A DNA stretch of 35,830 bases from Coriobacteriia bacterium (GTDB lineage Bacteria; Actinomycetota; Coriobacteriia; WRKU01; WQUG01), in the NCBI GenBank assembly GCA_009784345.1, contig WRBW01000007.1, positions 1 through 35,830 on the forward strand, given 5' to 3'. Below are positions 1 to 35,830 of the stretch, one piece after another (the stretch's first letter is position 1; every line of letters starts with the position of its first letter). A program made the position numbers and the translations under genes. The notes below the pieces were generated by a model, which made no database searches, was not told the origin of the DNA, and saw only the letters and a list, made by a program, of their open reading frames with translations.

Positions 1-724
1 AAACGGTACCCTCAGCACCGGGTGGCGAAAATGAACTGCGGCAATGAAGGACGACATCAAAGTTGCGGACAAACTCGACGGCGCGCATGGCCAAAACGCC
101 TGCGCCCGAAGCTGCCATTTCAAGCATTTCCTCGTAGCTGACCACGTCAAGCTTGCGCGCACGCGGCACCACGCGCGGGTCAGCAGAATAGACGCCATCG
201 ACGTCACTGTAGATTTCGCAGGCATCAGCCTTGATCCCCGCAGCTAGCGCAACAGCCGTCGTGTCGCTACCACCACGACCCAGGGTCGTAATATGACCGT
301 CCATCGTGCGACCCTGAAAGCCTGCCACGATGACGATTTTTTTCTGAATAAGCGCCTCGAGCACGCAGGCCGCATCGATGCGTACAATTTTTGCCTTCGA
401 ATAGACCGAATCGGTAATAATCCCCACCTGAGTACCCGTGAAAGAAATCGCCTCATAGCCCTGGTTTTGAATCGCCATAGCAAGCAGTGCCACCGAAACT
501 TGCTCGCCGGTGGACAGCAACATGTCCATTTCACGCTTGCTGGGATGGGGATGGGCGTCGTGCGCCAGCGCAATCAAGTCATCAGTAACCTTGCCCATCG
601 CAGATACGACGGCAACGACATCATCACCTGAACGGGCGCGCTCGATAAGACGCGCAGCGACCTTGTTCAAGCGGTCGATGTCGGCAACACTGGTGCCCCC
701 AAATTTCATTACTACTCTCGCCAT
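1..724 (-). CDS. lysC: Aspartokinase (partial, runs off the left edge)
   Basis: Catalyses ATP-dependent phosphorylation of L-aspartate, the first step towards lysine, threonine, methionine and diaminopimelate. The visible N-terminal ~240 residues contain the KFGGTS nucleotide/substrate motif (residues 7-12) and the GRGGSDTTAVALAAG segment followed by YSDVDGVYSADPR, both hallmarks of the aspartokinase kinase domain. The C-terminal ACT regulatory domains lie outside the window. The start is ATG at 724 (MARVVMKFGG). There is no Shine-Dalgarno upstream, and a TATACT box lies only 8 nt away, which suggests a leaderless transcript. Family assignment is secure; feedback regulation cannot be judged from this part. 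Confidence 0.95.
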   Translation of the reverse strand, partial: MARVVMKFGGTSVADIDRLNKVAARLIERARSGDDVVAVVSAMGKVTDDLIALAHDAHPHPSKREMDMLLSTGEQVSVALLAMAIQNQGYEAISFTGTQVGIITDSVYSKAKIVRIDAACVLEALIQKKIVIVAGFQGRTMDGHITTLGRGGSDTTAVALAAGIKADACEIYSDVDGVYSADPRVVPRARKLDVVSYEEMLEMAASGAGVLAMRAVEFVRNFDVVLHCRSSFSPPGAEGTV

Positions 725-732
725 AAGTTCAT

Positions 733-760
733 AGTATACGACAAATGCGAACGGTAAAAA
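733..760 (-). promoter_or_regulatory. Candidate promoter of lysC giving a leaderless mRNA
   Basis: On the minus strand a TATACT -10 box (733-738) follows a weak -35 TTTTTA (755-760) with 16 nt spacing. The expected transcription start falls at or within about 3 nt of the lysC ATG (724), and there is no ribosome binding site. Leaderless messages are common in actinobacteria. The -35 is poor, so this is a moderate-confidence prediction. Confidence 0.45.
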
Positions 761-784
761 GGCGATTTGCTGTGATAAATTTAA

Positions 785-2293
<1,509 letters not shown>

Positions 2294-2306
2294 ACCACCT
2301 ACCGCC

Positions 2307-3227
2307 ATGGCTAAATACCTGATAATCATAAATCCAGCAGCGAAAAGCGGCAAGGCAGCAGCCTTGCTGCCGCTGATTCAATTCCATTTTGCGAATGTCT
2401 CGCATCAGATAGAGCTGTCAGAAGCCACCGGCCACCCAACGCAACTGGTCAAAGACCACATCGCAGATGACACACGCTATGTCATTTCAGTAGGCGGCGA
2501 CGGAACCACCGGCGAAGTCGTCAACGCTCTGATGTCGCTAGCTGAAGAGAACAGACCAGCACTGGGTCTGATATGTGCAGGATCTGGCAACGATGCCGTT
2601 CGCGGCTTTGGCATTCCCACTGACACCGACGTCGCCATTCAGACGGTGCTCGCAGGTCATACAAAATCCTTTGATGTGGGCAAGGTCAATGATCGCTACT
2701 TTGCCAGCAGCTTTTCGATCGGTCTTGATGCCAACGTCGTCGAGCAGACCTTGATATACAAGGCACAAAAAGCCTGGTCGGGACTGCGCCTTTACTATGC
2801 AGCTCTGCTCAAGGTTATCGTCTCGAAACTCAAGCCCATCGAGCTGACCATCAAACCTTCAAGCTGCGACGGCACAGCAGAAAGCATTGATGCGCGCGTG
2901 CTTCTGTGTGCTACCACCAACGGTCAAACCTACGGAGGAGGAATCCCCATTAATCCGGGAGCCTGCACAGCAAGCGGCGCACTTTCCTTTTCATGGATAG
3001 ACTCCCTCACCGTGCCTAAAACCCTGGCGCGCCTCCCACTCATCGTGACGGGTAAGCACAGTAATCTCAAGGCCTATCATCGCCGTGAAATCACCGAAGC
3101 AAGCATTAGCTCAACCACGGGTGAAAGACTGGTCGCGCAGGCAGACGGCGAGCTGTTTTGGGATACGCACTTTGAAGTCAGTACCCTCCCTGCACAATTA
3201 CAGGTGCTCGTCCCAGAAAAACCCTAG
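2307..3227 (+). CDS. Diacylglycerol kinase-like lipid kinase (YegS/DgkB family)
   Basis: 306 residues with the diacylglycerol-kinase catalytic fold. NPAAKSGK (9-16) forms the first nucleotide-contacting strand-turn, GGDGT (63-67) is the diagnostic phosphate-binding motif, and GSGND (92-96) follows. The family phosphorylates diacylglycerol or related lipids at the inner membrane face, feeding phosphatidic acid back into phospholipid synthesis. It lies 13 nt behind gdhA on the same strand, so co-transcription is likely although no functional link is obvious. The precise lipid substrate cannot be told from sequence. The 140 nt downstream, convergent with the next gene, show no clear terminator. 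Confidence 0.9.
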   Translation: MAKYLIIINPAAKSGKAAALLPLIQFHFANVSHQIELSEATGHPTQLVKDHIADDTRYVISVGGDGTTGEVVNALMSLAEENRPALGLICAGSGNDAVRGFGIPTDTDVAIQTVLAGHTKSFDVGKVNDRYFASSFSIGLDANVVEQTLIYKAQKAWSGLRLYYAALLKVIVSKLKPIELTIKPSSCDGTAESIDARVLLCATTNGQTYGGGIPINPGACTASGALSFSWIDSLTVPKTLARLPLIVTGKHSNLKAYHRREITEASISSTTGERLVAQADGELFWDTHFEVSTLPAQLQVLVPEKP

Positions 3228-3367
3228 AGCGTACCCAATCAATCGTTTTCCGCAATTTCAGCTAGCGCATCGTGGGTAAGAACTAGGCTATTTTCTTTAG
3301 TAACGCCACCTGTTCAAGCTCATCAAGCATGCTATCGGTCTGCTATCAGCGAATTGCCTACGCTCCT

Positions 3368-4216
3368 TCACTTGAATACTCTCGTCAAGGTGTCAACAAT
3401 CGCCGAATATTCAATACCTTCTGCATAAGGATATTTCCTGCGGTATGCCTGCCAGTAACTTAGCAAATCTTGGCTCTCGTGAATGTCCGTGAGATACTTC
3501 TCGTATTGCTCAATATACCTGAGGGTGCCTCGCTCTTCGGCCTTGCGCTTTATCGCATCAAGCAGCTCTTCTGAGTCTATTTCTTCCTGTCTGGTCGTAA
3601 GCAAAATGTATGCATCATAGTAGTCCCTAGCCCTTGTATTGGCTACGTTTCTCGCAAGTATTGACTCGATTTTTTCAGCCAGTATCGTATTCAGATTGTA
3701 TGCTTTGACCCGAATCGCTCTGTCTTCAAGCATGAGCTTATAGGAATAATCAACTTCACGCGGTACTATCACATCACCAGTGGTGATATCTAATTTCAAG
3801 TCAGTGCGCATCGTGAAAAATGTTGCCACGAGGCCGAGTCGAAAATCCTCGTACTCTCCCTTCGGATGTATAGGCTTAATGCTCTTAATCTCAAAGCTCA
3901 CATTGTCGGGTGCAGGAATGGCTACTATCTCCGAAATGATTTTCAGTATTTCTGCCTCACTGACGGGGACGCCCTTAATAGTTGCATCTATATCAATAGT
4001 GCTGCGAAGGTCAATTCCAATCATGGCAGCTATAAGAAAACCGCCCTTCAGGATGAAGTTATCGCAATATGGGGACTCGGAAACACGCTCCAAAAATCTC
4101 TCCATCATGTAGTTCTGCAGCACCGTATTTGCCGCAAGATTATTCTTGCGCGCCACTTTCTTGATCAATTCTTTGAGCCGCTGCGGATTATCTACAGGAA
4201 AAGCAAGGTCACTCAT
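3368..4216 (-). CDS. abiEii: AbiEii/AbiGii-type nucleotidyltransferase toxin (type IV TA)
   Basis: 282 residues. The nucleotidyltransferase core is visible: ILKGG (55-59) and RSTIDID (71-77), which supplies the metal-binding acidic pair, then KLDITTGD. The conserved family segment ILAEKIESILARNVANT followed by RARDYYD is also present. Family members are toxins that transfer nucleotides, with reported tRNA acceptor-stem modification, and cause growth arrest or abortive phage infection. The start overlaps the antitoxin stop by one base (TGATG), indicating translational coupling. The gene looks intact. Whether it acts in phage defence or only in stabilisation is unknown. Confidence 0.93.
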   Translation of the reverse strand: MSDLAFPVDNPQRLKELIKKVARKNNLAANTVLQNYMMERFLERVSESPYCDNFILKGGFLIAAMIGIDLRSTIDIDATIKGVPVSEAEILKIISEIVAIPAPDNVSFEIKSIKPIHPKGEYEDFRLGLVATFFTMRTDLKLDITTGDVIVPREVDYSYKLMLEDRAIRVKAYNLNTILAEKIESILARNVANTRARDYYDAYILLTTRQEEIDSEELLDAIKRKAEERGTLRYIEQYEKYLTDIHESQDLLSYWQAYRRKYPYAEGIEYSAIVDTLTRVFK

Positions 4217-4812
4217 CAGGCTAACACCTCCATATATTGCTTCACGGTGTCACGGATTTTGAGTTTATCAGCATAATTGAGCAGCTTTGCATAATCGGAT
4301 TCATTCTCGGCCATGTATTGTTTGACCGCCGACAGTACGAGGTCGATATCCAGGCTGTCCTTTTTCTTGATGCAATCACAAATCGTTCTCTCACGGTCAT
4401 AGACACGCAGAGCGTTTCCGCATGGAGAGAGAGTTGTATCAATGCCGACACTGTAAAGGCCTGGCTTTGAGTAAAAAAAGCGGAAGCTTTCTTTGTCTTT
4501 GAGCATTCTTGTGTTGTGACCACTGGGAATCGTCATCATCAACTGAAGCGGCACTCTGTCAGAAAGCCCATGAAGATAGAGCGCTGTCTCGTGAGAATAA
4601 ATGCACTTACCACATCTATGCTGAGCTACAAGGTATTCGTCCGCCATAACAGATCCAGAGATATACAGGCCACGACTGATACGTTCAAGCAATCCTGCTT
4701 CACTCAGTCGTTGCAGCTCTTTGTAGTCAATACCCGCACGTTTTGCATCAGAGGCTCTTAAGACTCCATTGTGCTCATCTAGAATTCTCGCAATAGATTC
4801 TTTCAGCTCCAT
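4216..4812 (-). CDS. abiEi: AbiEi-family antitoxin / transcriptional repressor
   Basis: 198 residues from ATG 4812. The N-terminal winged helix-turn-helix (about residues 1-50, ending LLERISRGLYI) is the AbiEi DNA-binding domain, followed by the C-terminal antitoxin domain. AbiEi proteins repress their own operon by binding inverted repeats, and a perfect 10-bp inverted repeat sits over the promoter just upstream. I chose ATG 4812 because AGGTGG lies 8 nt before it. In-frame GTG codons at 4824 and 4821 would overlap that site. It is the first gene of a two-gene operon with the toxin. Confidence 0.92.
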   Translation of the reverse strand: MELKESIARILDEHNGVLRASDAKRAGIDYKELQRLSEAGLLERISRGLYISGSVMADEYLVAQHRCGKCIYSHETALYLHGLSDRVPLQLMMTIPSGHNTRMLKDKESFRFFYSKPGLYSVGIDTTLSPCGNALRVYDRERTICDCIKKKDSLDIDLVLSAVKQYMAENESDYAKLLNYADKLKIRDTVKQYMEVLA

Positions 4813-4833
4813 GGTGCTCACCACCTGTCAGTT

Positions 4834-4874
4834 ATGTTCGTAAATAATATACTTCTTACGAACATTACTGTCAA
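4834..4874 (-). promoter_or_regulatory. abiE promoter embedded in an inverted-repeat operator
   Basis: On the minus strand, -35 TTGACA (4869-4874), a 17-nt spacer and -10 TATATT (4846-4851) make a near-consensus promoter. ATGTTCGTAA (4834-4843) and TTACGAACAT (4856-4865) form a perfect 10-bp inverted repeat with a 12-nt spacer. One arm lies in the promoter spacer and the other just past the -10 box. This is the layout expected for AbiEi autorepression. Confidence 0.85.
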
Positions 4875-4890
4875 GTACGCTACGTTACCC

Positions 4891-6180
4891 TTATTCGCCC
4901 TCATTGGCTGGTGGTAGAGGTGGGGTGAGGTTGCCCCTGCTTACCTGTATGCGGATGTTTTCATTCATCGATACAAACTGGGCAAATCTTGACATGCCTA
5001 CTATAGTGCCCTTGGGCTCATGAGAATCGACATAAGTGGTCGTGTAGGTGATGCTTGCTCCCCCGGCCCTAAAGACATGGAAATACTCCGCCAGTCTTGA
5101 CTCAGGTTCGCCGATGAGGTTTTCAATATAGGGTCTACCCAGCGAATAGACCAGTGTTATCCGGTGCCCATCACCTGTAAGCTCAGTACCTGCAGAAATC
5201 GATTGCGATATGAGTCTGCCAAAAGCAACTGAGGTGTTAAACCGTCTGTGCAAGACGATATCAAGTCCCGGGTAGCTTGCTTCATCTGCCGGAATGCGAG
5301 AAAAGTTTGGCACGATAATGGCTCTACCCAAAGACAGGGTGATGGTCATCTCGTCATGCCGGGCAAGCCTTTGGCCTGCTGCAATACTTTGCGCAGAAAT
5401 ATGTCCTGCCATGACAGAGTCATGACTGTCTTCTTCTATAGTAAGCTCGATGCCATTTTCACGTGCCCACTGGCGCGCCTCTTCAGGGGAGCGATCTAGA
5501 AAGTCAGGAACGGTGATGTTTGCTTCAAATACCTCTTTACCTTTTGACATGTAGATGAGCAGACCATCTGCTCTAGTGTAGTTGTCAGCATTTACCGCGA
5601 CGTTCGTAAACTCAAGTCTGATAAAGTGTGTCTGCTCGACTTCCGTGCTGTATTCTTCAACGATGCTCGAATTTATGGCCCTGACGTCTTGTCGCCACTG
5701 GCGCACCTCTGCGGTGCGCATGGATGCAAAGTCTGGCAGTTCGACATGTTCTGTCATATCGGGACCACGGGATACTTCTAGACGCAGGACTGAGCCGCGG
5801 TTTATCTTTGAATCAGGAGCCCTATCTTGAGACACCACGATATCTGAATCATAATCGAGGCTGTAGACGGCGCGCTCTTCAATCGTGATTCTGTTTTGAA
5901 TGGCCCAGGTTCTGGCTTCTGTGACATTTGATCCTACAAAATCTCGCAGCTCTACCCTTTGGCTGAAGTAGAAGATTCCAAAGGCAAGCAGACACACAGC
6001 GGCAACAGAAGATGCAATGGCTAGGTAGCGTACTATCTTTTTCTTATCGTAGCCTTTGTCGCGCCTTGTTTTGTGGGCTGTTTTTGCTATGGCACGACGC
6101 CCCTTGACCTTGGGCTCATCTTTGGTTTCAGATTCTAGGGGATCGCTTTTTTCTTCAAACTGCCTTAAGAAATCACTCAT
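4891..6180 (-). CDS. PASTA-like repeat membrane protein
   Basis: 429 residues. A Lys/Arg-rich cytoplasmic N-terminus (1-48) precedes one membrane helix (about 50-72). The rest is extracytoplasmic, with about five repeats of PASTA character: a proline-asp/asn-phe start such as LPDFASM, VPDFLDR and VPNFSRI, a helix with ARQWA-type residues, and an ending like SQS.AAG..L....ITL..SLGR. PASTA domains bind peptidoglycan fragments or beta-lactams in Ser/Thr kinases and PBPs, but no kinase domain is present here. Its start overlaps the ATPase stop by 8 nt, so it is translationally coupled to the ABC system and may be its envelope sensor or scaffold (inference). Confidence 0.72.
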   Translation of the reverse strand: MSDFLRQFEEKSDPLESETKDEPKVKGRRAIAKTAHKTRRDKGYDKKKIVRYLAIASSVAAVCLLAFGIFYFSQRVELRDFVGSNVTEARTWAIQNRITIEERAVYSLDYDSDIVVSQDRAPDSKINRGSVLRLEVSRGPDMTEHVELPDFASMRTAEVRQWRQDVRAINSSIVEEYSTEVEQTHFIRLEFTNVAVNADNYTRADGLLIYMSKGKEVFEANITVPDFLDRSPEEARQWARENGIELTIEEDSHDSVMAGHISAQSIAAGQRLARHDEMTITLSLGRAIIVPNFSRIPADEASYPGLDIVLHRRFNTSVAFGRLISQSISAGTELTGDGHRITLVYSLGRPYIENLIGEPESRLAEYFHVFRAGGASITYTTTYVDSHEPKGTIVGMSRFAQFVSMNENIRIQVSRGNLTPPLPPANEGE

Positions 6181-6847
6181 GCAAGCTCAGCTTTCCCTTA
6201 TGCAAGACGTAGCTCTGGTCACTTTGCTGTGCTATCTGCCGGGAGTGCGTGACCACAATTACACACTTGCCGTGTTCATGTGCTAGCTTTTGAAATATGC
6301 CGACTATTTCGTTTTCCATTTCTTCATTCAAGTTTCCCGTAGGCTCATCAGCTAGTATCAAATCAACATTGGTCGAAAGGGCGCGCGCTATGGCAACACG
6401 CTGCTGTTCCCCACCAGATAGCTTAGTGACGAGTCTGTCTGCCTTCTCTCGGGTGATTCCTAGGTAATCGAGCAGGTTATAGGCGACCTCTTTGTGATGA
6501 GGTGGCAGTTCATTTTCAGTTATCGACATGGCGACAAGGATGTTTTCTACTGCTGTCATATAGCGAATGAGGTTATAGGACTGAAAGATAATGCCTACCT
6601 TGTTTCTGCGAAATCTTTCAAAGCCAATAGAGGATATGTCTTTGCCTTCGATCAAGATCTTACCTGTCTGTGGCTTATCAAGAGCTGCCAGTAATGACAA
6701 AAGGGTCGTCTTACCACTGCCAGATTCACCCACGATGGTGTAGAATCTGCCTTTATCAAAGCTGCACGAAATGTCATCTAAGATGTATCGCATTTCCTCG
6801 CCATCTTGAAAGTAGTAACTGATGTTTTGAACGCTTAAGAAATTCAT
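6173..6847 (-). CDS. ABC transporter ATP-binding protein (MacB/LolD type)
   Basis: 224 residues with a complete nucleotide-binding domain: Walker A GESGSGKT (40-47), Q-loop Gln89, signature LSGGEQQR (143-150), Walker B LILADEP (163-169) and H-loop His201. Length and motif style match ATPases that pair with FtsX/MacB-fold permeases, which drive mechanotransmission or export rather than uptake. It lies between the permease genes (23 nt downstream of one) and the PASTA gene (8-nt overlap). It is the only ATPase in the cluster and would have to serve all three permeases. Confidence 0.93.
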
Positions 6848-6870
6848 TTCCTGTCCTCTCGAGGCTTGGC

Positions 6871-8400
6871 CTACATCATTATCTTTTTGGGGTTAAGCTT
6901 TACGACATACATCATGGGCAAAACAGTTGCAGCTAGAATTGTGGCGAAAGTGACAGCATAGAACAGCATTATCGTTGTTGTATCCAGTGACACCCGATAA
7001 GCGTCCATAACCTGATCAAGTGAGGCATGTGCCATGACTCCCATTCTGTCGAGCACACCCCCAACACTGGTACCCCGTTGAGCAAGCTCTGCGTGTGCCG
7101 TAATGAGCTCATTTCTGAGCATGCTTTCAGAAACATTTGCAGAGAGGGCACTTCCTACAATCAAGGCCAGGGATACGGCAATAAGGGCTATGGCCGATAC
7201 TTCTGCCATCATCTGAAAGATGACGCGGGTCTTCTTTTCGCCGAGTGCAAGATAGATACCAATTTCCCTTTTCCTCTCTCGCAGGATTAAAGTAATAAGG
7301 AGGCTCAGTATGAGCACGGATGCCGTTACTGCAATTGCCAAGATAATATTGGAAAGACTCCGTAATGACTCCAGCGAGGACCTAAAGTCCAAAGATTCAC
7401 TGCCAGCATCAAGGGCAGTGTAAAAACGGGGAGTCATTTCTTCAACGGCAGCTCTAAAAGCAGACATATCACCTATGTCATGCAAGCGAAAAACATTTTG
7501 AACCCACACGAGGTCATCTGGCTCTTTGTCACGGTACCATTCTTCGTCAGGAAAGAGCTGCATCTCTCTTTCAGCTTGCCATATGCTGACTTCACGCGCA
7601 TAGTTATTGGGGACATAGATGCGATTTTCGCGCTCGAACCGCAGCCAGTCACCAGACCACTGATCTGCACGGGTGGACTCTATCAGGGGGACATATATGC
7701 CAACAACCTCCAAGTCATGAAGACGTTGTTCGTGGATATTGTCCTCAGTAAAGAATGAGTCGTCAAAGCCCGTATCGCGCACCGTACGTGTGTCCCACAC
7801 CACTGACTCTAGACTGAGCGTAGACCCAACACCTAGACCATTTACGCGAGCAAAATTCTCTGAAACGATAGCCACAGCAGACAGATTCGTAAGTTCTACT
7901 TCGCTAAACATTCGGCCTTGCACCATTTCAATGACACCCTCGCTGATGTCCAGAGGAGTGGCACTGTGAATGCCTGTTAACACGAAAGAGTTGTAGTCTC
8001 CCATCACGTGCATGTCACCCTGATTTCCCTCGGGGACATAATGTTCAACCGTAGTGCTAAGCAAGCTGCCCCCAACAGAAAGTTCATAGCTTTCAACATG
8101 AGGCAGAGCAGCAATCTCATGCAGGACTTCATAGCAGAGTTCCGCCATGTCTTCGGGCCACTCTCCCCCCGTAGCATTGACGTATTCATTCAAGGCATGA
8201 TTGTCTATCTCGACAGAGGCCAAGGCCGGAAAGCTTGCTCTGATTTTTGCATCGGTGTTATGGACTGCCTGACTTACCGCAAGAGCACCCGAGATAACAC
8301 AACCCAAAACAAAGACAATGAGAAAAACGAGTATCGACTTGCCCCTATTCCTCGCAATACTTGAAAAAACCCTCTTCACCACGCCCATATCAAGTACCAT
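6871..8400 (-). CDS. FtsX/MacB-fold ABC permease
   Basis: 509 residues. One N-terminal membrane helix (about 22-44), a large extracytoplasmic domain of roughly 300 residues, then three C-terminal helices, the MacB/FtsX topology. It contains the segment GVIEMVQGRMF shared with its paralogues in this cluster and the conserved cytoplasmic loop LRERKREIGIYLALGEKK between helices 2 and 3. ATG 8400 overlaps the previous gene by 11 nt; an ATG four codons in (8388) would give no overlap. It should pair with the adjacent ATPase. The substrate is unknown. Confidence 0.88.
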   Translation of the reverse strand: MVLDMGVVKRVFSSIARNRGKSILVFLIVFVLGCVISGALAVSQAVHNTDAKIRASFPALASVEIDNHALNEYVNATGGEWPEDMAELCYEVLHEIAALPHVESYELSVGGSLLSTTVEHYVPEGNQGDMHVMGDYNSFVLTGIHSATPLDISEGVIEMVQGRMFSEVELTNLSAVAIVSENFARVNGLGVGSTLSLESVVWDTRTVRDTGFDDSFFTEDNIHEQRLHDLEVVGIYVPLIESTRADQWSGDWLRFERENRIYVPNNYAREVSIWQAEREMQLFPDEEWYRDKEPDDLVWVQNVFRLHDIGDMSAFRAAVEEMTPRFYTALDAGSESLDFRSSLESLRSLSNIILAIAVTASVLILSLLITLILRERKREIGIYLALGEKKTRVIFQMMAEVSAIALIAVSLALIVGSALSANVSESMLRNELITAHAELAQRGTSVGGVLDRMGVMAHASLDQVMDAYRVSLDTTTIMLFYAVTFATILAATVLPMMYVVKLNPKKIMM

Positions 8401-9925
8401 CCCTCTGCATTAATAGCTTACGTGGACACATTTTAAGAATGTAAAACAATGGGATAATGGTCGACAAGAGCACTACTGCTATAGCAGCGAAATAAATTGT
8501 CACTATTGAGATTGCATCGAACGGCACATTAAAGGCATTCAGTGTCTCTGCGGCAACAGAACCGGGACTGAGCCCCATCATACCCAAAGATTCTTCAATG
8601 TGGGCGCGTCCACCATAACCACCGTATTCAAAAGTGGTCAATTTTTCAGTGAGCGTAGTTCGTGAAACTTGGCTAGCAATCAAGAATCCAGCACCCAATG
8701 AAAGAGTGATGCCCAGTAAAGCAATTGCTGTCAATTCCGAAATCATCAGGGTAAACATCTTTAGGCGAGTTTCGCCCAAAGATGCAATAATAGCAATTTC
8801 TCGCTCGCGGTCGCGGACAAAGAATGTCGTCACAAGACTCAACACAATAAAGGATGCACCGGTGCCAAATATCAGAACTCTTTGCGACAATTCTGCCAAA
8901 AATCCCATCGCTGAATGAACATTCGCCGCATTGCCGACAGGATCAATTACCCTGAGGAATGGTGGCGTGATTGCTGCTACCTCTTCCCGAAATGCAGGGA
9001 TCTCTTCTGCGTTGTGCAGAATAAATATGTTTTGCATCCAACTCGAAGCTTCATCAACGCTGAATGAAAAGCTTGGATCATGTGGATGCAGCTTTGACAT
9101 CCGAGATCTAAACCAATCTTCAATTCCTAATGCGAGAGCATTTGGGACATAAATGAAATTCTCTGCATCAGAGCTAAGCATTATGTCAAGACTCTCACTG
9201 CCCGTGTTAAACCTAACGACTGGTGAATACATACCCACAACTTCAAGTACATAGTTCTTGCGATCGACAATGTCATCCTCAACAGCATCCCTGCTATAGG
9301 GAAAGAATTTTGTACTTACAACATCCGGAGTAGTCCAAGCGAGCTTCTCCAACTCCATAATTGATCCAATTCCCAGCTCATTTATGCTGGCGAAATTCTC
9401 AGAAATCATTGCGACATTTGACGGTCCTTCGAGCTCACCCTCAGTAAATGTCCTACCTTTAACCATCTCGATTACACCATCACTCAAGTCTATTGGAACT
9501 GTATTCTGGGTCCCCTTGAGCTCTAAAGCAATATATCCTAGTCCAGATATACCGTCTGGCAAACCGTCAGGACTGTATCTTTGAAATTTTTTAGCAGAGC
9601 CAATGAGAGTCGACATCACCGAATAATCGTAGCGACTTACTTGAGGTAGAGCTCCAATCAGTTCCAGCAAGTCAGGCTCTGGAATGGCAGAAATGCTTTC
9701 AGCACCATCTTCGAGCCAATAGTTATCGAAAGCCTCAAGGTCGGGCTCTATCGTCACCATAGCAGGCATTGTTTCGACCACTGTTATGGCAGTACTATTC
9801 AGTGCAAAGCTTGCCAAAAGCGCACCTGAAACAACACATCCGAGCACAAACACTATAAGAAGCATGGTGATGCTTTTTCCAGGATTCCTCACAATACCGA
9901 GCCCAATCCTTTTAACAGAATTCAT
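8390..9925 (-). CDS. FtsX/MacB-fold ABC permease (paralogue)
   Basis: 511 residues with the same four-helix MacB-type topology. The first helix is at about 18-42, followed by the extracytoplasmic domain with GVIEMVKGRTF (150-160) and the cytoplasmic loop VRDREREIAIIASLGETR between helices 2 and 3. It is clearly a tandem paralogue of the downstream gene. The start is ATG 9925 with only a weak ribosome site. The stop overlaps the next permease start, implying coupled translation and perhaps a heterodimeric permease (inference). Confidence 0.88.
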   Translation of the reverse strand: MNSVKRIGLGIVRNPGKSITMLLIVFVLGCVVSGALLASFALNSTAITVVETMPAMVTIEPDLEAFDNYWLEDGAESISAIPEPDLLELIGALPQVSRYDYSVMSTLIGSAKKFQRYSPDGLPDGISGLGYIALELKGTQNTVPIDLSDGVIEMVKGRTFTEGELEGPSNVAMISENFASINELGIGSIMELEKLAWTTPDVVSTKFFPYSRDAVEDDIVDRKNYVLEVVGMYSPVVRFNTGSESLDIMLSSDAENFIYVPNALALGIEDWFRSRMSKLHPHDPSFSFSVDEASSWMQNIFILHNAEEIPAFREEVAAITPPFLRVIDPVGNAANVHSAMGFLAELSQRVLIFGTGASFIVLSLVTTFFVRDREREIAIIASLGETRLKMFTLMISELTAIALLGITLSLGAGFLIASQVSRTTLTEKLTTFEYGGYGGRAHIEESLGMMGLSPGSVAAETLNAFNVPFDAISIVTIYFAAIAVVLLSTIIPLFYILKMCPRKLLMQRDGT

Positions 9926-9940
9926 ATTTCACCAAGGTCT

Positions 9941-10216
9941 CTAACAATCACAACCTCCAAAGATCCTCTTTCCGATAAGAATCTTGCAGCTGACTAAATT
10001 GGGAGTGATGAGTGCCTTCGCAGCAGTATTCTTGCGCACATTTTTAGACTTTCCAAAAGGGAATAAGATGTTTCGGGATTCCCCTGAACGAATGCTTCGT
10101 ACTTCCACCAAAGCCGCCTGACTTACCTCAGGGGCATCAGAAATGGCATAACCGCGATTGACAAAGTTGCCTAGTCGCCTCTTGAGGCTAGCCCAAGCTC
10201 GCTCACGTAGATTCAT
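9941..10216 (-). CDS. Uncharacterised 91-residue protein
   Basis: I do not recognise this protein. It is basic and Cys-terminal (GGCDC), with no membrane helix or signal peptide visible. The first ~16 residues (MNLRERAWASLKRRLG) resemble the basic cytoplasmic N-terminus that precedes helix 1 in the neighbouring permeases, but the hydrophobic helix is missing. It could therefore be a decayed permease fragment. Against decay, GGAGG sits 6 nt before the ATG, and it fits between its neighbours with 15 nt to the next gene. It may be a genuine small operon protein. Confidence 0.5.
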   Translation of the reverse strand: MNLRERAWASLKRRLGNFVNRGYAISDAPEVSQAALVEVRSIRSGESRNILFPFGKSKNVRKNTAAKALITPNLVSCKILIGKRIFGGCDC

Positions 10217-10270
10217 GTTACAACCTCCGCGCCTTGTAGATTGCGTAATTTACTCATAGCACTGACAGAA

Positions 10271-11383
10271 TCACTCAATGACTTCAACGGTGAAACGGAC
10301 ACGTTCAGGGGGATACAAATTGTAGTAAGGGTTACTGCAAAACGGATTTGGCATCAACAATGCAAAGAACTCATAAAAACCTGGTGCTTCGGGCGCCACG
10401 ACTTCAAATCGTCCAAATTGTCCGCTGTTGAGATCATTCCTTCGACCCCCGTTGTCGACAAACAAGAAGGGCTGATCACTCATTTTCAGTTGGTTCCACC
10501 CAAGCATAGTGATAATGAGATACGACTCAACATCAGAAAGACCTGTGATGTGCGCATTGGCAAAAAAGCTCAGCTCTACTCTATCGCCGCTCGCAACCTC
10601 CCACGTATCACCGTTACCAAAGCTAGGGATAACTCCGTCTTTGTGCGGCTCCTCTTCCGGATGTACTGAAAAGGCAAGGAACTCTGACTCTCTTGGTTTC
10701 TCGAATGCCCGATGGTCGATTTGCACGCTGTCCTCAAAGCCATAATCAACAACTAAATTTAGTATTCTTCCAGAATCCCATCTAATTTCTGAGTCAGTCG
10801 CTGCGTGACGCTCGGGCGATATGATAAGTGCGACAGTCAGTCTGCCACCAGCCAAGTCGCTGTCAACACTTGAAGCAATTTGGAGCGGAATATCCACTTC
10901 AATCTGAGGGTCCAGCCCGAAAAGAAAATTTTCACTGTAGCCCTCAGCGCCAGACACGCGAAAATCAACCATCTGATAATTGTAAAGAATTATGAGCATC
11001 AGATTACTTCGCCTTGAGCTTCCATTTTTTACCTGAACGACAACTTGATCTTGCAGGGTTTCCATCACTATTTCCCCGCCAAGTTGCCCGGGATAAATAT
11101 CGAGCTCAATTGTTTCGCTTTCTACTTGAAGATCTAACTCTCTAAACCTCAGGTTAGCCTTCATTGCAGGATTTGACACAAATTCCTCATTGATTGGCAT
11201 CACTACCGAAGGTTTTTTCTCCGCCAGCACATAAGCATCATCAGAGTATTGCTCCTGGCTTTCGGGCTCATTGACAAGATCACCCACCTCGAACACATCA
11301 TACGCCCAAGCGCAGGCAGCTATGAGAATTGCCATAAAGCAGGTCGTAAAAATCACGATGCGTTCATTTTTACTCATCGTCAT
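10271..11383 (-). CDS. Membrane-anchored extracytoplasmic protein of unknown function
   Basis: 370 residues. A signal-anchor helix lies at about 9-28 (FTTCFMAILIAACAWAY). The remaining ~340 residues are acidic, largely beta-type and presumably outside the membrane. No family is recognised with confidence. It overlaps the permease reading frame upstream by 14 nt (11370-11383), so it is translationally coupled to a permease. This suggests an accessory or substrate-facing partner of the ABC system (inference). The C-terminal third contains PGFYEFFALLMPNPF, which reads like an Ig-like/CARDB domain, but this is only a resemblance. Confidence 0.68.
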   Translation of the reverse strand: MTMSKNERIVIFTTCFMAILIAACAWAYDVFEVGDLVNEPESQEQYSDDAYVLAEKKPSVVMPINEEFVSNPAMKANLRFRELDLQVESETIELDIYPGQLGGEIVMETLQDQVVVQVKNGSSRRSNLMLIILYNYQMVDFRVSGAEGYSENFLFGLDPQIEVDIPLQIASSVDSDLAGGRLTVALIISPERHAATDSEIRWDSGRILNLVVDYGFEDSVQIDHRAFEKPRESEFLAFSVHPEEEPHKDGVIPSFGNGDTWEVASGDRVELSFFANAHITGLSDVESYLIITMLGWNQLKMSDQPFLFVDNGGRRNDLNSGQFGRFEVVAPEAPGFYEFFALLMPNPFCSNPYYNLYPPERVRFTVEVIE

Positions 11384-13000
11384 TCCTGATACCCAGCAAG
11401 AAAGAATTGGAAGGATGAGTTCTAACTAGAATCATAAGTGGAATTGCCGCCGCCAAAAAGGCTGATGTAAGGAATAGGGAGTAGAATTGAATTGCCGTTC
11501 CCATATCCATCTTCACTTCAAAAGTCTCTAGCATCTCATGAGGAGACATATGAGTGCTATATCCCATAAATCGAAGATTTGGTGCAACTCCATCAACCAC
11601 TCGGGTGGGGTTTTCTAGCTGCCTTATCATATCCTGCTCAATCAACATGCTGGACACCTCTGCACTTAATAGATTTCCGGCTAATAAACCTAAGGTCATT
11701 CCAATAACAGTGGCAATCATAATCTCAGCAAGAAACTGCCCAGCTATATTGACCCTTTTTTCTCCAAGGGACAAATAAATTCCTACTTCATTTTTTCGGT
11801 CGTGCAAAAACAGCATAATCAGTAGTGAGGTAATCGCCACTGTTGCTGCCATCGTTCCAATAACAGTCAAACTTGCCATTTCATTAATCATATCCAGCGA
11901 AGTGGTCATAACGAGATGCGCGTCTGTGAAATCATCAACCTCCCAGAATCTAGGCAGAATTTCTTGCGCTGAGTCCCTAAAAGCCGTCAAATAAATTGGA
12001 TCTTTGAGTAAAAAAGAACATGTCCATGATGATATGGCTCTTCAATTTCTCTTGCTGCCAATGCCTCCATGTATACCTCTGGCGCATGCTCCGACATGGC
12101 TTCCCACATAGTATCAACAAGCGAATCGATGACTGGTATTGGCACATACAACTGGTTAATTTGGTTGATGTACTTGAAAACATCATCTTGCGTTTGCATA
12201 TCCTCAGGAATAAACTGATTCTCAAATACGCCAACCAGTTCCAACATTACTGGCCGTGTGTGCAGCGGGTCGCTGACTTCGTCAAAGGATGTTCCATCCA
12301 GATAGATCCTCTGGTCAAAGGTGACAAAATCACCGAGGGAGTATCCGTTCGCCTCCAAGAAATCACGACTGGCAACAGTTACGTACGAAAGAGCTTCAGT
12401 TTCTGATGCAGTAAAACTACGACCTTCGCTCAGCTCAATCAGGCCAGTCTTAATATCCAAAATGTATGGATTCCTCACGCCTTTAAGAAAAAAATGCTCA
12501 AGCCCTGTGTCTTGCCATCCCCTCCAGTGCGATAGGCTGAAGAGATCTACCGTATCTTCACCCAGCATTTCAATATGAGCAAATTTTGCTTCATCAAATG
12601 CGCGGACAAAACTGTTACTGTAAACTACCCCCTCTAATGAGTAATCGAAATCATCGACGTACTCCAGAGCGCCTATCTCTCTGATGTGGTCAACCGTAAG
12701 TCCAGGGAGCTCACCCTCTTCTCCATAATAGGCAACCATCTCTTCCCATGCCTGATCGCTAGAAGGCATGGTGAGTGTAGCAATGGCAGGCATCTGCGCT
12801 CGCAGAGTAAGATCTGTAACGCTTACCGCACTTTCAACTAACAAAGCTCCTGATAGAAGAATCGACAACAAAAAAACGCTGATCAAAAGAATGGCAAAGT
12901 ACCCCCATCTACGCTTGACACTGCACACCGCTCTTCTACAAGCATTCATACTAAGACCCCTCATCATCTTGTGTTTACCCAGAAAAGTGGCTGGGAACAA
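11370..13000 (-). pseudogene. FtsX/MacB-fold ABC permease split by a -1 homopolymer frameshift
   Basis: Two abutting frames make one permease. The N-terminal part (about 12949 down to 11987) has membrane helix 1, the extracytoplasmic domain and GLIELSEGRSF. The C-terminal part (11990 down to 11370) has the three final helices and LHDRKNEVGIYLSLGEKR. The break is at a run of six A on the plus strand (12010-12015). One extra base restores V-L-F-L-L-K-D, matching F-I-L-H-N in the paralogue, and continues into TAFRDSA. The restored protein would be ~526 residues, like its paralogues. ATG 12949 has GAGGGG upstream. A TTG at 13000 has a stronger GGAGG 9 nt before it and is an alternative. Could be decay, phase variation or a sequencing error. 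Confidence 0.8.
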
Positions 13001-13284
13001 GATGACAATCCTCCTCTACAAGACAATAAAAAAGTAAATGTAAATATTGGATCAAGAGCAAAGTCTAGCATGAAAATTCTCTGAAAATGCATAATTTCTA
13101 ATTAAAATTGATATCTATAGTGTTTTTATTATGAATTTATCCTAATATCTCATATTGCGCAGATGAAGGATCAGATTTTCATCAGGTCATTCAAAAGAGG
13201 AGCGACCATCCATTGTCACAAACACTTTTGCTACACTAAGTACACAGGCACGAAGTGTAGGCACAAGGCCACAAGGAATTGCTT
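13001..13284. other. AT-rich intergenic region between divergent units
   Basis: Separates the minus-strand ABC cluster from the plus-strand membrane protein gene. It is clearly more AT-rich than its surroundings, with several TATA-like words, and presumably holds divergent promoters. No single -35/-10 pair stands out, and no repeat or RNA structure was recognised. Confidence 0.4.
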
Positions 13285-13641
13285 ATGGATAAATACTTTG
13301 ATTTGAAGGTCATCATCCCAGGTGCGATTGGAATCCTTATTGGAGGCGCACTCTTTTTTGCAGGACTTGCCGGTGCTGGTGCCGCCATGAGCACCCTCGG
13401 TTTAATATTCACCACCATGTTTGTCATGCTTGCAGCACAAAACGCCGGTGCCATTAGTCGCAAGCTATCGCTGTCCATCATCATGGGATTTTTTGGCATC
13501 GGCGTCATCGTCATGGGGGTCTCACTTGAAGCAAGCGGGGAGCTACGCCACTCCCCCTCACTCTTTCCATTGGCCATGGTCATCGGGGTCGGCATGTTTG
13601 GACTCGGTGTTTACCGCCTCTTCACCAACACTAACGACTAA
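13285..13641 (+). CDS. Small four-helix membrane protein of unknown function
   Basis: 118 residues, almost entirely hydrophobic. Four membrane segments are visible at about 9-30, 35-54, 63-81 and 91-111, with Gly-rich helices (GAIGILIGGALFFAGLAGAG). There are no catalytic motifs and no family that I recognise. The start is ATG 13285 with AAGGAA upstream; a TTG two codons earlier is less likely. It stands alone, divergent from the ABC cluster and followed by the VapBC pair. It resembles generic integral membrane proteins of actinobacteria, so function is left open. Confidence 0.7.
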   Translation: MDKYFDLKVIIPGAIGILIGGALFFAGLAGAGAAMSTLGLIFTTMFVMLAAQNAGAISRKLSLSIIMGFFGIGVIVMGVSLEASGELRHSPSLFPLAMVIGVGMFGLGVYRLFTNTND

Positions 13642-13658
13642 TCATATGTGGGGGACGC

Positions 13659-13680
13659 TGGACGTACTCACCCGCTGCGC
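13659..13680 (-). repeat. Dispersed word GCGGxxGAGTxCGTCCA, copy 1
   Basis: Reads GCAGCGGGTGAGTACGTCCA on the minus strand, 18 nt beyond the stop of the membrane protein gene. Related copies lie at 14429, 14456 (minus), 16883 (minus), 19047, 24085 and 33741. Together with the flanking ACGC it matches the inverted copy at 14452-14468. Confidence 0.6.
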
Positions 13681-13768
13681 GTGGTGTTGATGTAGTCTGC
13701 CAATGGGGTACGTGATATACTCTTAAAGTAAGACGTTATTACAATAGTACGTCACATGAGGAGTAGGT

Positions 13769-14014
13769 ATGACAACCATCACTTTATCCAGCAGGGGGCA
13801 AATTGTGCTTCCGGCCGCTTTTCGCAAAAAACTGGGTCTTGCCGCAGGCGATCAGCTGCGAGTCGACATCAACGAAGAGACTCAGCAAATCACCATCGCG
13901 CGCGCCGAAACGATTGATGAAATGAGCGCGCGCTTCAATTCGTGGATCAAGCCAGGCACGCCTCCACTGCTCAATACACGCGAGGTTTTTGAAAAAAGAG
14001 AGCCGCGCCTATGA
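13769..14014 (+). CDS. vapB: AbrB/MazE-fold antitoxin (VapB type)
   Basis: 81 residues. The N-terminal swapped-hairpin DNA-binding fold is plain (TTITLSSRGQIVLPAAFRKKLGLAAGDQLRV, split by its GD turn), followed by a C-terminal tail that would neutralise the toxin. GAGGAG lies 7 nt before ATG 13769. The stop overlaps the vapC start (ATGA), the usual coupled arrangement. A short dyad, GACGT (13732-13736) and ACGTC (13749-13753), in the upstream region is a candidate autoregulatory site. The promoter is not clear. Confidence 0.9.
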   Translation: MTTITLSSRGQIVLPAAFRKKLGLAAGDQLRVDINEETQQITIARAETIDEMSARFNSWIKPGTPPLLNTREVFEKREPRL

Positions 14015-14421
14015 ACATTGCCGCCAAAAGAGAATCTCTTGATACTAATGTCCTTGCACGTCTAGTCCTTCGAGACGTGCCGGAACACTATGAGGCCGCA
14101 AAGAAACTCATTTGTACTAAGGGGCGGCGTTTCTATGTGTCAGACACCGCAATTCAAGAATTGGTTTATGCGCTGGGTGCCCACTATGCCTTCACCCGCG
14201 ATCAGGCTGCAGAAGTTGTCAGCTCATTGCTGACGATTGAATCTATCGACTGCAATCGCGCCCTCACTACCAGTGCGCTCGAGCTCTACACCGGGCATGA
14301 CAAACTTTCATACGCAGACTGTTACCTCGCTGCGAGCGCATCTGACATGAATGCACTTCCCCTGTGGACCTTTGACAAAGATCTTGCACAGAAAGTTCCC
14401 AGCGCACAACTGCTTGCCTAG
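14011..14421 (+). CDS. vapC: PIN-domain ribonuclease toxin (VapC type)
   Basis: 136 residues with the PIN-domain acidic residues in place: SLDTNVLARL near the N-terminus (Asp11), Glu in IQELVYAL, Asp in LSYADCYLAASA and Asp in LWTFDKDLA. VapC toxins are Mg-dependent endoribonucleases that cut tRNA or rRNA and arrest growth until bound by VapB. Full length and no missing active-site residue, so it is probably functional. It overlaps vapB by 4 nt. The RNA target cannot be predicted. Confidence 0.9.
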   Translation: MNIAAKRESLDTNVLARLVLRDVPEHYEAAKKLICTKGRRFYVSDTAIQELVYALGAHYAFTRDQAAEVVSSLLTIESIDCNRALTTSALELYTGHDKLSYADCYLAASASDMNALPLWTFDKDLAQKVPSAQLLA

Positions 14422-14428
14422 AACAGCT

Positions 14429-14468
14429 GGCGGAGTGCGTCCATACCAGAGACGCTGGACGCATTCCC
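14429..14468. repeat. Inverted pair of the dispersed word between convergent genes
   Basis: GGAGTGCGTCCA (14432-14443) and TGGACGCATTCC (14456-14467) are 12-bp arms with one G/T-type mismatch and a 12-nt loop. The pair occupies the 51-nt gap between the vapC stop and the convergent blaR1-like stop. There is no T-run on either side, so it is not a classic terminator, but the position would suit a bidirectional 3'-end structure. Both arms are copies of the GCGGAGGAGTGCGTCCA family. Confidence 0.65.
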
Positions 14469-14472
14469 TCAA

Positions 14473-16203
14473 TTAGTCTGTCCGCATAAACTGAAGAATA
14501 CTGCCGTCTTCTATGTCAATCGCATAGTAAATGAAGGGCATCGGGTCTGCATCAGTCACAAGGCTTGGGTCAAGTCTGAACCACAGCATCCATGCCCACT
14601 GATTGGCGCCGTCTGGCGCAAACTGCCAGCCAAAGTCATCAAGCCCCATAATCCTCAAAGCTTGTTGCGTATGCCCCGTCGTTGTTATGTTACGGCTCGC
14701 AAGGTCTTGCCGCGCAATGCGGTAGGCATCTGCGTAGGAAATGTTGATAGAGCTGGGATTATCTTGCACTTCGGTAATCTTTATCCACTCGTGCATTCTG
14801 ATTTCCAAATCTTCATGCAAGGACATCTGTCTAAGCGTTCCGTCTTCCAATTGAAGGGTCTTGTCTCCCCCCCAAAATCCTTCGGGCTGAATAAAGCGCT
14901 GTCCCGTACGCGGATCTGCATAAGGAAATCTGTCACCAAAATAAGGATGATTATAAGGCCAGTCATCAGGACCCGTATCAGGAGCAAAAAAGTCATCATC
15001 GAAAATTATTGCTTCACTATTATCAGTGGCTGTTATATCAGTGCTCGCCGTCGATTCTGCTTGGTCTTGACCGGCAAAAGCGAAAACTGAGCCGGCACCT
15101 ACGACCAGAATCACGACCAGTATAAAGGTAAAAAGGGACATACCCAGGGTGGCGATCGCGATTTTCTTGTTGCTATCTGTGGCGTTCATAATTGCCTCCA
15201 TTCGTGTTTTTAACTTACTTTTGTCGTCACAGAAACAGCTTGCCAGTGCTACCTTGCCCGCCCTCGCAGGTCCCACCATTTCCATGATTGTTTCGACATA
15301 GATTTGTCTTCTGTTGCTACCTACCTGTTTGATAACCGCCTGATCACACGCAGCCTCGCAGTCTGCCAGTAAAGCAGCGTTCATCGCATACACCGCTGGG
15401 TTAAACCAATGCAGTGACAAAGCAATGACAGAGAGCAGCTTCACATAAAGGTCGCCGCGCTGGCAGTGAATCAATTCGTGATGGAAAATCATCTCAAGCT
15501 CTTCGGGTGTGAAATCTTTGTCTGGTAAAAGTATCGTTGGACGTAAAAACCCAACAATCATTGAAGTTGATATTAAGTCGCAGCGCCTGAGGGTGATTCT
15601 TTTGCCGCGCTTTCCTCTGATGTTCATACCCCTTTCTGCCTTTACCTCATCCAGAATGGCTAAGGTGCTTGTATCATCTACGGGATTACTCCAGCGTCTG
15701 ACCAGCCTGAGGAAGCTGAAATATTTCCACAGGTGATATGACAGAACGACAAGGGCAATAACAGCCCAAACAACTGCAAGCAGCTCAAGAGCAGCGAATG
15801 TGTACATACCACCTGTCGTGGCAGATGAAGTACCTGAAAGAGCGGCGGCGGAAGTAACGGAAGTGCTAGAAGTGAGCGCGTCTTGCACTGGCAGGCTTTG
15901 CGCTCCTACACCGAAGTCTGCGCTAGCCGCAGCATTGATGCTCTGTGCACCGGCTGCATTAGCTGATCCAGCTGCAACGGAGCTTTCTGCCGTGAGAACA
16001 AAGGGCAATTGGACATTGATGATTCCGTCACCCAGCAAGGGTCGGAAGGGTATGACCAGACCTACGAGGATGACTATCCAAAGCACAAAGCGCATCTGGG
16101 GTCGCAAGAGTTTTGGAAAGTACGTCCGAAAAGCCAAAATCGCCACTATTACGACAGACAGAGCAAGCGAGGTTGCCAGAAATGAAAGAAAAGAAACTGC
16201 CAT
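14473..16203 (-). CDS. BlaR1/MecR1-like M56 metalloprotease receptor
   Basis: 576 residues. N-terminal membrane helices (about 5-25, 38-56 and 136-157) lead to a cytoplasmic zinc protease domain with HELIH (242-246) and a likely third ligand in DCEAACD (Glu283). One more helix follows (350-376), then an outer domain. In this family the outer domain senses a signal and the protease relieves BlaI-type repression. Here the outer ~200 residues show no penicillin-binding SxxK fold. The stretch SINISYADAYRIARQDLASR looks PepSY-like instead, so the stimulus is probably not a beta-lactam bound covalently. It starts 4 nt after the blaI stop. Confidence 0.88.
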   Translation of the reverse strand: MAVSFLSFLATSLALSVVIVAILAFRTYFPKLLRPQMRFVLWIVILVGLVIPFRPLLGDGIINVQLPFVLTAESSVAAGSANAAGAQSINAAASADFGVGAQSLPVQDALTSSTSVTSAAALSGTSSATTGGMYTFAALELLAVVWAVIALVVLSYHLWKYFSFLRLVRRWSNPVDDTSTLAILDEVKAERGMNIRGKRGKRITLRRCDLISTSMIVGFLRPTILLPDKDFTPEELEMIFHHELIHCQRGDLYVKLLSVIALSLHWFNPAVYAMNAALLADCEAACDQAVIKQVGSNRRQIYVETIMEMVGPARAGKVALASCFCDDKSKLKTRMEAIMNATDSNKKIAIATLGMSLFTFILVVILVVGAGSVFAFAGQDQAESTASTDITATDNSEAIIFDDDFFAPDTGPDDWPYNHPYFGDRFPYADPRTGQRFIQPEGFWGGDKTLQLEDGTLRQMSLHEDLEIRMHEWIKITEVQDNPSSINISYADAYRIARQDLASRNITTTGHTQQALRIMGLDDFGWQFAPDGANQWAWMLWFRLDPSLVTDADPMPFIYYAIDIEDGSILQFMRTD

Positions 16204-16207
16204 ACTA

Positions 16208-16594
16208 CTACCCCTTTTCTTTCACTTTTTGATCGAGCCAGGTGCGCAGCTCTTCAATATCTTCTGCTGACAGATCCTTGCCTGCATACATGGTTTTAAC
16301 GAGGCTGCCCACCGAGTTCCCCCGGTAACGCGACATAAAACCACCGGTCTCGATACTCATATACTGCGCCTCATCGACCGCGGCCGTATAGTTACGCTGC
16401 CTGCCCACACGCTCGCTGGTCAAAAAACCCTTTTCGATAAGACGCGTCAGCATGGTCAGCACCGTTTGTGGCTTCCAGTGGCTTGCTGCACCCAAGCCGT
16501 CAATAATCTCTGAGGTTGTAATGCCGGGCTTGCCTCGCCAGACAACTTTCATTAGTTCAAATTCTGCATCAGGCAGTCGCTTGATTGTTCCCAT
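16208..16594 (-). CDS. BlaI/MecI/CopY-family winged-helix repressor
   Basis: 128 residues. The winged helix-turn-helix is typical (DAEFELMKVVWRGKPGITTSEI, with recognition helix WKPQTVLTMLTRLIEKGFL). The C-terminal dimerisation part carries the region that the partner M56 protease cleaves in this family. It is followed after 4 nt by the receptor gene, forming a two-gene signalling operon. The promoter carries a strong dyad matching the TACA...TGTA half-sites of BlaI operators, so autoregulation is expected. No beta-lactamase gene lies next to it, so the regulon is unknown. Confidence 0.93.
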   Translation of the reverse strand: MGTIKRLPDAEFELMKVVWRGKPGITTSEIIDGLGAASHWKPQTVLTMLTRLIEKGFLTSERVGRQRNYTAAVDEAQYMSIETGGFMSRYRGNSVGSLVKTMYAGKDLSAEDIEELRTWLDQKVKEKG

Positions 16595-16673
16595 CTTCTG
16601 TGCTCCTTACTGGCGGCATCTGTTTTGTGCAAGGGCGACATAATTCCTGTCACCATTGATGCAAAATGACAGC

Positions 16674-16724
16674 TTCTACAAATGTCGTAAGTAACATACT
16701 ACAATTGTAGAATGTCATTGTCAA
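16674..16724 (-). promoter_or_regulatory. blaI promoter with two BlaI-type operators
   Basis: Minus strand: -35 TTGACA (16719-16724), 17-nt spacer, -10 TAGTAT (16696-16701). The perfect palindrome CTACAATTGTAG (16699-16710) covers the -10 edge and spacer, and extends as ACAT...ATGT to 16694-16715. A second, imperfect site (TTCTACAAATGTCGTAA, 16674-16690) lies around the expected transcription start. The TACA/TGTA half-sites fit the known BlaI/MecI operator style. Confidence 0.82.
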
Positions 16725-16750
16725 GAAAGAATTCTGTGCGCCCAAATTAA

Positions 16751-16824
16751 CAAGCAAAACTTTTGGTTTTAGCAAGTTTTGCTTGTATGTAAGCAAAACT
16801 TTCTGATTCATGAAGTTTTGCTTG
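16751..16824. repeat. Tandem pair of AAGCAAAACTT hairpins
   Basis: CAAGCAAAACTT (16751-16762) pairs with AAGTTTTGCTTG (16774-16785) across an 11-nt loop. AAGCAAAACTT (16791-16801) pairs with AAGTTTTGCTT (16813-16823) across another 11-nt loop. Four alternating copies of one 11-mer are thus spaced about 22, 17 and 22 nt apart. The arrangement suits a multi-site operator, or the leftover control region of a lost gene pair. No gene next to it obviously needs it. Confidence 0.75.
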
Positions 16825-16882
16825 TAGGCTGCACTTAGACCGAATGAAGACCCCGCGAGGTGGTCTGCCGACATTGCAGGTG

Positions 16883-16905
16883 TGGACGTGCTCCCCCGCT
16901 TTGCG
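16883..16905 (-). repeat. Dispersed word GCGGxxGAGTxCGTCCA, copy 3
   Basis: Reads CAAAGCGGGGGAGCACGTCC on the minus strand (central 20 nt). It lies just beyond the lipoprotein terminator and before the tandem hairpins. Confidence 0.5.
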
Positions 16906-16931
16906 AAAAAGCCCGCCACAAGGGGCGGGCT
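16901..16931 (-). terminator. Intrinsic terminator of the lipoprotein gene
   Basis: In the minus-strand transcript AGCCCGCC and GGCGGGCT (16924-16931 and 16910-16917) form an 8-bp GC-rich stem with a 6-nt loop, followed directly by a T-run (TTTTT). It lies 27 nt past the stop of the gene ending at 16959. Confidence 0.88.
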
Positions 16932-16958
16932 GAAGGGTGCGATGACGTTGGTGCGGAG

Positions 16959-17486
16959 CTATTCCATGTCGGAGGCGGCGTCGGTTGTGTAGATGAACAC
17001 ATTCCCGCTTGAGAAAAACGCCGACTGAGCTCCGTAGGCTTCGGTGAAAAAGGCTATGGGTACATAGATGGTACCGTCAGACTCTAAGGTGGCTGCGGGT
17101 AGCTCGACCGTTTCACCGTTTACCGCAACGATGTCAGATCCAATCTTGAAATTAATCAGGCCATTTATTCCTGTGACGTCAACTTCCCCACCGTCGGGGC
17201 TCACGCTGAAGCTGCCACCTAGTGCTTCGACGACCGGTTCTAGCGACACGTGGGTTGGCCAGATGTCACCATCTGCCGCATAACTGCTTGACCCGATGAC
17301 TTCCACGTCATCAACTTTGACGGGAACGGTCGACCAATCAGTGACCTCATCGACGGGCTGAGCTTCGTCGACAGCTACGTAGTCGGTATCAGCTTCGGCA
17401 TCTGCACTAGCCGTATTGCAGCCAACCAAAGCCACAACGAATACCAAGGACAGAGCCAACAATGATACTTTCATTAGTTTATTCAT
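16959..17486 (-). CDS. Lipoprotein with a copper-amine-oxidase N-like (stalk) domain
   Basis: 175 residues. A lipoprotein signal peptide ends in LVGC (Cys23), predicting lipid attachment to the outer face of the membrane, followed by an acidic linker. Residues ~55-170 read as the copper amine oxidase N-terminal-type domain: a VKVDDVEV strand, the block THVSLEPVVEALGGSFSVSPDG, an IxxxxGSxxVAVNG turn and YVPIAFFTEAYG. These domains are non-catalytic beta modules common on the envelopes of Gram-positives. The start ATG 17486 has TGAGG upstream and its own terminator follows, so it is probably monocistronic. Function is unknown. Confidence 0.82.
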   Translation of the reverse strand: MNKLMKVSLLALSLVFVVALVGCNTASADAEADTDYVAVDEAQPVDEVTDWSTVPVKVDDVEVIGSSSYAADGDIWPTHVSLEPVVEALGGSFSVSPDGGEVDVTGINGLINFKIGSDIVAVNGETVELPAATLESDGTIYVPIAFFTEAYGAQSAFFSSGNVFIYTTDAASDME

Positions 17487-17575
17487 TACCTCACCTAATC
17501 CTCGTTCAGGTTTTCACTTTTTTGAACGCAATATTCTATCATCTTGCTGTGTTTCTAATGTGAACTCTGCTGAGG

Positions 17576-18436
17576 CTACATGCTGGCATGAAGTGCTGTG
17601 AGCTCTTCAATCAAGCGGGCTGTGACTGCTTTCTGATCTTGCGTAGACAGGCGAAGGACAGCTCCTCTGTATTCATCTACTACCTTCAGCACAGCTATCA
17701 GAGCTTCGCTTGTATCAGCAACAGGCGCGTCATTTTGTTGATTGCCATCCCCCTGCGAGCTCGCGACGGGTCGCGCGACAAAGCTTCCGTCCTCAATTGA
17801 GCGGGCCACCTTGCGCACCTCGCTGCTGGGCGCCGTCGCCAGTTCTTGAACGCGCTTACGGCTAATCTTTGCTTCACCGCTGATGATTTTTTGCTTGACC
17901 TCTGGAACAACTGCCTTTAAGGCATCAATCCCCTCAGAGAAAGTTGCCTCACGCAACAAGGTATTTCGCGAAACACCCTGCTCGTCGGCAAGGAGCCGCG
18001 CGGTAAAACCGGGTCCAGGCTCAACCAAGTTCCCATTTTGGGAACTTGCCCCCTGTGAGCTGCGCTTTTCCCGATTTCCACCATGAATCTTCCTCTCAGT
18101 CCGGTACAGCAATCCACGAGAATAGCTCGTCTGGTAAGGCGTCATATTACGCCGAGACATCTGCGTCCGCAGCATCCACACAATGACCTCTTCACGCGAG
18201 GCAAACTCCATTTCTGCGACGCTAAAAGGTAGTCCGTGGCGCATCGCAATCTCATAGCGGTTATGCCCATCGACCAAAATGTCATGCCCCTTCCACACCA
18301 CCAAGGCATCACGCACCCCATGTTCCAGCAAGCTCGCCTCGAGCTGCGCCTTGACATCAGGGCTCAGCAAAGGCAAAAGGAGTCGGAATTCCTCATCGAT
18401 AATAATGTTTGTTTGGGTAGATTTTGCATCAGACAT
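17576..18436 (-). CDS. ParB/Srx-fold N-terminal domain protein
   Basis: 286 residues. The ParB nuclease-like/Srx fold is marked by ILVDGHNRYEIAMRHG (DGHNR at 56-60), which follows VRDALVVWKG. A region similar to the ParB helix-turn-helix comes next (ARLLADEQGVSRNTLLREATF), then a Lys/Arg-rich segment and a C-terminal helix. Srx-fold ParB relatives bind CTP or act as nucleases or regulators on mobile elements. This one has no ParA partner nearby, so a role in chromosome partition is unlikely. Together with the TA genes around it, it hints at a plasmid or island origin (inference). Confidence 0.82.
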   Translation of the reverse strand: MSDAKSTQTNIIIDEEFRLLLPLLSPDVKAQLEASLLEHGVRDALVVWKGHDILVDGHNRYEIAMRHGLPFSVAEMEFASREEVIVWMLRTQMSRRNMTPYQTSYSRGLLYRTERKIHGGNREKRSSQGASSQNGNLVEPGPGFTARLLADEQGVSRNTLLREATFSEGIDALKAVVPEVKQKIISGEAKISRKRVQELATAPSSEVRKVARSIEDGSFVARPVASSQGDGNQQNDAPVADTSEALIAVLKVVDEYRGAVLRLSTQDQKAVTARLIEELTALHASM

Positions 18437-18517
18437 GGGCAGCCTCTCTCTCGAGCCGCCGTCAGCAACACACAGCAGCTAGCGGATAGGCGGTCCACCT
18501 TGCGATCCATCCCTCTA

Positions 18518-18721
18518 CTATACCACCCGCGTCAACTCACTGCGCCCAAGGAATAAGTGGTGGGGAAACTTGCGGTCAAAAACAGTGCGACACTCCTCTA
18601 AGATGTATTCACTCAGCACAAGGGTATGTTCGTTTCCGACAGTCTGCACTGCCTGGGCGGGAAGCGAATTGGGACTATATATCGCAGAGATTAATACATT
18701 GGCATCAATCATCACTCGCAT
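18518..18721 (-). pseudogene. Truncated PIN-domain toxin (VapC-like)
   Basis: 67 residues with a convincing PIN N-terminus (MRVMIDANVLISAIYSP, then LVLSEYILEECRTVFDRKFP). Full-length relatives have about 130-140 residues and carry further acidic active-site residues in the missing half. The sequence past PHHL looks unrelated, and no continuation is visible in other frames before the ParB gene. It starts 2 nt after the antitoxin stop, so it was once a normal toxin partner. It is very probably inactive. Confidence 0.8.
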
Positions 18722-18723
18722 GA

Positions 18724-18963
18724 TTAACGATCACCATAACGTATGTCCATGACCTCTGCCAAGACTTCATCCTCGCTAAACTGTGAGCCGGCAACAGCTT
18801 CTTGTGCAGTCTGCAATGCAAGTGCTGTCGTATTATTTACGACAATCTCTCCATTTTGCTTACGCAAGAAAAGTAGCTTATCACCAGCTTTCAGGTTGAG
18901 CCGGCGGCGAATTTCAACGGGAACGGTTATCTGACCGTTAGCAGAAACAGTTGCAAGATTCAT
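18724..18963 (-). CDS. AbrB/MazE-fold antitoxin
   Basis: 79 residues. The swapped-hairpin DNA-binding fold is clear (ATVSANGQITVPVEIRRRLN, then LKAGDKLLFL). The C-terminal tail would bind the toxin. It is paired with the truncated PIN gene 2 nt downstream, so it is now effectively an orphan antitoxin and repressor. A near-consensus promoter with an inverted repeat precedes it. It is distinct in sequence from the vapB at 13769. Confidence 0.9.
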   Translation of the reverse strand: MNLATVSANGQITVPVEIRRRLNLKAGDKLLFLRKQNGEIVVNNTTALALQTAQEAVAGSQFSEDEVLAEVMDIRYGDR

Positions 18964-18981
18964 AAACGCTCCAATCCTTGA

Positions 18982-19027
18982 TATTCTTTATATCTCAAGA
19001 ATACTTTAGATTCTATAGACTTGTCAA
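18982..19027 (-). promoter_or_regulatory. Promoter and operator of the orphan antitoxin
   Basis: Minus strand: -35 TTGACA (19022-19027), 18-nt spacer and -10 TATTCT (18998-19003). The inverted repeat TATTCTT (18982-18988) and AAGAATA (18997-19003), with an 8-nt spacer, includes the -10 box. This is the expected geometry for antitoxin autorepression. Confidence 0.7.
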
Positions 19028-19046
19028 CTATTTCAAGTCTGAACAT

Positions 19047-19064
19047 CGCGGAGGAGTGGGTCCA
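19047..19064 (+). repeat. Dispersed word GCGGxxGAGTxCGTCCA, copy 4
   Basis: Reads CGCGGAGGAGTGGGTCCA. It lies upstream of the orphan antitoxin promoter, at the start of a 420-nt gene-free stretch full of palindromes. Confidence 0.55.
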
Positions 19065-19100
19065 AAAGGTAGGGGGCAACTCGCTTCTAACCACCCCAAT

Positions 19101-19195
19101 TCCTGAGCGAAGCGAGGGATCTTTGCGTGCAAGCACCAAAACAGACCCATGGTAGAAGCACGCAAGATCCCTCACTTCGCTTCGCTTGCTCGGGA
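19101..19195. repeat. MITE-like inverted repeat
   Basis: GAGGGATCTTTGCGTGC (19114-19130) pairs with GCACGCAAGATCCCTC (19158-19173) with a single bulged T. The outer parts GAGCGAAGCG and CGCTTCGCTTGCTC extend the pairing imperfectly. No coding capacity. It resembles the non-coding palindromic repeats scattered in many bacterial chromosomes. Confidence 0.65.
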
Positions 19196-19220
19196 CGTTG
19201 GGGGGGGCGCATTTGACCTT

Positions 19221-19332
19221 CGGGCGTTATGCGCCCGATACAGGTCCTGTGCCGCGAGGCACAGGTACATGGAGCGACAACAAAAAAGGGCGACCATGAA
19301 TGGACTCCGCATCGGAGTGCGGGATGACAAGC
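19221..19332 (+). repeat. Multi-hairpin repeat element, copy A
   Basis: Three stems in order. P1 is CGGGCG/CGCCCG (19221-19237). P2 is CCTGTGCC-GCGA-GGCACAGG (19246-19265) with a GNRA tetraloop. P3 is CCGCA/TGCGG (19307-19322), and the element ends in ATGACAAGC. A second copy with the same order and linkers lies on the minus strand at 33969-34074, where P2 keeps pairing despite a C-G to G-C flip. Confidence 0.7.
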
Positions 19333-19372
19333 TGGGACGTGCCATCAATCGACCGAGTGCTCAGAATGCTCC

Positions 19373-19473
19373 AGACGTTCAGAATCAAGGCGAATGAGAA
19401 AAGGAGGAATCCTAGCGTAGTGACCTACGTGGATTCCTCCTTTTCGAAACTTCAACGCCGAGTCTGGGCGTCT
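19373..19473. terminator. 101-bp imperfect palindrome, likely terminator after ferredoxin
   Basis: The core is GAAAAGGAGGAATCC (19398-19412) paired with GGATTCCTCCTTTTC (19431-19445), with a further CGTAG/CTACG stem in the loop. Outer blocks AGACG/CGTCT, CAGA/TCTG and GCG/CGC extend the dyad to 19373-19473. In the minus-strand transcript the stem ends in TTTTC 44 nt past the ferredoxin stop, so it probably ends the ribosomal-secY-ferredoxin transcript. It can work in both directions. Confidence 0.75.
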
Positions 19474-19488
19474 AGTGCTTTCTGAGTG

Positions 19489-19668
19489 TTAGTCTACCAG
19501 GCTGATGGCACCATTAGGACAACTGTCATAGCAGATGTCACACTCTGTGCAGTCATCCTTGCGAGAAAACTTTGCGACGTCTTCGAGGTCGAAGCAATCG
19601 CTGGGGCAGTCATCGACACAAATGCCGCAGGCGGTACACATCTCATCGTTAATCTTTGGGAACGCCAT
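19489..19668 (-). CDS. 2[4Fe-4S] ferredoxin
   Basis: 59 residues from ATG 19668, which has GAGGAG upstream; earlier in-frame starts are not needed. Two clusters of cysteines, CTACGICVDDCP and CTECDICYDSCP, are the standard CxxCxxCxxxCP pairs that bind two 4Fe-4S clusters. It acts as a small soluble electron carrier, typical of anaerobes, which suits the inferred lifestyle. It follows secY by 43 nt in place of the usual adk/map/infA genes and precedes a strong palindrome that probably terminates the transcript. Confidence 0.95.
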   Translation of the reverse strand: MAFPKINDEMCTACGICVDDCPSDCFDLEDVAKFSRKDDCTECDICYDSCPNGAISLVD

Positions 19669-19711
19669 GGGTACTCTCCTCTTCAAACTTCAGCAAGTGC
19701 CAAAAGCTGGC

Positions 19712-21079
19712 CTACTTGAAGAATCCTTCGTAGTTACGCATTTTCAGTTGGCTCTCGATTTGACGCATGGTCTCGAGCGATACACCAACCATAATGATAA
19801 TGGAAGTACCACCAAATTGCATGAACATTCCGTTATCGGTTACGGCAAAAAGGATGGACGTACCTACCGCAATCGTACCCAGGAACAAGGCGCCTGGCAG
19901 GGTGATGCGGTTCATGACGCGCTCGATATAGCGGGTCGTGTTTTGTCCCGGGCGGATACCAGGGATAAAGCCACCCTGCTTGCGCAAGTTGTCCGAAATA
20001 TCGATGGGGTTAAACACCAATGCCGTATAGAAATAGGCAAAGAACACAATCAGGATGAAGGTGATCAACCAGTTACCCCAACCGGCATACCAGGGCAGTG
20101 CTGACAGGGCATCAGGATCCATCATCATGGGGCCTGAAGCAAACATTGCTACGCGCTGCAACCAGTCTACCTGTGGCATCATCTGTGCCATCTGGGCAGG
20201 AATGGTCAAAATGGCTGATGCAAAAATCATAGGAATAACGTTTGCACCATTAACCTTCAGCGGAATGTAGGTACCTGAACCACCAAAGACGCGACGTCCG
20301 ACAACACGCTTTGCGTACTGAACGGGGATGCGGCGCTGACCTTCTTCGATGTAGATAACCACAAAGATAACGATGGTCATGGCAACCGCCAGGGTCGCGA
20401 TCATGGCAAGGTTAGAACCAGACAGTCCCAGCAGGCTCAAGTCCTGCAGACCCGTTCCCTCGCCACCGCGCAGGATGGTCTGGTTGCGGGCAAAGGCGTC
20501 GATAATCGTTGGGATAAACTTTGCAACGATTGATGAGAAAATCATCATCGACATACCGTTACCGATACCGCGCTGGGTGATGAGCTCTGCCATCCACATG
20601 ATGAGCGCCGTACCAACAAGCAGCGTACCAACAATGAGCACCGGCGTCAGCCAGGGTACCCCTGGTACATCTACAACGCCCGAGCGGAAGATCCACAGCA
20701 TACCAATGGCTTCAACCAGGGCAATACCCATGGTCATGTAGCGCGTAATCTGCGTAATCTTGCGCTGCCCGGCTTCTTCTTTTGACATCTTATCCAGGGT
20801 AGGAATAGCTGCCTTCAGAAGCTGCATGATAATCGATGCCGTAATGTATGGCATGATACCCAGGGCAAAGAGCGACATGCGTTCTAGGGCACCACCCGTA
20901 AACAGGTTGAGGAGTCCCAGAGCCGCATTATTAGCGGCCGTTTGAGCAACGGCGTATACGTCTACACCAGGTGCAGGGATGTGTGCACCAATACGGTATA
21001 GTACGACTATTGCAAGCGTAAAGAGGATCTTCGTACGAAGATCAGGCACTTTAAACGCATTGACAATCGCATTAAACAT
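19712..21079 (-). CDS. secY: Protein translocase subunit SecY
   Basis: 455 residues, ten hydrophobic segments. Central pore of the Sec translocon in the cytoplasmic membrane. Signature stretches include IGAHIPAPGVD near the N-terminus, the GIGNGMSMMIF region and PGIRPGQNTTRYIERVMNRITLPGA before helix 8. The start codon overlaps the rplO stop (TAATG), the usual coupled spc-operon arrangement. It closes the ribosomal cluster here. The usual downstream adk-map-infA block is absent from this window. Confidence 0.97.
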   Translation of the reverse strand: MFNAIVNAFKVPDLRTKILFTLAIVVLYRIGAHIPAPGVDVYAVAQTAANNAALGLLNLFTGGALERMSLFALGIMPYITASIIMQLLKAAIPTLDKMSKEEAGQRKITQITRYMTMGIALVEAIGMLWIFRSGVVDVPGVPWLTPVLIVGTLLVGTALIMWMAELITQRGIGNGMSMMIFSSIVAKFIPTIIDAFARNQTILRGGEGTGLQDLSLLGLSGSNLAMIATLAVAMTIVIFVVIYIEEGQRRIPVQYAKRVVGRRVFGGSGTYIPLKVNGANVIPMIFASAILTIPAQMAQMMPQVDWLQRVAMFASGPMMMDPDALSALPWYAGWGNWLITFILIVFFAYFYTALVFNPIDISDNLRKQGGFIPGIRPGQNTTRYIERVMNRITLPGALFLGTIAVGTSILFAVTDNGMFMQFGGTSIIIMVGVSLETMRQIESQLKMRNYEGFFK

Positions 21080-21522
21080 TATTCGACCGTCCCTCCGGCG
21101 TTTTCAATCTTTTCTTTAGCACCAGCGGTGACCTTCTCGACCTTGATGGTGAGCTTCTTGGTCAGTTCGCCGTCACCCAAAATCTTGACAGGAAGTTTTG
21201 TGGCGCTCTTGATAGCACCCTTTTCTGCCAATACTTCAGGGGTAATGACATCGCCATCTGCAAACAGTTCTTCCAAACGACCGACGTTAACCACGGCGTA
21301 TTCGACGCGATTGTGCGATACGAATCCACCCAGTTTAGGCAGGCGTTGGTACAGAGGCAATTGTCCACCTTCAAAGCCGGGACCCTTTGTGCCACCAGCA
21401 CGTGAGCCTTGACCGTCTTGACCGCGACCACTGCGTCCACCATGGCCTGACCCATGACCGCGACCGACGCGCTTGCGTCCCTTGGTCGAGCCAGGAGCTG
21501 GCATCAAATCATGTAGTTGCAT
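21079..21522 (-). CDS. rplO: 50S ribosomal protein L15
   Basis: 147 residues from ATG 21522 (MQLHDLMPAPGS), chosen over an upstream in-frame codon because GAGGAG lies just before it. The basic Gly-rich N-terminus (GSTKGRKRVGRGHGSGHGG) that threads into 23S rRNA is present, as is GFEGGQLPLYQRLPKLGGF. It begins 1 nt after rpmD and overlaps secY. Confidence 0.97.
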   Translation of the reverse strand: MQLHDLMPAPGSTKGRKRVGRGHGSGHGGRSGRGQDGQGSRAGGTKGPGFEGGQLPLYQRLPKLGGFVSHNRVEYAVVNVGRLEELFADGDVITPEVLAEKGAIKSATKLPVKILGDGELTKKLTIKVEKVTAGAKEKIENAGGTVE

Positions 21523-21523
21523 C

Positions 21524-21715
21524 TTAGATCTCCTCAACTTCGATAAGGTGCTTGACCTTAAAAATCATTCCGCGAATTACAGGAGTGTCTTCCTGCTCGA
21601 CAACATCGTTAATGCGCTTCAGGCCCAAGGCACGAATGGTCGCACCCTGATCTTTCTTGCGCCCAATGGTCGAGCGTACCTGCTTAATGCGCAGCTTTTT
21701 AGCTTTTGCTGACAT
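21524..21715 (-). CDS. rpmD: 50S ribosomal protein L30
   Basis: 63 residues, the short bacterial form. [25 protein letters not shown] is the conserved core, shown here only by its motif IGRKKDQ...LGL. Its place between rpsE and rplO fits the spc operon exactly. The stop lies 1 nt before the rplO start. Confidence 0.96.
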
Positions 21716-21732
21716 GTAAGTATCCTCTCGAC

Positions 21733-22326
21733 TTAAGCTTCTGTTGTTTCAGCAGCTGCTTCAGTTGCCTCTACTGCGTCAGCAGCTACAACTTCTTCAG
21801 TGCTCTCGGTCTTCTTTTTCTTGCCGCCACCATAGAGCTTTGCTACGGTCGTTGAACGACGGGCAGCCACCTCTTCTGCTGACTGCAGTTCCTGCAGACC
21901 CTGGGCGGTTGCACGTACGATGTTAATCGCATTGCTTGAACCCAGTGACTTGCTTAGAACATCAGTGATGCCAGCAAGTTCTAGTACGGCACGAACGGGA
22001 CCTCCGGCGATGATACCGGTACCAGGAGCCGCAGGCTTCAGGAGCACGCGACCGGCACCGAACTCACCCATGATTTCATGAGGGATGGTTCCGTTAACAA
22101 CAGGCAGCGAGAACATGTTTTTCTTTGCGTCCTCGATACCCTTTTTGATGGCATTAGGAACTTCGGATGATTTACCCATGCCGACTCCTACGCGTCCTTC
22201 GCCGTCACCGACCACTACCAGTGCGCTCAAGCTAAAACGACGACCACCCTTAACAACCTTTGAAACGCGGTTGATATAGACAACCTTTTCTTGCAGCTCC
22301 GAAACGGGGGCTTGATATCTAGCCAT
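21733..22326 (-). CDS. rpsE: 30S ribosomal protein S5 with acidic Ala-rich tail
   Basis: 197 residues, about 30 more than the E. coli protein. The core has the S5 double-stranded RNA-binding domain ([19 protein letters not shown]) and the C-terminal fold ([19 protein letters not shown]). The extra length is a tail of Lys followed by Glu/Ala/Thr ([14 protein letters not shown] onward) with low complexity, probably disordered. S5 helps decoding fidelity and lines the mRNA entry. Tails like this occur in some actinobacterial S5 proteins. Confidence 0.96.
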
Positions 22327-22341
22327 GTGTCTAATCCCTTC

Positions 22342-22716
22342 CTAAAACTTCAGTCCGGCTTCGCGGGCACCATCTGCAAGCGCCTTCACACGACCGTGGT
22401 AGATTCGTCCGCCCCTGTCAAAGACGATTTCAGTAACGCCTGCCTTTTTGGCACGCTCTCCCAAAATCTCTCCTGCGATTTTTGCGGCTTCCTTGTTTGA
22501 TGCACAGCCTTTAATCTTTTTGGCAACATCAGTTTCGTTCGTTGCAACGCTTGCAACGGTAACGGCGCTGACGTCGTCGATCAGTTGTGCATAGATGTGC
22601 GCATTCGTGCGGTCTACGCGCAGGCGTGGGCGAGCAGCGGTACCAGAAATCTTACCGCGGACGCGACGCTGGCGCCTGGCAAGTGAAGCGCTTTTTGCTT
22701 GTGTCTTCTTAGTCAT
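22342..22716 (-). CDS. rplR: 50S ribosomal protein L18
   Basis: 124 residues. Binds 5S rRNA. The basic N-terminus ([24 protein letters not shown]) and the C-terminal [24 protein letters not shown] are characteristic; the motifs are given in part. Follows rplF by 12 nt and precedes rpsE by 15 nt, as in all spc operons. Confidence 0.97.
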
Positions 22717-22728
22717 CTACTTATCTCC

Positions 22729-23277
22729 TTAGCCTGCAGCCTTGCCGACCTTGCGACGTACATGTTCACCTTCGTAGCGAATACCCTTGCCCTTATAAGG
22801 CTCAGGCTTGCGCCACTTACGGATATCAGCAGCGACTTGTCCTACGCGCTGCTTGTCAATGCCTTTAACAATAATCTTGTTGTTGGCAGGAACTTCAAAA
22901 CTAACCCCTGGCTCTGGCTTGACAATAACCGGATGGCTAAAGCCCAGTGCCAGCTCGATGTCTGAACCCTTAGGCGTTGCACGGTAACCAACACCGTGAA
23001 TCTCGAGCGTAATGCTGTAACCTTCGCTGACACCGATGATCATGTTGCTGATCAGGGTGCGGCTCAGGCCGTGGAAGCTACGTGCTTCACGACTGTCGTC
23101 CAAAGCGGTGACCACAACCTCAAGAGCGTCGCCCTCACCGCGGGTCTCGATACCAACCTGTGGCTGGAAGGTATGGGAAAGCTCCCCCAATTTACCCTTC
23201 ACCACAACGGTCTGACCGTCAATTTTTACCTCAACGCCGGCGGGAACCGGGATGGGCATTTTACCAATACGTGACAT
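22729..23277 (-). CDS. rplF: 50S ribosomal protein L6
   Basis: 182 residues, usual length. [17 protein letters not shown] at the start and the C-terminal [15 protein letters not shown] are diagnostic; two similar alpha/beta domains. Lies near the sarcin-ricin loop and the factor-binding site in the 50S subunit. Located between rpsH and rplR. Confidence 0.98.
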
Positions 23278-23300
23278 TGCCTTATTCCTTTCCCGTCCGA

Positions 23301-23696
23301 CTACCAGACGTAGGCGAGCACTTCGCCGCCCACACCGAGGGCACGTGCCTGAGCGTCAGTCATGACACCGCTTGATGTTGAAACTATAGCGATACCCAGA
23401 CCACCCAGAACCCTTGGTAGATCTTCTTTCTTTGCATAAACACGCAGACCAGGCTTGCTGATTCTGCGAATGCCCGTGATAACGCGGGTCTTGTCGTTGG
23501 TGTACTTTAGCTCGACTACCAGGGTGTCAACGGGGCTGCCTTCAACCACGCTGTAACCGCGAATGTAACCGGCGTCTTTCAGCACGCGAGCAATGTCGAC
23601 GAGCTTCTTGCTGTAAGGGATCTCCGCGACAGCTTTATGTCCCATATTCGCATTGCGAATACGAGTCAGCATGTCAGCGATAGTATCGGTCATCAT
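23301..23696 (-). CDS. rpsH: 30S ribosomal protein S8
   Basis: 131 residues. N-terminal [19 protein letters not shown] and C-terminal [20 protein letters not shown] are textbook S8. Binds helix 21 of 16S rRNA and in many bacteria represses the spc operon. A second in-frame ATG (23693) is an equally possible start. It is separated from rpsN by an unusually long 152-nt spacer. Confidence 0.97.
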
Positions 23697-23848
23697 AATG
23701 CCTTACGTCCTTTCGTTTTTTTGAGTATAGTCCGTGATGGCTTGGTCTAAACGAGGTTCACGCTGGCCCATAACCAGGGTGCTACTCGCAACTGCCTCTC
23801 CGGCTTGCTTGGCTGCTTGAGGTGCTGTGCCGCGGGCGGCAACAAGAC
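23697..23848. other. Unexplained spacer between rpsN and rpsH
   Basis: 152 nt, where this operon normally has under 30 nt. The minus strand keeps an open frame of about 50 codons, in a different frame from rpsN, that ends at 23703 and contains the stretch VMGQREPRLDQAITDY. The only ATG in it (23771) lacks a ribosome site. It may be inserted DNA, a remnant or chance. Confidence 0.4.
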
Positions 23849-24034
23849 CTACCAGCTGGCCTTCTTTACACCGGGGAGCTCGCCTTTGTTAGCCAGCTCG
23901 CGCACACAAATGCGGCACAGTCCAAACTTGCGGTAGTACGCACGTGGACGACCACAGCGTGAGCAGCGATTGTGCTCGCGGGTCGAGAACTTAGGAGCCC
24001 TCTTCGCCTTGGCGATCATCGATTTCTTTGCCAC
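23849..24034 (-). CDS. rpsN: 30S ribosomal protein S14, zinc-binding type Z
   Basis: 61 residues, the short zinc form. Two CxxC pairs, [20 protein letters not shown] (20 residues), coordinate Zn. This type is sensitive to zinc starvation, and many actinobacteria carry a second zinc-free copy elsewhere. Flanked on both sides by longer-than-normal spacers (110 and 152 nt), unlike every other gene in this cluster. Confidence 0.97.
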
Positions 24035-24084
24035 TTGCTTATCCTTTCATCGTGCGACCGGGAGTCTGCGCTTGCCCGCTTTTA

Positions 24085-24103
24085 AAGCGGCGGAGTGCGT
24101 CCA
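24085..24103 (+). repeat. Dispersed word GCGGxxGAGTxCGTCCA, copy 5
   Basis: Reads AAGCGGCGGAGTGCGTCCA. It lies in the 110-nt rplE-rpsN spacer inside the ribosomal operon. With the following CACCAG it closely matches the copy at 14429 (TACCAG). Confidence 0.6.
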
Positions 24104-24144
24104 CACCAGTCGACTTTTTACGGTTTGGCCCGTCTATGGCCTGG

Positions 24145-24729
24145 TTATTTCTTTTCCTTGGGTGCCTTGAAGGGGAACCCGAATCCTGAAAGCAGTGCCT
24201 TTGCGCCCTCATCATTTGCTGATGTGGTTACAAAGGTGATATCCATACCGCGCATGCGATCGACCTTGTCGTAGTCGACTTCAGGGAAGATCAGCTGTTC
24301 GGTGACACCCATGGAATAGTTGCCGCGACCATCAAAGCTGGTTGCTGGCAGACCACGGAAGTCGCGAATACGAGGAATCGCGGTTGCAAGCAGGCGATCA
24401 AAGAACTCCCACATGCGGTCTCCGCGCAAGGTTACCTTGCATCCGATGGGCATGCCCTCGCGCAGCTTAAAGCCTGCAATAGACTTCTTTGCACGATTAA
24501 TGCGAGGCTGCTGACCGGTGATGATGCGCAGGTCTTCAACCGCAGCATCAAGCTGCTTGCTGTCGCCTACGGCGTCACCGACACCCATGTTTACAACGAT
24601 CTTCTCAAGACGCGGAATCTGCATGACGTTTTCCAGACCCAGCTCTTTAAGCAGGGCAGGAGCAACCTCATCTTGATACTTCACCTTAAGGCGAGGCATT
24701 TCAGTCTTTGCTGCTGTCTTTGCTGACAT
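24145..24729 (-). CDS. rplE: 50S ribosomal protein L5
   Basis: 194 residues from ATG 24729, whose first base overlaps the rplX stop (TAATG). A longer reading to 24759 would run into rplX and is not favoured. Conserved segments are [40 protein letters not shown] and the terminal [18 protein letters not shown]. Binds 5S rRNA and contacts the P-site tRNA. The N-terminus has a short extra stretch ([11 protein letters not shown]). Confidence 0.97.
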
Positions 24730-25049
24730 TAGTCGATGTCCTTTCCGCATTTCTTGCATACACGTACACGCTTGCCGTCGTCATCTCTGCGTGTGCTCAC
24801 GCGGGTTGGCTTGCCACATTTGGGGCAGACCAGCATGACGTTGCTGACGTGAATGGGTTGTTCGATCTCTACGAAACCGCCTGCCTGGTTACGCTGGGTT
24901 GGGCGGACTGCCTTTTTGGTGACAGCCACACGCTCGACAACAACGCGCTCAGACGTAGGGTTGGTGCGCAGTACGCGACCTTCACGACCCTTATCTTTAC
25001 CGGTGATGACAACTACCTTGTCATCCTTACGAATCTTTAGCTTTGCCAT
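24729..25049 (-). CDS. rplX: 50S ribosomal protein L24
   Basis: 106 residues. KOW domain at the N-terminus ([20 protein letters not shown]), then the [13 protein letters not shown] block. Two CxxCG-type pairs, CPKCGKP and CKKCGK, suggest a zinc-binding C-terminus, a variant seen in many Gram-positives. An early assembly protein of the 50S subunit. Its stop overlaps the rplE start. Confidence 0.97.
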
Positions 25050-25064
25050 ATTCTATACACTCCC

Positions 25065-25433
25065 CTACAGTACTTCCGGAGCGAGCGAGACAATCTTCAT
25101 GTAGCGCTTGTCGCGAAGCTCACGGGCCACAGGGCCAAAGATACGCGTGCCACGAGGATTACCGTTCTCGTCAATAATGACGGCTGCATTTTCATCAAAG
25201 GCGATGTATGAGCCATCGGGACGACGTACTTCTTTCTTGCAGCGGACAACCACTGCGCGAACTACTTCACCCTTTTTTACGTTGCCTGCGGGCAGTGCTT
25301 CTTTTACCGAAGCGACAATAATGTCACCAACGCGCGCATAACGGCGCTTTGATCCACCCAACACTTTGATACAAGCGATTTTACGAGCACCGCTGTTATC
25401 GGCAACCTTTAATCTAGTTTCTGCCTGAATCAT
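25065..25433 (-). CDS. rplN: 50S ribosomal protein L14
   Basis: 122 residues, the fixed bacterial length. [19 protein letters not shown] and the C-terminal [20 protein letters not shown] are unmistakable. Sits at the subunit interface, near the binding site of EF-G and RsfS. Preceded by a 49-nt spacer after rpsQ. Confidence 0.98.
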
Positions 25434-25482
25434 GTTTTCTTAGCGTCCTTTCAGTAGCTTAAACAGTAGCGACAAAGCGCGA

Positions 25483-25752
25483 CTATTTAGCTTTCTCCAC
25501 TACTTCAACGAGGCGCCAGCGCTTCAGTTTCGACAGCGGACGAGTCTCCATGATGCGGACGGTATCGCCTACACCAGCAAGGTTTTCCTCGTCATGTGCG
25601 TGAAGCTTTTTGCTCGTTAGAATCATCTTGTTGTACATGGCGTGCTTCTTGCGGTCTTCGATCATGACCACGCAGGTCTTGTCACCGGAAGCAGACACAA
25701 CAACGCCTTGACGTTCTTTTCTTGCGTTTCTGTCAGTTGTTACTGTTGGCAT
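25483..25752 (-). CDS. rpsQ: 30S ribosomal protein S17
   Basis: 89 residues. OB-fold primary binder of 16S r[23 protein letters not shown] and the C-terminal [20 protein letters not shown] are diagnostic. In order between rpmC and rplN. Confidence 0.97.
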
Positions 25753-25766
25753 TTATATCCTCTTCC

Positions 25767-25997
25767 TTACTTGCCGACCGCTGCAGCGGCTTCAGCTTCA
25801 CGTACAGCTGCGAGCTCGCGAGCACGCGTCTCAGTTTGGATACGAGCGATGTCTTTTTTCACAGCACCAATCTTTGATGGATCATCAAGTTGGCCTGTTG
25901 CCAGACGAAAGCGCAGGTTAAACAGCTCTGCACGGCTGTTTGCAAGCGCATCGGCTAGCTTTTCATCACTCAGTTTTACGACATCTGTGTTTTTCAT
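25767..25997 (-). CDS. rpmC: 50S ribosomal protein L29
   Basis: 76 residues, slightly longer than usual. Two-helix hairpin with the LFNLRFRLATGQLDDPSKIG motif and KKDIARIQTETRARE. The C-terminal ~12 residues are Ala/Glu-rich. Lies at the peptide exit tunnel and forms part of the trigger factor and SRP docking site. Confidence 0.96.
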   Translation of the reverse strand: MKNTDVVKLSDEKLADALANSRAELFNLRFRLATGQLDDPSKIGAVKKDIARIQTETRARELAAVREAEAAAAVGK

Positions 25998-25999
25998 TA

Positions 26000-26521
26000 T
26001 TATGCCCCTCCCTCTTCGGTCGAAGCGGTTTCAGCAGCAGCGTCAGCACCCTCGGCACCAGCTTCTTCGACTTCAGCAGCAGGTGCTGCCTTCATCAAAC
26101 CGTGGATAGGTCCGCCTTCGCGTACTACAAATTTCACTTTAATTGGCAGCTTGTGACCAGCAAGACGCAGCGCCTCGCGGGCTACTTCTTCTGATACACC
26201 GGCGCATTCAAACATTACGCGACCAGGCTTAACCACCGCTACCCATTCCTCTGGGTTACCCTTACCAGAACCCATGCGGGTTTCAGCAGGCTTTTTAGTG
26301 ATGGGCTTGTCGGGGAAAATGTTAATCCAGACCTTACCACCACGCTTCATGTAACGAGTCATCGCAACACGAGCAGCTTCGATCTGACGATTGGTGATCC
26401 AGCTGGCTTCAAGGGCCTGCAGACCGTAATCGCCAAAGTGCACTGTTGTGCCACCCTTTGCGTTACCACGCATTTTGCCGCGCATTACCTTACGGCGGCG
26501 TACTCTCTTTGGACTGAGCAT
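26000..26521 (-). CDS. rplP: 50S ribosomal protein L16 with acidic Ala-rich tail
   Basis: 173 residues against the usual 137-145. The core is standard ([19 protein letters not shown] at the start, [20 protein letters not shown] in the middle). The last ~30 residues are Glu/Ala-rich and low in complexity, absent from model L16 proteins. L16 helps place A-site tRNA at the peptidyl transferase centre. The tail is parallel to the one on S5 in this genome. Confidence 0.97.
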
Positions 26522-26525
26522 CTAC

Positions 26526-27254
26526 CTATCTCCTTCCGCCTCTATCATCGCGACCGCCGCCACGGCGACCGCCACGTGGAGCACGGGGAGCACGTGTACC
26601 CTCAATCGCAGGATTGGGGGGCAGCTGTCCCGGCAGTGTCTCACCGTGATAGATCCATACCTTAACGCCGATAACACCCATGGTGGTGTGTGCTTCAGCA
26701 AAACCATAATCAATCTTTGCACGCAGCGTATGCAGGGGTACACGACCCTCACGATACCACTCGCGACGGCTCATTTCAGCACCGCCCAGACGACCGCTAC
26801 ACTGGATACGAATACCCAAAGCACCGCTCTTCATAGCGCTGATAACAGCCTTGCGCATCGCACGACGGAAAGCCACGCGGCCAACCAGCTGGTCAGCAAC
26901 AGACTGCGCAGTCAGGTTGGCGTCCAGTTCTGGGCGCACTACCTCAACAATTTTTACGTCCACAGGACGACCGGCAATCTTTTCCAGTTCTTTGCGGAGT
27001 ACGTCCACTTCTGAACCTTTTTTGCCGATAACAATACCTGGACGAGCTGTCCAGATCTCGACCTCTACCTTTTCGCCCTTACGTTCGATAACGACGTTTG
27101 AAACGGCAGCACGCTCGAGGCGCTTGGTCAAGAACTTGCGAAGTGCCAAGTCATTTTCTAGGGTAGCCGCATAATCTTTGTCCGCATACCAACGGCTGCG
27201 GTGCTTTTCGACTATTCCTAGGCGTAGTCCAATAGGTGAAACTTTCTGACCCAT
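26526..27254 (-). CDS. rpsC: 30S ribosomal protein S3
   Basis: 242 residues. N-terminal [20 protein letters not shown], a KH domain with [18 protein letters not shown], and the C-terminal [13 protein letters not shown] are typical. The tail is Arg/Gly-rich ([19 protein letters not shown]), a common actinobacterial feature. Part of the mRNA entry tunnel and helicase activity. Confidence 0.98.
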
Positions 27255-27259
27255 GACCT

Positions 27260-27604
27260 TTACGCCTCCTTAATCGTGTCGAGTTGGATAGTTACGTGGC
27301 TGGTGCGCTTGTTGATGCGCTTTGCCATGCCCTTTGCTCCGGCGCGAATACGCTTGAGCGTTGGTCCTTCGTCAACGAAGGCTGCTGAAACATACAGCAT
27401 GTCAGCGCGCAGGCTGTCATCCTTGTTTTCAGCGTTAGCAACCGCACTGTTCAGGGCCTTTTCGATGGGCTCTGAAGCTGCACGAGTGCTGAACTTCAAG
27501 ATGGTGCGAGCTTCCTCGACAGACTTGCCGCGGATCAGATCCACAACAATGCGTGCCTTACGAGGCGAGACGCGCAGGTACTTAGCTACTGCTTGAGAAA
27601 CCAT
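27260..27604 (-). CDS. rplV: 50S ribosomal protein L22
   Basis: 114 residues. [30 protein letters not shown] and the loop segment [20 protein letters not shown] are conserved. The long hairpin loop lines the exit tunnel near the macrolide site. No deletion in this loop is seen. Confidence 0.98.
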
Positions 27605-27608
27605 TTAA

Positions 27609-27881
27609 CTACCTGCCCTTCTTGTCGCCAGCGTGACCGCGGAAGGTACGCGTGGGTGCAAACTCGCCCAGCTTGTGACCAACCATGGACTCGGTGATGT
27701 AGACCGGAACATGCTTACGGCCGTCATGAACGGCAATCGTGTGACCAACCATCTCTGGAAAGATGGTAGAAGCGCGCGACCAGGTCTTGATGACCTTTTT
27801 CTCGCCTGCTTCGTTCATCGCAGCAATGCGGCCCAGCAGGCGCGCCTCTACGAAGGGTCCCTTTTTAAGACTTCTACTCAT
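27609..27881 (-). CDS. rpsS: 30S ribosomal protein S19
   Basis: 90 residues. [19 protein letters not shown] at the start and the C-terminal [19 protein letters not shown] identify it. Binds the head of the 30S near the A-site finger. Placed between rplB and rplV as usual. Confidence 0.98.
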
Positions 27882-27903
27882 AAGTTAATCCTATGTCCCT
27901 TCT

Positions 27904-28734
27904 CTACTTCTTGCGACGTCTGATGATCAGACGGTTGCTCGCTTTTTTCTTGCTACGGGTACGATGTCCCTTTGCAGGCTGACCCCAAGGTGAAACAGGG
28001 TGACGACCAGCGGACTTATTCTTACCCTCACCACCACCGTGGGGGTGGTCAACAGGGTTCATAACCGTACCGCGAACGGTAGGACGAACACCCATGTGGC
28101 GCTTACGACCAGCTTTACCAATAACGATGTTATTGTGTTGCTCGTTGCCGACTTCACCAATGGTGGCGCGACAGGTCACCAGTACGCGGCGCATTTCGCT
28201 TGAAGGCATACGCAGGATGGCATACTTGCCTTCCTTACCCATCAGCTGGATGCTGGTTCCGGCACTGCGAGCCAGCGCTGCACCCTTACCAGGCTGCATT
28301 TCCACCGCGTGAACGACGGTACCAACAGGAATATCTGCCAGTGCCAGTGCGTTACCAGGCTTGATGTCGGCTCCGGGTCCTGATTCGACCATGGTGCCTA
28401 CTTCCAGACCCTTAGGGGCCAGGATGTAGCGCTTTTCACCATCGACGTAGTGCAGCAGTGCAATACGAGCGCTGCGGTTAGGATCGTATTCGATGGTTGC
28501 GACCTTTGCAGGGATACCATCTTTGTTGCGCTTGAAATCGATAATGCGGTAGCGACGCTTATGTCCGCCACCCTGATGGCGCACGGTGATGCGACCATTG
28601 TTGTTGCGGCCACCCTTTTTAGGCAGCGGCTCGAGCAGCGATTTCTCAGGGGTCGTCGAGGTAATCTCTTCAAAAGTAGAGACGCTCATGCCGCGACGGC
28701 CAGGAGAAGTCGGCTTATACTTTCTAATGCCCAT
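27904..28734 (-). CDS. rplB: 50S ribosomal protein L2
   Basis: 276 residues, full length. [19 protein letters not shown], the RNA-binding [20 protein letters not shown], and [20 protein letters not shown] with the conserved catalytic-centre His are all present. Required for subunit joining and peptidyl transfer. Confidence 0.98.
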
Positions 28735-28747
28735 TAATTCTCACTCC

Positions 28748-29035
28748 CTAGCTTACGAACAGTTCGATACTATCGCCCGCTGCCAGCGTGACGATTGCTT
28801 TTTTCCAGTTGCGGGTCGTTCCCTTGTGGAAACGAACGCGACGTGGCTTACCAGTTACATTCATGGTGTTGACTTTCATCACCTTGACGTCAAAAATCTC
28901 TTCGATTGCGCGGGCAATCTGTGGCTTGGTAGCCGTCTTCAGTACCTCAAAAGTGTACTTGCCCTGACCCTCCATGAGGTCCATGGACTTCTCCGAAATA
29001 ATCGGACGGATAATAATCTGACGAGGATCGTTCAT
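28748..29035 (-). CDS. rplW: 50S ribosomal protein L23
   Basis: 95 residues. [20 protein letters not shown] and the C-terminal [19 protein letters not shown] are typical. Main docking site for trigger factor and SRP. The start overlaps the rplD stop by one base (TAATG). Confidence 0.97.
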
Positions 29036-29661
29036 TAGCTCAGCACCTCCCCGAGGTAGTCAACGGCTTCCTTGGTGACCAGCACGGCGGTGTTATCCAC
29101 CAGGTCATAGGTGTTAGCTTCAAAGGCAAAGATAGGACGAACACGGGGGATGTTGCGCAGGGAAAGGAAGGCGTTAGTCTCCTCGTTACCCAGCACGACC
29201 GTGAGCTTCTTATCTTTCAGGCCGAGTGCGTCCAGTACCCCTGCAGCCTCTTTGGTTGAAGGCTTGTCAAAGGCCATGGCATCGACGACGTGAAGGTTGC
29301 CATCAGCGTTCTTTGCTGAAAGGGCGCTCTTCATCGCAAGCTTAACGACCTTGTTAGGCACCTTGAAGGCATAGCTGCGTGGGTGTGGTCCAAAGACAAC
29401 ACCACCGCCTGCCCACTGGGGTGCACGGATGGTACCCTGACGGGCACGACCGGTTCCTTTTTGTCTCCAGGGCTTGCGACCGCCACCGCGGACCTTGCCG
29501 CGTGTTTTGGTGCTGTGGGTGCCAGCGCGAGCTGCAGCCATTTGGCTGCGCACAACCTGGTGTACGGCAAAGAGATTAGGTTCGATTGCAAAAATCGCCT
29601 CATCTGCCTTGACGGTACCGGCTGCTGCTCCCTTCTTATCTGTAACTTTAAGAGTTGTCAT
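29035..29661 (-). CDS. rplD: 50S ribosomal protein L4
   Basis: 208 residues. The extended loop with [20 protein letters not shown] and [20 protein letters not shown] is the conserved exit-tunnel element, and no macrolide-resistance change is evident. In E. coli L4 also represses the S10 operon. Coupled to rplW. Confidence 0.98.
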
Positions 29662-29705
29662 TTTCTTATTTCTCCTCTAACTTTACGGCAAATATTCTTC
29701 GGCGC

Positions 29706-30326
29706 TTAGGCGACTGAAATCGTCAACAGCGCGTTTTTGCCGCCAGGAACGGCACCCTTTACCAGCAAAAGATTTTGCTCGGCATCTACTTTTACGACCT
29801 GCAGGTTCTTGACAGAAACCTTGTCATTACCCATCTGTCCAGCCATGCGCTTACCCTTGAATACCTTTGCAGGGGTAGCAGCCTGACCAATCGAACCAGG
29901 ACGACGGTGAAAGCGTGAACCGTGTGATCCAGGACCACCTTGGAAGTTGTGACGCTTCATTACACCGGCAAAGCCCTTACCCTTGCTGACACCTGAAACG
30001 TTAACCTTTTTTGCATCAGCAAACATTTCAGCAGTCAGGACATCGCCGACAGCAAGCTCTGCAGGTCCGTCAAGACGAATCTCTGCCAGATGACGCTTAG
30101 GATCTACCTTTGCCTTTGCAAAGTGACCTGCGTCAGGCTTGTTGACCAGCTTTTCGCGGATTTCACCAAAGCCGATTTGAAGGGCATCATAACCCTCTTT
30201 ATCAGCAGTTTTTACCTGTGTAACCACACAGGGGCCAGCTTCGATGACGGTGACGGGCAGGAGGTTACCCTCTTCTGTCCACACCTGTGTCATCCCCACC
30301 TTACGGCCGAGTAACTGAGTTGACAT
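29706..30326 (-). CDS. rplC: 50S ribosomal protein L3
   Basis: 206 residues. [20 protein letters not shown] and the [20 protein letters not shown] segment near the peptidyl transferase centre identify it. The start is ATG 30326 with GGAAAGG upstream. A 77-nt structured spacer separates it from rpsJ. Confidence 0.98.
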
Positions 30327-30403
30327 GTACTACTTACCTTTCCTTCTTCGATCGTGGGACGGTGTCTGAACCCCTTGTTCAGATCCCCAGCGGATCGATT
30401 AAC
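30327..30403 (-). promoter_or_regulatory. Structured rpsJ-rplC spacer, candidate leader RNA
   Basis: 77 nt, the longest spacer in the S10 part. On the plus strand TCTGAAC (30365-30371) pairs with GTTCAGA (30377-30383) around a 5-nt loop, with CCAC/GTGG-like and GATC/GATC words outside it. It may be a ribosomal-protein leader placed after, not before, rpsJ. There is no T-run, so it is not a simple terminator. Confidence 0.4.
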
Positions 30404-30709
30404 CTATGCCTTGATTTCGATTTCGACACCTGCTGGTAGGTCAAGGCGACCCAGTGAATCAGCAGTCTTTGGTGTAGCATCGATGATATCGATAAGACGC
30501 TTGTGCGTACGAATCTCAAATTGCTCGCGACTATCCTTGTTCACGTGTGGTGAGCGGATAACGCAGTACAGATTGCGTGAAGTTGGAAGAGGAACAGGTC
30601 CTACAACCTTAGCGCCGGTCTTGATCGCTGTATCAACAATCTTCTTGGTGCTCTGGTCAACGATCTCATGATCGTAACCCTTGAGGCGAATTCTAATTCT
30701 TTGTGCCAC
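30404..30709 (-). CDS. rpsJ: 30S ribosomal protein S10
   Basis: 101 residues, start GTG 30709 ([18 protein letters not shown]). [19 protein letters not shown] and the C-terminal [11 protein letters not shown] are diagnostic. S10 also acts as NusE in antitermination. It lies 18 nt after fusA, where tuf is normally found. Confidence 0.98.
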
Positions 30710-30727
30710 AGTAATTCTCTCTTCCTA

Positions 30728-32812
30728 TTAGCTAATCTCAGATTTTGCAGTGATTTCTTCTGCAACTGATTTCGGAACTTGCTCGTATGCCTTAAAGACC
30801 ATGGTGTACACAGCGCGACCCTGGGTCTTGCTGCGCAGGTCTGTCGAATAGCCAAACATCTCGCTCAAAGGCACCTTTGCGCGCACAACTTGTGCCGTAC
30901 CGCGAGGCTCCATACCTTCGATTTGTCCGCGGCGACCACTGAGGTCACCCATGACATCGCCCATGTACTCTTCAGGTGTCACAACTTCAACAGCCATCAT
31001 AGGCTCAAGCAGTTTTGGCGAGCTCTTACGCAGAGCTTCCTTGATTGCCATTGAACCCGCAATCTTAAAGGCCATTTCACTCGAGTCAACTTCGTGGTAT
31101 GAACCGTCAACCAGCTCGACACCAACGTCAACGGTTGGGAAACCTGCCAAAATACCGCTGTCTAGGGCTTCTTGCATACCCTTGTCAACAGAAGGAATGT
31201 ATTCCTTAGGAATAGAACCGCCGACGATCTTGTTGTCAAACATATAGCCTTCGCCAGGTTCGCGGGCGATCAGGTTAATAACAACGTGGCCATATTGACC
31301 CTTACCACCGGATTGGCGCGCATACTTGACGTCAACCTTGTCGACGTTCTTGCCAGCTGTTTCGCGATAAGCAACCTGTGGCTTACCAACGTTAGCTTCA
31401 ACCTTGAACTCGCGCAGCAAACGGTCAACGATGACCTCCAGGTGGAGTTCGCCCATACCAGCAATGATCGTTTGGCCGGTTTCCTGGTCGGTGCGGACGC
31501 GGAATGTTGGGTCCTCCTCCGCCAGTTTTGCCAGCGCAATACCCAGCTTATCTTGCTCGGCCTTGGTCTTTGGCTCGATAGCAATGTCGATAACCGGGTC
31601 AGGGAATTCCATCGATTCCAGCTGAATAGGTGCATTTTCGGCACACAGAGTGTCACCGGTGCTGGTGTCTTTCAGACCAACAGCAGCAACAATGTCACCA
31701 GCTGCGGCGAATTCGACATCTTCACGGCTGTTTGCGTGCATCTGCAGCAGACGACCAATGCGCTCTTTCTTGCCCTTCGTGCTGTTCATGACGTATGAGC
31801 CGCTGTCGAGCTTACCGCTGTATACGCGGAAATAAGTCAGGCGACCAACAAAGGGGTCGGTCATGACCTTGAAGGCCAGAGCCGCAAAAGGCTCCTTGAC
31901 ATCTGCACTACGGTGTTCTTCTTCACCGGTTTTGGTGTTTTCACCGGCAATCGCTGGGATGTCCAGTGGTGAAGGCAGAAAGTCAACAACGGCGTCAAGC
32001 ATTTGCTGAACACCTTTGTTTTTGAAGCTTGCACCGCAAATAACCGGAGTAAAGGTACAAGCAATACAACCCTTGCGCAGCGCCGTCTTGATTTCATCAG
32101 TGGTGATGTCGGCGTCATCGAGGATCTTCATCATCAGATCTTCGTCTGCGTCACTAGCGGCATCCATCATTTCCTCGCGTGCCATTTCAGCAGCATCGAG
32201 GTATTCGGCTGGAATCTCGCCAATCGTTGGGTTGATGTTGTTTTCGTCTTCGTTAAAGAAAATCGCGTTCATCTCGACCAGGTCGATGATGCCCACAAAC
32301 TGGTCTTCGGCACCCATTGGCAGCTGAATCTTGACCGGAGTCGCACCCAGGCGCTCCTTCATCATGCTGACGACGTTTTCAAAGTCTGCACCGGTGCGGT
32401 CCATCTTGTTAACGTAGGCCATACGGGGAACCTGGTAACCGTCGGCTTGGCGCCATACGGTTTCAGACTGAGGCTCAACACCACCAACAGCACAGAACAC
32501 GGCAACGGCACCGTCCAGTACGCGCAGTGAGCGCTCTACTTCTACGGTGAAGTCAACGTGGCCAGGGGTGTCGATGATCTGAATACGATAATCGTGCCAG
32601 AAACAGGTGGTTGCAGCAGAAGTAATGGTAATACCACGTTCTTGCTCTTGAACCATCCAGTCCATGGTTGCGCCGCCCTCATGGACCTCTCCCAATTTGT
32701 GCGTCTTGCCCGTGTAGAACAGGATGCGCTCGGTGGTTGTGGTCTTGCCGGCGTCAATATGGGCCATAATGCCGATATTGCGTGTTTTATCAAGCGAAAA
32801 AGTTTTTGCCAT
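30728..32812 (-). CDS. fusA: Elongation factor G
   Basis: 694 residues, five-domain translational GTPase that drives translocation. P-loop [19 protein letters not shown], switch [22 protein letters not shown] and NKMD are present, as is the domain IV segment [17 protein letters not shown] in variant form. No obvious fusidic-acid-type change can be called by eye. It is directly followed by rpsJ. Confidence 0.98.
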
Positions 32813-32836
32813 GATTGTTAGCTGTCCTTAATGCTC

Positions 32837-33307
32837 TTACCAGCGATAGTGCGAGAACGCACGGTTCGCTTCGGCCATCTTGTAAAGATCTTCACGCTTT
32901 TTGATCGATGAACCATGCTCTTCAGCAGCGTCCATGATTTCAGCGGCAAGGCGATCAGTCATCGACTTTTCCTTGCGCTTGCGTGAAAAGTCAACAATCC
33001 AGCGGATTGCCAGCGTGGTGCTACGACGGGCGTTAACCTCGACAGGCACCTGGTAGGTTGCACCACCAACACGCTTTGGGCGAACCTCAAGTGTGGGGCG
33101 GACGTTGTCCATGGCCTTCTTAAAGACTGAAAGTGGATCTTGCTCGGTCTTTTTCTCGATGATGTCAAAGGCGCCGTATACGATACCCTCTGCAACGGAC
33201 TTCTTGCCGTCCCACAGGATCTTGTTGATAAGTTGGGTCACGAGCTTGTTGTTGTAACGCGCGTCGGGCGTAATCTCGCGACGTTCTGCTGCTGCACGTC
33301 TAGGCAT
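32837..33307 (-). CDS. rpsG: 30S ribosomal protein S7
   Basis: 156 residues. [20 protein letters not shown] and the conserved [17 protein letters not shown], then [10 protein letters not shown], are typical. Nucleates assembly of the 30S head and in E. coli regulates the str operon. It lies 3 nt after rpsL. Confidence 0.98.
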
Positions 33308-33310
33308 GGT

Positions 33311-33682
33311 TTATTTCTCCTTCTTTGCGCCGTAACGGCTACGAGCCTGGGCACGATTTGCGACGGGAGCAGCATCCAGTGCTCCGCGAACTACCTTATA
33401 ACGAACACCTGGAAGGTCCTTAACACGACCACCACGCACCAAAACGATGCTGTGCTCTTGCAGGTTGTGGCCAATACCAGGGATGTATGCGGTTACTTCC
33501 ATGCTGTTTGACAGACGAACACGGCAAACCTTGCGCAGCGCAGAGTTTGGCTTTTTAGGCGTCGTCGTGTAAACACGGGTGCACACACCACGCAGCTGGG
33601 GGTTGCCCTTCAGCGCTGGCGTCTTTGACTTGTCTTCGGCCTTTTTGCGGCCCTTCCTTACTAACTGGTTAATAGTAGGCAA
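33311..33682 (-). CDS. rpsL: 30S ribosomal protein S12
   Basis: 123 residues. [13 protein letters not shown] at the start, [19 protein letters not shown] and [18 protein letters not shown] carry the two lysines (E. coli positions 43 and 88) whose change gives streptomycin resistance. Both are wild type. The start codon is TTG (33682), with AGGAAGG about 8 nt upstream. It is the first gene of the ~14-kb ribosomal transcript and governs decoding accuracy. Confidence 0.97.
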
Positions 33683-33740
33683 AACTTGTCCTTCCTAACT
33701 TTAGTGAGTTTTCCGGTCCTCACCTTTTCTACCTTTTATT

Positions 33741-33759
33741 GCGCGGAGGAGTGCGTCCA
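33741..33759 (+). repeat. Dispersed word GCGGxxGAGTxCGTCCA, copy 6
   Basis: Reads GCGCGGAGGAGTGCGTCCA, the fullest match to the consensus. It lies within the predicted 5' leader of the rpsL transcript, followed by the small hairpin GGCAC-A7-GTGCC (33765-33781). Confidence 0.6.
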
Positions 33760-33876
33760 TGTATGGCACAAAAAAAGTGCCTCTTAGTGCTTATGCTGCG
33801 TAAATCAAGTACAATTTAGTGCAACCGAGCGCTAAAACACGGCAAAAATCGACTCCTCAAAAAGTCGCGGTGTATA

Positions 33877-33905
33877 AATATACTCCCTCTGTACTGTGCT
33901 GTCAA
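33877..33905 (-). promoter_or_regulatory. Promoter of the str-S10-spc supercluster
   Basis: Minus strand: -35 TTGACA (33900-33905), 17-nt spacer, -10 TATATT (33877-33882), nearly perfect consensus. It lies about 195 nt upstream of the rpsL start, which would give a ~185-nt leader. Strength and position fit a ribosomal operon promoter. Confidence 0.8.
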
Positions 33906-33968
33906 ACAACACGCACCCGAGCGTATCCATCCCAATCCCCAAGCTTCCCGAGCGCGTTTTTTTCGTCT

Positions 33969-34074
33969 GCTTGTCATGCCGCACTTGATGCGGCATCTCG
34001 CGTTTGCCCTTTGCCCGTAACCCCATGCACCTGTGGCTTACGCCACAGGACCAGAAACGGGCGCACAGCGCCCG
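33969..34074 (-). repeat. Multi-hairpin repeat element, copy B
   Basis: Read on the minus strand. P1 is CGGGCGC-TGT-GCGCCCG (34058-34074), the linker is TTTCTGGT, P2 is CCTGTGGC-GTAA-GCCACAGG (34030-34049) with a GNRA loop, and P3 is ATGCCGCA/TGCGGCAT (33976-33996), ending in ATGACAAGC. Order, linkers and the end match copy A at 19221-19332. Several spurious open frames cross it. Confidence 0.72.
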
Positions 34075-34108
34075 AACCCCTCATGCTTTTAGCTTTATAG
34101 CTCTCGTC

Positions 34109-34130
34109 ATTGCGCGCCCCGACGCGCAAT
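34109..34130. repeat. REP-like palindrome
   Basis: ATTGCGCG (34109-34116) and CGCGCAAT (34123-34130), 8-bp perfect arms, 6-nt loop, preceded by CGTC. It is of the CGTCATTGCG...GCAATCT type that is scattered in many bacterial genomes. Confidence 0.6.
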
Positions 34131-34212
34131 CTAATTGTTGGCAGAATTTCGATTTCAATCGTCCCCATATCATTCACCATAGCGCACTACACAGCGCCCT
34201 GCTTACAATCAG

Positions 34213-34234
34213 ACTGCGGGTCGGAGCCCGCAGT
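34213..34234. repeat. REP-like palindrome
   Basis: ACTGCGGG (34213-34220) and CCCGCAGT (34227-34234), 8-bp perfect arms with a 6-nt loop, followed by GACGG. It is the last of a series of palindromes that fill the rpsL-cas1 gap. Apart from these and the rpsL promoter, I see nothing in 33683-34300. Confidence 0.6.
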
Positions 34235-34300
34235 GACGGCGGTGTAGTATTCTTGAAATCGTTGCACTTTGTCAGGGTCATTTCTATTTAGGGAGGCACT

Positions 34301-35200
34301 ATGGCATTTCGCACGATTATCATCGAAAGAGCTGCGCGGCTGCATGCACGCAAAGAACAGCTCGTCGTCAAGCAGGACCAGGATATTCGAGTACCGCTCG
34401 ATGACATCCTAGTGATTCTGATTTCTTCTCCCGATGTTGTATTTAGCTCTGCTTTTCTGTCGAAGGTGACGGGTTACGGAATCTGCATCATTACCTGTGA
34501 CAACCGCTATTTGCCTGCGGCAATGGCATGCTCGTTCCTGCCTCATTCGCGGCAGGCAAAGATGACGCAGAAACAATTCAAGATGACAAAGCCCTTTCAG
34601 AATCGTCTGTGGCAGGCACTGGTGAAATCGAAGATCTCTAACCAGGCTGACAGTCTTGACTACTATGGGATTGTTGATGCAGATCGACTGAGAAACTATG
34701 CTGCAAAGGTGGTTTCTGGTGATACCAATAATCTAGAGGGCACAGCAGCGCGCTACTATTTTCCTCGATTGTTTGATGGTCATCTGCGCAGCGATGATAA
34801 TGTGATAAATGACGCTCTAAACTATGCCTATACTATTGTGCGATCTATTGTTGCCCGCAGCATTGTGGCTCACGGCCTGTATCCCCCACTGGGGATTCAC
34901 CACAAAAACGAATTCAATGCTTTCAATCTAGCAGATGACCTAATTGAGCCTTTTAGACCACTAGTTGATGTTTACGTAAGGTCGCATCCCCCTTTGAAGG
35001 ACCAGCTTCAAGTCGAGGATAGACGTGCTTACATGAATTTGGCTCATCTCATGTGTCTGATTGATGGGAAGCGCATGACACTTGCCTCTGCGGTGAGGGC
35101 GACAACATCTAGCTTCGTCGAAGCTTTGAACTGCGGAGACTATCGCAGACTTGTACTGCCCAGCATTGATGGTATCGAGATCAAGAGTGATGCCTCATGA
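34301..35200 (+). CDS. cas1: CRISPR-associated endonuclease Cas1 (type II-like)
   Basis: 299 residues, the length of subtype II-C Cas1. Catalytic residues are in place: Glu146 in NNLEGTAARYYF, His201 in LGIHHKNEFNAFN and Glu216 in NLADDLIEPFRPLVD. Integrates new spacers as a complex with Cas2. Start ATG 34301 with GGGAGG 4 nt upstream. Overlaps cas2 by 4 nt (ATGA). There is no cas9 upstream (ribosomal genes on the other strand and a palindrome-filled gap instead) and no repeat array in view, so it is either an orphan adaptation module or one working with a distant locus. Confidence 0.95.
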   Translation: MAFRTIIIERAARLHARKEQLVVKQDQDIRVPLDDILVILISSPDVVFSSAFLSKVTGYGICIITCDNRYLPAAMACSFLPHSRQAKMTQKQFKMTKPFQNRLWQALVKSKISNQADSLDYYGIVDADRLRNYAAKVVSGDTNNLEGTAARYYFPRLFDGHLRSDDNVINDALNYAYTIVRSIVARSIVAHGLYPPLGIHHKNEFNAFNLADDLIEPFRPLVDVYVRSHPPLKDQLQVEDRRAYMNLAHLMCLIDGKRMTLASAVRATTSSFVEALNCGDYRRLVLPSIDGIEIKSDAS

Positions 35201-35505
35201 GAGTGCTTTTATCGATCGATATGCCGATGCGCGGAAAACGTCAAAGACAGGCGGCCACGAAGATGCGCAAAGACCTTGAAGATGCTGGCTTTACGAGCAT
35301 CCATCGTAATCTATTCTCGCGCGTTATTGGTGGAAGGGAGAGTATTGGGCGTAACATCAAGAGAATTGAAGCTGCCTTGCCAGAATGCTGTGCCGCCCGG
35401 GTCTTCACTATGACAGAGCGGCAGTACGCTGATATCCAAATGATTAATGACGAAAAAAGCGAGCAGGAATTGTTGGTAGACGCTCGAAGACAGCTGGTTT
35501 TTTAA
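35197..35505 (+). CDS. cas2: CRISPR-associated protein Cas2
   Basis: 102 residues. Ferredoxin-like fold beginning MRVLLSIDMPM with the conserved Asp8, then MRKDLEDAGFTSIHRNLFSR. The type II style matches its partner. Forms the Cas1-Cas2 integrase core, where its own nuclease activity is dispensable. Starts inside the cas1 stop. No csn2 or array follows; the next coding sequence begins within 90 nt and is unrelated. Confidence 0.93.
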   Translation: MRVLLSIDMPMRGKRQRQAATKMRKDLEDAGFTSIHRNLFSRVIGGRESIGRNIKRIEAALPECCAARVFTMTERQYADIQMINDEKSEQELLVDARRQLVF

Positions 35506-35592
35506 GGGCAATTACGAAGAAGGTGGGCTAAAGATGCAGCTTGAGAGCATGCTACACTGTTGACTCTTTGACGGATAACGTAGATTATGTAA

Positions 35593-35830
35593 GCATCAAA
35601 CATTACCAGTACCGCAAAGCAAAACGCCGTTATTGCCACGGTGTTTTTCCTGCCGGGCGCAGACCTGCCTGTTATGACGCTCAATCAAGTCAAGATGGCC
35701 TTGCAACTTGCCTTTATCTATGGTGAAGAGTTGACCTTGCAGCGTGCAGCAGAAGCTGCCGTTGTGGTCTTATCAGCCTATGGCTCGCGTGCGGTGGCGC
35801 GCACAGCTACCCGTGACTTGCCGGTCGCTT
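35593..35830 (+). pseudogene. 5'-truncated DUF697-type protein fragment (runs off the right edge)
   Basis: The frame is open from 35593 to the edge after in-frame stops at 35581 and 35590, with no ATG before the conserved part. The translation (QNAVIATVFFLPGADLPVM, then TLNQVKMALQLAFIYGEEL) matches the membrane-associated C-terminal domain of a coriobacterial/actinobacterial DUF697 family. In family members this domain is preceded by ~170 residues, for which there is no room here because cas2 ends 87 nt upstream. A short version from GTG 35641 cannot be excluded. Confidence 0.55.

Follow-up and report, generated by a model that had tools for sequence, protein, structure and literature searches.

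Gene-length DNA next to a CRISPR-type repeat: a type II cas1–cas2 module without detectable cas9 in a Coriobacteriia genome

We describe a type II CRISPR adaptation module that seems to operate without an effector and whose Cas1–Cas2 integrase, as we believe with moderate confidence, inserts gene-length DNA at a CRISPR-type repeat in an integron-like manner. The module lies at one end of the window, i.e. the whole stretch of DNA analysed here, which corresponds to one whole contig (C7; 35,830 nt) from a Coriobacteriia metagenome-assembled genome (MAG; 1.48 Mb, 128 contigs, 85% complete), so the assembly contains no sequence beyond either end. On the forward strand, cas1 (34301–35200; 299 aa) overlaps cas2 (35197–35505; 102 aa) by 4 nt and is followed by a leader-like stretch of 60 nt (35506–35565), a CRISPR-repeat-like 36-mer (CTTTGACGGATAACGTAGATTATGTAAGCATCAAAC; 35566–35601) and an inserted internal fragment of a DUF697/EcsC-like gene, which has no start codon and reaches the contig end (35602–35830). 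Intact cas1 and cas2, no detectable cas9, a repeat at the position of an array and an insert abutting this repeat are thus found together, with the same anatomy in five other loci. A bolder generalization, to which we give slightly less than even credence, is that an effector-free CRISPR integrase files phage, plasmid and chromosomal genes between CRISPR-type repeats as expressible cassettes, as integrons do, across several phyla.

The sequence-only reading of this DNA had proposed a type II-like cas1–cas2 pair with intact active sites, maintained under selection as an orphan module, and both proposals are supported. Cas1 carries E146, H201 and E216, all invariant in an 11-sequence alignment of homologues, and scores 273.8 bits against the type II model TIGR03639 (cut-off 120); Cas2 scores 40.3 bits against TIGR01573 (cut-off 24.5), and the best PADLOC matches are Cas1_II and Cas2_II. 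Asp8 of Cas2 is present in the window, is replaced by Glu in the nearest relative (locus L003, see below) and is absent from the Cas2 proteins of three further loci discussed below (L089, C. coli and L. eligens). Between the window and L003, pN is 0.25 for cas1 and 0.31 for cas2, with pS at about 0.81, i.e. saturated, so that purifying selection has acted on both genes in the absence of an adjoining cas9. Among Cas1 sequences from type II systems of Coriobacteriia, the two pair in a well-supported clade (100/99).

The absence of an adjoining cas9, also claimed by the sequence-only reading, has been confirmed by the genome-wide search which that reading had called for. A position upstream of cas1 is excluded, since that side is occupied by rpsL on the opposite strand (33311–33682; identity read from the ORF sequence), and the other genes upstream are translation genes. 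The Cas9 model TIGR01865, which detected the Cas9s of related loci at 554–871 bits as a positive control, found no match on this contig or elsewhere in the MAG (85% complete), and with a related Cas9 as query no Cas9 was found in this MAG or in that of L003 (90% complete). Among 50 related loci in GTDB genomes, 48 have cas9 in the fetched stretch; the remaining two are L003 and L032, the latter cut off by the start of its contig. A scan for a tracrRNA anti-repeat gave no reverse-strand match to the repeat pattern at up to two mismatches, a threshold that a diverged anti-repeat would escape.

The 36-mer starts 60 nt after cas2, which is where related type II-C loci begin their arrays: the corresponding distance is 60 nt in L003, 66 nt in C. 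coli, 54 nt in L. eligens and about 65 nt in the cas9-bearing II-C relatives. Another contig of the same MAG (C68) contains one copy that is 89% identical and two copies that are about 70% identical, with toxin–antitoxin pairs and small genes lying between these diverged copies. A degenerate repeat pattern finds only these four copies in the MAG, a reversed control pattern finds none, and the pattern is absent from 19 related genomes. A sequence model of the repeat matches only the two genomes that carry this cas1–cas2 pair (those of the window and L003) and not 11 others; as the model was trained on these same copies, its negatives are the informative part. Similarity between the repeats of the window and L003 is modest (22/36 in the best ungapped stretch), a value reached by 2 of 2000 shuffles and 7 of 2000 pairs of real DNA. 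Next to cas2 the window has a single repeat, followed by at least 229 nt without another, and no ordinary array of this repeat (with about 36-nt repeats and about 30-nt spacers) was found in the 85%-complete MAG. The suggestion that the pair serves a distant array is therefore not supported in the assembled part of this genome, of which 15% is missing. The statement that no array lies beside the genes must be amended, as the CRISPR-repeat-like element 60 nt after cas2 had been overlooked.

The DNA behind this element had been taken for a truncated unrelated gene, and a gene fragment it is, yet one that begins at the very base after the repeat. Its 229 nt are 96% identical to an intact gene on contig C34 of the same MAG, with homology from position 35602 up to the end of the contig. 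The 10 differences are without exception synonymous, and the fragment should therefore derive from a working allele, perhaps that of another strain. C7 and C34 share no sequence upstream of the repeat–insert junction, so that a de Bruijn misjoin would itself need a real DUF697 spacer. Whether true insert or misjoin, the junction would thus record an acquisition of chromosomal DNA. In the window one repeat-bounded side of this insert is visible, and its far end lies off the contig.

Inserts with repeats on both sides are present in L003, L089, C. coli, L. eligens and T. saccharophilum. L003 has the closest Cas1 (64% identical) and no cas9; it comes from the Coriobacteriia MAG Lab288P3bin21, probably one of the higher-termite gut series of PMC7024585. 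Here, a 34-nt repeat begins 60 nt after cas1–cas2, and then come truncated phage-like genes over 1,038 nt and an identical repeat, with this exact second copy placed 1,074 nt further on at the very end of the contig. The insert begins inside a gene with an ADP-ribosyltransferase domain and also carries a gene related to phage metallopeptidase-like families; two scans of viral contigs with the insert proteins gave one weak match each.

Beyond L003, in four loci CRISPR-type repeats flank whole or truncated genes of 0.5–1.5 kb beside cas9-less cas1–cas2 genes or their remnants. L089, from another Coriobacteriia genome (G146), has cas1–cas2 without cas9, a Cas1 36% identical to that of the window, and four perfect 36-nt copies of GTTGAACGCTGGGGCAAAACCGACCCGGCGTTCAAC within one contig, which separate inserts of 1301, 504 and 671 nt; 20 further contigs of this genome contain no additional copies. 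Part of a gene for a phage minor capsid protein lies in one insert. The gene at the end of the third insert, compared with an intact copy elsewhere on that contig, stops at the start of the repeat; homology runs 3–4 nt into the repeat, by chance match. ORFs that run through the L089 repeat read it in different frames, and it is therefore not a coding element. The other three loci are on complete plasmids. In Campylobacter coli p13786, a truncated cas1 and cas2 are followed by 66 nt, a repeat, a 1,458-nt insert that carries GNAT and aph(2'')-Ii genes, and an identical repeat; in a check of mobility, one plasmid record only contained this cassette over most of its length with the repeats. Two Lachnospira eligens plasmid records share one locus, with cas2, 54 nt, a repeat, a 676-nt insert and the repeat minus one base, the insert ending in a truncated gene whose sequence reads like the start of a C39-peptidase transporter. 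Treponema saccharophilum pTS1 has a cas2 remnant and then 1,339 nt bracketed by copies of a 36-nt repeat that differ by one mismatch. Across the loci the GC content of the inserts ranges from 0.24 to 0.58. Cas9-bearing relatives, used as controls, show ordinary arrays with a period of about 66 nt. The Cas1s of L089 and C. coli group together (99/98) and apart from the window clade, i.e. there is no single clade, and the arrangement with gene-length inserts may therefore have arisen more than once.

How could such loci be generated? In the mechanism that we propose, Cas1–Cas2 would still be made and would bind the leader–repeat junction 60 nt downstream of cas2. Gene-length fragments (about 0.5–1.5 kb in the relatives) would be joined to the repeat in place of the approximately 30-bp spacers otherwise destined for Cas9, and duplication of the repeat at each insertion would leave repeats flanking whole or truncated genes; in the window genome, the leader-proximal insert would be the piece of the chromosomal DUF697 gene. 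Duplication of the repeat should not require a short insert per se, because both its determinants reside in the target, and short insert length would rather be set by the prespacer-binding side. Known Cas1–Cas2 complexes take short prespacers, and this counts against the integration of long inserts. In the absence of Cas9, long DNA might be integrated whenever both of its ends reach the complex, and what is selected may be the expressed inserts, i.e. immunity-like, toxin–antitoxin and resistance genes. Cas1–Cas2 as the maker of the insertions, its handling of both ends of a long fragment and any benefit are inferred. Among the possibilities raised by the sequence-only reading, a standalone integrase comes nearest to this evidence; what it had missed was the repeat at 35566–35601, the sharp junction and the recurrence of gene-length inserts in related loci.

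An alternative view, which we regard as unlikely, is that these are decaying type II-C loci, in which deletions removed cas9 and the array but spared one or two repeats, and the DNA behind these was placed there by deletion, recombination or other mobile elements. It accords with cas1 being truncated or missing in half of the six loci, namely those of C. coli, L. eligens and T. saccharophilum, and with the divergence of the C68 repeat copies; according to PMC6452270, adaptation modules also occur on their own and can represent remnants. In the window clade, however, cas1 and cas2 are intact and have remained under purifying selection over a long divergence without a neighbouring cas9. Nor does decay predict identical flanking repeats together with gene truncation at the repeat edge, which recur in independent loci.

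Somewhat less probable still, and applicable to the MAG loci only, is an ordinary Cas9-dependent or trans-acting type II locus hidden by broken assembly. Spacers of about 30 nt would then exist, the assembler would have walked from a spacer into its source gene, and cas9 would be located past the contig end or within the unrecovered 15% of the genome. The contigs do break at suggestive places, that of the window 229 nt after the repeat and that of L003 exactly at the second repeat, both MAGs are incomplete (85% and 90%), and some Coriobacteriia keep cas9 downstream of cas2 in opposite orientation (L095; in the type II loci L091, L093 and L095 cas9 lies apart from cas1–cas2). Yet no Cas9 was found in either MAG, the C68 copies would be left unexplained, and capture of DUF697 DNA at the repeat would still be required. 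As the whole story, an assembly chimera is ruled out by the four repeats with gene-length inserts within a single L089 contig and by the three complete plasmids. Finally, a role of the 36-mer as a promoter or operator with no link to cas1–cas2 is highly improbable and was rejected as the main reading: it does contain TTGACG 17 nt before AAGCAT, and two C68 copies lie 20–45 nt upstream of ORFs, but identity spans the whole 37 nt, beyond the hexamers, a promoter scan called neither the window element nor the C68 copies (one overlapping call uses other hexamers), no other genome tested contains the element, not even two from the same genus, and what follows it in the window is a gene fragment without a start codon.

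Integration of gene-length DNA by an effector-less module, the reading that we prefer, invites comparison with several known systems. With the type II-C modules of Coriobacteriia (such as L083–L088), the window shares homologous Cas1 (37–43% identical) and Cas2, the cas1–cas2 order, a first repeat about 60–65 nt after cas2 and a repeat length of 36 nt; it differs in having no detectable cas9, no spacers of about 30 nt, a gene-length insert and an unrelated repeat sequence. By Cas1 and Cas2 sequence the module thus belongs to the type II family, but with no cas9 found and no ordinary array it fails the tests for a type II CRISPR–Cas system. Casposons (casposase/cas1-solo) likewise combine a Cas1-family integrase without a CRISPR effector with kilobase-long DNA, if our reading is right. 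In contrast, the window encodes a type II Cas1 with a Cas2 partner, and neither terminal inverted repeats nor a polymerase gene were seen, with no long inverted repeat pair around cas1 on the contig side, and in the loci with gene-length inserts direct 36-nt repeats flank the inserts rather than one transposon. Integron cassette arrays also have a recurrent site that separates gene-length cassettes, including resistance and toxin–antitoxin genes. However, cas1–cas2 rather than a tyrosine integrase adjoins the site, the inserts are often truncated genes in either orientation, and the separating elements are CRISPR-like direct repeats and not attC. We think that the module works like an integron without being one.

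Stand-alone CRISPR adaptation modules share the presence of cas1–cas2 without an effector, and the review text of PMC6452270 on them does not describe gene-length inserts between repeats. Reviews, in the portions available, cover such modules and casposons and not gene-length inserts, and our searches of the open-access literature yielded no account of such inserts between CRISPR repeats. If our reading is true, CRISPR adaptation machinery has switched from writing short guides to capturing genes, which would return it part of the way to its proposed transposon origin and would give rise to cassette arrays by a second, unrelated route. It makes testable the integration of kilobase-long DNA by type II Cas1–Cas2 and a release from the short-prespacer rule, and it offers an explanation for the position of aph(2'')-Ii between CRISPR-type repeats on the complete plasmid from C. 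coli.

A search of viral contigs gave no match to the window Cas1, an alignment of two Cas1s, the L089 Cas1, an alignment of L089-type Cas2 or two repeat patterns. Four phage records have a Cas1 match (two of them Listeria); L158 has cas9 and a normal array, and L159 is cut off. In the same genus as the window, L096 (5937–11838) has an ordinary cas9–cas1–cas2 locus with a normal array, its cas1–cas2 pair being only distantly related to that of the window. On Acidovorax temperans pEP1 (L163, 672–9309), a type II cas1 is split by an insertion of several kilobases with an ISL3 transposase, and a Tn3 transposase adjoins the split gene. On C. coli p13786 (L154, 5726–9306; NZ_OQ553946.1), the broken cas1–cas2 and the repeat-flanked insert lie between tet(O) and aph(3')-IIIa. 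Elsewhere in the window, 34013–34076 and 34134–34246 are members of a large dispersed REP-like family of intergenic repeats, with about 100 matches to C68 DNA across the MAG, frequently in clusters, and 16750–16826 contains paired repeats of 35–36 nt (AAGCAAAACTTT...) in both direct and inverted copies, 6 nt apart.
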